Shown in pieces: positions 1-60,187 of a stretch of DNA of 60,187 bases. This DNA is from an uncultured Verrucomicrobia subdivision 3 bacterium (lineage in GTDB: Bacteria > Verrucomicrobiota > Verrucomicrobiia > Limisphaerales > UBA8199). Made by a program: the position numbers and the translations under genes. The notes beneath the pieces were generated by a model. That model was not told the DNA's origin. It did not search any database and saw only the letters and a list, made by a program, of their open reading frames with translations. The DNA lies in contig CAIWMU010000079.1 in NCBI GenBank assembly GCA_903913865.1, positions 1-60,187 on the forward strand. The letters are read 5' to 3'. Numbering within the stretch: position 1 is the first letter of the stretch; the number at the start of each line of letters is the position of its first letter.

Positions 1-597
1 GCCAACGGTGGACTCGCGACATGGGACAGGGCCAGGCTCCGAGCCTGCCGGGCATGGACCCGGGGCGGATATTCAAGCGGCAATATCTTCGGAAGTTTGA
101 GCGATTTCATTGTTCCCTTCACGATTTCATGTTCCACCCGGTGACCTGAGAAAGGGTCACCATGACTTAAACAGACACCCGACCTACCGGTTTGTCACGC
201 AAAAAAGGGCGTCATGCCAAAAAAGTTCCAATCCCCGATATTATCCGCAGATTTCATGGATGAACGCAGAATCAGGAAACCGAGTGGTTTCCACGCCCGC
301 GACTCGCCGGCATGCATGAATTCTCCCGTTGGTTTGCCCGGGGGAGGGCTGCGGGCCTTACCATATTTTTGGCCGGTGCGCCGTTTTGATCCCATCACCT
401 GCACCACCTTTCAGGCTTCTGCCCTTGTGCTTCGGGCTTCATTTTGAGCGGTTCGGGTTTCGCCGCTTATGATTCTTGACCGGTCGCAGGGCGGGAGGCA
501 GGATCAGGTCCGGTTCAAATTCCCATGTCTTGCCCTGAATCGGGCGGGTGGCCGGGGGCTGGTGGAGTCCCTGGATGGGTTTTTGCCGGAAAACGAC
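1..597. other. Left-edge region without a recognised gene
   Basis: I see no convincing coding region here. Several short open frames cross the left edge and stop by about position 170; none gives a recognisable protein, although one could be the tail of a gene beginning outside the window. A short perfect inverted repeat (CAGGCTC-C-GAGCCTG) lies at 33-47 and could be part of a terminator or a small dispersed palindrome. The rest appears to be leader sequence for the oxidoreductase gene starting at 598. Confidence 0.4.
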
Positions 598-1701
598 ATG
601 AGCACACTCACACGCAGGGATTTTTTAAGCAGCACCGCTCTGGCGGGTGCTGCGATCAGCACCACCCCTTCGATTCTGGCACAGGATACGAAGCCGAAGG
701 TCACGATCGCTTTTGTCGGCGTGGCCAACATTCACGTACCCGGCTTTGTCGATCTGATGAAGACCCGGCCGGATGTCCGTGTTAAGTCCGTTTGGGACCA
801 CGACGCAGAACGTGCCGCAAAGCGGGCGAAGGATCTGGGCGCGGCTGTGGTGCCGGATGTTTCAAGCGTATGGTCCGATCCTGAGGTCAGCGCGGTGGTG
901 ATTTGTGCCGAGACAAACCGGCATTTGGACCTGGTGCGGGCGGCGGCAGGGGCAGGGAAGCATCTGTTTGTGGAATACCCCCTTGGGATGACGGGTGCCC
1001 AGAGCTACCAAATCGCGAAGGAGATCGAGGCCAGGAAGCTCATTTTCACCACCGGCTACTTCATGCGGACCGACTCGAAGCACATTTTCCTGAAGAATGA
1101 GATCGCGAGCGGGAATTTTGGCAAAATCACCCGGGTGCGCGGCTCCAATTGCCATGCCGGATCGCTTACCGGGGTGTTTGACACGGAGTGGCGCTGGATG
1201 ACGGATCCCAAAACCTACGGTTTCGGTGGCTTCGGCAACCTGGGAACGCACAAGCTCGATCTATTGATGTGGCTCTTTGGCCCCGTCGAGGAGGCAACTG
1301 CCGAGATCCGGAGCGTTACCGGCCACTATGGTGATTGCGACGAATCGGGCGAGGGGCTGCTCCGCTTCAAGAGCGGCGTCATTGGGACGCTCGCCGCAGG
1401 CTGGGTGGACGTCGAAGATCCCGTGCAGCTTCAGATCAGTGGCACCGAGGGGCATGCGATCATCCAGGACAACCACCTCTACTATCGCAGCAAAAAGGTC
1501 CCCGGCAGCGACATGGCGGATCCGGTGACCCGGCTCCCGGCGGCTCCGAGGGCTCCCTTGCACCAGTTTCTGGATGCAGTCGGCGGGAATGCCACGATGC
1601 CGCTTGTGACCCCACGCGAGGCGGCGGCCAGAATGGCCGTGATGGAAGCCATGTACCAGGGATCCCAAAAGCGCCGCTGGATCCGGATCGAACAATCCTG
1701 A
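598..1701 (+). CDS. Tat-exported Gfo/Idh/MocA family oxidoreductase-like protein
   Basis: A 367-residue member of the Gfo/Idh/MocA family (NAD(P)-dependent sugar or inositol dehydrogenases). The start at 598 is chosen because the protein then begins with a twin-arginine signal (TRRDFL at 5-10, hydrophobic stretch to about 27, AQ cleavage region); an upstream in-frame Met at 469 would bury it. The Rossmann half is at about 34-155 and the alpha/beta domain with GTHKLD near 216-221 follows. Two key motifs are unusual: the glycine-rich loop reads GVANIH rather than GxGxxG, and the EKP motif that supplies the catalytic lysine reads EYP (126-128). Exported Tat-type paralogues are abundant in Verrucomicrobiota and Planctomycetes. 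The substrate cannot be inferred, and dehydrogenase activity is in doubt. rpoN follows on the same strand after 183 bases. Confidence 0.85.
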   Translation: MSTLTRRDFLSSTALAGAAISTTPSILAQDTKPKVTIAFVGVANIHVPGFVDLMKTRPDVRVKSVWDHDAERAAKRAKDLGAAVVPDVSSVWSDPEVSAVVICAETNRHLDLVRAAAGAGKHLFVEYPLGMTGAQSYQIAKEIEARKLIFTTGYFMRTDSKHIFLKNEIASGNFGKITRVRGSNCHAGSLTGVFDTEWRWMTDPKTYGFGGFGNLGTHKLDLLMWLFGPVEEATAEIRSVTGHYGDCDESGEGLLRFKSGVIGTLAAGWVDVEDPVQLQISGTEGHAIIQDNHLYYRSKKVPGSDMADPVTRLPAAPRAPLHQFLDAVGGNATMPLVTPREAAARMAVMEAMYQGSQKRRWIRIEQS

Positions 1702-1884
1702 GGCTCAATTTCATCGATTCATTGAAGCAGGTTGGGTGGGGGATGAAGGGTTGGGGGACACTCCACCCTCTGCTTTCCGGTGGATTGATGCTGCGAATGT
1801 AAAGAAACGGCTTTGGCGGGAAGGGCAGCGATAATCGTGCCAGCTTTTTCTTGTGCTCAGGGTTGACCCGATTAGAATCCGGTG

Positions 1885-3387
1885 ATGGGTCAGGGTTTAC
1901 AACTTTCCCAGCGGCTTACACAGTCGCTGGTGTTAGCGCCACAGTTGCAGCAATCGCTTGCGATGCTGCAGGCCCCGACTCTTGAACTCAAGGCACTCGT
2001 TGAGCAGGAGTTGCAGCAGAATCCTGTCCTTGAGGAGGTGGAGGCCATCGATGGGGAGATGCGGGACAAGGAGGAGGGGGATTCGGACAAGCCCTCGGCA
2101 GAGCAGCTGGATCTTGCGGAACCTCCCGCAGACATGACGTTCGATCCCAGCGGAGAGAAGTCAGCATCGGATCCGACGGATGATTTTCAGGTGGAGTTTG
2201 AGCGGCTGGTGCAGATGGATCAGGAGTGGCGGGATCATTTTGCCCAGACCAACCTCCCGATGCGGGGCTCGGCGGAGGATGAAGAGAAGCGGCAGTTCAT
2301 GTTCGACTCTCTGGTGGCCTCCACATCCCTGCAGGAGAATCTTCTGGAGCAGTTGCGCGAGTCCTCTCTAAGCGATGCGGATCAGGAGATCGGAGAGGTG
2401 CTGATCGGCAACATGGATGACTATGGCTATGTGAAGGCCGGCATCGAGGAGTTGTCCACATCGACGGGCGTTCCGCAGGAGAAGATTCTGGAGGTGTTGA
2501 AGGTGATCCAAACCTTTGATCCTCCCGGGGTTGGCGCGAGGGATTTGCGCGAGTGTCTGATGATCCAGATGGATCGGAACAAAGAGTCGGACACTCTGGA
2601 ATACCAGATCGTAAGGGATTTCATGGATGCCCTCGGCCGGAGGCGCATACCTGAAATCGCCCGGGGAACCGGGACGGAAATCGACGAGGTTCAGGATGCC
2701 CTTGAGAACATTGCCCGGCTTGAGCCGCGCCCGGGTCGCTCGTTCATGGCCGACAACGACCAGTTTGTGGTTGCCGAGGTTTTTGTGCAGCGGAATGGCG
2801 ATGATTTCATCGTCACAACCAACAACGAGCAGATTCCCCACTTGCGGATCAGCAACACCTACAAGGACCTGATGTCCCAGGGTGAGAACACTGCGGAGGT
2901 TCGGAACTACATTCGGGAGAAGATTCGCGCCGGGAAGTTTTTGATCAAGAGCCTGCACCAGCGGCAGGAAACGATCCTGGCGATCGCGAAGGAGATTGTG
3001 AGCCGCCAGCACGATTTCATGGCGAAGGGGGTTGCCCATCTCAAGCCACTCACCATGGTGCAGATAGCGGAGGTGGTTGGGGTTCATGAAACGACCGTGA
3101 GCAGGGCGGTATCCGGCAAATACATGCAGACTCCGCAGGGAATCTTTGAGATGAAGTATTTCTTCACGGCCGGCATCCAAACCTCTTCAGGGGATGGAAT
3201 GTCGAACACGAGTGTGAAGGACATGATCGACGAGATATTCAAGGGAGAGAACCCGGCCCGGCCGTTGAGCGACCATCAGGTGGTGCAGATGCTCACAGAG
3301 AAGGGGATCGTGATTGCCCGGAGAACGGTTGCCAAATACCGGACGGAACTGAACATTCTTCCTTCGAATCTCAGAAAAGTTTACTGA
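1885..3387 (+). CDS. rpoN: RNA polymerase sigma-54 factor
   Basis: Sigma-54, which directs RNA polymerase to -24/-12 promoters and needs AAA+ activators. All three parts are visible in about 500 residues: the glutamine/leucine-rich activator-interacting region I (about 1-50), an acidic linker (about 55-115), the core-binding and helix-turn-helix central region, and the C-terminal RpoN box ARRTVAKYR about 22 residues from the end. The ATG at 1885 is preferred over the GTG directly before it at 1882; spacing from a ribosome binding site is not decisive. No enhancer-binding activator is encoded in this window, so its regulon here is unknown. The gene stands alone on the + strand. Confidence 0.97.
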   Translation: MGQGLQLSQRLTQSLVLAPQLQQSLAMLQAPTLELKALVEQELQQNPVLEEVEAIDGEMRDKEEGDSDKPSAEQLDLAEPPADMTFDPSGEKSASDPTDDFQVEFERLVQMDQEWRDHFAQTNLPMRGSAEDEEKRQFMFDSLVASTSLQENLLEQLRESSLSDADQEIGEVLIGNMDDYGYVKAGIEELSTSTGVPQEKILEVLKVIQTFDPPGVGARDLRECLMIQMDRNKESDTLEYQIVRDFMDALGRRRIPEIARGTGTEIDEVQDALENIARLEPRPGRSFMADNDQFVVAEVFVQRNGDDFIVTTNNEQIPHLRISNTYKDLMSQGENTAEVRNYIREKIRAGKFLIKSLHQRQETILAIAKEIVSRQHDFMAKGVAHLKPLTMVQIAEVVGVHETTVSRAVSGKYMQTPQGIFEMKYFFTAGIQTSSGDGMSNTSVKDMIDEIFKGENPARPLSDHQVVQMLTEKGIVIARRTVAKYRTELNILPSNLRKVY

Positions 3388-3395
3388 GCCTGCCG

Positions 3396-3413
3396 GGTGC
3401 GTGGGCACCTTTT
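3396..3413 (+). terminator. Possible short terminator after rpoN
   Basis: A five-base-pair stem GGTGC/GCACC with a four-base loop is followed by four T residues, nine bases after the rpoN stop codon. Small for an intrinsic terminator but correctly placed. Confidence 0.4.
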
Positions 3414-3816
3414 GGAGCTGGAAACTCCTGATTTCAAGCAGGAATCAGGTTTCATAACCACGAATGAACGCGAATTGGCGCGAAAAGGGGATTTGGGGTG
3501 AGTGGGTGGATGGCCTGATCAGCCGCAATTCTCCAGTGGTCCGGGCCTGAATCTGAAGGGGTGACCAGTGCTTCACGAGGCAACACAAACTGCTGTTTCA
3601 GAGGTATGAAAAAATGTGAAGACTCTCATTTGACAGACTCACATTCCTCGCATAGCTTGCTGTAACTCATGAGTGGATTCAAAACCGGAGTCTCCCTCAC
3701 GTGCCCGGTCACTGTTTTGTGGCGGGGCGCGGTCGGCATTGTTTCATCCGCCTGTTCACGGGGAAATTCCTTCGAGCCACTTCAGGAAAACTCAAACTAA
3801 AATCCTAACATAACTA
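3414..3816. other. Intergenic region with a fragment of a dispersed-repeat-like motif
   Basis: About 400 bases without a gene between rpoN and the LamG protein. At 3457-3485 there is a run of CGAA-containing units (CACGAATGAACGCGAATT, then GGCGCGAAA). It resembles, from memory, the degenerate 'ACCACGAATGAACACGAAT' repeats often seen between genes in this phylum. Only one copy is seen in this window. The remainder may hold the promoter of the LamG gene; I could not pick a convincing one. Confidence 0.35.
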
Positions 3817-4818
3817 ATGAACACAGATAGAAAAGTGATGAATTGCAAAACCCCTTGCTCCAAGGGACATGTCGGACGGTTACTTCTGCTTGCAGCCTGC
3901 CTTGCCGCAGTTTCGGCCTCAGCCCAGACGAAGCTCTTCGAGTTTGGCTTCAACGAGGGGACAGGGGCCACGACAACCAGTTCCATCAACGGGATTGTAG
4001 GAACGCTGGGGGTGGATGGCGTGACCAACTCCGCACCCGCTTTTTCCTCTGATTCGCCGAGCGGGCGGGCAGGCGATTATTCGATCCTGTTTGCCGAGGG
4101 CAACCGGATTCAAGCTTCCGATCCGGCAGCGGCGATCGCATTTGATGGCACGAACACTTTTACCTTTCAAGCCTGGGTGAAGTTCAGCGGGATGGCGAAC
4201 TGGCGGTCGATGATCTTCGACAACAACGGTCCGGGCGCACGGTTTGCCGTGTCGATCATGGCTGACCGGACACTTTCCCTGACGACTTACGGGTTTGTCG
4301 ATGGCACATCAAAAGCGAAGATTCCCGATGACGGCATGTGGCACCAGATCGCGGTTGTTCATGAGGACGGTGTGGGCATCAAGTATTATGTGGACGGCAT
4401 TCTGGGGGACAGGGTCGATTACACCGACGGGGTGAAGATTGGCGGGCCCCAGACCTATTTTCACGTGGGTGGTGAAGTCTGGGACTGGCCGAACTATGGG
4501 GATATGTACAACGGATATGTTGGGAAGATTGACCGCATGTCGCTGACGAAGGGTGTTGTGGGGGCAGGGGACCTGGACTGGCGCCCGATTCCGGGGGTTA
4601 CCCCTCCGGCACCGAGCCTTTCATCCCCCAAGCCGGCGATCGAAATCTCCTGGCCGACGTTTCCGGCCGGTTACAAGCTGCAATCGACAACAACGGTGGA
4701 TGACACGAACAGTTGGGTGGATGTGCCGAACTCCCCCTCCACGGTGGGACCCGGGACTTATTACTACTATGGACCTTCCTCATCCCCCAAGAAGTTCTAT
4801 CGATTGTTCAAGCCGTAA
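3817..4818 (+). CDS. Exported LamG/concanavalin A-like domain protein
   Basis: A secreted 333-residue protein. An N-terminal signal peptide (hydrophobic RLLLLAACLAAVSASAQ, cut near residue 37) leads into a LamG/laminin-G-like jelly-roll domain (about 40-255; 'FTFQAWVKF', 'WHQIAVVHEDG', 'YVDGILGD' are typical strands). The C-terminal 70 residues form a separate module ending in FYRLFKP, with a conserved pattern of ISW, YKLQ, SWVDV and a closing YRL. A similar tail closes the large Calx-beta protein at 47408-50737, so it may be a family-wide export or surface-attachment module. A second start at 3838 is possible. LamG domains usually bind carbohydrate, but no ligand can be named. The pseudopilin-like gene follows 79 bases downstream. 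Confidence 0.8.
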   Translation: MNTDRKVMNCKTPCSKGHVGRLLLLAACLAAVSASAQTKLFEFGFNEGTGATTTSSINGIVGTLGVDGVTNSAPAFSSDSPSGRAGDYSILFAEGNRIQASDPAAAIAFDGTNTFTFQAWVKFSGMANWRSMIFDNNGPGARFAVSIMADRTLSLTTYGFVDGTSKAKIPDDGMWHQIAVVHEDGVGIKYYVDGILGDRVDYTDGVKIGGPQTYFHVGGEVWDWPNYGDMYNGYVGKIDRMSLTKGVVGAGDLDWRPIPGVTPPAPSLSSPKPAIEISWPTFPAGYKLQSTTTVDDTNSWVDVPNSPSTVGPGTYYYYGPSSSPKKFYRLFKP

Positions 4819-4897
4819 AGGATGATGGATGCGACAAGGCTGGTGGTTTTTTGCTGCCAGCCTTGTTTCCATCGGTCGATCTGCCACTTTGGAGAAA

Positions 4898-5731
4898 ATG
4901 AAACGCGTGACTGATTTCCGCCGTTCCCCCGCCCGGGGGTTCACCTTGATTGAGTTGCTTGTGGTGATCGCGATCATCGCGATCCTCGCGGCCATGTTGC
5001 TGCCCTCGCTGGGGCGGGCGAAGACGAAGGCCCAGGGCATCCAGTGCATGAACAACCACCGGCAGTTGCTGCTCGGGTGGCGCATGTATATTGATGACAA
5101 TGGGGACAAACTTCCCTTTGCCTACGCACCTGCTGGCGGGCCGACCGCGCCCTATGCATGGGTGACGGGTGTGCTGGACTACTCATCCCGGGCGGAAAAC
5201 TGGGACATCAACGCGAATCTGACGAGCAGCCCCCTCTGGACGTATGTGGGCAAGAATGCGGGGATTTGGCGTTGCCCGGCGGATCGGAGTGTTGTGAAGG
5301 TGGGCGCTGAGACCAAGCCCCGCATCCGGAGCATGTCGATGAGCATCTGGTGCGGGGGCAATCAGGGGACGGACGGGGGATGGGGACCGACCTGGCGGGT
5401 CTATCGCAAGATGGTGGATATGATCGATCCCGGTCCTGCGAAGACCTTCGTGCTTCTGGATGAGCGGGAGGACAGCATCAATGACGGGTTCTGGGTTTTG
5501 AGCATGGACGGGTATCCGGATCCCAAGATGACTTGGGTGATTGATTTTCCGGCTGCTTATCATGGGAATGCAGGTGGTCTTTCCTTTGCTGATGGGCACT
5601 CGGAGATTCGCAAATGGGCTGACGCGCGAACCCGCCCGATCCTGAAGCCAGGTGTGGAGATTTCAGGCGGTGCGACCCCCAACAATCCGGACATCGTCTG
5701 GCTCTGGGATCGTGCGACCCGGAAGAAGTAG
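4898..5731 (+). CDS. Prepilin-type protein with C-terminal H-X9-DG domain
   Basis: A 277-residue type IV prepilin/type II secretion G-like protein. Residues 1-13 are a short basic leader; the prepilin peptidase site is RGFTLIELL, followed by the hydrophobic helix VVIAIIAILAAMLLPSL. The C-terminal part contains H-GNAGGLSFA-DG, the H-X9-DG signature of the pseudopilin-like family that is greatly expanded in Planctomycetes and Verrucomicrobiota. The start at 4898 is supported by GGAGAAA just upstream and by the position of the leader. Such proteins are thought to be exported by a pseudopilus machinery; their cargo or partner is unknown. The LamG gene just upstream on the same strand may be co-expressed. 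Confidence 0.92.
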   Translation: MKRVTDFRRSPARGFTLIELLVVIAIIAILAAMLLPSLGRAKTKAQGIQCMNNHRQLLLGWRMYIDDNGDKLPFAYAPAGGPTAPYAWVTGVLDYSSRAENWDINANLTSSPLWTYVGKNAGIWRCPADRSVVKVGAETKPRIRSMSMSIWCGGNQGTDGGWGPTWRVYRKMVDMIDPGPAKTFVLLDEREDSINDGFWVLSMDGYPDPKMTWVIDFPAAYHGNAGGLSFADGHSEIRKWADARTRPILKPGVEISGGATPNNPDIVWLWDRATRKK

Positions 5732-5751
5732 GATTGGGGGCGATTTGCGGG

Positions 5752-6492
5752 TTACCGGACGAGGGCGCGCTGCAGGGCTGCGGCGAGGAACATGCGTCTC
5801 TCATTCGTGAGCGATCCTCCGAACCTGACTTGTTTGCCCTGCGTTGTGTCGATCACGATCTGGTAGCTACGTCCTTTGCTGGTGGAGTCGCTTGAGGGGC
5901 GTTGTTCCACAATGTGAACCCGCTTTACATCCGAGGGGGTGAACGATTTGGTCCAGCCAATCTTGCCGATTCCAGTGAAGATGGACCCTTTCTCGTAGGT
6001 CAGCCGGATTTCGGTCTTGCCGCTGATAAAGGAAACAAACGCACCCACCATGGCCAAGCCTATGAGAATGAAGGGCAGCAGAAAGATCCAAAGGAAGATC
6101 GTCATGCCAACTGACATGTCCTGGTTGTTCATCACGGGTGCCGGGAACCAAGCCGGCAGGCTGATCTTGAACTGGGACAGTGTGGCAGAAATCGCGAAAA
6201 GGACAAAGACCGAGACAATCCCATTCCAGAAAAGGGCGACGAAGAGTGTCGTGATCACGCCCGTCAGCGAACGATGAGTCGCCCCCATGGTGGTGGTTGA
6301 ACCGTCCCCGGTATTCCAGGCACCCGGGGGTGGGTTGGTGAGATCAATCCCGGGATCCGGTTGCAGGTCGTTGGTGAGGCTGGACAGGCTGTGTGAGATA
6401 TTGCAGCTACGGCAATAAGCGACGTCGGCACCAACGTTCACATCCCCGGTCGGGATGGCCTTCCTGCATGCGGTGCATGTGGGGACAATCAT
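5752..6492 (-). CDS. Membrane protein with N-terminal zinc ribbon
   Basis: A 246-residue protein of no known function. The N-terminus carries two CxxC pairs (CTAC at about 6-9 and CRSC at about 27-30) that look like a small zinc ribbon. Two strongly hydrophobic segments follow (about 73-103 and 125-155), then a basic soluble C-terminal domain that resembles a membrane-associated PH-like fold (EIRLTYEKGSIF, VKRVHIVEQRP), which is only a suggestion. The start at 6492 places the zinc ribbon at the very N-terminus; upstream codons are proline-rich and unconvincing. It lies tail-to-tail with the pseudopilin gene (20-base gap) and diverges from alaS. Confidence 0.6.
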   Translation of the reverse strand: MIVPTCTACRKAIPTGDVNVGADVAYCRSCNISHSLSSLTNDLQPDPGIDLTNPPPGAWNTGDGSTTTMGATHRSLTGVITTLFVALFWNGIVSVFVLFAISATLSQFKISLPAWFPAPVMNNQDMSVGMTIFLWIFLLPFILIGLAMVGAFVSFISGKTEIRLTYEKGSIFTGIGKIGWTKSFTPSDVKRVHIVEQRPSSDSTSKGRSYQIVIDTTQGKQVRFGGSLTNERRMFLAAALQRALVR

Positions 6493-6760
6493 AAATCTTC
6501 CGAGCCCTGAATATCCCCCCAAGCCGGAAGGGTCAAGAGGAATACGGGCGAATCTGATCGGGTTATGGGCCCCAACCCGTGGCTTGTGATGCGTTGATCC
6601 GGTGGGGGCGGTGGGTTGCCCCCCAGACGACGACACAGGTCTGTGTTCAACAGCGGGTTTCCCGGGGTTCCCTCTGTTCGGGAGTCAAGGAGTCAAATCC
6701 GGGAGGAAATCTGCTCGCTTCCGGGCGGGGATTGAGCCAGAATGGCCGCGATTTTATTCT

Positions 6761-9487
6761 ATGATGACCAGTGCTGAAGTCCGCAAATCATACCTCGACT
6801 TTTTCAGATCGAAGGAGCACACGATCGTGCGCTCCGCGAGTTTGATGCCCGATTCGCCGAACCTTCTGTTCACGAACGCCGGGATGAACCAGTTTGTGCC
6901 CATTTTTCTTGGGCAGCGTGCGGCTGACGTCTCGAAGTGGGGAGAGGCGGTTCCGGCGAAGGATACCCGTGCGGCGGACACCCAAAAATGCATCCGGGCC
7001 GGTGGCAAGCACAACGACCTCGAGGACGTCGGGCTGGACACCTATCACCACACCTTTTTCGAGATGCTCGGGAACTGGTCTTTTGGGGATTACTTCAAGC
7101 GGGAGGCGATCGATTGGGCGTGGGAGCTGATCACCGAAGTCTGGAAGTTCCCAAAGAACCGCCTTTACGCCACGGTTTATTGCCCTGACAAGACGAAGGG
7201 GGATCCAAGTGAGTTTGACCAGGAAGCCTGGGATTACTGGGCGGAAAAGTTTCGTGCGGCAGGTCTGGATCCCGCCGTGCAAATCGTGAACGGGGGCAAG
7301 AAGGACAATTTCTGGATGATGGGGGATACCGGCCCGTGCGGTCCCTGCAGTGAGATTCATGTGGACCTGACCCCCGCCGGGGATACCCGTGGCGGTCTGG
7401 TGAACAAGGGTTCGGCACAGTGCATCGAGATCTGGAATCTGGTGTTCATCCAGTTCAATGCAAATCCCGATGGGACATTCTCCCCGCTCCCGGCCCGGCA
7501 TGTGGATACCGGGATGGGTTTTGAGCGGGTTGCGGGCATCATTCAAAACACCCGGAATTTTACCGATTTCTCCCGGATGGTTTCGAACTATGAGACCGAC
7601 ATTTTCAGGCCGATCTTCGACCGGTTGGAAGCACTGAGCGGAGCCAGGTATGCCTCCACCCTCCCCAAGGAGGGAAATGGTGCAACGGAACAGGAGCGGA
7701 TTGATATCGCTTTCCGCGTGATTGGGGACCATATCCGCACCTTGAGTTTTGCCATTGCGGATGGGATCCAGCCGGGGAATACCGACCGGAACTACGTCCT
7801 CCGCCGCATTCTGCGTCGGGCCGTGCGGTATGGGCGCACCCTGGGCTTTCGGGAACCGTTTTTCTACAAGCTGGTGCACGTCCTTGCCGACACCATGGGG
7901 GATGTCTTTCCTGAATTGCGCACCCGGAAGGATCATGTTGAAGATGTGATTCAAAGGGAGGAAGTGGCCTTCAACAAGACCCTGGATCGTGGAATCGACC
8001 TGTTCTTGCAGGAGGTTGGCACCCTGAAGGGGAGCATGTTGAGCGGGGAATTTGCCTTCAAGCTTTACGATACCTACGGGTTTCCGTTGGACCTCACCGA
8101 ATTGATGGCCCGCGAGCGCGGGCTGGCTGTGGAGGTGGAGGGCTTCAACCGCCTGATGGAGGAGCAAAAAGCCCGTGCCCGGGCCGCTCAGAAGAAGGAG
8201 ATCATCGAGGTTTCCAGTCTTGATATTTCGACCCCGACGAAGTTCGTGGGTTACGAGGAGTTGGACACACCCTCGCGGGTTCTTCAGGTTCTCGGGATCA
8301 AGGACAAGACAGCCGTCCTGCTGGATTCCTCCCCGTTCTATGCGGAGATGGGTGGGCAGGTTGGGGATGTGGGGGAGATCAGTGGCGGTGGACATCTGTG
8401 GCGGGTGGTGAACACGCAGAAGGCGGGGGACGCCTGGCTTCATTTTCTGGAGGATTCGGAAGCACCGCCAGTCGGAGCCGAAGTGACCCTTTCAGTGGAC
8501 CGCACCCGCAGGAATGCGGTGCAGCGGCATCATACGGTGACCCACCTGTTGCACTGGGCTTTGCACGAAGTCGTGAATCAGGACGCTTCGCAGAAGGGGT
8601 CCTATGTCGGCCCGGACAAACTGACGTTCGATTTTACCAGCAGCCCGCTCACACCCGTGCAACTTTCCGACATTGAGCGGATTGTCAACGAGCGGATCCT
8701 TGAGAATGCCCTGGTTTCGTGGATCGAGGTGAAGTATGGCCACATCAAGGATCGGAAGGATGTGATGCAGTTTTTCGGTGACAAGTACGGGGACTGGGTC
8801 CGGGTGGTGCAGATCGGTGGAGGTGCAACCAATCTGGATGGCTATTCAATGGAGCTGTGCGGCGGAACCCATACCCGGGCCACAGGAGAGATCGGCCTTT
8901 TCCTGATCACCGGGGAATCCGCCATCGCGGCGGGGATCCGCCGTATCGAGGCGGTTTCGGGGCTGGCCGCCTACAGGCAGACCGTTCAGCAGGCGGAGTT
9001 GATCAAGTCGGTGGCCTTCCGCGTGAATTCGCCGGTGGGTGAACTCGAGAAGAAGGTCGAGTCGATGCTTGCGCATCAGAAGGAACTGGAGCGTCAATTG
9101 AAGGGAATGCAGCAAAAGCAGGCTGCGGGGATTGCCAGGGGGTTGCTTGCGAAAGTCCGCTCCATCGGGGAGGTTCCAGTGATCATCGAGAATCTTGGCG
9201 AGGGGGACGGGGATTATCTCCAGGGAATCGCGGACAGCTTGAAGGGAGAGTTCAAGGGGGTTCTGGTGCTGGGTTCCGCCTCGGGAGGGGCCGTGGCGCT
9301 GATCTCTACGGTTTCCGCAGAACTGACGAAGCGCATTCAGGCCGGGAAAATCATCCAGGCCATTGCGCCGATTGTCGGTGGCAAGGGCGGGGGACGGCCG
9401 GATAACGCGCGCGGGGGCGGCAAGGAAGTGGGGAAACTGGGCGAGGCTCTTGAAAAAGCCTGCGAATGCGTGCAGCAGGCAAAATAG
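6761..9487 (+). CDS. alaS: Alanyl-tRNA synthetase
   Basis: Charges tRNA-Ala in the cytoplasm. The 908-residue protein begins with the family's usual N-terminus (EVRKSYLDFFRSKEHT, LMPDSPNLLFTNAGMNQF), which fixes the start at 6761; an in-frame extension to 6602 is not homologous. The catalytic class II domain is at about 1-460, the editing domain has the zinc-binding motif HHTVTHLLHWAL near 589 and CGGTH near 700, and a C-terminal coiled-coil/DHHA1 region ends in the glycine-rich GGKGGGRPDNARGGG. Length is slightly above the usual 870-880. comF follows on the same strand. Confidence 0.98.
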   Translation: MMTSAEVRKSYLDFFRSKEHTIVRSASLMPDSPNLLFTNAGMNQFVPIFLGQRAADVSKWGEAVPAKDTRAADTQKCIRAGGKHNDLEDVGLDTYHHTFFEMLGNWSFGDYFKREAIDWAWELITEVWKFPKNRLYATVYCPDKTKGDPSEFDQEAWDYWAEKFRAAGLDPAVQIVNGGKKDNFWMMGDTGPCGPCSEIHVDLTPAGDTRGGLVNKGSAQCIEIWNLVFIQFNANPDGTFSPLPARHVDTGMGFERVAGIIQNTRNFTDFSRMVSNYETDIFRPIFDRLEALSGARYASTLPKEGNGATEQERIDIAFRVIGDHIRTLSFAIADGIQPGNTDRNYVLRRILRRAVRYGRTLGFREPFFYKLVHVLADTMGDVFPELRTRKDHVEDVIQREEVAFNKTLDRGIDLFLQEVGTLKGSMLSGEFAFKLYDTYGFPLDLTELMARERGLAVEVEGFNRLMEEQKARARAAQKKEIIEVSSLDISTPTKFVGYEELDTPSRVLQVLGIKDKTAVLLDSSPFYAEMGGQVGDVGEISGGGHLWRVVNTQKAGDAWLHFLEDSEAPPVGAEVTLSVDRTRRNAVQRHHTVTHLLHWALHEVVNQDASQKGSYVGPDKLTFDFTSSPLTPVQLSDIERIVNERILENALVSWIEVKYGHIKDRKDVMQFFGDKYGDWVRVVQIGGGATNLDGYSMELCGGTHTRATGEIGLFLITGESAIAAGIRRIEAVSGLAAYRQTVQQAELIKSVAFRVNSPVGELEKKVESMLAHQKELERQLKGMQQKQAAGIARGLLAKVRSIGEVPVIIENLGEGDGDYLQGIADSLKGEFKGVLVLGSASGGAVALISTVSAELTKRIQAGKIIQAIAPIVGGKGGGRPDNARGGGKEVGKLGEALEKACECVQQAK

Positions 9488-9610
9488 GCCCGGGACCGGG
9501 GGCATTCCTCCCGATGGAATATCGATTCCGGCGAAATGGCCGGAATTTGGTATTGAAGGGCAGGGGTTGGCCGGGTTCTCCGGCCGGGAGTTGCTGCGGA
9601 GGTTGATCCC

Positions 9611-10399
9611 ATGGCCCCTCTGATGCGCTGGGTGAATGCGGTTCTGGCCCTGGTTTATCCGGAGTGCTGTCAGATTTGCCGCAAGGCCAGGGCGACTCCG
9701 GCAGAGGGATTTGTTTGTGCCGGCTGTCGAGAGGATGTCCGGTTCATCGAAGCCCCCTTCTGTCGGCGTTGCGGGATGCCGTTTCAGGGCCAGATAAATC
9801 AGGAATTTGAGTGTTCCAACTGTCTGGATGTGGTCTGGCACTTTGAATATGCCCGTGCGGCAGTCCACGCCAAAGGGGTCGTGCTCGATGTCATCCACCG
9901 TTACAAATACACCCGGCAGCTTTGGTTTGAGCCTTTCCTGGCGGGTCTGTTGAGTTCCGTGGCCTGTGGAACATCACCTTTCGGAATGAAATCTCGGCCT
10001 GGCTCCGGAGCCACTCCGGCACCGGCACTGATTTCGGAAGTGGATTGGGACCTGCTCATTCCGGTTCCGCTGCACCCGGTCAAAGAGCGGGAGCGGGAGT
10101 TCAATCAGGCCGTGAGGCTTGCGCGACGCCTTTCCCCGGTTTCCAGCATCCCCACCGATTGCAAGGTGCTGAGGCGGGTGATTCAAACCCGCACCCAGAC
10201 CCGTCTTTCGCGCGAGGAGCGGCTTCAGAACGTCCGCAACGCATTTGAACTGCGGAAAGGGGCCGACTTGAGCGGCAAACGGGTCATCCTGATTGATGAC
10301 GTCCTGACCACAGGGGCGACCACCAATGCCTGTGCGGAGGTCCTGAGAGGGGGAGGGGCTTCCAAAGTTTGCGTCTGGACAGTCGCCAGAAGAACCTAG
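9611..10399 (+). CDS. comF: ComF family double-zinc-ribbon phosphoribosyltransferase-like protein
   Basis: A 262-residue ComF family member. The N-terminal double zinc ribbon contains CCQIC, CAGC, CRRC and CSNC pairs (about 19-77). The C-terminal half is a type I phosphoribosyltransferase fold, with the PRPP loop VILIDDVLTTGAT near 224-236. In competent bacteria ComF acts in uptake of single-stranded DNA together with PriA and DprA; in other bacteria its role is unclear. An internal stretch of about 15 residues (GMKSRPGSGATPAPA) is an unusual loop between the zinc ribbon and the PRTase core. It sits 14 bases before accD and may be co-transcribed with it. Confidence 0.9.
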   Translation: MAPLMRWVNAVLALVYPECCQICRKARATPAEGFVCAGCREDVRFIEAPFCRRCGMPFQGQINQEFECSNCLDVVWHFEYARAAVHAKGVVLDVIHRYKYTRQLWFEPFLAGLLSSVACGTSPFGMKSRPGSGATPAPALISEVDWDLLIPVPLHPVKEREREFNQAVRLARRLSPVSSIPTDCKVLRRVIQTRTQTRLSREERLQNVRNAFELRKGADLSGKRVILIDDVLTTGATTNACAEVLRGGGASKVCVWTVARRT

Positions 10400-10413
10400 A
10401 TAATGATTTCAGC

Positions 10414-11364
10414 ATGGCGACAACCTCTTTCAGTAAGAAAATGCCCGGCGTTGATGCCACAGAGCCGGCTCTGACCCCTCCTCCGGCGAATGCGCCCGCG
10501 ACGAACTTTCCCAAAAAGCCGAAGCTGAGCAGCAAGCCGCGCAAACGGGACATCCCGGAGGGGCTCTGGACCAAGTGTCCCAAGTGCGCGACCATGCTTT
10601 TCGACAAGGAACTGGACGAAAACCTGAAAGTTTGCGCGCGTTGCCAGCACCACTTCCCGATCGGGGCGCGTGAGCGCATCCACTCGCTCGTGGAGACCTG
10701 CAGTTTTGAGGAGATGGATGCGGACATGGTGAGCGTGGACGTGCTTAATTTCACAGGGGTTGCATCCTATACGTCCAAGCTACAGAGCTATCAAAAGTCC
10801 ACCGGACTCAAGGATGCGGTGATCACAGGCTTTGGGAATATTGGAGGCCAGCGTACGGCGTTGGGCGTCATGGATTTCAGCTTCCTGGGCGGTTCCATGG
10901 GTTCAGTGGTCGGGGAGAAGCTCTCCAGAATGATTGAGCGGGCCACGGAGCGCGGGCTTCCCTGCATCATCATTTCAACCAGTGGCGGGGCCCGGATGTA
11001 TGAGGGGATGTTCAGCCTGATGCAGATGGCCAAAACTTGTGCCGCCCTGGCCTACCACGCCAAGAGCAAGCTGCCTTACATCAGCATTCTCACCCATCCC
11101 ACGACCGCAGGTGTGATGGCCAGCTATGCGAGCATCGGGGACCTCATCATCGCTGAACCTGGGGCAATGATCGGATTTGCGGGACCACGGGTCATCAAGG
11201 ACACCACCCAGGCGGAGTTGCCGCCTGGATTCCAGACAGCTGAATTTCTGCTGGATAGGGGGTTGGTCGACACCATCATCGCCCGCAAGGACATGAAAGC
11301 CAGTTTGATAGACTACCTGGGATACATGACATCCAGCCAGGGCTGGCCGGGAATTGGATCCTAG
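10414..11364 (+). CDS. accD: Acetyl-CoA carboxylase carboxyltransferase subunit beta
   Basis: Beta subunit of the acetyl-CoA carboxylase carboxyltransferase, the first step of fatty acid synthesis; it works as an alpha2beta2 complex with AccA, which is not in this window. The 316-residue protein has a proline/lysine-rich N-terminal extension (about 1-45), then the zinc finger CPKCATMLF-x-CARC (about 52-75), then the crotonase-like carboxyltransferase domain with SGGARMYEGMFSLMQM and the oxyanion-hole region GVMASYASIGD. The start at 10414 is 14 bases after comF; a second Met at 10441 would also keep the domain intact. Confidence 0.97.
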   Translation: MATTSFSKKMPGVDATEPALTPPPANAPATNFPKKPKLSSKPRKRDIPEGLWTKCPKCATMLFDKELDENLKVCARCQHHFPIGARERIHSLVETCSFEEMDADMVSVDVLNFTGVASYTSKLQSYQKSTGLKDAVITGFGNIGGQRTALGVMDFSFLGGSMGSVVGEKLSRMIERATERGLPCIIISTSGGARMYEGMFSLMQMAKTCAALAYHAKSKLPYISILTHPTTAGVMASYASIGDLIIAEPGAMIGFAGPRVIKDTTQAELPPGFQTAEFLLDRGLVDTIIARKDMKASLIDYLGYMTSSQGWPGIGS

Positions 11365-11394
11365 GGTCGCAGACTTGGACTCCCTGCATTCTGC

Positions 11395-12561
11395 TCAATC
11401 TTCATTTGCGGAGCATCCCGCGCGCAAGCGGCTGACGAGATCCGGCAGGATCGTGATCAGATGGTCAACCTCGGCTTGTGTCGTATAGCACCCAAGACTG
11501 AAGCGGATGCTGGATCTTGCGACTTTCGGCATTCTCCCCATCGCCGTAAGAACGTGGGATGGCTCGTTCGATCCTGTTGTGCAGGCCGACCCGCTTGAGG
11601 CGCAGATGCCTGCCTGATCGAGAAGCATCAGCAGACCTTCGGCCTCCAAATGCTCAAAGGAGATGCTTGAGGTGTTTGGAAGCCGGTTGGCCAGGGATCC
11701 GTTCCGGGAGGTTCCCGGTATTTGGGAAAGGATCGAGTGCTCAATCTGATCACGCCACCCAGCTAATCGCAGGGCAAGTTCAGGTTGACGTGTTCTAGCC
11801 ATGCTGGCTGCGCAACCAAAGGCCACAATGCCAGCGACGTTCTCTGTGCCTCCCCGCCGACCCCGCTCCTGTCCACCTCCGATCAAATAGGGGCAATATT
11901 TGGTCTGGCGCCGTATGTACAAGGCCCCGACCCCCTTGGGGGCGTTGAGTTTATGGGCCGAAAGGGAAAGGAAATCAACCCCGAGAGCTTTGACATCGAT
12001 GGGGATTTTTCCTGCGGCTTGGACTGCGTCCGTGTGCAGGGGCACCCCCCGTTCACGGCAGATTGCTCCGATCTCAGCGATCGGGAAGATCACGCCGGTC
12101 TCGTTGTTGGCGAGCATGATGGAAACAAGCGCGGTTTGTGGGGTGATGGCATCGTGGAGCAGGGCAGGATCAATTTCTCCATCGGGGTTGACCGGAAGGC
12201 GGGTGATGACAAACCCCAGTTTCTCCAGATGTGTGCAAAACTTGAGGGTGGCAGAGTGCTCAACCGAGCTTGTTATGATGTGGCGTCTGTCCGGGCTGGT
12301 AACCAGGGCAGAGTGGATCGCGGAGTTGATGCTCTCAGTACCACAACTGGTGAAAATGATCTCCCTCGGATCGGCATTGATCAGTTCGGCGACCTGGCTG
12401 CGGGCTCGGTCCAGAGGACGTGTGAGGCGGTTGCCGAAAGAATAAGCGCTTGAGGGATTGCCCCAGTCATCCTTGAGAAAAGGGAGCATCGTATCAAGGA
12501 CTTCAGGCGCCACGCAGGTTGTGGCATTGTTGTCAAAGTAACAAAACGTGGGTTTGCTCAT
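11395..12561 (-). CDS. Cysteine desulfurase (NifS/IscS family)
   Basis: A PLP-dependent enzyme that removes sulfur from cysteine for iron-sulfur clusters or thionucleosides. The 388-residue protein shows YFDNNATT at the N-terminus, the PLP lysine in SLSAHKLNAPKG, and the persulfide cysteine in ASSGSACTTG followed by EPSHVL. The active-site loop is long enough to suggest the IscS/NifS (class I) type. No iscU, sufB or thiI neighbour is present, so which sulfur pathway it feeds is open. It faces accD tail-to-tail across 30 bases and lies 161 bases downstream of comB on the - strand. Confidence 0.95.
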   Translation of the reverse strand: MSKPTFCYFDNNATTCVAPEVLDTMLPFLKDDWGNPSSAYSFGNRLTRPLDRARSQVAELINADPREIIFTSCGTESINSAIHSALVTSPDRRHIITSSVEHSATLKFCTHLEKLGFVITRLPVNPDGEIDPALLHDAITPQTALVSIMLANNETGVIFPIAEIGAICRERGVPLHTDAVQAAGKIPIDVKALGVDFLSLSAHKLNAPKGVGALYIRRQTKYCPYLIGGGQERGRRGGTENVAGIVAFGCAASMARTRQPELALRLAGWRDQIEHSILSQIPGTSRNGSLANRLPNTSSISFEHLEAEGLLMLLDQAGICASSGSACTTGSNEPSHVLTAMGRMPKVARSSIRFSLGCYTTQAEVDHLITILPDLVSRLRAGCSANED

Positions 12562-12722
12562 TCTTTCGCTCTCGCTGGAGGGAATTTAGGCCGATTCGCC
12601 GCTTTTACCAAAGGCAAAGTATTCCATCGCTCAAAGGTTGGGCCGGTCCCGGGATCTGTTGGCGGGGTGCGAGGGGTGGATTCAATAAAAAGCACCAATT
12701 GCGTGATTTCGGTTGATGTGGA

Positions 12723-13475
12723 TCAGACGCTGCCGGGACCTTTTGTGATCCTCCCATCGATTCCCAGAATGGAGGTCACCGGAAATAGGTTCACCTGGGC
12801 ACACCAGGCCAAATCTCCCACGAGGGTGGGATTTGCCCTTAGCCGCCTTCCGTTGCGTGAACTCCCGAGTGCGGAGGTGATGTCAGATTGCTCAAGCCGG
12901 TAAAGGTTGCGGGCGATGAGGGCGGAATCGGCCAGCATGGCATCAGGCAGAAGGTGCACCAGAGCCCCGGCGCCGAGGGTGTCCTCATAGGCGGCATCCT
13001 CCAGTGTGCCACTACAGACGATCAGCAGACGCTCAGGCGCGAGTTCCAGCACGGCGGCGGCTGTGGCCTCCAGATTCAGGAAGGAGGCAGCGAACGTCGT
13101 GCGGGCCTTCGCGCAGGCACGCAGCGCCACCGTCCCATTCGTGGTCGTGATGGCAATCGTGCGTCCTCCCACGGTCTCGGGGGTGAATTCACGCGGGGAG
13201 TTTCCAAGATCGAATTCGACGCCGCCGGTCAGTTCTGCGGAGATCCGGATCCCCATGCGTTCCCCGGCGAGAAGTATTTGAGGTTGTCGGGTCCTGAGGT
13301 CAACAGCCTCAGGGATTGTGGCGACAGGGATGATTGCATTCGCACCATTCGCCAGGGCGGTGGTGATGGTGCTTGTGGCTCGCAGCACATCAAAAACCAC
13401 GCACACTGTTGCGGACAGATCCTGACCGGGCAATGGGGCGAATCCAGCGGGGCTAAAGATCACTTCGGTTTTCAT
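12723..13475 (-). CDS. comB: 2-phosphosulfolactate phosphatase family protein (ComB)
   Basis: A 250-residue ComB family protein. The family dephosphorylates 2-phosphosulfolactate in coenzyme M synthesis in methanogens and also occurs in many bacteria that do not make coenzyme M. Visible signatures are VVFDVLRATSTI (about 27-38), the acidic GNSPREFT loop and the TTTNGT motif. No comA or comC is present nearby, so the substrate here may be sulfolactate-related or something else. Its start overlaps the stop of the upstream glycosylase gene by four bases (ATGA), so the two are translationally coupled. Confidence 0.88.
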   Translation of the reverse strand: MKTEVIFSPAGFAPLPGQDLSATVCVVFDVLRATSTITTALANGANAIIPVATIPEAVDLRTRQPQILLAGERMGIRISAELTGGVEFDLGNSPREFTPETVGGRTIAITTTNGTVALRACAKARTTFAASFLNLEATAAAVLELAPERLLIVCSGTLEDAAYEDTLGAGALVHLLPDAMLADSALIARNLYRLEQSDITSALGSSRNGRRLRANPTLVGDLAWCAQVNLFPVTSILGIDGRITKGPGSV

Positions 13476-14350
13476 GTTCTTACGGGGGGTGCGTCGTGGA
13501 TAGTTCGCATGTAATGAAAAAGATACTGCTGGGCGTATCCGGCGTGGGGGCCAAAGTGGGTGGAGGCAAACTCCTGCAGTTCAAGGGTGGCGGGTTCCCG
13601 ATCGGGAAAGTAGAGCTGCCTCAGGGCCTTGAGAATCCAAACATCGATGGGAAAGGCGGATTGAAAACCGTAGCCAAAGAGCAGCACACAATCCGCAATT
13701 TTTGGTCCGACCCCCGGGAGCGTTACCAACTGCTGGCGTGCTTCATGCACGGGCATGTCATGGAGAGACTGCAGGTCGAATGTTCCGTCCGCTATTCTTC
13801 GAGCGGTCCCGAGCAGGTAGGGTGCACGAAAGCCCATTTTGCACGCACGCAGGTCCGATTCCCGGAGCCTGGCCAGCCGGGTGGCGGTGGGGAAGGCCCA
13901 GGCAGGGGCCTCTTGGGCAGGAACCGCCAGAGATTCGCCAAACCGTTCACACAGGAGGGCGATGATCTGCCGGATCTGAACGATCTGTTTGGTTGAGGAG
14001 AGGATGAAGGATGCCAGGCATTCCCATGGCTCCTGACGCAGCAGCCGCAGGCCCGGGCAACCGCGAACAGCGGCCTGCATCGGCGGATCATCCGGGAACG
14101 TGCGGTGAATCTTTCGTAGATCCAGACCGGACTGAAGGAAGTCGGCAACGAAGCTCCAGTCCGGGATCGGGTGGGGGGAACGAACGATGATTTCCCGGGG
14201 CGACTGCTCCAGCCTCAACCAGTGGTTTCCGACCACTCCAATCCAACCGCCGTCCTTCTTGATCCAGCGGAAGCATTGTCCGGAGGCCAAAGTTGACCCA
14301 AGGTTATAGTTGGAAACCGGAAAGCGGGTGATGTGCAACGCTGCCTCCAC
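13472..14350 (-). CDS. ogg: 8-oxoguanine DNA glycosylase (OGG1-type)
   Basis: Removes oxidised guanine from DNA as a bifunctional glycosylase/AP lyase. The 292-residue protein has the eukaryote-like OGG N-terminal domain (GSTLASGQCFRW, about 18-29) followed by the helix-hairpin-helix GPD domain: LPGVGPKIADCVLLFG contains the catalytic lysine, and PIDVWILK contains the catalytic aspartate. This is the OGG1 branch rather than MutM/Fpg. It begins directly after the stop codon of the PAP2/glycosyltransferase gene and overlaps comB by four bases, so it lies inside a tight operon with no obvious functional theme. Confidence 0.94.
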   Translation of the reverse strand: MEAALHITRFPVSNYNLGSTLASGQCFRWIKKDGGWIGVVGNHWLRLEQSPREIIVRSPHPIPDWSFVADFLQSGLDLRKIHRTFPDDPPMQAAVRGCPGLRLLRQEPWECLASFILSSTKQIVQIRQIIALLCERFGESLAVPAQEAPAWAFPTATRLARLRESDLRACKMGFRAPYLLGTARRIADGTFDLQSLHDMPVHEARQQLVTLPGVGPKIADCVLLFGYGFQSAFPIDVWILKALRQLYFPDREPATLELQEFASTHFGPHAGYAQQYLFHYMRTIHDAPPVRT

Positions 14351-16669
14351 CTATTTCAAGTTTCGGCAGGCGAAGAATTGGAGAGGCCTGACCGCGACTC
14401 CCCGGTAATAGACGAAACGAATGCCAAGGTCTGTGACAGACTCGAACTGGGTCTGCAGGACGGCAGGGGGAGTGTGGGGGATTGGGTTGTCCCGATCCAG
14501 TTCCTGATAGTAAATCGCATTTTCACCCACCCGGTTCGTATAGCTCTCCCAGAAAAAGAATTGGTTTTGCGGGGTTGGGGTCGGGTAATAATAGACAAGC
14601 GGCTGGCTGCTGACTGCGGCACGAGCCTCCGGCAGGTAGAAGGTGACGAGGCTGACGGTGCTGTAATGGTCGCCTATCAGGAACACCGGCTTTCCCTCGC
14701 CCAGCAGTTCAGTTCGGACCTGACCAACAAGCTTCGCCGTCTCATCCCATTTCCGTGCACGGCGGAGGGGGTCCAGTTTCGGGGGGACTGGTCGATGGAT
14801 TACCCGCTCGATGATGTCCGTGTCATGCAGGAGGAAAGCCAATGGGAGACCGAGAGCAAGCCCGGCTGTGAGCCAGCCCCGGATTTTTGCCCGACCCAGA
14901 CGCCATTGGGTGTCCCAATAGATAACCATCAGACAAAAGAGGGGTGCGATGGATGGCGCAATCCAGTTTGGGAGAATGCGGGATCTGAAGCTGTGCAGGG
15001 TGTATATGAGGAACAGGGGGGCCCCCATGCTGAAGAAAAACACCAGTCTGGCGTCATGGCGGGACCGGCGCCAGAAGGCGATAGCCGCCCAGCCTGCGGC
15101 GATGAAGAACACCGGGTTGAGCAGGCCGAGTTCCGCCCCTAGAAACTCGAAGAAGTAGCGCAGGGTTGGACGCCAGGCGTGTTGAAGCCCGGCATTCTCG
15201 CCGACGTGGGTCACCGTGATCCAGTCGTGGCTGGCATTCCAAATCAGGACCGGAGTCATGGCAACAAGGTTCAACCCCAAAGCCAGCCAGGGACCCGGCT
15301 TGCGCAAGTGTGCACGTGCCGGTTTCCAGAGTATGAAAAGCACCACCCAGCAAATGAGTTGAAACAATTCGGTGTATTTGCTCAAGAAACCAAGTCCCAT
15401 CCACAGGCCAACCCAGAGCCAGTTTTGGGTGGTTCCTGCTGGCTGGATGGCCTTCCACCCGGCAAGCATTGTCGCCGTCCAGAAAAGGACCGAAAGGGGA
15501 TCGACCGTCATGAGGACAGCACCGACCGAGGGAAGGATGCTGGCTGTGAGAGCCAGCACCAGAAAGAATCCCGCACGGGCGTTGACGTGCCGGGCGAAAA
15601 ACCGGAGCAGTATCAGGCTCACGATGGCCGTGATGACAGGCGAGAAGAACCGCACCCCCAGTTCTGTATCCCCCCACATCAAGTTACCCACAAACTGGGT
15701 GTAGGCGATCATCGGCGGCTTGCTGTAATAGGATAGGGCCAGATGTTTTGACCAGATCCATTGGTAGGCCTCATCCTGTGTAAGCTGGATGATAGCGGCA
15801 TGGACATAAAACAGGCGGGCCGTGAGCAGTATGGCTATCAGCAAGTAACCAAGTCTGAGCCATTGGGCATCCAGAACCTCATGCCTGGGGAGGATCGCCT
15901 CGCGTGCCGCCCTGTTTCGGGGAGCGAATTCCGGTTCCTCCTCCTCTGATTGCGGAGTTATCTCCGGGTTCAGGAGGTTGGGATGGCGCTCCCACCACAA
16001 GGGAAACCACTTTCTGCCCGCAGAGGACCATGCCGACTTCAGAAAAAACAGGACTGCGAGTGCGCCTCCAGATCCCAGAATGGCACCCACAAGAACATCG
16101 CTGGGATAATGAACGCCATTGTATATACGGGAAAAGCTCACCAGAACTGCAATTGGTGCCACGAAGAGGATGCTTCGGCGAAAGAACACCCATGCCACCA
16201 CCAGGGTGGCAAACCAGTTCGCCGCGTGGGCGGACGGCATGCTCACAGCATAGGTTTTGGAGGGTGACTGCGAGGCTGATTGATTTTCCACGGGAGCCCC
16301 GGTCCGTGAGGTTGCGGGATCGCCCGTCCCGGGCGTGGCACTTGGGGTTGAGGATGCAGGTTCGGTGTGGTTTGTGTCAGGCCGGTGGACATCCGGGAGT
16401 GCGGCGAATGGGCGCAAGCGACCAATGCCCCGCTTGAGGTTCTTACAGACCACCCCATCAACGACTCCGATGACCAGCCCCAGAGTCAGAAGGAACACCA
16501 GTCCACGAACCCGTGCTTTCCAGAGCAGCAGAATGCCGAGCAGAATGGCGCATGGCGCGAAGAATCGATTGCCACTCATAAATGGCATCAAGATGTCAAA
16601 GAAAGAGTTTGCCAGACCATCGTTGATGGTCCGGAAAAGCCTGACGTCCAAAGTTTGCAGCCAATCCAT
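14351..16669 (-). CDS. PAP2 phosphatase fused to an ArnT/PMT-like glycosyltransferase
   Basis: A 772-residue membrane protein made of two enzymes. Residues 1-215 are a PAP2 phosphatase with the full three-part active site: K79-x6-R86-P87, PSAH 145-148 (the usual form is PSGH) and S180-R181-x5-H187-x3-D191. A Ser/Thr/Pro-rich loop (about 98-138) is inserted before the second motif. After a charged linker (about 225-255), residues 265-640 form a multi-pass GT39/GT83-type transferase with the catalytic QDEAYQWIWS and SYYSKPP loops, and the remainder is a periplasmic domain. PAP2 enzymes and ArnT-like transferases both act on undecaprenyl or lipid A phosphates at the outer face of the inner membrane, so a coupled dephosphorylation/glycosylation is plausible but not shown. 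Confidence 0.9.
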   Translation of the reverse strand: MDWLQTLDVRLFRTINDGLANSFFDILMPFMSGNRFFAPCAILLGILLLWKARVRGLVFLLTLGLVIGVVDGVVCKNLKRGIGRLRPFAALPDVHRPDTNHTEPASSTPSATPGTGDPATSRTGAPVENQSASQSPSKTYAVSMPSAHAANWFATLVVAWVFFRRSILFVAPIAVLVSFSRIYNGVHYPSDVLVGAILGSGGALAVLFFLKSAWSSAGRKWFPLWWERHPNLLNPEITPQSEEEEPEFAPRNRAAREAILPRHEVLDAQWLRLGYLLIAILLTARLFYVHAAIIQLTQDEAYQWIWSKHLALSYYSKPPMIAYTQFVGNLMWGDTELGVRFFSPVITAIVSLILLRFFARHVNARAGFFLVLALTASILPSVGAVLMTVDPLSVLFWTATMLAGWKAIQPAGTTQNWLWVGLWMGLGFLSKYTELFQLICWVVLFILWKPARAHLRKPGPWLALGLNLVAMTPVLIWNASHDWITVTHVGENAGLQHAWRPTLRYFFEFLGAELGLLNPVFFIAAGWAAIAFWRRSRHDARLVFFFSMGAPLFLIYTLHSFRSRILPNWIAPSIAPLFCLMVIYWDTQWRLGRAKIRGWLTAGLALGLPLAFLLHDTDIIERVIHRPVPPKLDPLRRARKWDETAKLVGQVRTELLGEGKPVFLIGDHYSTVSLVTFYLPEARAAVSSQPLVYYYPTPTPQNQFFFWESYTNRVGENAIYYQELDRDNPIPHTPPAVLQTQFESVTDLGIRFVYYRGVAVRPLQFFACRNLK

Positions 16670-16725
16670 CCGGGTGCCAGTCTAAGTCAGACTGGCGGTT
16701 TGGAAAGCCAGAAGCTGACTGCGGA

Positions 16726-17262
16726 TCAATAGGAAAGAAGGGACCGGATCGGGCAATCCCCAAGGCGCTTTCGGCCATCCAAAAACTTGAGCTCTATCAG
16801 GAAGGACATTTCCAGAATTTCAGCTCCCAATTTGCGAATGAGTGAAGCAGCAGCTCCGGCAGTCCCGCCGGTTGCCAGCAGGTCGTCGATGAGCAGGACC
16901 CGGCTGCCGGGCTTCAGTGCATCCACATGAACTGCAACCGTGGCTGTGCCATACTCCAGATCGTAGGATTGTTCATGGGTTTGGAAGGGGAGCTTTCCCT
17001 TTTTCCGGATGGGGATGAATCCGGCATGAAGTTTTGCGGCGGCTGCCGCCGCGAAGATGAATCCGCGGGCATCAATGCCAACAACGGCATCCACCATGCC
17101 GGGTTTGTAGTCCCCGATCATCAGGTCGATGCTGGCGGAAAAAAGACGGGCGTCGGCAAGCAGGGGGGTGATGTCCTTGAATTGAATTCCCGGCTTTGGA
17201 AAGTCTGGGATGTTGCGAATGGCTGCGGCAATTTCGGCCGGGGAGGGGAGTGGTTGGCTCAT
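16726..17262 (-). CDS. apt: Adenine phosphoribosyltransferase
   Basis: Converts adenine and PRPP to AMP in purine salvage. The 178-residue protein shows IRNIPDFPKPGIQFKDIT near the N-terminus, the GIDARGFIF substrate loop and the PRPP-binding motif VLLIDDLLATGGT. The start at 17262 gives the usual family length; an upstream in-frame ATG at 17289 would add nine residues. It lies 37 bases after the sigma-70 gene and 56 bases before the PAP2/glycosyltransferase gene, on the same strand. Confidence 0.96.
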   Translation of the reverse strand: MSQPLPSPAEIAAAIRNIPDFPKPGIQFKDITPLLADARLFSASIDLMIGDYKPGMVDAVVGIDARGFIFAAAAAAKLHAGFIPIRKKGKLPFQTHEQSYDLEYGTATVAVHVDALKPGSRVLLIDDLLATGGTAGAAASLIRKLGAEILEMSFLIELKFLDGRKRLGDCPIRSLLSY

Positions 17263-17299
17263 TATTCTGTTAGTAAAAATTTCTGACAAGGCTGTAGGA

Positions 17300-18412
17300 T
17301 CAGCTTCTCGTGGCTTCCATTTTTTCGATCATTTTGCGCAGCTTTTTCAGCGCAATATTCTGGATTTGTCTGACACGTTCCCGCGTCACTCCAAACTTCA
17401 CCCCCACCTCCTCGAGTGTCTTCTCAGATCCGCCGTCGAGGCCGTAGCGGGCGCGAAGTATGGTGGCTTCCCGTGGGTCCAAAGTTTTCACCATCTCCTG
17501 AAGCATCCGGGTGACGGTCTTTTCCTCCAACTGTTGGTAGGGGGTGTCCGCCGATTCGTCCTGAACCACCTCGGCGAAGTTGTTGGAGTCCTCGTCACCG
17601 ATCGGGGCATCAAGGGAGGCGGGGCGTATGGATGCCATCCGCATTTGGGAGACGCGCGCAGCGGTGATTCCCAACTCGCCACCCAGTTCTTCGTCGGTCG
17701 GTTCCCGTCCCAGTTCCTCCTGCAGTCGCATGGAAATGCGCCGCATCTTGGAGATTTTGTCCACCAGATGCACTGGCAGCCTGATTGTCTTGGATTGGTT
17801 CGCCAAAGCCCTCTTGATGGACTGCTTGATCCACCAGGACCCATAGGTGGAGAGTTTTCCTCCCTTCGCGGGATCGAACCGTTCCACAGCCTTCATCAGG
17901 CCGATATTGCCCTCGCTGATCAAATCCAGCAGGGGAAGTCCTATTCCCTCGTAATCCCGGGCGATTTTGACCACGAGTCGAAGGTTTGCCTTGATCATCA
18001 GCTCCCGGGCCTTCTTGTCCCCCTTCTTAATTTTCGCAGCAAGTTCGATCTCCTCCTGAGGTGTGAGAAGTTTCACCTGTCCGATCTCACGGAGGTAGAG
18101 TTTGATGGCCGTGTCCCCGTCATAGGCGGAGCGCTCACCCGATCTTTGAGGCACAGGGTCATCGTCGTTCTCTATAGCGATCACAACGATATCCTGCTCT
18201 GAGGCGGGAGACTTTTTGGCCTCCTCCTCCTCCTTCGCCAGATCCTCAGGGCGTGGTTCCTCGTCTTCGGATGGAAGGTCCTGCTCAATAATCGGGGGAC
18301 GGGGCGGGGGAAGAACAGGGGATGGCTGCACCTTGACAGAACGTGGAGTCCTGCCCCGGACTTGTTTCCGGGTGGGCGACTTCTTGGATTTATTATGAGC
18401 AACCATAGTCAT
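17300..18412 (-). CDS. Sigma-70 family RNA polymerase sigma factor (RpoD/RpoS-like)
   Basis: A 370-residue group 1 or 2 sigma-70 factor. After a disordered, charged N-terminal 90 residues it has region 1.2 (IKLYLREIGQVKLLTPQEE), region 2 (NLRLVVKIARDYEG, DLISEGNIGLMKAVERFDP), region 3 and region 4.2 (TLEEVGVKFGVTRERVRQIQ). Region 2.3-2.4 reads GGKLSTYGSWWIKQSI where the housekeeping consensus is YKFSTYATWWIRQAI. It lacks the large non-conserved region of proteobacterial RpoD. It may be the primary factor of this lineage or an RpoS-like relative; the sequence alone does not decide. The 525-base upstream gap is the longest leader in the window. Confidence 0.92.
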   Translation of the reverse strand: MTMVAHNKSKKSPTRKQVRGRTPRSVKVQPSPVLPPPRPPIIEQDLPSEDEEPRPEDLAKEEEEAKKSPASEQDIVVIAIENDDDPVPQRSGERSAYDGDTAIKLYLREIGQVKLLTPQEEIELAAKIKKGDKKARELMIKANLRLVVKIARDYEGIGLPLLDLISEGNIGLMKAVERFDPAKGGKLSTYGSWWIKQSIKRALANQSKTIRLPVHLVDKISKMRRISMRLQEELGREPTDEELGGELGITAARVSQMRMASIRPASLDAPIGDEDSNNFAEVVQDESADTPYQQLEEKTVTRMLQEMVKTLDPREATILRARYGLDGGSEKTLEEVGVKFGVTRERVRQIQNIALKKLRKMIEKMEATRS

Positions 18413-18937
18413 CGGGTTGTTTCAAACGGACATTGCCAATTTCAGTGCTCCAAAAAACTTTACTTATACCGCATCCCTTCATTCGAACAGGACATCGACT
18501 CGTCTCAATCCTGACGTTTCCCCCCCACCGTTTACAAACACCCAAGGGGAAATTTGGTTTCGCCTGTCTAGTCAGACAACTCTGCACCGTTGTCGTTCAA
18601 TGAAGCGACTCTCATGCCAGATTGTGGTCGTTGATTTTCAACGTTTTACAAGAATCCAACCACTCCTCTACTGGCAACCTGCGACATTTTGTCACTCATT
18701 GACTCGGTTTGGGGGCGGTTTCGCCCTCCCGATGGCACACATTATGTAGAGTACCTGCTCTCGCGCAAGCACAATGCGTTGACATGCCGATGAGAGAAAT
18801 GCCACTTCCCGGATGGGTTTGAGCCAAAATCATCGGTAAAAGCAGAAGCCGCAGAATCGGGCCGGGAAACCGGGTCGGCTTCGAACGGACCGGAGCGCCC
18901 CATGATCCGGCTTCCTGGCAATTTGAAAAAAGGCTGA
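18413..18937. other. Long intergenic region upstream of the sigma factor gene
   Basis: No gene is evident. A GC-rich hairpin (GGGCG-GTTT-CGCCC, 18713-18726) lies downstream of upp and may help terminate it. A promoter-like pair on the - strand lies at 18741-18768. A second AT-rich element, TATAAG on the - strand, occurs near 18470, closer to the sigma factor start, without a good -35. Confidence 0.4.
18741..18768 (-). promoter_or_regulatory. Putative promoter with a palindrome in the spacer
   Basis: On the - strand, TTGCGC (18768-18763) is separated by 16 bases from CATAAT (18746-18741). The spacer is almost filled by an imperfect palindrome AGAGTA-CC-TGCTCT (18748-18761). It would give a leader of about 320 bases for the sigma factor gene. 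Prediction by eye only. Confidence 0.3.
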
Positions 18938-19561
18938 TCAAACTCCGAACAATCGGTCCCCGGCATCCCCGAGGCCGGGCAGAATGTAACCTTTTTCGTT
19001 CAGGCAGCGATCCACAGCAGCAGTGAAAATGGGAAGGTCAGGGTAGGATTGGCGCACCCTGGCGATACCCTCAGGGGCCGCGACCAGACTGACCAGCCTA
19101 ACGCGCTTGACGTCCAGCTCCTTGAGAAGATCCATTGCGGCAACGGCGCTACCGCCCGTGGCGAGCATCGGATCAATCAGTATGACCTCAAATGGGCTCA
19201 GATCTTCGGGAAGACTTTTGTGGTAGAAATTGGCTTTCAGGGTGGTTTCTTCACGCTTCAGACCAATGAATCCCACGCGGGCGTTGGGTATCAGTTGCAG
19301 AATGGAATCGAGCATCCCCAACCCGGCCCTAAGCACAGGAACAAGCACCACTTCCCGCTCAAGCTGGTAGCCGATCGATGGCTCGAGGGGGGTGGTGACG
19401 GAGATTTCGCGCACCGCAAACGAGCGGGTCGCCTCGTAGGTCATCAGGGTTGCCACCTCACCCAGGGCCCTCCTGAACTCCTGGGGGTCGGTGGCTTTGT
19501 CTCGCAGTCTGGAAAGGTTGTTCTGAACCAGAGGGTGGGTAATGATGGTGACCGCTTGCAT
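18938..19561 (-). CDS. upp: Uracil phosphoribosyltransferase
   Basis: Converts uracil and PRPP to UMP in pyrimidine salvage. The 207-residue protein matches the family in length and shows ITHPLVQ at the N-terminus, the VPVLRAGLGM loop, the PRPP motif VILIDPMLATGGS and the uracil-binding YILPGLGDAGDRLFG at the C-terminus. It follows sppA by 24 bases on the - strand, so the two are probably co-transcribed. Confidence 0.98.
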   Translation of the reverse strand: MQAVTIITHPLVQNNLSRLRDKATDPQEFRRALGEVATLMTYEATRSFAVREISVTTPLEPSIGYQLEREVVLVPVLRAGLGMLDSILQLIPNARVGFIGLKREETTLKANFYHKSLPEDLSPFEVILIDPMLATGGSAVAAMDLLKELDVKRVRLVSLVAAPEGIARVRQSYPDLPIFTAAVDRCLNEKGYILPGLGDAGDRLFGV

Positions 19562-19585
19562 TTGCAGTTCCTTCGGGTGTGTGTG

Positions 19586-20761
19586 TTATTGCGCAAACAT
19601 GGGTGCCAGAAAGTAGAGGCGCCCGGTCTGCAGGCGGGGGCTGTCGAAACCCAGATCCACTTTGATTTGTTTGGCTTCGCTTTTCCCGAACATGCGGAGG
19701 AAGTCGGACCACTCATAATGCTGCTCATATTCGATCAGATTGCAGCCCTTCACACCAATCAAACTCTCAGCGCGGTCCACCGCATCCCTGAAATCTCCCA
19801 ACTCATCCACGAAGCCGTAGGTGAACGCTTCCGTGCCTGTAAGAATGCGGCCATCGGCATAATTGGCCCAATCGGCGCTGAGTTTGCGCCCTTTCTGCTT
19901 CAGCTTTTCGTTGGAGGTGAAGGCCTGCTCCCGTCCATCCTCAACCACCCGCTTGAACTTCGAGTAGGTCTCGTCGATCATGGACTGCATCATGGCCTGC
20001 TCTTCAGGAGGAATTTCCTTTGGATCCCGTTTGCCACTGAGCATGTCCTTGAATCGGCCACTTTTGAATGTGACCGGCGTGACACCCACCTTGTCCATCA
20101 GGCCGCGATAGTTATAGGTGCTCATGATGACCCCGATGCTGCCGGTGATCGTCATCTCATTAGCCACGATCCATCTGCAGGGTGCGGCAACATAATAGCC
20201 ACCTGAGGCGGCAAGGTTCCCCATGCAGGCGATTACGGGCTTCTTGGTGAGGCGTTGAAAATCCTTGATGATTCGGGAAATGTCATCGGAAGCCAATACC
20301 TCCCCCCCCGGCGAGTCGATTTTGAAAATGACCGCTTTAACGTGCGCGTCATCGGCGGCCTCAGCAAATTGTGCCCGGACCAGCTGGACAAGACCGTATT
20401 TGCCTGATTCAACGGACCTGCCCTGGATCACTCCTTCCAGGGAGATGATGGCGATCTTTGCATTCGCGCCATTATTCTCCCAATCGACCTCCTCCAGCAC
20501 CGGGCCTGCCGTTCGCCGACTATGACTTGACGAGGATGAGAGGGCGCGTGATGCCTTTCTGGAAAAGGAACTCATTCCCATGAAGAGGATTATTGCCAGC
20601 AAAAAAATGGACAGGAACATCCACCCCCGACCTCCACGTTTTTTTGGCGGAGATTGGGTGGGACTCGGCCTGGGAATCACAGGCGGAGCCGGGGTCACTG
20701 AAGTAGGGGGCGCCTCGGACGGGGTGGTTGACTCGTTATTCGGAGGTAGTGATTCATCCAT
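19586..20761 (-). CDS. sppA: Signal peptide peptidase SppA (S49 family)
   Basis: A membrane-bound serine protease that degrades cleaved signal peptides. The 391-residue protein has a Pro/Ser/Thr-rich cytoplasmic N-terminus (1-40), one transmembrane helix (about 47-65), then a single S49 domain. IDSPGGEV marks the substrate region, GNLAASGGYYVAAP contains the nucleophilic serine, and the general-base lysine is expected in the KSGRFKDMLSGKRDP region. Having one S49 domain, it is the short B. subtilis-like form rather than the double-domain E. coli form. It is divergent from the SPFH pair. Confidence 0.95.
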   Translation of the reverse strand: MDESLPPNNESTTPSEAPPTSVTPAPPVIPRPSPTQSPPKKRGGRGWMFLSIFLLAIILFMGMSSFSRKASRALSSSSSHSRRTAGPVLEEVDWENNGANAKIAIISLEGVIQGRSVESGKYGLVQLVRAQFAEAADDAHVKAVIFKIDSPGGEVLASDDISRIIKDFQRLTKKPVIACMGNLAASGGYYVAAPCRWIVANEMTITGSIGVIMSTYNYRGLMDKVGVTPVTFKSGRFKDMLSGKRDPKEIPPEEQAMMQSMIDETYSKFKRVVEDGREQAFTSNEKLKQKGRKLSADWANYADGRILTGTEAFTYGFVDELGDFRDAVDRAESLIGVKGCNLIEYEQHYEWSDFLRMFGKSEAKQIKVDLGFDSPRLQTGRLYFLAPMFAQ

Positions 20762-20974
20762 ATGGTTCGATTTTCAGAATACTACCGCATCGCTCTGGAA
20801 GCAGCAAGGAATGCTCGAATGAACAATGGATCCGGTTCTTGATGGTTTTTTGCGATCAAGATCATAGCCAGACTGCCGTTTGGCTCTTACCCCCAGATTA
20901 AAGCCGGGGGTGGAAGCCGGTCCTGTCTCCCCACTTGCTTCCGGCTGCCGATGGGGTAACTTTGCTTCAACATC

Positions 20975-21979
20975 ATGAATATCGTGCTCGGAATGATCTT
21001 CGGTGCGGTGGTGTGGTTTCTAAGCCGCTATCTTTTTGCCGGCGTTTACACTGTGAACCAGAACGAGCGGGCGGTTAAGACCAGTTTTGGCCGTGCCGAG
21101 CGTGTGGGGAAGGCCACAACCTTGAACGATCCGATGATAGAGGCTCTAAAGCCGGAGGAGCGAGAGCGATACGCATATCCCCAGGTGAGGGTCATTCCAC
21201 CGGGAGGACCTTATTTTTGCTGGCCTTGGGAGAAGGTTCACAAGGTTTCCATCTCGACGCAGACCGTCAATATGGCGATGGACCCCCAGGCCCCCTCTGC
21301 GAATTCGGGTGGAACCCTTCTGGAGGCCGTAACCAAGGATCAGTTGAACACCGGGCTGACCGGGCAAATCCGCTACCGGGTTTCTGAGAAGAATTTGTAT
21401 GCATACCTGTTTGGAGTGAAGCGGCCGATCGCCCATGTCATGGGCTATTTTACATCCGTCCTGCGGGAGCGGATTGCTAATTTCGAAGCGCCCCGTCGCG
21501 AACCCATGGTCGGAATCGACGGTGTGATACCGACACCGGAGTCTGCCGCAGCTGCGGTTGGGGTGTCGATCAACGATTTAAGGAAGAATCTGAGGGACAT
21601 CAATGAGCACATGGACAGCGAGTGCAGATCCTCCGAGGCCCGCTACGGAATCATGCTGGAGGCATCACTGATCACCGGGATTGATCCCCCTGAAGAGGTG
21701 GAATCCGCCCTGGCCGCAATCAACACGGCCTACAACCAGGTTTCATCCGACATCAGCCTGGCCCAGGCAAGTGCTGATCAGAAGCTGGTGCAGTCCAAAA
21801 CAGCAGTGGAGATTGAGACTCTTAAAGCGCAGGCAGAAGTTGAGCCGCTGAAAGCCATGGCTGACCAGTTGCGCGAATTGCGAAGGAATGGGCCGGATGC
21901 CCTCCCCGCGTATGTGAGAAATGTCCGTTTGAGACTGTTTAGTGAGGCGCACAAGGCGATTGTGGAGGTGCAGCCGTGA
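20975..21979 (+). CDS. SPFH/Band 7 domain protein, first of a pair
   Basis: A 334-residue SPFH (stomatin/prohibitin/flotillin/HflKC) family protein. One N-terminal transmembrane helix (about 3-25) is followed by VNQNERAVKTSFGRAERVG, the typical start of the SPFH domain, and by a C-terminal alpha-helical, glutamate/alanine-rich coiled coil (about 255-300). SPFH proteins form membrane-anchored ring or microdomain assemblies. The gene overlaps its partner by four bases, so the two products are likely made in fixed ratio, as with HflK/HflC, but the sequences are not clear HflK/HflC orthologues and no ftsH is nearby. Confidence 0.85.
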   Translation: MNIVLGMIFGAVVWFLSRYLFAGVYTVNQNERAVKTSFGRAERVGKATTLNDPMIEALKPEERERYAYPQVRVIPPGGPYFCWPWEKVHKVSISTQTVNMAMDPQAPSANSGGTLLEAVTKDQLNTGLTGQIRYRVSEKNLYAYLFGVKRPIAHVMGYFTSVLRERIANFEAPRREPMVGIDGVIPTPESAAAAVGVSINDLRKNLRDINEHMDSECRSSEARYGIMLEASLITGIDPPEEVESALAAINTAYNQVSSDISLAQASADQKLVQSKTAVEIETLKAQAEVEPLKAMADQLRELRRNGPDALPAYVRNVRLRLFSEAHKAIVEVQP

Positions 21980-22878
21980 TTAATTTTCTCATCGCTGCCG
22001 GTGGAACCTTCGTTGCGCTGCTCGTTTTGGGATCGCTCTGCGGCGCATTTTGCAGGTTGGCGGGGCTCTACACGATCGTTCAGGAGCGTCAATGCCGTGT
22101 TTACGTCCTTTTTGGGAAAGTCGTGCTGGTTCTAGATGAACCGGGGCTGCACTTTTTGTGGCTGAAGCTGGGGTGGCGCGCCCCTCTGGTCAACTGGCTC
22201 GGGCGGTGTCAGGTTCTGGATTTGCGTCTGGATCAGGAATACCTTCGCAGCCAGCCGGTCAACAGCGAGGAGGGGGCTCCCATGGGCTTGGGGATGTGGT
22301 ATGAAATGTTCATCAGTGACCCTGTTTCTTACATGTTCCGTAACGCTGATCCGCGTGGATCACTTGCTGCGAATGTCAGCAACTCAACGGTTAGGTGCCT
22401 GAGTAACATGAAGCTCGCGGAGATGATGGAGAATCGCCATGCCATGAGCCGGACGGTCCGGGACGAGGTATCCCCCAAATCCCATGAGTGGGGTTACCAG
22501 CTGGGATCCATTTACATCAGGAAGGTTCACTTCCGGGATACGGGCATGATCAAGCAGATTGAGGAAAAAGTGGTGAACCGTCTTCGCCAGGTCACTTCAG
22601 CGATCAAGCAGGACGGGGCAAATCAGGTCAGCATCATCACCAGCACGGCTGAGAAGCAGGCTGCGATTGAGTTTGCCAAAGCGGCGGCCATGAGACCCCG
22701 GATTGTGGGGGCCGGGCTTCAGCAGATCAGCTCCGATCCTGAAATTGCCCGGGCGATGTTTGATATTCTTGAAGCCCAGCGACTGGTCGATGGGGAGGCT
22801 CAAATTGTGCTGATGCCAAAGGGGAATGACTTTCTGAGACAGCTCACCGCGAGTCAGGACTCCAAGGCGGCAGGTTGA
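21976..22878 (+). CDS. SPFH/Band 7 domain protein, second of a pair
   Basis: A 300-residue partner of the preceding SPFH protein. It begins with a transmembrane helix (about 5-30), then the SPFH region (IVQERQCRVYVLFGKVVLVLDEPGLHF is the usual first strand pattern) and a helical C-terminal part with many Gln/Ala residues. Its GTG start overlaps the upstream stop codon (GTGA), which makes this start strongly preferred. Both members have an N-terminal anchor and would place the ring on one side of the inner membrane. Confidence 0.82.
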   Translation: MINFLIAAGGTFVALLVLGSLCGAFCRLAGLYTIVQERQCRVYVLFGKVVLVLDEPGLHFLWLKLGWRAPLVNWLGRCQVLDLRLDQEYLRSQPVNSEEGAPMGLGMWYEMFISDPVSYMFRNADPRGSLAANVSNSTVRCLSNMKLAEMMENRHAMSRTVRDEVSPKSHEWGYQLGSIYIRKVHFRDTGMIKQIEEKVVNRLRQVTSAIKQDGANQVSIITSTAEKQAAIEFAKAAAMRPRIVGAGLQQISSDPEIARAMFDILEAQRLVDGEAQIVLMPKGNDFLRQLTASQDSKAAG

Positions 22879-22900
22879 GATTGACGTAGATTAGGCTGAG

Positions 22901-22919
22901 GGGGCAGGGAGCCTGCCCC
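22901..22919. terminator. Perfect hairpin between convergent genes
   Basis: GGGGCAGG-GAG-CCTGCCCC forms an eight-base-pair stem between the SPFH pair and the DUF1638 gene. There is no long T-run on either side, so it could be a bidirectional terminator or a small dispersed palindrome. Confidence 0.5.
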
Positions 22920-22929
22920 ATACCAAGGG

Positions 22930-23697
22930 TTATGCTTTTCCGGTGGGTTCGGTTCCAATGACATGGTCGTCATTTGTGGGGACTACCTTCTGACCTGGCT
23001 GAACTGTCAGCACTTCAGCTGGCAGCCACTCTCCTGAGAGGACCCGCCGCAGAAGCCCAAGGTCCCCTGGAATTTCGTCAAATTCCCATCCACGTTCCTG
23101 GCAGATCGAGCGCACCTGTTCGGCCAGTTTCAGCTTCTTTGCAAATTCAAACTCAATAAGGGTGCCATGAGTGTAATGGCTGCTCCAGCGTCCCATTTCC
23201 TCAAGAAGGTAGTTTGCCTGATCCTCCCCGAACTTTTTGACCCAGCCATCGTATGCGGCACGCAGGTTTGCATTCGCTCCTGCAGGGAGGGATGCCCCCC
23301 CCCATACGGGTCCGTTCTCTCCACGGCGTTTCGCGCATTCCAACCAGCCGGATGTGTAATAATAGGTTCCCGGCCGGGCGTCGAACAGTTCCTGATAGCG
23401 GGCCTTCGACCCTGCAAAAAACGTGATGCAATCATGGGCCCTCGGAATGACCAGCGGAGTGTGTGCCGTTGTCAAACCTGTCAGGATGTTGCTGCACAAA
23501 CCATAGCCGAGGACGATGGCGTCATATTTTCCTGCAGGGACAGCATCGATCCGGCTTTGGATGGCCCAACGCCCCGTGGCCGGAATGTCGTGGTAGCCCT
23601 GATTGAGAAACTCCAAATCCAGAAGGTGGGGGGATTCGGCCGCGAGGTGGCAGATCTCGCGGAAGGCAATCTCGCACGCTATGACTTTAAGGAACAT
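22930..23697 (-). CDS. DUF1638 family protein
   Basis: A 255-residue DUF1638 protein of unknown biochemical function. The start at 23697 gives the family's N-terminus MFLKVIACEIAFREI; an upstream extension to 23754 is low complexity. Cysteine and histidine residues are placed as in the family: ACEI, LGYGLCSN, IPRAHDCITFFAGS and the tyrosine-rich TYYYTSGWLECA. DUF1638 proteins are often found near corrinoid or methyltransferase genes elsewhere; no such gene is here. The C-terminal 45 residues resemble the family's usual end (RRVLSGEW). The ThuA gene lies 16 bases upstream on the same strand. Confidence 0.82.
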   Translation of the reverse strand: MFLKVIACEIAFREICHLAAESPHLLDLEFLNQGYHDIPATGRWAIQSRIDAVPAGKYDAIVLGYGLCSNILTGLTTAHTPLVIPRAHDCITFFAGSKARYQELFDARPGTYYYTSGWLECAKRRGENGPVWGGASLPAGANANLRAAYDGWVKKFGEDQANYLLEEMGRWSSHYTHGTLIEFEFAKKLKLAEQVRSICQERGWEFDEIPGDLGLLRRVLSGEWLPAEVLTVQPGQKVVPTNDDHVIGTEPTGKA

Positions 23698-23713
23698 GGG
23701 CCGGCGAGAGTGC

Positions 23714-24457
23714 CTAGTTTTTGCGGGCCACCCATTTGATGGACTGGGTGACAAACTTTTTGAAATTCGGATTGTCCCAGGCTAGATGGTCGTGGCCCGA
23801 TTGCAGATAGACGATACGGGACTTCTGGTAGGTTCGGGCCCATGCAACAATCGGGCTGCTCTCCGGCTCCGGGGATCTTAATAGCACTTCGCTGCCATCA
23901 TAAACATCAAACCATTTGTAGGTTTCGTCGTGGATGACATAGTCCGTCATCCCTTGTGTTACCGGATGGGTGGTGTTCGCGATCTTTATCGGGATGTCCA
24001 CGCCATGCTTGTAGGCTGATCGGGCTTTGTCGATCCCGTTGAGGTTGGTCTTCGCGAGGTAATAGTGTGCCCCGATAATCTGCTGGTAATCACCCCACGC
24101 CTGATAGCTAGCGATGGCATGGTGCATCACCAGAAGCCCTTTGCCCTCATTGATCCGGGCGAGAAAGTCGGCCTTGGCCTCCTCAGTGATTTCCTGATGC
24201 ATGTCGTAGAGCAGGAGAACATCCCAGTCTTTTGCTGCTGCTGCCTTGAGTTGTTCGTGGGCATGGGGATGAGCCACGCTCTTGCAGGTGATGCCCTCAA
24301 TGCTGTTGAAGGTCTTGAAAAATTCGGGCTGTTCGAAATCGTGACCGCCTGTGACGATCAATACACGAATCTTTGAGCCGGAGTCCTGCGCCTGGGAGGA
24401 TGCAATGAGCAGCCCGCAAATCAGGCATGCCAGAGCGAGTTTGAAGATTTTTTTCAT
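23714..24457 (-). CDS. Exported ThuA-like domain protein
   Basis: A 247-residue secreted protein with a signal peptide (MKKIFKLALACLICGLLIASSQAQ) and one ThuA domain, a glutamine-amidotransferase-like fold first named for trehalose utilisation. Visible features are VLIVTGGHDFEQPEFF, LLLYDMHQEI, LLVMHHAIASYQ, THPVTQGMTDY and the C-terminal SGHDHLAWDNPNFKKF. ThuA proteins are widespread in Verrucomicrobiota and Planctomycetes beside Gfo/Idh proteins, where a role in sugar metabolism is suspected. The start at 24457 is set by the signal peptide. Confidence 0.92.
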   Translation of the reverse strand: MKKIFKLALACLICGLLIASSQAQDSGSKIRVLIVTGGHDFEQPEFFKTFNSIEGITCKSVAHPHAHEQLKAAAAKDWDVLLLYDMHQEITEEAKADFLARINEGKGLLVMHHAIASYQAWGDYQQIIGAHYYLAKTNLNGIDKARSAYKHGVDIPIKIANTTHPVTQGMTDYVIHDETYKWFDVYDGSEVLLRSPEPESSPIVAWARTYQKSRIVYLQSGHDHLAWDNPNFKKFVTQSIKWVARKN

Positions 24458-24661
24458 GGGTAAATATTTTTGGCTTCCGCCTGACATTCGTTTTAGCATG
24501 GAGGTGGAGTGACCCCAAGCAGAATAATTTTGCAGGCACTCAATTTGCGTCAGGAGGCAGGAGGGGAGCGCAGGACGATTCCGTTTTTCAAATTCTCCCC
24601 TGAGTTGGCTTTACAAGGCCCAGGTGTGCGGTCACAATCATGATCAAGATAAGCCAAACGC

Positions 24662-27613
24662 ATGCACTTTATGTCAAAATCCGGGTGGGTGTGGAGATAC
24701 AGAATTGCGGGCATCCTGTGTTCCGGGCTTGTCCTGTTTTCCTTGTTCAGTTGGAGCCTGGTGGTCATCGGGGGCGAAATCCGGTTTGCCCAGGAGGTGC
24801 GGCCCATTTTCAACAAGCACTGTATTTCCTGCCACGGTGGTGTGAAGCGTGCCGGGGGGATTTCCTTTATCATCCGCGATAGTCTGATCGGTAAGAAGCC
24901 GCAACCCGTTATTGTTCCCGGGAAGCCGGAGGAGTCGGTGTTGATCCAGCGTGTGACCTCAACCGACCCGAAAAAAAGAATGCCTCCGCCGGAGCATGCT
25001 GCTGCGCTTTCTGCCGAGCAGATCGAGGTGCTGCGCCGCTGGATTTCACAGGGGGCACTATGGGAGCCTCATTGGGCCCTTGTGCCACCCAAGGCACCGG
25101 TGATTCCCCGTCCCAAAGGGGATCAGTGGTGCCGGGGGAGCTTGGATCGCCTTATTCTTGCCAGATTGGAATCGGCGGGGCTTGAGCCTGCGCGTGAGGC
25201 ATCCCGGAGCGAATGGATGAGAAGGGTCAGCTTTGACCTGACAGGACTTCCCCCATCCCTCGATGATGTCAGAGGGTTCGAGGCTGATACGGGGGTGGAT
25301 GCCCACGAAAAGGTGGTGGACCGGCTTCTGGCGTCCCCTGCGTTTGGTGAGCGCTGGGCGACGGTGTGGCTTGATATGGCCCGTTATGCGGACTCAATGG
25401 GTTTCGAAAAAGACTCAGCCCGAACAATCTGGCCGTGGCGGGACTGGGTGATCCGGGCCTTCAACCAGGATATGCCATTCGATCAGTTCACCATCCGTCA
25501 GCTGGCGGGTGACCTGATGGCTAACGCCACACTGGAGGACCGCATTGCCACCGGGTTTCATAGGAATACGCAAAACAACTCCGAGGGGGGAACTGACGAT
25601 GAAGAATACCGTGTTGCTGCGGTTCTTGATCGGGTGAACACGACATTCGAGGCATGGCAGGGGTTGACGTTCAAGTGTGCCCAGTGCCACGCCCATCCCT
25701 ATGAGCCGATTGAGCACAAGGAGTATTTTCAGGTTCTGAGTGTTTTCAATCAGACCCGCGACTGGGATTTGAGGGAGGAATTCCCACTGATCAAAGTTCC
25801 ACAGGAACAGGCAGAATTTGGAGCAGCAGCACGTCTGGATCTGGATATTTCAAAGCTCCGCAGGGCTGAGTTTGCCGATGCTCAGAATTTGGGGGTTGCC
25901 GGCAGCGATAATTGGTCCGGTTTGATGCCGGTTGCAGCGAGTTCGACCCATGGCACCCGGCTGGTCCACCGGCCCGACGGGGAGATTAGAACGGAGGGGA
26001 CTGTTGCCCATTACTCCCGCTTCACGGTGGAGTTGAACCCGCCGGCGGGGGACGCTCCATTGACCGCCCTCCGGCTTGAGGTTTCTCCCATTGATGCATC
26101 AAAGGCACGACTGACTCCTGAGATGGGATTTGTTGTGTCCTTCATCCGTCTGGCGGTTGTGACATCCAACCAGCCGATCGAGAGCGTGGAGGCTGCCAAG
26201 CCCATGACCGGTGAGGTGGTCCTGTCCCATGCTTTCGGGGATGAGGCTGAACCGTTTGGAGATGTGAATGCGGTTTTGAGTCCGGACAAGGGTGGTTGGG
26301 GTGCCTTGCCCCGGATGATCGGAAAGAGAAGCATCGTTGTAGTTCCAGCCGAGCCGCTGAAAGTTCCGCCAGGCGCACGGTTGGTGGTGGTTATTTACCA
26401 TGATGAAGGGCCTGGAGATTTTGCCGCATTGGTCATGACCCGGTTCCGTTTGGCTGGAAGCACTGATCCCGGATGGTCGGCGATGGTGCGGGCGGAGGGA
26501 TTCAAAGCCCGGCGGAAGGAGTTGGCAGAGTTGAACAAAGAAAGGGCATCAATCCAGTCGGTCGAGATGCCGGTCATTTCGGAAGTGGAGCCGCAGTTTC
26601 AGCGGGCAACGGCGATGTTTGTAAGGGGGAACTGGCTTGATAAAGGGGCTGAGGTAAGCCCTGGAGTTCCACAACTATATCCGCCCCCGGGAAGCACCAA
26701 CCGGCTGGACCGGCTTGGATTTGCGCGTTGGTTGGTTCAGGAAGACAATCCTCTGACGGCGCGGGTGGCCGTCAACCGCTTCTGGGAGCAACTTTTTGGG
26801 GTTGGCATTGTTGAGACGCTGGAAAACTTTGGAAGTTCAGGAGAGGCACCCTCAAATCCTGAGCTGCTGGACCACCTTGCCGTCCGGTTTCAGAGGGACC
26901 TCAAATGGGACATCAAGAAGCTTTTGAAGGATATTGTCCTTTCTGCCACATACCGGCAGGAGGCCCGGGCGACACAGGAGAAGCTGGCGAAGGATCCCCG
27001 CAATCGCCTCATCAGTCGCGGCCCGCGCACAAGGCTGACTGCGGAGATGATCAGGGATCAGTCACTGGCACTGTCCGGGCTCCTTTCAAAGAAGATGTAT
27101 GGGCGTCCCGTGATGCCTGTTCAGCCTGAGGGAATCTGGCGTGCCGCCTACAGTTCGGAAAAGTGGGTTGTATCCCCGGGTGATGACAGGTTTCGCAGGG
27201 CGATCTACACATATGTCCGGCGAACGGCTGGTTATCCGAGTGTTGTTGCATTTGATTCCCCGAGCCGCGATGTCTGCACGGCCCGCCGGTTGCGTACGAA
27301 CACCCCTCTTCAAGCCCTCGTCACGTTGAACGATCCAGCGCATCTGGAGTGTGCCAAAGCTCTTGCGCTACGAATGCAGAAGGAGGGGGGAGGAACTGCA
27401 GCCGACCAAATTCGTCGGGGGCTGGAGTTGGCCACAGGTGCAAAGGCCGTGGGTGCTGATGTTGATGCCTTGCTAAGTCTTTACGGGCAGGCGCTTGATG
27501 TTGCCAGAAAGTCTCCGGAGGACACTTTGAAACTGGATGCGTCCCCGGAGGTCTATGCGATGACCATTGTTGCAAGCACGATTCTCAATTTGGACGCCGT
27601 TTTAACCCGTTGA
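24662..27613 (+). CDS. Planctomycete-type cytochrome c / DUF1549 / DUF1553 protein
   Basis: A 983-residue exported protein of a family specific to the PVC group. After a hydrophobic N-terminus (about 14-37) it has a PSD1-type cytochrome c domain with the haem motif CISCH at 54-58, then DUF1549 (about 155-360, with the second CxxCH-like motif CAQCH near 340), a middle domain of about 300 residues, and DUF1553 (about 690-960: [51 protein letters not shown]). Function is unproven; such proteins are usually encoded next to DUF1501 genes and are linked in the literature to polysaccharide or sulfated-glycan use. The next gene starts one base after its stop. Confidence 0.95.
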
Positions 27614-27614
27614 A

Positions 27615-29090
27615 ATGAAAGCCAGTCACGAACAGGAAATTGAATTGCTCAGAGGGGTCACACGTCGCCAGTTCGTGCGCCAAAGCGCGCAGGGACTGGG
27701 TGCTTTATGGATGGCGGCCCACTCCGGGTTGTCTTCCACTGCTGGTCCGGTGATGAGGGATTCAAGATGTCCGCTGCAACAAAGGCCACCCCATTATGCG
27801 CCAAAAGCCAGCCGGATTATTTATATGCACATGGCCGGGGCGCCGAGCCAGCTGGAACTCTTTGATTACAAGCCGGAGTTGCAGAAGCTGGATGGTCAGG
27901 TGTGTCCTTCGGAATTCCTCGAAGGGAAACGGTTTGCATTCATCACGGGCGTGCCAAAATTGCTAGGTCCGGCCTGGCCCTTCCATCGGGAAAAGCAAAC
28001 CGGCCTCTGGATTTCAAGCCTGCTCCCGAAGTTCGAGAAGCATCTGGACAAGGTCTGCATGATCCACACGATGCAGACGGATCAGTTCAATCATGCTCCC
28101 GCCCAACTGCTCGTTCATACTGGCAGCCAGAATCTGGGGGCTGCGAGCTTTGGTTCCTGGGTCACCTATGGATTGGGTACTGTAAATGAGAATTTGCCCG
28201 GTTTCATTGTCCTCCTCTCGGGGGGGACGAACCCTGATGGGGGGAAATCCCTTTGGGGCTCCGGGTTTCTGCCGTCGGTTTACCAAGGGGTTCAGTGCCG
28301 GAGTGAGGGAGATCCGGTGTTGTTTCTCAAGAATCCGCCGGGGGTGACGAGGGAGTTGCGGGGTGAGATGGTCGATCGCATTCGGAAGATCAACCAGCGT
28401 GCTTATGAGGACCTCGGTGATCCGGAAACGCTCACCCGCATTGCCCAATACGAGATGGCCTATCGGATGCAGGCCAGTGCAACTGATGCGTTTGATATTT
28501 CGCAGGAACCGCCGGACATTCATGCCCTCTATGGGACGCAACCGGGTCGTGAGAGCTTTGCAAACAACTGCCTGCTTGCCCGCCGCATGGTGGAACGGGG
28601 AGTCCGGTTCATTCAACTGTTCGATTGGGGCTGGGATACCCACGGAACCGGCGATGACAATTCTGTCGGCAAGGGGCTGAAGCGTAAATGTGACCAGATC
28701 GACCAGCCTGTCTCAGCCTTGCTGACGGATCTCCACCAAAGGGGATTGCTTGAGGACACCCTTGTTGTTTGGGGTGGGGAGTTCGGTCGCACACCGATGC
28801 AAGAGAACCGGGCGGGTATGGAGATGGCGTTCAAGGGGCGGGACCACCACCCCTCGGCCTTCACGATCTGGGTGGCGGGGGGGGGAATAAGAGGTGGCTG
28901 CTCCTATGGTGAAACGGATCCCATTGGCTATAATCCGGTCGGGGAGGGGGTTCCAGTGCGTGACTTGCATGCCACCCTTCTTCATTTGATGGGTATGGAT
29001 CACAAGCGCCTGATTTACCCATTCCAGGGGCTGGATCAAAAAATCACGGGAGTGAAGCCGGTCCGGGTCCTTGACAAGATACTTGCGTGA
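27615..29090 (+). CDS. DUF1501 family protein, Tat-exported
   Basis: A 491-residue partner of the DUF1553 protein. The N-terminus contains TRRQFVRQSAQGLGALWMAA, a twin-arginine signal. The domain belongs to the alkaline-phosphatase/sulfatase-like superfamily; typical pieces are IIYMHMAGAPSQLELFDYKPEL, WDTHG near the centre, VVWGGEFGRTPM, GRDHHPSAFTIWVAGGG and LHATLLHLMGMDH. No enzyme activity has been established for the family that I can name. The single-base gap to the upstream stop codon indicates co-translation. It ends four bases before the potD stop codon on the opposite strand. Confidence 0.94.
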   Translation: MKASHEQEIELLRGVTRRQFVRQSAQGLGALWMAAHSGLSSTAGPVMRDSRCPLQQRPPHYAPKASRIIYMHMAGAPSQLELFDYKPELQKLDGQVCPSEFLEGKRFAFITGVPKLLGPAWPFHREKQTGLWISSLLPKFEKHLDKVCMIHTMQTDQFNHAPAQLLVHTGSQNLGAASFGSWVTYGLGTVNENLPGFIVLLSGGTNPDGGKSLWGSGFLPSVYQGVQCRSEGDPVLFLKNPPGVTRELRGEMVDRIRKINQRAYEDLGDPETLTRIAQYEMAYRMQASATDAFDISQEPPDIHALYGTQPGRESFANNCLLARRMVERGVRFIQLFDWGWDTHGTGDDNSVGKGLKRKCDQIDQPVSALLTDLHQRGLLEDTLVVWGGEFGRTPMQENRAGMEMAFKGRDHHPSAFTIWVAGGGIRGGCSYGETDPIGYNPVGEGVPVRDLHATLLHLMGMDHKRLIYPFQGLDQKITGVKPVRVLDKILA

Positions 29091-29094
29091 CGGC

Positions 29095-30129
29095 TCAGCG
29101 GGATTTTATCTGGGTCCAGATTTCGTCGTAGAGCCGATTACCCATGCCGAGGTCTGAAAGGAACTCGAGCTTTTTCATCATGGATTCTGGAGGATAGATT
29201 GTCGGGTTGGCCAGATCCTCGGGGCGGATGTGGGGTTTGGAAGCCATATTCGGGGTTGAGAACTGGTTGAAGTTTGAGATCCGGGCGCCCACGCGTGCAT
29301 CGAGGATGTAGTTGATGAACTGTTCGGCCAACGCCCTGTGGGGTGCCCTGGCGGTGATGGCCAGATTATCCACCCAGACCTGGCTTCCCTCCTCCGGAAT
29401 AAAATAAACGGTTCCCGGGTCTTCCTGCATTCCGCGTGCCCCCTCTCCGCTGTAGACTATGGCAGCCCGTGCTGTGCGTGCGAGAACCCGGTTTTTTCCG
29501 GCCACACTCCCCTCAAAACTCAGGGCCTTGCTTTTGGCCTGGAGCACCAACTGGCGGGCTTCCTTGAGTTCGGGCGGGTTGGTGGAGTTTATGCTGTGGC
29601 CCCGGTATTTTAATGCGGCCCCGAGCATGTCTCTCACGGAGTCGATCAGAACGAAACTGTCCGGCTGCACTTTGGGTTCAAAGAGCAATCCCCATGAACG
29701 GGAAAGGGCCGTTCCGGGGTTGGTTCGAGCGTAAATACCGACCGTGCCCCATTGGTAAGGGACGGTGTAGATGTTCCCCGGATCATGGGGGAGGTTCATG
29801 AACTTCGGGTCCAGGTTCCCGATGTTCGGCAGATGCTCATGGGGCAGGCGTGACAGCAGCTTGAGCTTGATCATTGCCCGCACAAGGTGGTCGGGGGGAA
29901 CCACGATATCGTAAAGGGCATCACCACCACCCTGAATTTTTGCCAGCATGCTCTCGGCGTCCTCAAAAACGTCGATGTTCACGTGTGCGTCGTGCTCTTT
30001 CTCGAACTGCTTCACCACCTGGGGATCGATATATTCGCTCCAGATGTAGAGGTTGAGTGTTCCCGGGTCTCCGATCGCGGAGGCAAGCGGAGCCAGCAGT
30101 AGGAGCAGCAGGAACGATGTTCTCATCAT
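29095..30129 (-). CDS. potD: Spermidine/putrescine ABC transporter substrate-binding protein
   Basis: Periplasmic polyamine-binding protein. The 344-residue protein has a signal peptide (1-18), then LNLYIWSEYIDPQVVKQFEKE as in PotD/PotF, the hinge-region YTVPYQWGTVGIYAR, and YSGEGARGMQ. The aromatic/acidic pocket residues typical of polyamine binders are present by pattern. It is the last gene of potABCD and overlaps potC by four bases (ATGA), so the binding protein is made from the same mRNA as the permease. Putrescine versus spermidine preference cannot be read from the sequence. Confidence 0.95.
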   Translation of the reverse strand: MMRTSFLLLLLLAPLASAIGDPGTLNLYIWSEYIDPQVVKQFEKEHDAHVNIDVFEDAESMLAKIQGGGDALYDIVVPPDHLVRAMIKLKLLSRLPHEHLPNIGNLDPKFMNLPHDPGNIYTVPYQWGTVGIYARTNPGTALSRSWGLLFEPKVQPDSFVLIDSVRDMLGAALKYRGHSINSTNPPELKEARQLVLQAKSKALSFEGSVAGKNRVLARTARAAIVYSGEGARGMQEDPGTVYFIPEEGSQVWVDNLAITARAPHRALAEQFINYILDARVGARISNFNQFSTPNMASKPHIRPEDLANPTIYPPESMMKKLEFLSDLGMGNRLYDEIWTQIKSR

Positions 30130-30935
30130 ATGTCCCTGATGCTCCTATATTTCCACGACCGCTGCAAGACCGTGGCAGCCAGGGTGGCCGCCATGGAAAT
30201 GGCGATGATGAAGGTTGACAGTGCGTTGATATCCGGTGTTATACCACGTTTGACAGATGAATAGATCAGGATCGGAAGTGTTGTGGATCCGGGTCCGGAC
30301 GTGAAAAAACTCACGACGAAGTCATCAAGGCTCAGGGTGAAGGCGAGCATGGATGCGGCGATGATTCCAGGAGCGATCAACGGCAGGGTGACATGCAGGA
30401 ACGTCTGAATCTCATTCGCCCCAAGATCCCGCGATGCCTCTTCCAGGGAGGGATCCATACCGGCCAGACGGGCCCCCACGACGATGGTGACAAAGGGGAT
30501 TTGAAAAGTGACGTGGGCCACGATCATTGTCGGGAGACCCAATTCAAAGAGTCCAAACCACTGGCGGGCGAGGGAATAAAACATCAGCAAAGCCACCGCC
30601 ATGACAATGTCGGGAATGAAGATGGGAACCCTTAAGAGACCGATTGTGAAGGATTTGAGAGGGATGCGGAATCGGGCCAGCCCGAAAGCGAGCAACGAGC
30701 CAAGAACAGTGGCGATCCCCGTGCTGACCAGTCCCAGAATGAGCGTGTTTCTGGCAGCGGCCCAGGCCAGTGGGTTTTCCATCAGGACTCCATACCATCG
30801 TGTTGTGAACCCGCCCCAGGTGGAGCCAAATCTGGCGGCATTGAATGAGTAAACGATGACAACGAGGATTGGAGCGTAAAGAAAGGCATAGAGCAGCGCG
30901 CTCACTCCCGCGAGTGAAATCGGGAAGCGCTTCAA
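30126..30935 (-). CDS. potC: Spermidine/putrescine ABC transporter permease PotC
   Basis: Inner-membrane permease of the polyamine importer. The 269-residue protein has six predicted membrane helices and the permease EAA loop (EEASRDLGANEIQTFLHVTLPLIAPGI), which contacts the ATPase. SLDDFVVSFFTSGPGSTTLPILIYSSVKRGITPDINALST is characteristic of PotC. Its start overlaps potB by four bases and its stop overlaps potD by four bases. Confidence 0.95.
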   Translation of the reverse strand: MKRFPISLAGVSALLYAFLYAPILVVIVYSFNAARFGSTWGGFTTRWYGVLMENPLAWAAARNTLILGLVSTGIATVLGSLLAFGLARFRIPLKSFTIGLLRVPIFIPDIVMAVALLMFYSLARQWFGLFELGLPTMIVAHVTFQIPFVTIVVGARLAGMDPSLEEASRDLGANEIQTFLHVTLPLIAPGIIAASMLAFTLSLDDFVVSFFTSGPGSTTLPILIYSSVKRGITPDINALSTFIIAISMAATLAATVLQRSWKYRSIRDI

Positions 30936-31855
30936 AGGAGTCCTCCCTCACCCCCAGCCTGTTTTGCTCCACGAAACCACAGCCCCGCCATCACCAGCAG
31001 CAGGGCCACAAACGAGATGGCGGCCCCAAAGGGCCAGTCCCGGCCGGCCCCGAATTGTTGCTGGATCAGGTTCCCCAGCATGGTGGTCTTGGCACCACCC
31101 AGCAAATCCGGGATGACAAACTGACCTGTTGCCGGCAGAAACACGAGAATACATCCCGCACCCAGTCCAGGGAGTATTTGTGGCAGGATGGCGTGGCGGA
31201 AAACCTGGGACCCGTTGGCCCCAAGATCCACAGCTGCCTCGGCCAGACACCAATCAATCTTTTCCACCGAGGCATAAAGAGGGAGCACCATGAACGGTAG
31301 AAAGTCACAGACCATCCCAACAAGGATCGCGAACACACCGGGATAGAGGCCGGTGCCCGGGGAAATCCAGCCAAATATTTCTGCCAGACGGCAGATCCAG
31401 CCTCCCGGCGAGAGGAGAATCTGCCAGGCATACGTCCTGATCAGCAGGTTCGTCCAGAATGGGATGACGATAAGGATCAATCCAGCGGTTCTCCATCCAA
31501 GTGGCAGCCGTCCAATGAAAAAGCATAGGGGCAGGGCGGCGACCATGCAAATGGAGGCGGTTGCCAGACCGAGGGCCAGACTGCGGATGAGAATTGCAGG
31601 GTAGAGTGGATCAAAACCCAGAATGCCAAATCCGAGCAACCGCCTATAGTTGTCCAGTGTCAGTGGCAGTCCGATCTCCCCATATTCCCCACGCGTCATG
31701 AAACTGATGGCAACAACCGCCAGCAGTGGAATGAACAGGAAGCAGAGCATCCACATCAACCCAGGGCCACTGGTGAGGGTTGAACGCAGCCGGTCATCCC
31801 GTTCCGAGTGGACGTGGTTCTTTTGGGCAGCTTTGTCCCGTCGAACAGTGATCAT
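30932..31855 (-). CDS. potB: Spermidine/putrescine ABC transporter permease PotB
   Basis: Second inner-membrane permease, pairing with PotC. The 307-residue protein has a hydrophilic N-terminus of about 30 residues, six membrane helices, the sequence IPFWTNLLIRTYAWQILL seen in PotB, and the EAA loop EAAVDLGANGSQVFRHAILPQILPG. It overlaps potA upstream and potC downstream by four bases each. Confidence 0.95.
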   Translation of the reverse strand: MITVRRDKAAQKNHVHSERDDRLRSTLTSGPGLMWMLCFLFIPLLAVVAISFMTRGEYGEIGLPLTLDNYRRLLGFGILGFDPLYPAILIRSLALGLATASICMVAALPLCFFIGRLPLGWRTAGLILIVIPFWTNLLIRTYAWQILLSPGGWICRLAEIFGWISPGTGLYPGVFAILVGMVCDFLPFMVLPLYASVEKIDWCLAEAAVDLGANGSQVFRHAILPQILPGLGAGCILVFLPATGQFVIPDLLGGAKTTMLGNLIQQQFGAGRDWPFGAAISFVALLLVMAGLWFRGAKQAGGEGGLL

Positions 31856-32949
31856 TCGTCCTCCAGCAGCACAAGGCTCTCCTCGGCCAGGATGCAGTAG
31901 GCGCGGTCACCTTCGTGAAGGAATTGATGCGCGGCACCATTGTTCATAAGGGTCGCGTGCAGGCGGATGGCACCGACGTCCAGTTGATATTGGGTGGAGG
32001 CACCGCCGTAGATCACTTGTTGGATCACTCCAGAGAAAACGTTCCCGCATCCTGATGGCTTCTCCCTTGAGATATGAAGTTTCTCAGGGCGCAGGGCCAA
32101 ATGGACTGTTCCACCGATTGAAAGGGTTTTGGAATTGTGGAGGTGAATGAATGTTAGTGCTCCAAGTTCGGTGCCCACCGTGGCAACTCCGTTGCCGATG
32201 CCTTGCACCCGTCCTGAGATCAGGTTGCAGGTTCCGAGAAATTGAGCCACAAACCGTGTCCTGGGCTGGTCGTAAAGTTGGCGCCCTGTGTCCAGTTGTT
32301 CGATTCTGCCTGCGTTCATGACAGCTATGCGATCACTCATCACAAGCGCCTCCTCCTGGTCGTGAGTCACGTGGATGAATGTGATTCCCAGCCTACGTTG
32401 CAACCCCTGAAGCTCATCCTGGAGTTGGCGTCGAAGCTTCAAGTCCAAGGCTCCGAGTGGTTCATCCAGCAGGAGGACTTGTGGCTCGTTCACTATTGCC
32501 CTGGCCAACGCCACCCGCTGCTTCTGTCCTCCGGAAATCTGTGCGGGGTAGCGGTCCCCCAGATCTTCTATTGCGACGACCTCCATGATTCGATCAACAC
32601 GGGATCGTGTTTCGGCGGAGGGGACTCCTTTCATCTTCAAGCCAAAGGCAATGTTCTGCCGAATGTTGAGATGGGGGAACAGTGCGTAGGATTGAAAGAC
32701 TGTGTTGACGGGCCTTTTATGGGCGGGGATGCCACCAGCATCCTTTCCGTCGATGCGGAGTCTGCCAGCATCCGGAAGGTCCAACCCTGCTATCAGCCTC
32801 AGCAGGGTGGTCTTCCCGCAGCCGGATGGGCCCAGCAGGGAAAAAAACTCACCCTTGCGGATCGAGAACGAAACCTGCCGGAGAGCTTCAACAGTTCCGT
32901 AGCGCCGTTCAAGCCCCTCTGCCTCAATCGCCCAGCTCGCTAGATCCAT
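31852..32949 (-). CDS. potA: Spermidine/putrescine ABC transporter ATP-binding protein
   Basis: ATPase of the polyamine importer. The 365-residue protein contains Walker A GPSGCGKTT (about 40-48), the Q-loop, the signature SGGQKQRVALARA, Walker B VLLLDEPLGALDLKLR and the H-loop THDQEEAL; the C-terminal 120 residues form the TOBE regulatory domain. The start at 32949 gives the usual N-terminus before the nucleotide-binding fold; a long upstream in-frame stretch to 33309 overlaps the EF-G-like gene and is not homologous. It is the first gene of potABCD. Confidence 0.96.
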   Translation of the reverse strand: MDLASWAIEAEGLERRYGTVEALRQVSFSIRKGEFFSLLGPSGCGKTTLLRLIAGLDLPDAGRLRIDGKDAGGIPAHKRPVNTVFQSYALFPHLNIRQNIAFGLKMKGVPSAETRSRVDRIMEVVAIEDLGDRYPAQISGGQKQRVALARAIVNEPQVLLLDEPLGALDLKLRRQLQDELQGLQRRLGITFIHVTHDQEEALVMSDRIAVMNAGRIEQLDTGRQLYDQPRTRFVAQFLGTCNLISGRVQGIGNGVATVGTELGALTFIHLHNSKTLSIGGTVHLALRPEKLHISREKPSGCGNVFSGVIQQVIYGGASTQYQLDVGAIRLHATLMNNGAAHQFLHEGDRAYCILAEESLVLLEDE

Positions 32950-33071
32950 GGAGTCATAGCTTTCAAGGGGGATTTGATTTGAACAGATCCGGTGTTTTGA
33001 TGCCAGTTGCGTTAATGTTGGGATGAATAGAGGACCGAATGGGGCTCGAATCCCCCGAACCCGAAACCTTA

Positions 33072-33100
33072 AGGGCGGGCCACCCGATGCGGCCCGCCCT
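33072..33100 (-). terminator. Hairpin downstream of the EF-G-like gene
   Basis: A perfect ten-base-pair stem, AGGGCGGGCC / GGCCCGCCCT with a nine-base loop, begins 16 bases after the EF-G-like stop codon. On the - strand it is followed by a weak T-rich stretch, fitting a terminator between that gene and potA. Confidence 0.65.
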
Positions 33101-33115
33101 GAATGGAGGCGGAGA

Positions 33116-35203
33116 CTATTCCGCCGGCTGTTGCCGGTGCTTTTTGAATTCGTCGATGACCTTTTGCTCCTGATCCCGAGGCATCTCCTCATAGTGGTCA
33201 AATTTCTCCGAATGCTGTCCGCGCCCGCCGGTGAGCGACCGCAGAGTGCAGCAGTATCGGTATAGTTCCTTGGCCGGGACATGGGCCTTGATGAGCTGGA
33301 AACTTCCATCCATGTCCATGCCCTGAATCTTGCCGCGGCGACTGGACAGATCTCCCATCACTTTGCCCATGCAATCCTCAGGGATACGGATTTCAACCAT
33401 GTGGATTGGTTCCAGCAGGCACGGTTTCGCCACCAGAAAGGACTCCTTGAAGGCGAAGTATCCGGCGATCTGGAAGGCGATATCCTTTGAGTCCACCGGA
33501 TGCATCTTGCCATCGTAGAAGTCGATCCGCACATCGACCACCCTATATCCGGCAAGGATTCCCTCCTCGCAGGCCTTCTGAACTCCCTTTTCAACGGAGG
33601 GGACGAAACTACGGTCCACGTTCTGCCCGCTCAGGGTCTCTGTGAACTCCACCCCTGTATCCCGCCCCTTGGGTTCGATTTTCATCCATACCTCGGCGAA
33701 CTGCCCAGCGCCCCCGGTTTGCTTCTTATGACGATGCTTGGAGTCGCCCCTGCCTTTGATTGTTTCCCGGTAGCGGACCCGGGGTTCGGTCAGTTCCACA
33801 TGGACATTGTAGCGTTTTCTCAGCCATTCAGCGATCACCTCCAAGTGGAGTTCCCCCTGGGCGGAAACGATGGTCTGGTGCAACTCGGAATCGACCATGT
33901 GCTGGAAGGTTGGATCCTCGTGGTGCAGTGCTGCCAAGCCGGTCGCGATCTTGTCCTCCTCCCCTTTGACGTTGCCCTTCAGTGCAGCATGAATGCTTGG
34001 GCTTGGGTATTCGACCTTCGGAAGCATGACGGGCTTTCGGGGGTTGCAGAGAGTGTTGCCCGTATGGGTGTCTTTGAGTTTGACGACTGCCCCAATATCG
34101 CCAGCGTTCAGGCTTTGAACGGTCGTTCGGGTTTTTCCGTTTAGAAGATAAATCTGCCCGATTTTTTCCGTGGTTCTGCGGGAGGTGTTGTAGAGGTCGC
34201 TCCCAAACTTTATGTGGCCGGAATAGACGCGGAAAAAGGAAAGTTCACCAAACTGGGCCTCGCTCATGGTCTTGAACACATAGAGCACCGGATCCGGATC
34301 ATTCAGGTGGACTTCCACATCCTTGCCATCAGGATCATGGGCGGTGAGGGTCTCCCGGTCTACCGGGGATGATCCATACTTGGCGATGAAATCCATCAGG
34401 CGGGCCACTCCAACGTTTTTTTCGGCAGAGGTAACGAACAGGGGAACAAAGGTCTGCTTTTGAATGGCGGCGTGAATGCCGGCGCGCATCTCCTCCTCCG
34501 ACAAACCACCCTGAGAAAAGAACTTTTCCATGAGGGCGTCGTCAGATTCAGCAATGAATTCGATCATCTGCGCATGGAGCTGCTTGACCTTCTCTGCCCA
34601 GATTCCTGTCGCAGGGGCCTCGGTAAATTTCCCGCTCTTGTCGTCGGCGTAGGTAATGATTTCGTTCCGGGGAACATCAAGAACCTGGGTAAACCCAGGA
34701 CCTGCATTTACTGGCAGCGTGAGAGGGAACACCCGTTCCCCGAAATGTTCACGGACTTGTGCGAGCACCTTCTCAAAGTCGGTCTCCTCCTTGTCGAAAG
34801 CGTTGACTACCACCATTTTGGGAATTCCGTCCTCAGTTGCATATTTCCACACAGCATCGGTTCCCACCCCGACCCCGTGATTCGCGTGCACGACAACGAG
34901 TGCGAAATCCCCGACTTTCAAGGCACCCAACCCCTCGCTGATGAAGTCAGTGTATCCAGGGCAATCCAGAATGTTAAACTTCTTCCCCAGCCACTCCAGA
35001 TGCATGAGGGTTGCTGAGACGCTGATCTGCCGGTGCTGTTCAGTGTCGTGGTAATCAGAGACCGTGGTTCCGGCAGCGATGCTGCCCATGCGATTGATCA
35101 CACCGCCACACGCGAGCATCGCTTCACTGAGCATAGTTTTTCCACAGGAAGCGTGTCCGACGATGGCGAAGTTGCGAATTTCAGAAGGTTGATATTCTTT
35201 CAT
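33116..35203 (-). CDS. EF-G-like translational GTPase (EF-G-2 type)
   Basis: A 695-residue relative of elongation factor G. Domains run in the EF-G order: GTPase (G1 GHASCGKT, G3 DCPGYTD), domain II, III, IV (YRETIKG, KKQTGGAGQFAEVW) and V (SSRRGKIQGMDMDG). Two motifs differ from canonical EF-G: the switch I region reads SDYHDTEQHRQISV, and the G4 motif NKxD reads NAFD (VVVNAFDKEE). It resembles the EF-G-2/'EF-G-like' branch rather than the main fusA factor; no rpsL, rpsG or tuf lies next to it. The start at 35203 gives the correct N-terminus. The cellular role is unknown. Confidence 0.9.
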   Translation of the reverse strand: MKEYQPSEIRNFAIVGHASCGKTMLSEAMLACGGVINRMGSIAAGTTVSDYHDTEQHRQISVSATLMHLEWLGKKFNILDCPGYTDFISEGLGALKVGDFALVVVHANHGVGVGTDAVWKYATEDGIPKMVVVNAFDKEETDFEKVLAQVREHFGERVFPLTLPVNAGPGFTQVLDVPRNEIITYADDKSGKFTEAPATGIWAEKVKQLHAQMIEFIAESDDALMEKFFSQGGLSEEEMRAGIHAAIQKQTFVPLFVTSAEKNVGVARLMDFIAKYGSSPVDRETLTAHDPDGKDVEVHLNDPDPVLYVFKTMSEAQFGELSFFRVYSGHIKFGSDLYNTSRRTTEKIGQIYLLNGKTRTTVQSLNAGDIGAVVKLKDTHTGNTLCNPRKPVMLPKVEYPSPSIHAALKGNVKGEEDKIATGLAALHHEDPTFQHMVDSELHQTIVSAQGELHLEVIAEWLRKRYNVHVELTEPRVRYRETIKGRGDSKHRHKKQTGGAGQFAEVWMKIEPKGRDTGVEFTETLSGQNVDRSFVPSVEKGVQKACEEGILAGYRVVDVRIDFYDGKMHPVDSKDIAFQIAGYFAFKESFLVAKPCLLEPIHMVEIRIPEDCMGKVMGDLSSRRGKIQGMDMDGSFQLIKAHVPAKELYRYCCTLRSLTGGRGQHSEKFDHYEEMPRDQEQKVIDEFKKHRQQPAE

Positions 35204-35420
35204 AATCGAGTCTGGTTTCTTTTCGATCCATGCACGTTGCAACTGACGTTCTTATGTCCTGTAGAATGGAGAAAGACGGGGCTCGACTGCAAGCGAATTG
35301 ATTAAAATGGTTCGTTTGCTGAAGTTAAACTTTCGAGGTCGGCTCCCCCAAGGCAGGTAGGATCAGGATTCCTCCATTCCAAAATGCCGATTGTTGTGCA
35401 AGCCGCGATCCCTTGTCCTG

Positions 35421-36416
35421 TTACGGAATAGACCGGATCGGGGGGTGGGGCGCGGGGAATGTTCGGGGAAAGCCGGTCCGGGCTGAATTTCCGGATGCTT
35501 CCAGGGGGATCAATTGGTAGGTGCGGGTGCCGGACAAGTCTCCGGTCTGGGGAGGCATGCATCGGCAAGTAAGCGTAAGGACGTCCCGGGTATCAGACCT
35601 GAGGTAAATGGAAGGTCCCATTGGGACTGGGCCGTCTTCAATGATCCGAGCAACCACAAATCCTGAACTTTTTGCCACAGCCTCCTCCAAGGCAAATTCT
35701 CTCCCAGGCAACGGGACTTGGAATAGGTCTCTTGCCCGTTTTTCCAACGAGTCGGCGGCAAAAACCAGGGTTTTACCTGATGAATCCTCAAGAACTTCCC
35801 AAATGACCGGGCTGCCCGAGGTGTTCAACGTCACGCGGATCCCCTGCATGAGTGGGTGCCGCAAGGATTTTCCCCTTTTCTGCTGGCGTGAGTAGAGCCA
35901 ATAATAGGTGATGCGTGGGTGAGGTTGCCCGCCGATATTGGCGGTGTCGGTCTCATAATAGAGGGTTGGGTTTGTGATATCTGTCCGGAACCCCTGTTCT
36001 GTGGCCTCGAGTTTGCCGAACAGATCCGGGTTGGAAAGGTTCCCTGAGTTGTTGGTCGGGCTTTCCAGAAAGAGTAGCGGGGCCAGATCTGCGACCAGAT
36101 TGGGAGCATCCCCCGGAGCGGGCTTGAAAAAAAGCGCGCATTTGAGGCGTCCTTTGCTCCGCGCACGGATCTCAGCCGTTGAGTCGTTCCCGGTTGTTGA
36201 GGGGGCGGCAGGGGCGAGCGGAACTCCGGTTTGTGAGGTCGGTGGGGTTTTCCGTCCAGTCTGGACGGCCTCGGAGTGGATCAATGATTTGCAACTCAAC
36301 AGGGTCAGGCAGATGAGGATGATTCCCGTTGTCTTTACCCTCGTGCCTCGGGAAAAGGATCCGGGGGAGGGGCGACCTGCCTCACCGGAACGGTTTGGCT
36401 GGCGATCATTTGACAT
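35421..36416 (-). CDS. Predicted lipoprotein of unknown function
   Basis: A 331-residue protein with no domain I can name. A hydrophobic stretch (about 31-41) ends in the lipobox LLSC, making Cys42 the lipidation site; the 30-residue basic region before it is longer than usual. The mature part starts with a Pro/Thr/Ser-rich linker (about 50-90), then a mixed domain with hydrophobic strands (ALFFKPAPG, RITYYWLYSRQQ, VIWEVLEDSSGK, GFVVARIIEDGPVPMGPSIYLRSD). The start overlaps the HpnA-like gene by 11 bases, so both are likely expressed together. It may sit at the outer membrane. Confidence 0.6.
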   Translation of the reverse strand: MSNDRQPNRSGEAGRPSPGSFSRGTRVKTTGIILICLTLLSCKSLIHSEAVQTGRKTPPTSQTGVPLAPAAPSTTGNDSTAEIRARSKGRLKCALFFKPAPGDAPNLVADLAPLLFLESPTNNSGNLSNPDLFGKLEATEQGFRTDITNPTLYYETDTANIGGQPHPRITYYWLYSRQQKRGKSLRHPLMQGIRVTLNTSGSPVIWEVLEDSSGKTLVFAADSLEKRARDLFQVPLPGREFALEEAVAKSSGFVVARIIEDGPVPMGPSIYLRSDTRDVLTLTCRCMPPQTGDLSGTRTYQLIPLEASGNSARTGFPRTFPAPHPPIRSIP

Positions 36417-37410
36417 AACCGTTTGATCTGAACCATTCCACCGCCGAGCGTAGCGCTTCCTCTGGCGGCGTTTGGGGTATCCCAAGCTCCCTTATGGCCT
36501 TATCAGGGCTGAAATACATCATGTAGCGGGCCATCCGGACGCCCGCAAGGGGGGCTTTGGGGGGATTTCCGGTGATGGTCGACATCCACTCGTTCACATG
36601 GGCGGCTCCGAGGGCGATCCAGTAGGGGACCCGCATCTTTGGCGCCGGTGTGCCTGAGAGTTGCTCCAGCTTTTGAAGTGCCGTCTCCATCGTCCAATTG
36701 CCTTGGGCATTACCAAGGATGTATCTTTCACCAATACATCCCTTCTCAGCGGCAAGAATATGACCCATCGCGACATCCCTCACATGCACCCAATTCAGGC
36801 CTGTGTCGAGAAATGCGGGCATCCTGCGATTTAGGAAGTCCACGATCACTCCTCCGGTGGGGGTGGGCTTGACGTCGCGCGGGCCAACCGGGGCACTGGG
36901 GTTCACAATCACCACGGGTGCTCCCCGGGCCGCCAATCCGAGGGCGATCTGTTCAGCCTGCCACTTCGAGCGTTTATAGTGGTTGCTCATCTGGCTTTCG
37001 GAAACAGGGGTGCGCTCATCCGTGGGAACCACATCATCGCCAACCCTCTTGGGCAAGCCAATACACCCTACGGTGCTTGTGTAAACGATCCTGCTGCAAC
37101 CCGCCTCCGTTGCTGCCCCGATCACATTCCGGGTGCCATCCACATTGGCGGCATACATGGGGGCGTAGTCTTTGAGCCAGAGATTGTAACTTGCGGCGGC
37201 ATGAAAACACCAGTCACAGCCGGTCATCATCTTTTTGAGCGATTGGCGGTCGGAAATATCGCCGGTGACCGTCTGGTAAACAGCCCCGGAGAGGCCCCGG
37301 GTGTCGGCGTTCGGCCGGAGCAGGGCCCGAACCTCGTGGCCGCGCGCGGTCAACTCATGAACGAGATTGGCACCAATGAACCCCGAGGCACCTGTCACAA
37401 AGCACTTCAT
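36406..37410 (-). CDS. hpnA: NAD-dependent epimerase, HpnA-like (hopanoid-associated sugar epimerase)
   Basis: A 334-residue short-chain dehydrogenase/epimerase. The N-terminus MKCFVTGASGFIGANLVHELTARGHEVRALLRP is the extended-SDR nucleotide fold with GxxGxxG; the catalytic YxxxK is HYKRSKWQAE. FHAAASYNLWLKDYAPMYAANVDGTRN fits the HpnA branch, which is tied to hopanoid biosynthesis in bacteria that make these lipids. No squalene-hopene cyclase is present in the window, so hopanoid synthesis is not shown. The start at 37410 follows the rhomboid gene by 64 bases. Confidence 0.75.
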   Translation of the reverse strand: MKCFVTGASGFIGANLVHELTARGHEVRALLRPNADTRGLSGAVYQTVTGDISDRQSLKKMMTGCDWCFHAAASYNLWLKDYAPMYAANVDGTRNVIGAATEAGCSRIVYTSTVGCIGLPKRVGDDVVPTDERTPVSESQMSNHYKRSKWQAEQIALGLAARGAPVVIVNPSAPVGPRDVKPTPTGGVIVDFLNRRMPAFLDTGLNWVHVRDVAMGHILAAEKGCIGERYILGNAQGNWTMETALQKLEQLSGTPAPKMRVPYWIALGAAHVNEWMSTITGNPPKAPLAGVRMARYMMYFSPDKAIRELGIPQTPPEEALRSAVEWFRSNGYVK

Positions 37411-37474
37411 GGGGCATAATGATCCGCCAATCGGGGTTCTGCGCAACGCAAAAGGTGCGGAAAATCCGACCGCC

Positions 37475-38404
37475 TCACCAACGGCGGGCCATCGGCAGAT
37501 GCAGGAAGGCTCCCAGCCATGGGAGGGTCACGAGCAGGACAAATCCAAGGCCGCAGGCAAGATTCGCCAGGGGGTTTTGACCCAGTGCAGGAAATCGTCC
37601 TGCCAGAATTCCCAGGACCAAGCCGGACACAAACCCTCCGAAGTGGGCCAGAACATCTGTTCCTGGGGAAAGTCCAAGCAGGATGAACAAAAAGCACCCG
37701 GCCGCAAATCCGGAAAGGAGGCTCTTGCGGGTGAAATGCCCCGGTTCCGTGTGTGTGGAAGTTGGGATGGGGGCGAACGAGTGGGCGGCAAGCAACCCGA
37801 GTGCTCCCATGACCAGACCCGAGGCTCCGAGGCTCAGGCGCAGGCCCGGCAGATGAAATAAGCCCAGCAGGTTCCCCGCAGCGCCAGCGAGCAGGGAGAG
37901 CAGCAGGCCGGGACCTGTTCCATAGAGCCCCATCGCCAGTCCCAGAAGGAGGGTGCCTGTGACAAGGTTCGCTCCGAGGTGGGCGAGATCCGCGTGCAGC
38001 CACTCAGCCGTAAAGGCGCGCCACCAGTCCCCGTGGATGAAGCCCTGATTGCTCATGATGCCTGCATCCTTCAGGGCCGGAACGTCGGAGGAAAGCCAGA
38101 AGAACAGGGCAGCGATGGCGGTCCATCCCAGCACTCCCCAGTCGAACAGAATCTGGTGTCCCGGCATGCGCTGCTGCCAGGGCCATGTGCGGTTTTCAAT
38201 CTTATACTGGCGCAGAACCCTGAGCGCCCGTCCAAGGTCCTCCTGAGGCACTTCCAATCCCCAGGGACGGTCTTGTTGCGGGGGGGCGATCAAGGTCTCA
38301 ATGCCCTGACTTACCAGCACCAAACTCCACTCCATGGCCTGTTGTTCGCCCTTCGTTGGGATGAGGCTGGAATTCATCAGGAGGGGGTCAGTCCAATTTT
38401 CCAT
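37475..38404 (-). CDS. Rhomboid family intramembrane serine protease
   Basis: A 309-residue rhomboid. A soluble N-terminal domain (about 1-85) is followed by six or seven membrane helices. The catalytic serine lies in GASGLVMG and the catalytic histidine in DVLAHFGGFVSG; HADLAHLGANLV in the second helix is also typical. The N-terminal region (SLVLVSQGIETLI) resembles the cytosolic domain found in other bacterial rhomboids. Start at 38404 is chosen by family alignment; 38377 is an alternative. It lies downstream of the dnaX-recR-HAD run on the same strand. Confidence 0.88.
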   Translation of the reverse strand: MENWTDPLLMNSSLIPTKGEQQAMEWSLVLVSQGIETLIAPPQQDRPWGLEVPQEDLGRALRVLRQYKIENRTWPWQQRMPGHQILFDWGVLGWTAIAALFFWLSSDVPALKDAGIMSNQGFIHGDWWRAFTAEWLHADLAHLGANLVTGTLLLGLAMGLYGTGPGLLLSLLAGAAGNLLGLFHLPGLRLSLGASGLVMGALGLLAAHSFAPIPTSTHTEPGHFTRKSLLSGFAAGCFLFILLGLSPGTDVLAHFGGFVSGLVLGILAGRFPALGQNPLANLACGLGFVLLVTLPWLGAFLHLPMARRW

Positions 38405-38593
38405 CCAGTGGGGTGGGAATGATACGATAGTGAAGGCAGACTCCGGAAGGTGGCTGCGCCCTGGGAAATCGGGAGATGGAAGGAGAGTGACCAACCATCC
38501 GGCACGGCACAATCTTCAAGCATCATCATGGTGGCAGGCAATATCGTCTCAGCCGCCGCTTTTTTCCAATGGAAATGAAAGATTGTCTGAAGC

Positions 38594-39226
38594 TCAGCGG
38601 AGCAGTCCCATAGCCTGGACCTGCGCAAGTGTCTTTTCAGGCGTCTCCTGCAGGATGACCCGCCAACCCCGGGCGGCGCCTGCCTCGATGTTCTCGAGCC
38701 GATCGTCGATATAAAGAATCTCAGCAGATCTGCATCCGGTCATCTTTTCGACAACATCATAGATGCCAGAGTCGGGTTTCATGGACTTTTGTTCGTAGGA
38801 GAGCACATAACCATCAAAATTTGCAAAGAAGGGATACTTGGTTCTGATGTGCTGGACCGCGAGTTCGTTCGTATTGGAGAAGATCCAGGTCTGAAAACCG
38901 TGCTGCCTCAACTGCTCATGGAGATCAATCATGGAGTGGATCGGAGTGAAAATATCCCCAAAAGCGGCGGCGAATTCCTCTTTTGATCCGGCATAGCCGG
39001 TGATTTTTCGGGTCTCCTCAAAAAATTGGGCGGTGGTCATCAACCCTGTTTCGTAACGGGAGAGCAGCGGGGCCGATCCGAAGTGCCTCATGATTTCCTC
39101 CGGGGCAGGCCCCCGCTCAGTGGAGAGAGCGTGGGCCGCGATGCGATAGTCAAAATCCAGCAGGACTTTTCCAAGGTCGAAAACAATGGATCGTGGAGAA
39201 GGGTCAGTCATGTTGGTTGGGATCAT
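38594..39226 (-). CDS. HAD-family phosphatase (YihX-like)
   Basis: A 210-residue haloacid-dehalogenase phosphatase of the YihX type (glucose-1-phosphate phosphatase in E. coli). Motif I is VFDLGKVLLDFD with the nucleophile Asp, motif II is FSNTNE, motif III is near MKPDSG, and motif IV is LYIDDRLENIEAG. The natural substrate is uncertain. The ATG at 39226 overlaps the recR stop codon (ATGA); a second Met at 39211 is possible, but the overlap favours the first. Confidence 0.9.
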   Translation of the reverse strand: MIPTNMTDPSPRSIVFDLGKVLLDFDYRIAAHALSTERGPAPEEIMRHFGSAPLLSRYETGLMTTAQFFEETRKITGYAGSKEEFAAAFGDIFTPIHSMIDLHEQLRQHGFQTWIFSNTNELAVQHIRTKYPFFANFDGYVLSYEQKSMKPDSGIYDVVEKMTGCRSAEILYIDDRLENIEAGAARGWRVILQETPEKTLAQVQAMGLLR

Positions 39227-39825
39227 TTCATCTCGCGACGACCCTCCAGCGCATGGCTGAGGGTGAGTTCATCCGCCCCTTCAAGGGCGGATCCGGCGGG
39301 GAGTCCGTGTGCGATTCTGCTGATACGAAGTCCGGTTTTTGCGAGGGTTTTTGCGATGTAAAAGGCTGTGGCATCCCCCTCAACATCAGTGCCCAGTGCG
39401 AGAATGATCTCCCGGATTGGTTCACTGCTGAGGCGTCGCTCGAGGTCCGCAATGCGGAGGTCCCCGGGTTGGACCCCGTTCAGCGGGGAGATTTTGCCCC
39501 CAAGGACGTGGTACTTGCCCCGAAATGTTCCCGACTTTTCGACGCTCAGGATGTCGACCGGTTTTTCGACAACACAGACGAGAGCTGACTCGCGCGTGGT
39601 ATCGGAGCAAATACGGCAGGGGGAAGCATCTGTCAGGGCGCCGCACACAGAGCAGAGGTGAACAGACTCCCTGGCCCTCAGGAGGGCCTCTGCGAGGAAT
39701 TTCACCGCCGAGGTATCGGCCTGAACGATGTGCAGGGAGATGCGCTCGGCAGACCGGGGCCCGATGCCAGGCAGGCGGGTCAACGCGGCTGCCAGAGCGG
39801 AGATGCTTTCGGGCAAGTGTGCCAT
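39223..39825 (-). CDS. recR: Recombination mediator RecR
   Basis: A 200-residue RecR of the RecFOR pathway for loading RecA at gaps. It shows the helix-hairpin-helix LTRLPGIGPRSAERI, the four-cysteine zinc motif CSVCGALTDASPCRIC, and the Toprim domain with ALGTDVEGDATAFY. The ATG at 39825 is preceded by GGAAG and gives the family length; a GTG at 39855 would add ten residues. The order dnaX-ybaB-recR is conserved in many bacteria. Confidence 0.97.
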   Translation of the reverse strand: MAHLPESISALAAALTRLPGIGPRSAERISLHIVQADTSAVKFLAEALLRARESVHLCSVCGALTDASPCRICSDTTRESALVCVVEKPVDILSVEKSGTFRGKYHVLGGKISPLNGVQPGDLRIADLERRLSSEPIREIILALGTDVEGDATAFYIAKTLAKTGLRISRIAHGLPAGSALEGADELTLSHALEGRREMK

Positions 39826-39871
39826 AACGCTTCCAGAGGGTGTGGACAGGTCCACTCCAGCCCTGGGGAGG

Positions 39872-40183
39872 TTACATCAAGCCGGGGAGGTTGAATCCGG
39901 AGGTGACTTTACCCATCTCCTCCGTTGATATGGCTTTTGCCTGTGCGAGGGCCTGATTCGTGGCGGACAGAAGCATGTCCTCAAGGAGTTGGGCGTCGGA
40001 GGGATTCAAAGCCTGGGGATCAATTTTGATGGAACCAATGGATCCATCACATTTGGCGACCACCTTGACTGCACCGCCGCCGGTTGTGATCTCAACAGTG
40101 CGTCGGGCCAGTTCGTTTTGGATGGACTCCATCTGCTGCTGCATACGCGCAGCCTGCTTCATTAATTTTCCAATGCTGGACAT
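39872..40183 (-). CDS. ybaB: YbaB/EbfC family nucleoid-associated protein
   Basis: A 103-residue DNA-binding nucleoid protein. The N-terminal helix (IGKLMKQAARMQQQMESIQNEL) and TGGGAVKVVAKCDGSIGSIKIDP are typical of the family. It sits between dnaX and recR, as in E. coli and B. subtilis. A C-terminal GFNLPGLM is the usual end. Confidence 0.96.
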   Translation of the reverse strand: MSSIGKLMKQAARMQQQMESIQNELARRTVEITTGGGAVKVVAKCDGSIGSIKIDPQALNPSDAQLLEDMLLSATNQALAQAKAISTEEMGKVTSGFNLPGLM

Positions 40184-40236
40184 GATAATTTTTGGTGGTT
40201 TAGGTTCAAGATGGTTTCTTGATATCAGGAGGGGGG

Positions 40237-42057
40237 TCAGGTTCTCGCCTGGACAAGCTGACCCTTGAACACCTCAAGAGCCTTTTGAATCAAAGGGTCG
40301 TTTTTAAAGTCTTCCGGGTCCATTTTCACCGGCAGGGGCTGGGATGGTTTCTGAGGCACTGCCGGACTCCTGGGGAGAGCCGCCGGGGCCTGACTCACAG
40401 GAGGCGGCGAACTTGGAACCGGGTTTGAGGCTGGCGGCATGTTGGCTGGCCGAGGCTCATTACCCGGAATGGCTGTTGCAGGAGCGTCATTTTTGACAAA
40501 CCGGATCTGCGTCACAGGATGCCCCAGTGAGGCGAGGCTCTCCTGAATGAGTTTCTGATTCTTGGGGTTATCGACCAGGGGGATGTGCTCCGCCGTGCTC
40601 TGGCGGAAGCCGATCGTGAAGACGTTCCTCACCATCGAAACCGGATGAGCTTCGAGGAGGTAGCTTCGGGTGAAAGGACTTTCCCGTCCCACGGTTTCAA
40701 CGAGAGCGCTCCAGATTTGTTGAAGATCGACGGTTTGATGGGCTGTTTGCTGCACTGGAGCCGAACCATCAGTCAATGCTGCCGGATGGGGGATTGTAGT
40801 CGGTGGAGCAGGGGGGGGCGGCGGTGTGCTGGCACGCGCGGGAGTTGGGGGGGCGATGGGGGCTGGTGCGGCAGATCTTAGAGGAGCGGACGGGGTTGTG
40901 GGGGCTGAGATGTTGCCGCCCTGCTTTAACGCTTGAAGCTGTTTGAGCAGGGAATCGATACTTTGTGCATTTCGCGCTTCGGAGGCCTTGAAAATCGCAA
41001 TTTCCACCAGGATTTTTCGGGAAGCCGCATCTCGGAGCCTCATTTCTGTATCCCCAAGGACCTCCAGGATCCGTGTGAGACCTTCACTTGAAGCGAGGGT
41101 GGACTGTTCAGCGAGCGCCCCTGCTTCTGCCTCTGATATCTCCAGCATCCCCAGATCGCCCCGGCTGACTTTGTAGATCAGGAGGTTTCTAAAATGGTTT
41201 AGAAGGTCGGCGATCAGGCGACCCAGATCCTTGCCTGAACCCGTCAACTGGCCCAGTTGCCGCAGACCGGATTCCACATCCCCTGTCAGGATGGAGCCCG
41301 ACAACTCCAGTAACTGGCGCTGGGCGGTCAAACCAAACATGGAAAGAACGTCCGCCTCCTCGATTTTGGATCCGCAGAAGCTGATGAGCTGGTCCAACGT
41401 GGATTCGGCATCGCGCATGCCCCCCTCAGCACCGCGGGCAATGGCATAGAGAGCTGTGGGCGATACCTCGACCTTCTCCTGGCCGGCAATATAGGAGAGG
41501 TGGTCGGAGATCAGTTTTGTGGGAATCTGTCGGAGATCAAATCGCTGGCAACGGGAAAGGATTGTGGGAAGCACCTTTTCCGGATCGGTTGTAGCGAACA
41601 GGAACTTCACATGCTCCGGGGGTTCCTCAAGTGTCTTGAGCAGGGCGTTGAACGCCGCTGCCGAGAGCATGTGGACCTCGTCGATGATGTAGATCTTGAA
41701 TTTTGACCCAGCCGGAGCGTAGCGGCAGGTTTCACGCAACTCCCGGACCTGCTCAACGCCGTTGTTGCTGGCTCCATCGATCTCAAGGACGTCCAAGGAC
41801 CGTCCTTCAGTGATCTCACGGCACCGTGGGTCATCATCCTGAAAGTCCACTTTTGGACCACCCGTGGCGTTGAGGCACTTAGCAAAAATCCGGGCGACGG
41901 TGGTTTTACCTGTGCCGCGGGGGCCGCAAAAGAGGTAGGCATGGGCTATGCGGCTTTGGGTGATCGCCTGGGAAAGGGTGCGGGTGACATGCTCCTGCCC
42001 CACCACGTCGCTGAAACGTTGGGGTCGGTATTTCCGGGCAATGACCTGATAGCTCAT
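40237..42057 (-). CDS. dnaX: DNA polymerase III subunit gamma/tau
   Basis: The clamp-loader ATPase subunit of the replicative polymerase; 606 residues. It shows MSYQVIARKYRPQRFSDVVGQ, Walker A GPRGTGKTT (45-53), IIDEVHML (Walker B region), and SRCQRFDLR. Two of the four zinc-ligand cysteines are missing: the usual C-x8-C-x2-C-x2-C is replaced by C61 and C79 alone. After domain III there is a Pro/Ala/Thr-rich linker (about 390-455) and a C-terminal domain. No frameshift signal for a short gamma form was obvious. It follows the SRP RNA gene. Confidence 0.96.
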   Translation of the reverse strand: MSYQVIARKYRPQRFSDVVGQEHVTRTLSQAITQSRIAHAYLFCGPRGTGKTTVARIFAKCLNATGGPKVDFQDDDPRCREITEGRSLDVLEIDGASNNGVEQVRELRETCRYAPAGSKFKIYIIDEVHMLSAAAFNALLKTLEEPPEHVKFLFATTDPEKVLPTILSRCQRFDLRQIPTKLISDHLSYIAGQEKVEVSPTALYAIARGAEGGMRDAESTLDQLISFCGSKIEEADVLSMFGLTAQRQLLELSGSILTGDVESGLRQLGQLTGSGKDLGRLIADLLNHFRNLLIYKVSRGDLGMLEISEAEAGALAEQSTLASSEGLTRILEVLGDTEMRLRDAASRKILVEIAIFKASEARNAQSIDSLLKQLQALKQGGNISAPTTPSAPLRSAAPAPIAPPTPARASTPPPPPAPPTTIPHPAALTDGSAPVQQTAHQTVDLQQIWSALVETVGRESPFTRSYLLEAHPVSMVRNVFTIGFRQSTAEHIPLVDNPKNQKLIQESLASLGHPVTQIRFVKNDAPATAIPGNEPRPANMPPASNPVPSSPPPVSQAPAALPRSPAVPQKPSQPLPVKMDPEDFKNDPLIQKALEVFKGQLVQART

Positions 42058-42135
42058 AAGGCGTCCGCGCGGCTTTCAAAGGCGGCCGCCACGTTGCGGC
42101 TCGTCAACAATCCACATCCACGGTGAAAACAAAGT

Positions 42136-42227
42136 GTCAGGGTTACCACGGCAGTTGCAGAGCAAACTACCGTTGCTGCCTTCCGACCCTGGCGGGGTTT
42201 GTAAGTCCACAATCCATGGGCCCTGAC
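42136..42227 (-). ncRNA. ffs: Small signal recognition particle RNA (4.5S/ffs)
   Basis: On the - strand the two ends pair perfectly (GTCAGGG with CCCTGAC), giving a long hairpin of about 92 nt. The apex carries the conserved domain IV core: GCCAGG, GTCGGAAGGCAGCA and the GGAA tetraloop, which binds Ffh. The gene lies 79 bases upstream of dnaX, as in B. subtilis and other bacteria. The exact 5' and 3' ends are estimated from the pairing. Confidence 0.88.
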
Positions 42228-42355
42228 AACGCAGAATGTGCCCAAATCAATTCACCGCTTCAAGCACATTCACCACGCATGCGATACCTTTTACCGATGA
42301 CTATCTGCCCTTTCCATGGGTGAGCCCGGGTTAGGGTATTTCAAGACCGGTTTGA

Positions 42356-43060
42356 CTACTCCCCTGCGGGTGGATTGGAGGCAAAGGGTCGTCGCAGGCG
42401 GGTCAGACCATATAGAAGTAGATAGGTGGTAAAAATGAAGGCTGCGAACAGCAGCGGGACCACCATGCCTGTCGAGTGCGAGGGGGGTGATGTGGCCCAA
42501 TTTCCGACCTCCCGCAGGATTGCGCGGGGCCTTAAAAGAATATCCCAACTGTTGAAGCGCATGAATCTGCCCAAATAGACACCAAAACCGGTGATTACCG
42601 CGACAACCGGTATGAGCAACCAGCTCGCTACCAATCCAAACCGTTCCCGGACAAGACCTTGAATCAGGTAGAGTGAGAGGAATCCCAATACAAATCCCGT
42701 CAGGGCGCAGGATAGGATTAACACCAGATCCACCCAGAAAAGGGACTGAACCCGGTTGGTGAGGTGGATCAGATCCGTGAAAATGTAGGGGGCATTCGGG
42801 AAAAAGAGTATCCACACGCCGACCCAGACTGCGACCCGCCAACCCTGCCCCGGCGTGCGCCGGTTCTGTTCTGAGGCGATCAGGGCAAAAACCAGTGGAA
42901 GCCAGGCCAGAAACAGGTTCCAGGCCAATCCAGTGTAACCGGGATCATGCGTCCAGTGAACCCTCCATCCCACCAGTGCCAGACTTGCCCCGGAGGCAAA
43001 AAGAAGCGCCAGTATGGGCATGGCGGTGCCCGACTCAAACGCCAGCTTCAACACCCTCAT
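42356..43060 (-). CDS. DUF1361 family membrane protein
   Basis: A 234-residue integral membrane protein with about seven hydrophobic segments. Family signatures include YTGLAWNLFLAWLPLVFAL, FFPNAPYIFTDLIHL and GVYLGRFMRFNSWD. Function is unknown. Its start overlaps the stop of the upstream membrane protein by four bases (ATGA), which fixes this start. Confidence 0.85.
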   Translation of the reverse strand: MRVLKLAFESGTAMPILALLFASGASLALVGWRVHWTHDPGYTGLAWNLFLAWLPLVFALIASEQNRRTPGQGWRVAVWVGVWILFFPNAPYIFTDLIHLTNRVQSLFWVDLVLILSCALTGFVLGFLSLYLIQGLVRERFGLVASWLLIPVVAVITGFGVYLGRFMRFNSWDILLRPRAILREVGNWATSPPSHSTGMVVPLLFAAFIFTTYLLLYGLTRLRRPFASNPPAGE

Positions 43061-43773
43061 ATGCTATTCATGTCTTCCTCCTGCCGACTATACATTGTTG
43101 AGGCTTGGGATGCGCCAAAAATCCTTCGGGTCATCAGGGTCGGAATCAGGGGGCTTGCGATTAGGAACAGGGCAGGGGTGAAGAGCCACCAGTTGAACCG
43201 GGTTGGCAGGAGTCGGCGCATGGACTCCACGGATTTGTCATTCAGATGGATCGCATCCGCCATGAAGACATAAAGGGCCAGTAGAATCCCGGCGGCAAAC
43301 AGAGCCCAGTAATGCCAGACGGGAGGCCGGTAGATGGGGGCGGCTTGAGTGACGAGTGTGCCCCAAATGATCATCAGACTCGCAATGAGGACAGGGGCAA
43401 GCACCGGGCCCCACCAGGGAAGCGGAATCAGGAAGAGGATATCCCAATCCAGAATGGAGGTGGGCCATGAGCACATCACGACCAGAAAGACGTAATAAAG
43501 AATGTCCCAGAGCCCGAAAGCGAGCGCTGCATATCCCAAACGCTCCCGCCAGGTTCTGCCAGCCAGAATGCCAACCGTCAGGAGCATCAGGAGGGTGGCC
43601 GCCTCGCGTACGACCTCAGCCATTCCCAGCCCGCCCGCCTCCGGGAGCGGGAGTGGCTGGTAGGGGTTGATCCGGTTGATCATGGTCCGCAGATAGAAGA
43701 CGACCGCCGATTCGACCCAGGCCATGCCGGCGGCGTAGGCGCAAACCACGTAAAATTTGTTTTTCTCCTTCAA
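43057..43773 (-). CDS. Membrane protein of unknown function
   Basis: A hydrophobic protein of about 238 residues with six predicted membrane helices; no family recognised. The TTG at 43773 is preferred because it follows the ispH stop by 16 bases and is preceded by AAAGGAA at a five-base distance; an upstream ATG would overlap ispH by tens of bases. The third helix region has the acidic sequence LDWDILFLIPLPWWGPV, and ADAIHLND lies near the fifth helix. It overlaps the DUF1361 gene by four bases. Confidence 0.6.
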   Translation of the reverse strand: MKEKNKFYVVCAYAAGMAWVESAVVFYLRTMINRINPYQPLPLPEAGGLGMAEVVREAATLLMLLTVGILAGRTWRERLGYAALAFGLWDILYYVFLVVMCSWPTSILDWDILFLIPLPWWGPVLAPVLIASLMIIWGTLVTQAAPIYRPPVWHYWALFAAGILLALYVFMADAIHLNDKSVESMRRLLPTRFNWWLFTPALFLIASPLIPTLMTRRIFGASQASTMYSRQEEDMNSI

Positions 43774-43789
43774 GGGATTCCTTTCCGTT

Positions 43790-44674
43790 TCAGACAGCGA
43801 CACACCGGGACTCTGTTGTTGGTTGGGGTTGTGCATGCTCATCGACCCAGGCAAGAACCCATTTCTCGATATCATCTATCGTCGATTGCGGAGTCGATGT
43901 TCCAGCGGTGATGCCGACGGATTTAATCCCCTCAAACCACTCGGATCGCAGGTCAATCGCGGTTTGAACATGATAAACCCGTGGGCAGTGTTTTCTGCAG
44001 CTGGCGCAGAGTTCGGCGGTGTTATTGCTTTGTGCTCCTCCAATCACGAGGACAAGTTCCACCTTTTTGGCCAGTTCGATGGCTGCCGCCTGTCGTTGCT
44101 TTGTCGGATGGCATACAGTGTCCACGAAGCGGATCTCGGCGTGCGGGTGGCGGGCGTGGATGGCCTCCACCAGATATCCGACCCTGTCCAGCGGTTGCGT
44201 GGTCTGCGCGATGACGCCGAATCGGGACCGTGGAGCCAGCCTGGCGACATCCCTTTCGTCCTGCACCACGTCAAATTCCTTGAGGTCTTCCGTCAATCCC
44301 CGAACTTCAACATGGCCGTGTCTTCCAATAATGACCGGATGGTAGCCTTCCTCCGCCAGTCTCATCACTGAGCGGTGTGCGGCACGAACCAGCGGACAGG
44401 TTGCTTCAAGAATCAGCAACCCCCGATCGCGGGCGGATTGCTTCATTTTTTCCGAGGCCCCGTGCGCGGTGATCATCGCGAGTTTCGTGCGCACGCTCTC
44501 CAGATCCCTTTCCACGCGGACACCTCGATTTTTCAATTCGGCGTTGACGGTGTCGTTGTGAACCAGTTCCCCAAGGATGGTGAGGGGTGTGTGTTCCCCG
44601 GTCTCCATTGCCAGATCAATGGCATCCTTGACCCCAAAACACATGCCCATATGCCGGGCTCGAATGATTTTCAT
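43790..44674 (-). CDS. ispH: 4-hydroxy-3-methylbut-2-enyl diphosphate reductase
   Basis: The last enzyme of the MEP isoprenoid pathway, making IPP and DMAPP. The 294-residue protein has the three iron-sulfur cysteines in MGMCFGV, EATCPLV and DTVCHPTKQRQ, plus the active-site GRHGHVEVRG and IGGAQSNNTAEL. The start at 44674 (MKIIRARHMGMC) is set by the family N-terminus. A palindrome ACTTTG-N5-CAAAGT lies 46-62 bases before the start codon and may be a regulatory site. The two membrane-protein genes follow immediately. Confidence 0.96.
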   Translation of the reverse strand: MKIIRARHMGMCFGVKDAIDLAMETGEHTPLTILGELVHNDTVNAELKNRGVRVERDLESVRTKLAMITAHGASEKMKQSARDRGLLILEATCPLVRAAHRSVMRLAEEGYHPVIIGRHGHVEVRGLTEDLKEFDVVQDERDVARLAPRSRFGVIAQTTQPLDRVGYLVEAIHARHPHAEIRFVDTVCHPTKQRQAAAIELAKKVELVLVIGGAQSNNTAELCASCRKHCPRVYHVQTAIDLRSEWFEGIKSVGITAGTSTPQSTIDDIEKWVLAWVDEHAQPQPTTESRCVAV

Positions 44675-44719
44675 AGGAGAATTTTGATGATGTTCGATCG
44701 TTGGCCGATGCATTAAAAA

Positions 44720-44736
44720 ACTTTGCGTCACAAAGT
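44720..44736. promoter_or_regulatory. Palindromic operator-like site upstream of ispH
   Basis: ACTTTG-CGTCA-CAAAGT, a perfect six-base palindrome with a five-base spacer. It lies between the end of the regulator gene (44781) and ispH, within a possible TTCACT-N16-TTTAAT promoter on the - strand. The same half-sites and spacing recur at 45708-45723. Confidence 0.6.
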
Positions 44737-44780
44737 GAATGACCGCTGCCATGGGAACGTGTTCAAAGTTTTCAGAAATT

Positions 44781-45089
44781 TTATTCGAGCTTCGACTGCC
44801 GGACAATCTGCTCAAGCAGATTGATATATTGGGCAAAGGCGGTGCGGCCGACGGGTGTCAGGGCGCATGTGGTGAGCGGTCGGTTCTTTTGGAAACTCTT
44901 TGTGACAGAAAGATAGCCCGCCTCCTGCAGGGTGCGGATGTGGGTGGTGATATTGCCATCCGTCATCCCCAGCGAATCCCGCATCTCCGTGAAGGAAAGC
45001 TCCGGATTCGCCGCCAGCATGGACATGATTCCAAGCCGTCCCTTTTCATGGATAATCCGATCCAGTTGTAGAAAGGGTTCCGGATTCAC
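44781..45089 (-). CDS. Winged-helix transcriptional regulator
   Basis: A 102-residue DNA-binding protein of the winged-helix type (HTH_34/ArsR-MarR-like). MSMLAANPELSFTEMRDSLGMTDGNITTHIRTLQEAGYLSVTKSF shows a helix-turn-helix followed by the wing, and a C-terminal helix (YINLLEQIVRQ) suits dimerisation. It overlaps the membrane-protein gene by four bases. In this family the regulator commonly controls its own operon; palindromes at 45708-45723 and 44720-44736 are candidate sites. Confidence 0.85.
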   Translation of the reverse strand: MNPEPFLQLDRIIHEKGRLGIMSMLAANPELSFTEMRDSLGMTDGNITTHIRTLQEAGYLSVTKSFQKNRPLTTCALTPVGRTAFAQYINLLEQIVRQSKLE

Positions 45090-45700
45090 TGCTTGGCCTG
45101 ATTTTTCTCGGTGAAAAACAGATAAATGCCTGATGCGAGATGAAGGCCGCCGAACGAGGCTGCCATCTCAATATGCGGCAAACCACTGATCCTGAAGGTT
45201 CCATGCACACATAAGACCGCACATCCACAGAGCAGAAACAGCCATCCGAGAATACGGACGCCACGACTGATGAAAAAGCCCGCCGAGCAAAGGGAGCAGC
45301 CGTAGAGCACCATCCAGAGGGAAGGCAGAATCTCTGAAGGAATCAAACCGGGGTTGAAAATCAGGCTTAAGGGACCCACGAGACTACCAGCCGCCAGGCC
45401 GGGAAGCATTGCCTGTGCAACCCTGCGGGTTGGGGGGGACCAGAATGGCTCCGAGTCCTTGAGTGCCTGACGGCGGACGAGCAGCAGTGATATGATCAAC
45501 GCCACAAACGCAACACCCGACCACATCGTGACAAATCGCCAGTCAGGGCCGATGGCTGCGGCATACCCGATCCCGCCTCCAAGCAGGCCTGTTATTCCTG
45601 CGGCAGCCATGAGTGGGGCCATGGCGCGGCGATAAAGGGCGGCACGCTCCATGAGAGTTCGGATGATCTGGATTTGCTCGCTGGCGACGTTCGGATCCAT
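45086..45700 (-). CDS. Membrane protein paired with a winged-helix regulator
   Basis: A 204-residue protein with about six hydrophobic helices after a soluble N-terminus (about 1-28). Such regulator-linked membrane proteins are common in Acidobacteria, Bacteroidetes and Verrucomicrobiota, and their function is unknown. The start codon lies eight bases after the palindrome at 45708-45723, so expression could be blocked by a bound regulator. The product is encoded first, the regulator second, with a four-base overlap. Confidence 0.7.
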   Translation of the reverse strand: MDPNVASEQIQIIRTLMERAALYRRAMAPLMAAAGITGLLGGGIGYAAAIGPDWRFVTMWSGVAFVALIISLLLVRRQALKDSEPFWSPPTRRVAQAMLPGLAAGSLVGPLSLIFNPGLIPSEILPSLWMVLYGCSLCSAGFFISRGVRILGWLFLLCGCAVLCVHGTFRISGLPHIEMAASFGGLHLASGIYLFFTEKNQAKQ

Positions 45701-45707
45701 GGTTTAT

Positions 45708-45723
45708 ACTTTGTCCTGCAAAG
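45708..45723. promoter_or_regulatory. Operator-like palindrome before the membrane protein/regulator operon
   Basis: ACTTTG-TCCTG-CAAAGA, with CTTTG/CAAAG arms and a five-base spacer, lies eight bases before the start codon at 45700. A TTGACA hexamer (- strand, 45736-45731) and TATAAA (45708-45703) flank it but are 22 bases apart, too far for a normal promoter, so the exact start of transcription is unclear. Confidence 0.6.
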
Positions 45724-46057
45724 ACAAGATTGTCAAGCACACCGAATGTTTCAAAACATTGACAGGTTCCGGCTGACTCAGCATGCTCCATTTCGTGCTC
45801 AGGACAATTGGGGTTCAAGACCCAGAGGTCATCACAAAGTCCCTAGTTTTCCCGGCGTTGTTCACGGCGGGACATACCTTTTTGGCTTTCACCCACAGGT
45901 TCCCAACACGCATCCATCCTGAATCATTACCCCGGGACGGTTTCGCTGGTCTCCTGAGAGTGACGTGCGAACTGGTATCGCGGATCATTTCTGTCAAAGT
46001 GCAAATGCTTATTCACGAGGGGATTGTGGAGTTTCAGGCAACAGGAGGGGGATCGAC
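45724..46057. other. Intergenic region between the membrane protein operon and the glycosyltransferase
   Basis: No gene identified. A strong ribosome binding site AGGAGG sits just before the glycosyltransferase start. Other than the promoter-like element at 45731-45736, I see nothing clear. Confidence 0.35.
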
Positions 46058-47206
46058 ATGTTGAGCATGCTGCTCGGAGGTTTGGCGGTTCTGAGTGTCG
46101 GGATTATGATCTGGCAAGCGGTGGTTGCCTTTCGTTTTCCACTGCATCGGAGCAGTTCTGGGAGGGGCAGGGTGGCACCCGTCACGCTGCTGAAGCCGCT
46201 CAAAGGGTGCGATGAATTTACCGAAACCTGCCTCCGGAGCTGGTTCAAGCAGGAGTATCCGGAGCCAGTTCAGATCATTTTTGGAGTGGCTTCGGCTCAG
46301 GATCCGGTTTGCGGGATTGTTCATAGGTTGATGGAAGAGCATCCCAAGGTGGACGCCGTTCTCAAGGTGTTCAGTCCCCTTCATGGCACAAATCTGAAGG
46401 TAGCGAAGCTGGTGGAGATGGAGCGGATGGCCAGCCACCGCCTGCTTGTGGTGAGCGATGCTGACGTCTGCGCCCCGACCGATCTACTGTCGAATGTGGT
46501 AAGCCAGCTGCTGGTGGCCGATGCCGGGTTGGTTCATTGCTTTTACCGGCTCGAACCGCCGGGAACACTTGCCATGAGGTGTGAGGCGGTTGCTGTGAAT
46601 GCCGATTTCTGGTCTCAGGCGCTGCAGAGTTCATCCTTCAGACCTGTGGATTTTGCGTTGGGAGCGGTGATGGCCTTTCGAAAGAAGGATCTTTCCAGCA
46701 TTGGAGGGTTCGAGGCTCTCAAAAACTGTCTTGCGGATGACTACCAGATCGGACATCGGATCGCGGGGCTGGGAAGACACATCCTCTTTTCGTCGGTTGT
46801 GGTCGAGTGCTGGTCAGGGACGATGGGTTGGGGGGCAGTCTGGCGACACCAGGTTCGCTGGGCTCGAACGATCCGGGTCAGTCAACCCATGCCCTATTTC
46901 ATGAGCATTCTGAGCAACGCAACTTTGTGGGGGTTCGCCTGCATGGGCCAGGGTAGCGGATGGGCAGTCCTCCTGGGCGGATTTGTGCTTGGTGTGAGGA
47001 GTGTTCTGGCGGTCAGCCTGCAGAATCGCCTGCGGCGCGGGGTTGTTGAATGGGCTTGGTTTTGGGTTCCCTGGCTCAAGGACATCATGCAAATTGGCAT
47101 CTGGTCCATGGCGTTCATGGGGAACACAATCGAATGGCGTGGAGAGCGGATGCGGCTTGAGCGGGATGGGACACTTCATCCAATGAAGCCGGACACCCGG
47201 CAATAG
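46058..47206 (+). CDS. GT21-family glycosyltransferase (HpnI/ceramide glucosyltransferase-like)
   Basis: A 382-residue membrane glycosyltransferase. After one N-terminal helix, the GT-A domain shows PVTLLKPLKGCDEFTETCLRSW, the DxD motif VVSDADV, the acceptor loop LADDYQIGHRI and the (Q/R)xxRW-like RHQVRWARTIR; several C-terminal helices follow. This is the GT21 family of ceramide glucosyltransferases and of HpnI, which adds N-acetylglucosamine to hopanoid lipids. The HpnA-like epimerase elsewhere in the window makes a hopanoid link possible but does not prove it. The start at 46058 is supported by AGGAGG. Confidence 0.88.
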   Translation: MLSMLLGGLAVLSVGIMIWQAVVAFRFPLHRSSSGRGRVAPVTLLKPLKGCDEFTETCLRSWFKQEYPEPVQIIFGVASAQDPVCGIVHRLMEEHPKVDAVLKVFSPLHGTNLKVAKLVEMERMASHRLLVVSDADVCAPTDLLSNVVSQLLVADAGLVHCFYRLEPPGTLAMRCEAVAVNADFWSQALQSSSFRPVDFALGAVMAFRKKDLSSIGGFEALKNCLADDYQIGHRIAGLGRHILFSSVVVECWSGTMGWGAVWRHQVRWARTIRVSQPMPYFMSILSNATLWGFACMGQGSGWAVLLGGFVLGVRSVLAVSLQNRLRRGVVEWAWFWVPWLKDIMQIGIWSMAFMGNTIEWRGERMRLERDGTLHPMKPDTRQ

Positions 47207-47327
47207 GGCCGAAAAGTGTTACAGGCGGAGTTTTAAGCCATCCACTTTTCCTGCTTGAGCACCTATGTCATTTTTTATTGAACTTGTCAAATCTTTTTGA
47301 TTGCGCAAGCCGCCGTTTCGGTTAGGC

Positions 47328-47355
47328 TTGTCGATGGTCAGCACCATAATATAGT
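47328..47355 (+). promoter_or_regulatory. Putative promoter of the Calx-beta protein gene
   Basis: TTGTCG (47328-47333), a 16-base spacer, and TATAGT (47350-47355) form a sigma-70-like promoter about 52 bases upstream of the start codon at 47408. Confidence 0.45.
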
Positions 47356-47407
47356 TAATTAACAAAACTCACAGTTGAGTTCAGGCAACAACAATCAGGA
47401 GATACGC

Positions 47408-50400
47408 ATGAAGAAAAACAGTATTCTTACAAAACTCGCGTTCGGCGCCTTGCCGGCCATTGCTTCGCTGCTTTTGGCCCAGTCGGCTTTCGCGACCCCA
47501 TATGCAAGCTCATTAACAAACAATGGCGGAACCGTTTCGTTCCGTCTTAATGAGGCTGCCGACAATGTCCGCATCATTTGGAACGGTGGGGCGAATACCA
47601 ACACTCTGGGGCCACGCAGCCGCGGACTGACCGTTACCAACATCGCAGGCTTGACCGGCGTTTTCTTCGTTCAGACATCCAAGATTGGTGATGGCGTTTT
47701 TACGACCAACAGTGCCCCGGTCACCTTCAATTCTCCTCGTGGTATTGCCGTCAACGCGAATCCTGCAACCCCCTACTTCGGGCGCGTTTATGTGGCGAAC
47801 AGTGCCGCCGCAGCCAAGGGGGATGGAATTTATGCCCTCAACGCCGATTTGACTGATGTGTTTGGAACGAATCGGACGGGTGGTATCAACTTTGCCTTGG
47901 GCGGCAGCTCGGCTCCGTATCGCATTTCAGTTGGGTTTGATGACAGCCAGCTCTACATTTGCGACTGGTCAGATGCGGCGGGTAACCTGTGGGTGACCGA
48001 CCCTGATGTCACAACGAACGCTTCCGTTTTCAAGCCGTTGACAGGATCAGCGGCGATTCCTGCCACCTTGAACAATAACCATGGAAGTTTGGAGGCCGTT
48101 GCTGTGAAGGGAAGTCTGGCGAATTCGAACCTGACTGTGTTCTTCATGGATGAGGACCTGCAATTGGATCGCGAGACGACCTCGGCGACCCAGATGAACA
48201 GCCTCTGGCGTTATGATGTGTTCAATGCGGCACCTTTTGTGGATTTCCAGACCAATCTGATTTTCACACCCGCGATCAATTTTGTCAGCCAGACGATGGA
48301 TCTCTCGCGGGGGCCAAATGATTATCTCTATGTTTCCCACTACCGCTCCTCCGGAAATGAGGCTGGCGTCTATGTGGTGACCAATGGTCTCCAGGCGGAT
48401 GCACTTCCGTGGAACAGCCCCTTCCTTTGGAACTCGAAAACGGCGAGTGCGGATCTTGGTTATCTTCAGGACGTGCTGAAGGCTGCCGGGGCGATTGCTG
48501 CTTCCCGCGATGGTCGCATGCTCGCGCATCTCAACTATGAAAACAACTCCGTGACGGCAGTCCGCCTGACCAACGGTATTCCCGACCTGACGCGCATTTG
48601 GAAATACACTGGATTTACTGCGACCGCGGCAGGGCGTGGTATCGCCTTCGACGCCGCCGACAACATCTACATTGTCAGTTCCGGCATCGCCCGCCTCCAG
48701 TCTTTGACCTTGGGCATCACCGCCACCGCCACCACCGGATCTGATGGCACGTTCGTTCTTGATATTCCGCAGATCGTGGGTGTGGTTGCAACAGATCCGA
48801 TCGCCCATGAAGAAACACCTGCGAGCGACACTGCGACGTTCACCTTCAATCGTGAGGGGGATGTCAGCGCTCCTCTCACGGTGAACCTGACCATCTCAGG
48901 CACCGCAGTGAATGGCACAGATTATCAGGCCATACCGACCAGCGTGACCTTCCCGGCTGGCAGCGCCACGACCACAGTCACAATCACACCCATCGATGAC
49001 AGCCTCATCGAGTCCCCCGAAACCGTCATCCTTAAGATCGCAAGCTCCGCCAGCTATTCTGTTTTGGACAATGCCTCTGCAACGGCTGTGATTGCTGATA
49101 ATGAGACCCCTCTGATTGGGATTACCGGCATCAATACGAATATGTATGAGCCCTATCCGACAGACTTTGCCCGCCTTCGGATCACCCGCCTTGGGGAGAC
49201 CAATATCGCCCTGAGCGTAAACATTGACTTCTCTGGTGGGCCTCAGGTTGGGGCGGACTTCATGATGGCCTCCAGCGCCACTCTGAATTCCGGGGATGTC
49301 ACCGCAACCTTTGATTTGAATCCGATGGATAATTCGAACGTGACAGGGATCCGTTCATTCACGGTCACAGTCGCGAATGCTTTTGGCGGTGAATACACGC
49401 CGAATTCGACGAATAAGTCTGTGGTGGTCACCATCACTGATGACGATCTCCCCTCGGAAGCTGCAAACCTTCTCTGGAGTGAGACGTTCGACAATCCCCA
49501 GCCGGATAACACCCTGCCCGCCGACTGGACATTTACCTACGGCACCACGAACAACAGCCTCCCGCTCCTTCAGGATTACAAGTTCACCTTTGGTTATGAC
49601 TATGGGGTGGATGGAATTCCTGCGGCACCTGGAGCTGTTGGTTCAACAGGCCTCAAGGTTACAGTCAACAAAAATGACACCACAGCCGCTGCTGCTGGCA
49701 TCAACTTCTATCCGGCAGGCAAATCGTTTGCGAATGACTTTGCACTTCGTTTCAGCCTCCTGATTTATGCCAATACCACATCCAATACGACTGAGCATGC
49801 GATCTTTGGCATCAACCATTCCGGGACCAAGACCAACTGGTATCGATCCGGGAACGTGGGGCTGGCTGCGGCGAACATGGACGGATTGTTCTTCTCTGTG
49901 GATGCGGTTGACGGTGCGGCCACCGACTTCACGCTCTTCACGAAGCCTTCCTTCGCGACGAACACCAATCCTCTGATCCTTGTGGACCGGACCTATGCCA
50001 ACTTCACCAACATCTTCAAGAACCCGCCGTTTGTTTCGTTCGGAACAGCGGGTTCCCGCACATCGCCAACCTGGGCTGATGTTGAGGTGAGCAAGACCAC
50101 GAACATGGTTGCCCTGCGGATCAACAATACGATGATCCTCCAGAGCACCAACACGACCGGGTTTAATGCGGGCAACATCATGCTTGGCTACATGGACTGC
50201 TATGACTCCATCGGTGGCGCCAACGGTGCCGCTTATTTTGACAATGTGCGGGTGGTGAAGATTACCCCGCCGGTTGTCACAGCCAACCCTGTCGGTCGGG
50301 CAGGTCTCATCGGTGGGACGGCCACGCTCTCGGTGAGTGCGTCCAGCTCGACTGGAACGTTGAATTACCAATGGATGCTGAACGGAGCAGCCATCGCAGG

Positions 50401-50737
50401 TGCCACGGGATCGACCCTGACCCTCACGAACGTTCAGGCGGCCAATCTCGGGGCCTATTATGTAATTGTGAATGACGGTCGGTATCCTGTCAGCAGCGCT
50501 GTGGCGGTTCTCTCGCAGGCTACGGCACCCACGATCCTCGTGTCACGGGATCCGGCCAACGTTCTGCTTCGTTTCAACACCCAGGTGGGTCCGGCCTATG
50601 ATGTCGAATACAAGCAGGCGGTGACGGATGCCTCCTGGACCCTGCTCCAATCGGTGACTGGAACCGGTTCACAGGCGACTGTCAGCGATCCGATCTCCGC
50701 CACGACCACCCGGTTGTATCGTGTGAAGGTCCGGTAA
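47408..50737 (+). CDS. Large exported protein with Calx-beta, LamG-like and Ig-like domains
   Basis: A 1109-residue secreted protein. A signal peptide (1-29) is followed by a repeat-rich N-terminal region (about 30-455) that looks like a beta-propeller (PRGIAVN, YVSHYRSSG, GRGIAFDAADNIYIV). Two Calx-beta domains follow (about 459-565 and 578-680, with NGTDYQAIP and a DD-containing linker), then a LamG/jelly-roll domain (about 688-950), an Ig-like domain (about 954-1037: YQWMLNGAAIAGATGSTLTLTNVQAANLGAYYV) and a 70-residue C-terminal tail ending in LYRVKVR. The tail resembles the end of the LamG protein at 3817. Calx-beta domains usually bind calcium. It is likely a surface or extracellular adhesin-like protein. 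Start at 47408 is supported by AGGAG. Confidence 0.8.
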   Translation: MKKNSILTKLAFGALPAIASLLLAQSAFATPYASSLTNNGGTVSFRLNEAADNVRIIWNGGANTNTLGPRSRGLTVTNIAGLTGVFFVQTSKIGDGVFTTNSAPVTFNSPRGIAVNANPATPYFGRVYVANSAAAAKGDGIYALNADLTDVFGTNRTGGINFALGGSSAPYRISVGFDDSQLYICDWSDAAGNLWVTDPDVTTNASVFKPLTGSAAIPATLNNNHGSLEAVAVKGSLANSNLTVFFMDEDLQLDRETTSATQMNSLWRYDVFNAAPFVDFQTNLIFTPAINFVSQTMDLSRGPNDYLYVSHYRSSGNEAGVYVVTNGLQADALPWNSPFLWNSKTASADLGYLQDVLKAAGAIAASRDGRMLAHLNYENNSVTAVRLTNGIPDLTRIWKYTGFTATAAGRGIAFDAADNIYIVSSGIARLQSLTLGITATATTGSDGTFVLDIPQIVGVVATDPIAHEETPASDTATFTFNREGDVSAPLTVNLTISGTAVNGTDYQAIPTSVTFPAGSATTTVTITPIDDSLIESPETVILKIASSASYSVLDNASATAVIADNETPLIGITGINTNMYEPYPTDFARLRITRLGETNIALSVNIDFSGGPQVGADFMMASSATLNSGDVTATFDLNPMDNSNVTGIRSFTVTVANAFGGEYTPNSTNKSVVVTITDDDLPSEAANLLWSETFDNPQPDNTLPADWTFTYGTTNNSLPLLQDYKFTFGYDYGVDGIPAAPGAVGSTGLKVTVNKNDTTAAAAGINFYPAGKSFANDFALRFSLLIYANTTSNTTEHAIFGINHSGTKTNWYRSGNVGLAAANMDGLFFSVDAVDGAATDFTLFTKPSFATNTNPLILVDRTYANFTNIFKNPPFVSFGTAGSRTSPTWADVEVSKTTNMVALRINNTMILQSTNTTGFNAGNIMLGYMDCYDSIGGANGAAYFDNVRVVKITPPVVTANPVGRAGLIGGTATLSVSASSSTGTLNYQWMLNGAAIAGATGSTLTLTNVQAANLGAYYVIVNDGRYPVSSAVAVLSQATAPTILVSRDPANVLLRFNTQVGPAYDVEYKQAVTDASWTLLQSVTGTGSQATVSDPISATTTRLYRVKVR

Positions 50738-50758
50738 GCGTTCGACTTCAGTAGTCAG

Positions 50759-50797
50759 GGGGAGGCATTCGTTCAACGGATGCCTCCCCTTTTTTTC
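50759..50797 (+). terminator. Rho-independent terminator of the Calx-beta protein gene
   Basis: GGGGAGGCAT and ATGCCTCCCC form a strong stem followed by seven or more T residues, 21 bases after the stop codon at 50737. One of the clearest intrinsic terminators in the window. Confidence 0.9.
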
Positions 50798-50836
50798 GCC
50801 CTTCCACTGGGCGGGACGTCTGTGCTAGATTCACGC

Positions 50837-51652
50837 ATGCCTGCAGCACAAAACATCGGATTCATCGGAGCCGGCAAGATGGCCACCGCACTTGCAAAAG
50901 GCTTCTGCCGTGCCGGTTTGGTCAGGCCGGAGGATCTTCTGGCGAGTGATAGGATGGAGTCCTGCGCTTCGCAGTTTGCGAAGGATGTCGGGGTGAGGAC
51001 CACCGCATTCAATCCTGACGTTGCACGATTTTCGAACACACTCATTCTGGCTGTGAAGCCGGACCAGGTGCCCGAGGTACTGGCCGAGATCAAGCCTGTC
51101 TTCACTGAGAACCATTTGTTGATTTCGATTGCAGCCGGAATACCCACCTCGCGGATTGAAAGTCTGCTGGGGGCGGGGAGCCGGGTCGTCAGAGTGATGC
51201 CAAACACTCCGGCACTCGTAGGGGCCTCCGCCTCAGCATATACACTTGGAAAACATGCCACACCCGCTGACGGGGAATGGGTTGGAGCGCTTTTCAGCGC
51301 GGTCGGATTGGCACTGCAGGTCAAGGAGGGATTGCTGGACGCGGTGACAGGACTTAGCGGTAGTGGTCCGGCCTACGTGTATGCGATGATCGAGGCTTTG
51401 AGCGATGGCGGAGTTGCTGAGGGTCTGCCCAGGGAAATCGCCACCCGCCTTGCGGCACAGACAGTGCTTGGAGGGGCCAAAATGGTTCTGGATACCGGCA
51501 GTCATCCCGGAGCCTTGAAGGATGCTGTAACCAGTCCCGGCGGAACAACCATCGAAGGTCTCCACCAATTGGAAAAAGGTGGATTACGCGGTGTGCTCAT
51601 GAGTGCTGTTCGCGCTGCTGCGGACAAGAGCCGACGTCTGGGGCAGGGGTGA
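50837..51652 (+). CDS. proC: Pyrroline-5-carboxylate reductase
   Basis: Last step of proline biosynthesis. The 271-residue protein has the N-terminal NAD(P)-binding GFIGAGKMATALAKGF, the VRVMPNTPALVG motif, LSGSGPAYVYAMIEAL and the C-terminal TSPGGTTIEGLHQLE signature. The start at 50837 gives the family N-terminus; the upstream extension lies in the preceding terminator. The AI-2E-type permease follows 129 bases downstream. Confidence 0.97.
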   Translation: MPAAQNIGFIGAGKMATALAKGFCRAGLVRPEDLLASDRMESCASQFAKDVGVRTTAFNPDVARFSNTLILAVKPDQVPEVLAEIKPVFTENHLLISIAAGIPTSRIESLLGAGSRVVRVMPNTPALVGASASAYTLGKHATPADGEWVGALFSAVGLALQVKEGLLDAVTGLSGSGPAYVYAMIEALSDGGVAEGLPREIATRLAAQTVLGGAKMVLDTGSHPGALKDAVTSPGGTTIEGLHQLEKGGLRGVLMSAVRAAADKSRRLGQG

Positions 51653-51781
51653 GCTTTCCGATCCATGACAGCCTCTGCCAGAGAAATCGTTGGAGCCTAC
51701 CCGGTCAGGTTCGTTTTGGCCTTGGAATCTCGTGTGGAAACCGAAGTCAACGGGACCAAATTTGGAAGATTGTGATTTTAT

Positions 51782-53008
51782 ATGTCCTTTCCAGCCCCAT
51801 CTGAGAGACAGGCGCGCATCATCTGGCTCGCCCTGACGGGGGTGGCAGTCGCCCTGCTAGTTGGTCTGGTTGTTTTGCTCTTCTGGGGTTTTGGAACTGT
51901 GCTTTCGATTCTTTCGCCGGTTTTATGGCCCATTGCCGTTGCGGGAGTTTTGGCCTACCTGCTGGATCCGGCTGTCGATTTTTTTGAGCGTCGTCGCATG
52001 GCCCGAAGCCGGGCGATCATTAGTGTTTTTCTGGTGGCGATGGTCATTATTCTTGGGATGTTCGGGAGCATCGTTCCACGGATCGTAAGCGAGTCAGGTC
52101 AACTGATTTCCCAACTCCCGAACTATTCAAACCGGCTGCAGGAAAAGATGGCGCATTGGGCGAACCACCCTCCAGCGGCATTCAAGGGGTTTCTGGGAGG
52201 TCGTGCAGGGGATGTGCCCAAAGACGAGCCCGCAACCAACGCTGCTCCTTTGACAGTCACACAGGCTACTTCCAATGGCCCGCTTATCGGGGGAGGGATC
52301 AACGATGAAACTCTCAAGCAGGCCAGTTCGTTCATTGCCAAGTGGCTTCCACAGGCCGGTTCCTGGCTTTTCGGTCAGATGAGCCGGGTAGCCTCCTGGT
52401 TCGGGATTCTTGCCGGGTTGGCCTTGATCCCGGTCTACACTTTTTATTTTCTTTTGGAGAAGAGGGGGATTTCCTCCAACTGGAGACACTATCTGCCCAT
52501 CTCCGACTCGGATATGAAGGATGAGATGGTTTTCATCCTGAGCGCGGTGAACAACTACCTGATCGCGTTTTTCCGGGGCCAGCTACTGGTGGCAATCTGT
52601 GACGGCGTGCTTTACACGATAGGGTTTCTGATCATTGGCGTCCCCTATGCGATTCTGATCGGGGCCGTTGGTGTTTTGCTGACGATGATTCCGTTTCTTG
52701 GGGCGATCGTGATCTGTGTGGCGGCGCTGACTATTTCGCTTGTCCAGTTTGGTGACTGGCTCCACCCGTTGCTGGTGCTCGGGGTGTTTTGTGTAGTGCA
52801 GGCTCTGGAAGGCCTAGTCATCTCGCCCAAAATCATGGGAGATCGTGTTGGGTTGCACCCGGTGACGATCATCATCGCCGTGATGGCGGGAACAACCCTG
52901 CTGGGCGGACTGCTCGGGGGAATCCTGGCGATTCCACTCACCGCAGCCCTCCGCGTATTGATGTTCCGCTACGTCTGGAAACGGACAGACGGTGACGGCG
53001 CAGTCTGA
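51782..53008 (+). CDS. AI-2E family transporter
   Basis: A 408-residue inner-membrane protein of the AI-2E/YdiK/TqsA-like family. About seven or eight helices; the N-terminal half includes LSPVLWPIAVAGVLAYLLDPAVDFFERR, the second half has the family block GVLLTMIPFLGAIVICV followed by ALEGLVISPKIMGDRVGLHPV. Some members export autoinducer-2 or act as Na+/H+ antiporters; the substrate here is unknown. A loop of about 60 residues (about 128-185) is Ala/Gly-rich. It meets the HAD gene end to end with no gap. Confidence 0.9.
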   Translation: MSFPAPSERQARIIWLALTGVAVALLVGLVVLLFWGFGTVLSILSPVLWPIAVAGVLAYLLDPAVDFFERRRMARSRAIISVFLVAMVIILGMFGSIVPRIVSESGQLISQLPNYSNRLQEKMAHWANHPPAAFKGFLGGRAGDVPKDEPATNAAPLTVTQATSNGPLIGGGINDETLKQASSFIAKWLPQAGSWLFGQMSRVASWFGILAGLALIPVYTFYFLLEKRGISSNWRHYLPISDSDMKDEMVFILSAVNNYLIAFFRGQLLVAICDGVLYTIGFLIIGVPYAILIGAVGVLLTMIPFLGAIVICVAALTISLVQFGDWLHPLLVLGVFCVVQALEGLVISPKIMGDRVGLHPVTIIIAVMAGTTLLGGLLGGILAIPLTAALRVLMFRYVWKRTDGDGAV

Positions 53009-53611
53009 TCAAGCGGAACGGGACACAAACTCGCGGACGTCCACAGCATCCATCCGGGCTGACCGGATGGCCTGCATGCCCAGATCTGTATCCTCGTAGG
53101 CCCGGCACTCCCCAGGCGGAATTCCGATGCGTCTGGCGGCTTCGAGAAAAATATCGGGTGCCGGCTTCTGATGCGCCACATCCTCACTGGTGACAATCGC
53201 CTGAAACAGTTGGAGAATCCCCAAGTGCTCGAGAACCTGGGTGATGATTTGCCGGGTGCCTCCGGAAGCCACAGCCATGGGAAGGCGCCCCTGGTTTTGA
53301 CGTGCAATCCCGACGACCTGATTGATGGGTTCGACCTGAGAGATCAGAGGCAGATATACCTCCTCCTTCTCCCGTGCGACAGTCAGCGGGTCCATCGTGA
53401 TGCCCTGCTCGGCGCGGATGATTTTTAGAATGTCCCGGGAAGGAACTCCGCCAAGGGCGTAAAAGCGGTCCTCGGGGAAATGAAAGCTGTGCTTTGATGA
53501 AATGACCTGCCAGGCGCGCCAGTGGAGGGGCATGGTATCGGCGAGCGTGCCGTCACAATCGAAGATGAGCCCGCGAATGTGTGGCGGTATCTGAAGCAGT
53601 TTGGATTTCAT
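53009..53611 (-). CDS. HAD-family phosphatase (YqaB/beta-phosphoglucomutase-like)
   Basis: A 200-residue haloacid-dehalogenase enzyme of the YqaB type. Motif I is LIFDCDGTLADTMPLHWRAW (nucleophile Asp18 and Asp20), the cap follows with ALGGVPSRDIL, motif II is VASGG, motif III is HQKPAPDIFL, and motif IV is AYEDTDLGMQA. Fructose-1-phosphate or beta-phosphoglucose type substrates are known for relatives. It is tail-to-tail with the AI-2E gene. Confidence 0.92.
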   Translation of the reverse strand: MKSKLLQIPPHIRGLIFDCDGTLADTMPLHWRAWQVISSKHSFHFPEDRFYALGGVPSRDILKIIRAEQGITMDPLTVAREKEEVYLPLISQVEPINQVVGIARQNQGRLPMAVASGGTRQIITQVLEHLGILQLFQAIVTSEDVAHQKPAPDIFLEAARRIGIPPGECRAYEDTDLGMQAIRSARMDAVDVREFVSRSA

Positions 53612-53674
53612 TTGTCGAAAAAAAAGGGAACGGAGGGAGGGAACTTCCCGAATGGCCGGGAAGGTGGCGGCGGG

Positions 53675-54754
53675 TTATAACTTGAGTGCCGCAAGTCTCT
53701 GCTCAAGATCATCTGCGATCAGAGGTTCAATGACGTCATCAATGGCTCCCTCAAGAACCACGGGCAGGTTGTAAAGCGTGAGTTCTATCCGGTGATCGGT
53801 GACCCGGTTTTGGGGGAAATTATAGGTGCGGATCCGTTCGTTGCGCTCGCCGGTTCCCACTTGTGCCTTGCGCTGGGCTGCGTAGCGGGCGTTTTCCTCG
53901 GCGACTTTTCGCTCGAGCAGGCGCGAGCGAAGGACCGTCATGGCGCGTGCCTTGTTCTTTTGCTGGGATCGCTGGTCTGCACAGCGCACAATGAGTCCGC
54001 TGGGCTTATGGATGATCTGAACGGCGGAATCGGTGGTGTTCACACCCTGGCCACCAGGCCCGGAAGCCCGGCAGACGGTGATATCCAGATCTTCAGGACG
54101 GATGTCGATGTCCACTTCCTCAGCTTCAGGCAGCACGGCCACGGTGCAGGTGCTCGTATGAATGCGGCCCTGGGCTTCGGTAGCGGGAACACGCTGAACG
54201 CGATGGACCCCGCTTTCATACTTCAGCCTCTTATAGACATCGGTTCCCGTGATTTCAAAAACGATCTCCCGGTATCCCCCCAGATCAGAGGGGCTGGAAT
54301 CAAGGTTTTCCACCTTCCACCCTCTGCCCTCCGCGTAGCGGGTGTACATGCGGTAGAGGTCGGCTGAGAAGAGAGCAGACTCCTGACCACCCGCGCCAGC
54401 CCGTATTTCCACGATTGTGTTGCGGGAGTCCGCAGGGTCTGCCGGGAGCAAACCTTTCTGCACTTCCAAGGCAAGGCGCTGCTCCTGCTGTTCCAGACGG
54501 CCAACCTCCTCCAATGCCATCAGTCCCAGCTCGGAACCAGCCGGCTCACTGCGGGCCAGTTCCTGATTCTCCCTGAGGTCATCAAGCGCCTTGAGGTAGG
54601 CTGTGCCCGTTGTGGTCAGAGTTTTGAGCGACGCGTATTCCCTCGAGAGCTCCTGGGCACGTTGCGGATTCTCAAAGGTATGAGGATCGCTTAGTGCAGC
54701 CTCGACCTCGGTGAAGCGGCGCTGAAACTTTTCTATGTGGGGACGCAGGTCCAT
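53675..54754 (-). CDS. prfA: Peptide chain release factor 1
   Basis: Recognises UAA and UAG stop codons. The 359-residue protein contains the RF1 codon-reading PAT motif in VHRVQRVPATEAQGRIHTS and the GGQ hydrolysis motif in RASGPGGQGVNTTDSAV. The start at 54754 gives the usual N-terminus (MDLRPHIEKFQRRF); the reading frame extends upstream through the rpmE terminator without homology. It lies downstream of rpmE, a common bacterial arrangement. Confidence 0.97.
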   Translation of the reverse strand: MDLRPHIEKFQRRFTEVEAALSDPHTFENPQRAQELSREYASLKTLTTTGTAYLKALDDLRENQELARSEPAGSELGLMALEEVGRLEQQEQRLALEVQKGLLPADPADSRNTIVEIRAGAGGQESALFSADLYRMYTRYAEGRGWKVENLDSSPSDLGGYREIVFEITGTDVYKRLKYESGVHRVQRVPATEAQGRIHTSTCTVAVLPEAEEVDIDIRPEDLDITVCRASGPGGQGVNTTDSAVQIIHKPSGLIVRCADQRSQQKNKARAMTVLRSRLLERKVAEENARYAAQRKAQVGTGERNERIRTYNFPQNRVTDHRIELTLYNLPVVLEGAIDDVIEPLIADDLEQRLAALKL

Positions 54755-54774
54755 TTGGAAAACCCGGCCTTGGT

Positions 54775-54817
54775 AAAAAAAGAATCCGCCCGAATGGTTC
54801 ATGAACCATTCGGGCGG
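54775..54817 (-). terminator. Terminator/palindrome between rpmE and prfA
   Basis: A perfect 32-base palindrome with arms CCGCCCGAATGGTTCA (54786-54801) and its complement (54802-54817) is followed on the - strand by ATTC and a run of seven T residues (54781-54775). It ends the rpmE transcript or attenuates read-through into prfA. Confidence 0.88.
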
Positions 54818-54833
54818 AAAGTGAGCGTGCGTG

Positions 54834-55079
54834 CTACTTCTTCTTCTTTCGGTTGGCGGCCTGGGCGGCTTGAGCCGCCTGAGTCTTTGCCATACGTTGC
54901 TGGAATTTATCCACGCGTCCGGCGGTGTCCACGAACTTTTGCTGCCCGGTGTAAAAAGGATGGCACGCATTGCAAATGCCGACGATGATCACCGGTTTGG
55001 TTGATTTCGTCTTGATCACGTTGCTACAGGCGCAACGGATCTCCGATTCCACATATTTCGGATGTAAGTCTGCTTTCAT
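54834..55079 (-). CDS. rpmE: 50S ribosomal protein L31
   Basis: An 81-residue L31 of the zinc-binding type: CACSN near the N-terminus and [25 protein letters not shown]. An Ala/Gln/Lys-rich tail ([13 protein letters not shown]) is added at the C-terminus. The reading frame starts at 55079 ([16 protein letters not shown]), the family N-terminus. It is divergent from ilvD. Confidence 0.97.
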
Positions 55080-55219
55080 AAAAGGCTTTGCAAGGTATCA
55101 TTTCAACGACCGTTGACAACTTCTTTTTAAAAATTTCGCACAGCGGCGTGACACGGGCGCTCCCGGGTGGTAGCGTTTGGGCCTCGCACCAGAGGGGTGC
55201 GGTTCGTTTTTTTGTCATT

Positions 55220-57484
55220 ATGATATCAGATACCATCAAAAAAGGCTTTGAACGTGCGCCGCACCGATCCCTGCTTCGCGCAACAGGTTCCATCGAATCC
55301 GAGGCCGACTGGGACAAGCCATTTATTGCCATTTGCAATTCCTACACCGACTGCATCCCTGGCCATGCGCACCTGAACGAGATAGGCAATCTCGTCAAGC
55401 GTCTTGTTCGTGAGGCGGGGGGGGTTCCCTTTATTTTCAACACCATTGGAGTGGATGACGGCATCGCGATGGGGCATGGCGGGATGAAGTATTCCCTCCC
55501 CTCCAGGGAATTGATTGCCGATTGTGTCGAGACGATGCTCCGGGCCCACTGCTTCGACGGGATGGTCTGCATTCCCAACTGCGATAAGATCGTCCCCGGG
55601 ATGCTCATGGCCTCGATGCGGGTGAACATTCCAACCGTTTTCGTCAGTGGGGGTCCCATGGCTGCCGGGGTCGCATCCCAGGAGCTTGAAGGGGATGTTC
55701 CGGCTCACCTGCGCCCGGCGACCCAGAAGTCGGATCTTATTTCGGTGTTCAAGGGAGTCGGGGAGCTGAAGACCGGCAAGATCAGCTCTCACGAGCTGCT
55801 GAAGCTTGAGCAGACAGCCTGTCCCACCTGCGGATCCTGTTCTGGCATGTTCACGGCGAATTCCATGAACTGCCTCTGCGAGGCTCTTGGGGTAGCGCTT
55901 CCTGGAAATGGAACGATTCTGGCCGTGTCCAAGGAGCGGGAAGCTCTCTATGAGCGTGCAGCCCGCTGCATCATCAAGCTCGTGGAAAAGGACATCAAAC
56001 CGCGCGATATCGCCACTTTGGAGGCGTTTGACAACGCCATTGCTCTGGATGTCGCCATGGGTGGGTCCACCAACACGATTTTGCACACTCTCGCCATCGC
56101 TCGCGAGGCCGGGATCAGCTACGATATCAAACGGATTGATGAAATCTCCCGCAAGGTGCCATGTTTGTGCAAAGTTTCCCCATCGTCAGCATACCATGTG
56201 CAGGATGTTCATCGGGCCGGGGGAATCCACACCATCCTTGGTGAGTTGAAACGCATGGGCGTGCTGAACACCTCCTGCAAAACTGTGACCGGCAAGACCC
56301 TTGGCGAAAACATCGATGCCTGGGATCTGCGTTCGCCCTCCTGTACGGATTGGGCCAGATCCACGCGGATTTCCGGTTGCTCCGCTCTTGTGCTGGATCC
56401 AGCTGATAAGATGGGGCCGGCGGCCCGGACAGCCAGTGGCAATCTTGTTCCCAAGCCGCTGCTGTTCATGCCTGCGGATCCACGTGCAATCACCTTGTGG
56501 CGGTTCGCATCCGCATTCAATGCCGGGGATGCGAAGGCGGTGGCGGTGCTTTTTGCAGCCGATGGCCAACTCGAGGCCGGGGAGGGTGTTGTCTGGAAAG
56601 GACCTTCGGAGATTGAGGAGGCACTGAAAGGAAAGTTCGCAGAGTTTCGTGGCATGGTGCGCGCTGAACTTGGTCAGATCAAGGGATCGCCGCTGCTCAT
56701 TATATGGAAATACACGAAAGATGAGGGAAAGAAGGTGGTATGCCTGCTTCGGACAGGGCGTCTGCGGAACTGGCAGATCACAAAGGCCTACCATGAGTAT
56801 GATGAAACCATCCTGAAACAGGCCCAACCCAGTGGCTTGATGCCCTACGATTCGGCCTTCATGTTCAACGCGCAGGATTGTATCCGGACTGCGAATTCGG
56901 CCTACACGCAGGATGGTGGCCTGGCCATTCTCTACGGCCAGCTCGCTCCCGAGGGGTCCGTTGTCAAGACTGCTGGAATCAGTGACGCCTTCAAGGCCAA
57001 CTGCGGGCCCGGGTTCATCTTTGAGGGGCCGTGTGTGATCTTCGAGAGTCAGGACGATGCCTGTGCAGGAATTCTTGCTGGCAAAGTGAAGGCTGGTGAT
57101 GTGGCTGTGATTCGCAATGAGGGGCCGCGGGGGGGGCCGGGAATGCAGGAAATGCTATCCCCGACCAGTTACATCGCTGGAATGGGTTTGGGGGACAAGG
57201 TGGCACTGGTCACGGACGGCCGCTTCAGCGGGGGCACAGCGGGTGCCTGCATTGGTCACGTCTCTCCGGAAGCTGCGGAGGGCGGCCCAATCGGCGTGCT
57301 TCAGGAGGGAGATCGACTGCGAATTGATTTTCCAAACCGTCGTATTGACATTCTCGTTCCAGAATCGGAATTGGCGCTTCGAAAGAGCCAGTGGAAGCCC
57401 TTGAAACTTGAATTGAGTGGATGGCTTGCGCGTTACCAGAAGCTTGTAAGCAACGCCAGCCAGGGCGGAATATTGACTGTTTAG
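55220..57484 (+). CDS. ilvD: Dihydroxy-acid dehydratase with an inserted NTF2/SnoaL-like domain
   Basis: Branched-chain amino acid synthesis: dehydrates 2,3-dihydroxy acids with an iron-sulfur cluster. The start at 55220 gives [19 protein letters not shown]; an upstream extension to 55088 is not homologous. Cluster ligands are present: Cys45 ([10 protein letters not shown]), Cys121 with carbamylated-lysine position 123 (PNCDK), and a third in [14 protein letters not shown] (about 201-207). At 366-552, where other IlvD proteins have about 10-60 residues, there is a stretch of nearly 190 residues. Its core (about 418-537: [50 protein letters not shown]) has the pattern of an NTF2/SnoaL-like domain. 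The rest ([48 protein letters not shown]) is intact. Total 754 residues versus about 560-620 normally. Confidence 0.95.
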
Positions 57485-57555
57485 GATCAGGGTGTTGAGA
57501 CTCCCGGGTTGGGTCGGGGGCACCGGAGCAAACAGCCAATTGAAGTTGAATTAGA

Positions 57556-57600
57556 GGGTGACGGGAGGCGGCATGAGCCGTTTTCCGTCACCCTTACTTT
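57556..57600. terminator. Hairpin terminator between ilvD and the histidine kinase
   Basis: GGGTGACGG (57556-57564) pairs with CCGTCACCC (57585-57593), followed by a T-rich stretch on the + strand. It lies between convergent genes and may serve both. Confidence 0.7.
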
Positions 57601-57638
57601 GTCTGCGTGCAGGACCGTTCCGCCGTTCCATCCGTGAA

Positions 57639-59822
57639 TCAGTGGACGGTGTGCAGCGACTCTTTATTTAAATGCTGGGTGGCCGTGGAGCAGGGGAAGT
57701 CTGCTTTTCTTGCCGATGCCATGCTTTTCGAATCGGAAATCAGCCGGTTCGTATCTGGAAGATTCAATCCCCTGAAGGGGTCGATCGCAACAGGCAGGTA
57801 GATATCGAAGGTGGTTCCACATCCCACCCTGCTTGCGACTTCAATCCACCCTCCGTGTTGAAGGACGATCCCATGCACGGTGGACAACCCCAATCCGGGT
57901 CCGTTACCCACATCTTTGGTTGTGAAGAACGGCTCGAAGATCCTTTTCAAAACGGGATCGCTCATCCCACATCCGGTGTCACTCACGGAAAGCTTCAGCG
58001 AGGTTCCCTTGGATCTCTTGCTTTGCGCAGTGGTCATCTCGGTGGTGATATTGACCAAGCCTGTTGAGATCGAGAGTTTCCCCCCCTCGGGCATGGCGTC
58101 CTTTGCATTCACTGTGAGGTTCAGGAGGATCTGCTCCATCATGCTCCCGTCGGCGTTCAGGATGGGCAGCCGGAATCCCGGTTGAAAAGTGACGTCAACT
58201 TTTTCACCCGCCAGGCGGCGCAGCATCCCCATCAGGTTCTCAACCAGCGCGTTCAGGTTGAGAGGTTTTCTGTGGAGGACAGCGCGACGGCTGAAAATGA
58301 GGAGTTGATGGGTCAGGTTTGCGGCCCGGTGTGCGTTGGAGGTAAGTTCCTTTAGCCCGGTGCGTACATCCTCAGCAAGGTCAGGTTGCTGCTGGAGCAT
58401 GTCCAGATGCAGCATCGTGGAAGCGAGAATATTGTTGAAATCATGCGCCACCCCGCCTGCAAGATCCCCGATCATCTCCATTTTTTGGGACTGGATAACC
58501 TGGCGCTGGAGTTGTGCCCGGTCCTCCTCGGCCTGCTTCTGCAGGGTGATATCGCTCGCGGAGCAAAGTATTCCGGTGCAGGTGCCGGACAAGTCCCGAA
58601 CGGGGGACTTGGTCATCCTCAACCACCGTTTTCCTGAGCAACCGGTGACCAGCAGGTCTTCTGAACAGGATGTCCCCGTCAGCATGACTTCACGATCGAT
58701 GACCGAGGAGTCCTCCGCCTCCTGGGGAGGAAAAAGGTCATGATCTTTGCGACCAATGATTTCCCTGCCGGTTCTTCCCACGAAGCGGCAGAAAGCGAGG
58801 TTCGCTTCACAATAGACCCCCTCCCGATCTTTGAGGATCAGGAATTCCGGGGTGGTATTTAAAATGGTCTCCACCAGCCGATGCTGCTGCCCGAGGGCGT
58901 CCTCGATCTGTCTGCGCCCTGCATCAGCCTCGTATTTGTTAAGGGCGAAGGAGATGTCAGTTGCAACCTCTTTCAGCAGTTCAGTCTCCCGCTCTCGAAA
59001 ATACGTTGGGTCCGCAATTCGGACGCTCAGGGCACCTGAGATGCGCCCTTGAAACAGGAGTGGGAAGGATGCACAGGAACATCCGGGGCAGCGTTCGGCG
59101 CATCTGTCCGCATGTTGCCGGCCGCCCGGAGGGACGCTTGCTGCACGCATGACCATCTGTCCGTGTAAAACGGGTTGAAGCCAGCTGGATTTCTTGTCTC
59201 GTTGGGAACTCCTGCAGGGGAGGGTGGCGTCCGGCTGCAGGTCTGGAGAACTGCAATGGGCAACCGTTGTTATCAGTCCGGTTTCCGGATCCAGCCAGTC
59301 GATCCAAGCCATATCGGCTTTGCCCCGCTCAACCAACAACCGGCAGACAGCGGGCAGCAGTTCATCACGGGACTCGATATGAACAATAGCCTGGTTGACC
59401 TGGCTCAGAACTTCATAAAGACGGTTTGTCCGCAAGATCTCCTTCTCAGCGGCATGTTTGTAGAGGGCGATTTCGATGACGGACTGGAGTTCGCGATCTT
59501 CAAATGGCTTGATGATGAAACCAAACGGCTCCGCCAGCTTTGCTTTGTCGATGGTCTCGTTTCCCGAGAAGGCAGTCAGAAAAACCACTGGAACCTGGAA
59601 CCTCTGTCGGATGATATCCGCTGTTGCTATCCCGTCCAGGTTCCCATTCAGTTGGATATCCATGAGGATCAGGTCCGGGCAGCGTTGCTCCATCAGGAGA
59701 AGAGCATCCTCCCCTGAATCGGCCTGACCGGCCACCTCGTAACCAAGGGCAGTGAGCCTGTCCCCGATGTCCATGGCCACGATGGCTTCATTCTCCACGA
59801 TCAAGATGCTGCGAGAACTCAT
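57639..59822 (-). CDS. Receiver-GAF-PAS hybrid histidine kinase
   Basis: A 727-residue signalling protein. An N-terminal response-regulator receiver (about 4-120; Asp55 phosphosite, Thr83, Lys105) precedes a GAF-like domain (about 135-290), a PAS domain (about 305-430), a HisKA domain with His460 in GGVAHDFNN, and an HATPase domain (N-box VNAKDAMPEGG, DTGCGM, GNGPGLGLST). The receiver at the N-terminus, rather than the C-terminus, suggests input from another kinase. The GAF domain carries a cysteine cluster, C241-x3-C245-x2-C248-x-C250, that could hold a metal or sense redox. No separate response regulator gene is present nearby. Confidence 0.92.
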   Translation of the reverse strand: MSSRSILIVENEAIVAMDIGDRLTALGYEVAGQADSGEDALLLMEQRCPDLILMDIQLNGNLDGIATADIIRQRFQVPVVFLTAFSGNETIDKAKLAEPFGFIIKPFEDRELQSVIEIALYKHAAEKEILRTNRLYEVLSQVNQAIVHIESRDELLPAVCRLLVERGKADMAWIDWLDPETGLITTVAHCSSPDLQPDATLPCRSSQRDKKSSWLQPVLHGQMVMRAASVPPGGRQHADRCAERCPGCSCASFPLLFQGRISGALSVRIADPTYFRERETELLKEVATDISFALNKYEADAGRRQIEDALGQQHRLVETILNTTPEFLILKDREGVYCEANLAFCRFVGRTGREIIGRKDHDLFPPQEAEDSSVIDREVMLTGTSCSEDLLVTGCSGKRWLRMTKSPVRDLSGTCTGILCSASDITLQKQAEEDRAQLQRQVIQSQKMEMIGDLAGGVAHDFNNILASTMLHLDMLQQQPDLAEDVRTGLKELTSNAHRAANLTHQLLIFSRRAVLHRKPLNLNALVENLMGMLRRLAGEKVDVTFQPGFRLPILNADGSMMEQILLNLTVNAKDAMPEGGKLSISTGLVNITTEMTTAQSKRSKGTSLKLSVSDTGCGMSDPVLKRIFEPFFTTKDVGNGPGLGLSTVHGIVLQHGGWIEVASRVGCGTTFDIYLPVAIDPFRGLNLPDTNRLISDSKSMASARKADFPCSTATQHLNKESLHTVH

Positions 59823-60187
59823 GTGTGTTGGATAGTTGTCGGAGGTTTTGACTGAAAAGGGGAATTGGAAAGCGTTCTGCGGAAGGAAAGGATGGAGCTG
59901 CTATCTGATACTCGCAGGAAAATAGCGGATGGCTTGAAGGCATGACCCCTCTCGAAAATGAACCTCCTATCACCTCTCCTTTTCACTAAAAGGAATTTAC
60001 CCGCAGTCTACTTCTTCAGTCAACAAGAATTCATCAACTGTTTACGGGTCGGACAGGGCCGATTCATCTGGAATTGGGCATGGTGGCTGAGAACCTGCCT
60101 TTGAGGCGGTTTTTGCCCAGCCCTGCAAGGAAGGCGGCGTGCCGAGGGTTTGGTGGTCCACTCGGCGCCGAGACGGTCCTTCAAGGC
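59823..60187. other. Right-edge region without a recognised gene
   Basis: About 365 bases with no identified gene. The A/T-rich stretch around 59960-60030 may hold the kinase gene's promoter. On the - strand an open frame of about 55 codons runs in from the right edge and stops near 60020 (ALKDRLGAEWTTKPSARRL at its start); it could be the tail of a gene outside the window, but I do not recognise it. Confidence 0.35.

Follow-up and report, generated by a model that had tools for sequence, protein, structure and literature searches.

One described counterpart in organisation is SdpR/SdpI of Bacillus subtilis, an autorepressor and a membrane protein that sequesters it. The pair described here, a small regulator (REG) and its membrane partner (MEM), appears to follow the same plan: one autoregulated operon of two genes, for a polytopic membrane protein and for a winged-helix repressor that has no ligand domain. 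We take SdpR/SdpI as a model for how a signal might pass from MEM to REG. The likeness does not extend to the sequences: REG reaches 15.3 of the 100 bits required by the SdpR model NF033789, MEM has no match to the SdpI Pfam family at E values up to 0.1, and neither have 30 members of the MEM family at E values up to 0.01. Furthermore, unlike SdpR/SdpI, the MEM-REG pair is proposed to control a gene outside its own operon, ispH.

The family and the fold of REG are already known. REG matches HTH_34 (PF13601) with 92.6 bits against a cut-off of 27, by far its best model, although it also passes HTH_5 (arsR) and falls just below the cut-offs of MarR (24.2 of 24.6 bits) and MarR_2 (25.5 of 27 bits). 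Among solved chains the best sequence match is the HTH_34 protein PH1061 (1UB9; E = 2.4e-8). The AlphaFold2 model of REG (mean pLDDT 90.9) has the order H-H-H-E-E-H with the recognition helix at residues 44-56, and the winged-helix fold is recovered in comparisons with 1UB9 (Z 13.1, rmsd 2.5 over 90 residues), with the PadR-like 5H20 (Z 14.2, rmsd 1.8 over 96) and with LmrR, MepR and MarR entries (Z 12.4-13.0). A short dyad operator lying over a promoter is a further point of likeness to the MarR, PadR and ArsR regulators.

For the HTH_34 family we found no operator, partner or regulon in the literature, among the matches listed, and no paper in the literature searched joined PF13601 with a winged helix, an operon and a membrane protein. 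CsmR of Haloferax was considered as a counterpart and dropped, its site being TATCA-N4-TGATA (PMC13286277). Six typical operator strings from this study had no occurrence in the literature searched, and among the matches listed no repressor of ispH was named in a title or the start of an abstract. We know of no dedicated local repressor of ispH and, to our knowledge, few transcription factors have been characterised in the Verrucomicrobiota.

A regulator gene between two palindromes

The window, by which we mean the whole stretch of 60,187 nucleotides that was analysed, comes from a member of the Verrucomicrobiota, Limisphaerales (subdivision 3). The genes and palindromes of interest are as follows.

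42356-43060 (-): DUF1361 membrane protein (PF07099, 145.6 bits), overlapping M2 by 4 bases
43057-43875 (-): M2, membrane protein with an uncertain start and no Pfam family over cut-off, probably co-transcribed with ispH
43790-44674 (-): ispH (lytB), 4-hydroxy-3-methylbut-2-enyl diphosphate reductase, the proposed target
44720-44736: operator 1, ACTTTGCGTCACAAAGT, core 44721-44735, between REG and ispH
44781-45089 (-): REG, 102-aa HTH_34 winged-helix regulator with a GTG start, overlapping MEM by 4 bases
45086-45700 (-): MEM, 204-aa membrane protein with six predicted helices, first gene of the operon
45708-45724: operator 2, ACTTTGTCCTGCAAAGA, core 45709-45723

A first-pass annotation of this DNA had described both palindromes, and both are present, but the second ends at 45724, one base beyond the end it was given. 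They flank the 102-codon regulator gene as described, although jointly with the upstream partner gene, and the distance of eight bases between the second palindrome and the first gene of the operon holds if it is counted from the end of the core to the ATG of MEM. A third near-copy of the dyad, with one mismatch, lies inside the REG gene at 44898-44912 and has no counterpart in the other family and order loci compared.

According to the same annotation, the regulator would bind at both sites and so govern its own membrane protein gene as well as ispH. That proposal is supported along four lines: both sites are conserved together with the MEM-REG-ispH order, strict sites were seen only in genomes with REG, the same dyad lies beside REG homologues in other classes and phyla, and the first base of the dyad covaries with residue 44, at the head of the recognition helix. 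We consider it probable that the palindromes are operators of REG, that REG represses its own operon and ispH, and that MEM is the likely sensor. On this view REG, which is small, has a winged helix but no ligand domain and is encoded behind MEM in a two-gene operon, would bind the 17-bp dyad ACTTTGYRNYRCAAAGT as a dimer. IspH makes isoprenoid precursors, including those of the lipid carrier for cell-wall synthesis, and the outcome of such control would be an isoprenoid supply, together with a few envelope and cofactor genes, that is matched to a membrane signal.

Conservation across the order and the refined motif

The sites recur at orthologous positions in relatives: the dyad is found before MEM, at a distance of 5-11 nt, in 75 of the 77 named loci that are long enough, and in the interval from REG to ispH in 74 of all 80. 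Within the family both sites are kept in each of the nine orthologue loci that hold both regions, and three loci truncated at contig ends retain the single site that is visible; in the order, both are kept exactly in 25 of 27 loci. The gene ispH follows downstream in all 73 loci with 1 kb of sequence, at a distance from the dyad that ranges from 5 to 829 nt, and where this distance is long the site may act from afar or may serve an intervening gene in some relatives. Two loci (L115 and L165) have about 800 bases between operator and ispH, perhaps reflecting an inserted gene.

From the 149 sites with full flanks in the named loci we derived the refined 17-bp operator given above, which reads ACTTTG-Y-R-N-Y-R-CAAAGT. 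This strict motif has 102 occurrences in the 116 genomes searched from the order, as compared to three for the reversed control. In the genome of the window it fits the ispH site and the site of a BchE-like gene described below, but not the MEM site; operator 2 differs from it at two bases, one inner and one outer. The strict site is found in none of the 17 genomes without a REG orthologue and in 39 of the 58 with one (Fisher P = 2.9e-7, with relatedness ignored), while the remaining 19 of the 58 contain no strict site. This comparison covers the 75 genomes with an assigned regulator status and leaves aside 39 others of the 116; two of the 77 typed genomes were dropped (G113 and G119, both without sites), and the 17 genomes counted as without REG include three with a distant match only (G002, G031 and G059; about 33-40% identity).

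Predicted promoter architecture

The following promoter elements are predicted around the two operators.

44741-44744 (-): ECF-like -10, GGTC, separated from the core of operator 1 by five bases; GTC in 52 of 74 loci
44760-44767 (-): ECF-like -35, TTTGAACA, upstream of ispH; GAAC in 59 of 74 loci
45708-45713 (-): -10 of the MEM-REG promoter, CAAAGT, identical with the right arm of operator 2
45731-45736 (-): -35 of the MEM-REG promoter, TTGACA, 17 nt before CAAAGT

The layout before MEM in the window is TTGACA, 17 nt, CAAAGT, 7 nt and ATG, so that the ATG sits at the expected +1. This arrangement is widely shared: 68 of 74 loci have a -35-like TTG[ACT][AC] element before MEM, in 66 of those 68 the distance from the hexamer to CAAAGT is 16-17 nt, and the ATG of MEM stands 7-8 nt after the dyad core in 68 of 76. 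Judged by sequence pattern, the operator thus lies within its own predicted promoter in 66 of 74 MEM regions, and the MEM-REG operon probably has a sigma-70-like promoter with its -10 inside the operator and gives rise to a leaderless message. The operator would cover the spacer and the -10 hexamer, with CAAAGT serving as both half-operator and -10, and binding of REG at this position would therefore shut its own promoter.

The ispH promoter is predicted to be of a different kind. Promoters of ECF sigma factors have a consensus of GAAC at -35 and GTC at -10, about 16-17 nt apart, and both elements are found in 51 of 74 ispH regions versus one of 74 MEM regions. At ispH they stand at fixed positions upstream of the dyad, a layout that resembles an ECF-sigma promoter with an operator on its start site. 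The operator would follow directly on this GAAC...GTC promoter, at about the point where transcription should begin, and REG bound there would keep ispH and the genes that follow it from being transcribed. The composite of ECF-like promoter and operator occurs 12 times in 13 genomes, 11 of them at operators, and the control gives one match. A wide ECF regulon was considered and is not supported, with the two elements by themselves (TTTGAACR-N15-GGTC) giving 43 matches against 31 for the control in the same number of genomes, hardly an excess; seven of the 43 are linked to an operator (five at ispH and two before a 259-aa gene without an assigned family), and one further match precedes the BchE-like gene of genome G001.

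The promoter layout also bears on the direction of control. If the dyads are REG operators, REG might still activate ispH or work as a two-way switch, for example together with an ECF-like sigma factor, and the GAAC-N-GTC promoter, which keeps a fixed spacing of some five bases to the operator both at ispH and at other targets, could reflect such joint action with sigma. Activators, however, normally bind upstream of the -35. At ispH the operator follows the predicted -10 and sits on the presumed start site, and at MEM it overlies the -10. We therefore regard activation of ispH, or a two-way switch, as unlikely, although some promoters might be activated through the operator.

The recognition helix and the first base of the dyad

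REG, read as the repressor of both promoters, is the only HTH_34 match (E ≤ 0.001) found in the 95%-complete, 6.27-Mb genome. Its homologues allow the dyad to be compared with the recognition helix. Residue 44 is Asp in all 26 loci with a CTTTG dyad and in none of the five with a GTTTG-N5-CAAAC dyad (P = 5.9e-6), where it is Lys in three, Arg in one and Ala in one. The five are three paralogues from the family, one homologue from Chloroflexota and one from Actinomyces. The paralogues (L020, L030 and L032) share 40-45% identity with REG, have Lys in place of Asp44 beside GTTTG-N5-CAAAC dyads, have no CTTTG dyad and were excluded from the orthologue counts; since they are related to each other, the number of independent events is about three, and the Fisher values ignore relatedness.

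A locus was typed by any exact dyad within the sequence retrieved for it. By this measure 14 of the 45 homologues could be assigned to neither type and do not enter the test, which includes only 3 of the 80 loci of the order; the DGN sequence is kept in 10 of these 14. A regular expression applied to the 80 loci of the order returned D at residue 44 in 76, C in one and no match in three. Besides residue 44, position 28 is the one alignment column that separates the two dyad groups. Contacts of Asp with cytosine and of Lys or Arg with guanine are ordinary ones, and the covariation suggests that the outer C:G pair of each half-site is read by Asp44, with which the recognition helix begins.

Distribution outside the order

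Among 193 genomes sampled from the phylum, REG homologues with 30-53% identity were found in 32 other genomes (E ≤ 1e-10). Of the 29 corresponding loci retrieved outside the order, 19 contain exact dyads (23 in all) and 10 have none, and permuted half-sites give at most one copy over the loci of the phylum and of other phyla taken together. In three relatives from the class (L256-L258) ispH again lies downstream. From other phyla we retrieved 26 plasmid records with a REG homologue and examined 10 of them for the dyad (L284-L293): CTTTG dyads are present in four (Aureimonas, Thermomicrobium, Bacteroides finegoldii and Persicobacter, with six sites) and GTTTG dyads in two, while Azospirillum, Streptomyces, Parabacteroides and Natronosalvus have no exact dyad of either type. 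The dyad is thus retained by some relatives in Bacteroidota, Alphaproteobacteria and Thermomicrobiota.

These loci are informative as to which protein recognises the palindromes. Neighbourhood alone would not prove that REG binds them, and another protein might do so with REG as a mere neighbour. The dyad, however, accompanies REG homologues that have diverged to 34-53% identity within the phylum and 38-51% in other phyla, and ispH lies beside just 3 of the 29 phylum loci (within 1.5-kb flanks). In addition, genomes without a REG orthologue are without the strict site, and residue 44 changes along with the first base of the dyad. A different binder is, in our judgement, quite improbable, and we continue with REG as the protein that would recognise both operators.

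Two of the loci from other phyla show the module with a different candidate target. On plasmid pAU20b of Aureimonas sp. AU20 (L284, 2355-3431) the order is partner, HTH_34 regulator, exact dyad and uppS, with a one-mismatch dyad before the partner gene; as with ispH in the window, uppS is an isoprenoid gene. In Bacteroides finegoldii a homologous partner, a regulator and an exact operator are followed by creD, and comparison of the window with such Bacteroidota creD operons puts ispH in the place of creD. The regulator-operator pair is kept across an order that was sampled in about sixty families and remains recognisable in other phyla. It provides a testable DNA code for a widespread family without an assigned function, as well as a handle on regulation in the Verrucomicrobiota.

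The membrane partner as a candidate sensor

The model of REG contains only an N-terminal and a C-terminal helix beside the winged helix, and with no room for a ligand domain a signal borne by the partner is the natural guess. MEM is modelled with six helices (AlphaFold2, mean pLDDT 86.8). It has no Pfam family over cut-off, and a Foldseek search with the model gave no PDB match at E ≤ 0.001. In an alignment of 30 MEM sequences the N-terminal motif IRTLMERS is near-invariant. MEM is homologous to two Bacteroidota partners (hhalign probability 98.8), which carry a similar N-terminal motif; no such motif was seen in the partners of Aureimonas and Thermomicrobium. By analogy with SdpI, MEM is likely the sensor that holds or releases REG, a step that draws on the gene pairing and the conserved N-terminal motif and that is the weakest of the proposed mechanism.

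A wider reading would see in these pairs an ancient, so far undescribed membrane-signalling module of bacteria at large. In it, HTH_34 repressors without ligand domains would pair with membrane sensors and use a single operator code in several phyla (CTTTG with Asp44, GTTTG with Lys or Arg44). The condition of the membrane or its lipid carriers would then gate the supply of isoprenoids and undecaprenyl (ispH in Verrucomicrobiota, uppS in Aureimonas) as well as envelope genes (creD). We offer this extension tentatively and consider it rather doubtful as a whole.

Hairpins and background frequency

The palindromes stand directly before start codons, and in principle the leader RNAs of MEM and ispH could fold into hairpins there and act at that level. 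The inner positions of the dyad, however, show no covariation of the kind expected for RNA pairs (P = 0.29 and 0.23), which fits two half-sites read in DNA, and the second arm before MEM is placed as a -10, so that the element there would not be transcribed. A role as hairpins is very improbable.

The first-pass annotation had argued that ten specified bases recurring twice within 1 kb were unlikely by chance, and had asked whether the motif is common away from promoters. The loose motif CTTTG-N5-CAAAG is itself not rare, and to some extent it does occur away from promoters: it is found at nine places in the 6.27-Mb genome, six of them inside open frames of at least 136 codons (stop to stop), and over 13 genomes of the family it is hardly enriched, with 92 copies as compared to 74 for the reversed control. 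Position and conservation, on the other hand, go far beyond chance. In the 80 named loci the motif has 151 copies, versus at most six for any other permutation of the half-sites and 0-6 for any other spacing between 0 and 11. Outside the two expected places only one further copy occurs in the 680,182 bases of these loci (L148, position 5825), and it ends 37 nt upstream of the aligned ispH start. That the palindromes are chance or background sequence, as the nine genomic copies, the six in open frames and the slight excess over the family control might suggest, has a negligible probability in view of the orthologous positions conserved in nearly every relative and of the permutation and spacing controls.

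Probable target genes

The identity of the ispH product is clear from its match to TIGR00216 (245.1 bits, equivalog cut-off 187.85). Co-control of M2 and the DUF1361 gene with ispH is plausible, as both follow ispH closely on the same strand, and in one relative (L095) an operator lies before the M2 homologue.

In the genome of the window, the sole copy of the loose motif that lies beyond the ispH and MEM sites and outside such open frames precedes a B12-radical-SAM gene (C97:76160; L014 and L035). The gene (L014, 2-1471, on contig C97) just passes the BchE model, with 484.5 bits against 481.35, and carries the composite promoter-operator. A search of 57 genomes with the protein gave one more copy, in genome G079 from a different family, again with the composite element. 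Further copies (L089, L091, L096 and L254) were found through the operator and promoter patterns and so offer no independent test; in the BchE-like loci GAAC is present in six of six and GTC in five of six, with the GGTC of L089 one base nearer the dyad. From these elements the BchE-like radical-SAM gene is predicted to be a further target of REG. One relative from the family (L099, genome G011) has creD with an operator of its own, and in single relatives the site precedes genes for uncharacterised proteins. From the pattern of sites the regulon looks small and partly changing, around a constant core of MEM-REG and ispH.

The divergent neighbour of the MEM-REG operon (45965-47206) encodes an HpnI-like glycosyltransferase. 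A link to hopanoids was considered and rejected: the protein remains below the HpnI cut-off (277.3 versus 310 bits), and HpnI is present in only 2 of the 80 named loci (flanks of up to 5 kb). Further along the window, at 47375-50737, lies an open frame of 1120 codons that, judged by eye, is like a secreted repeat protein.
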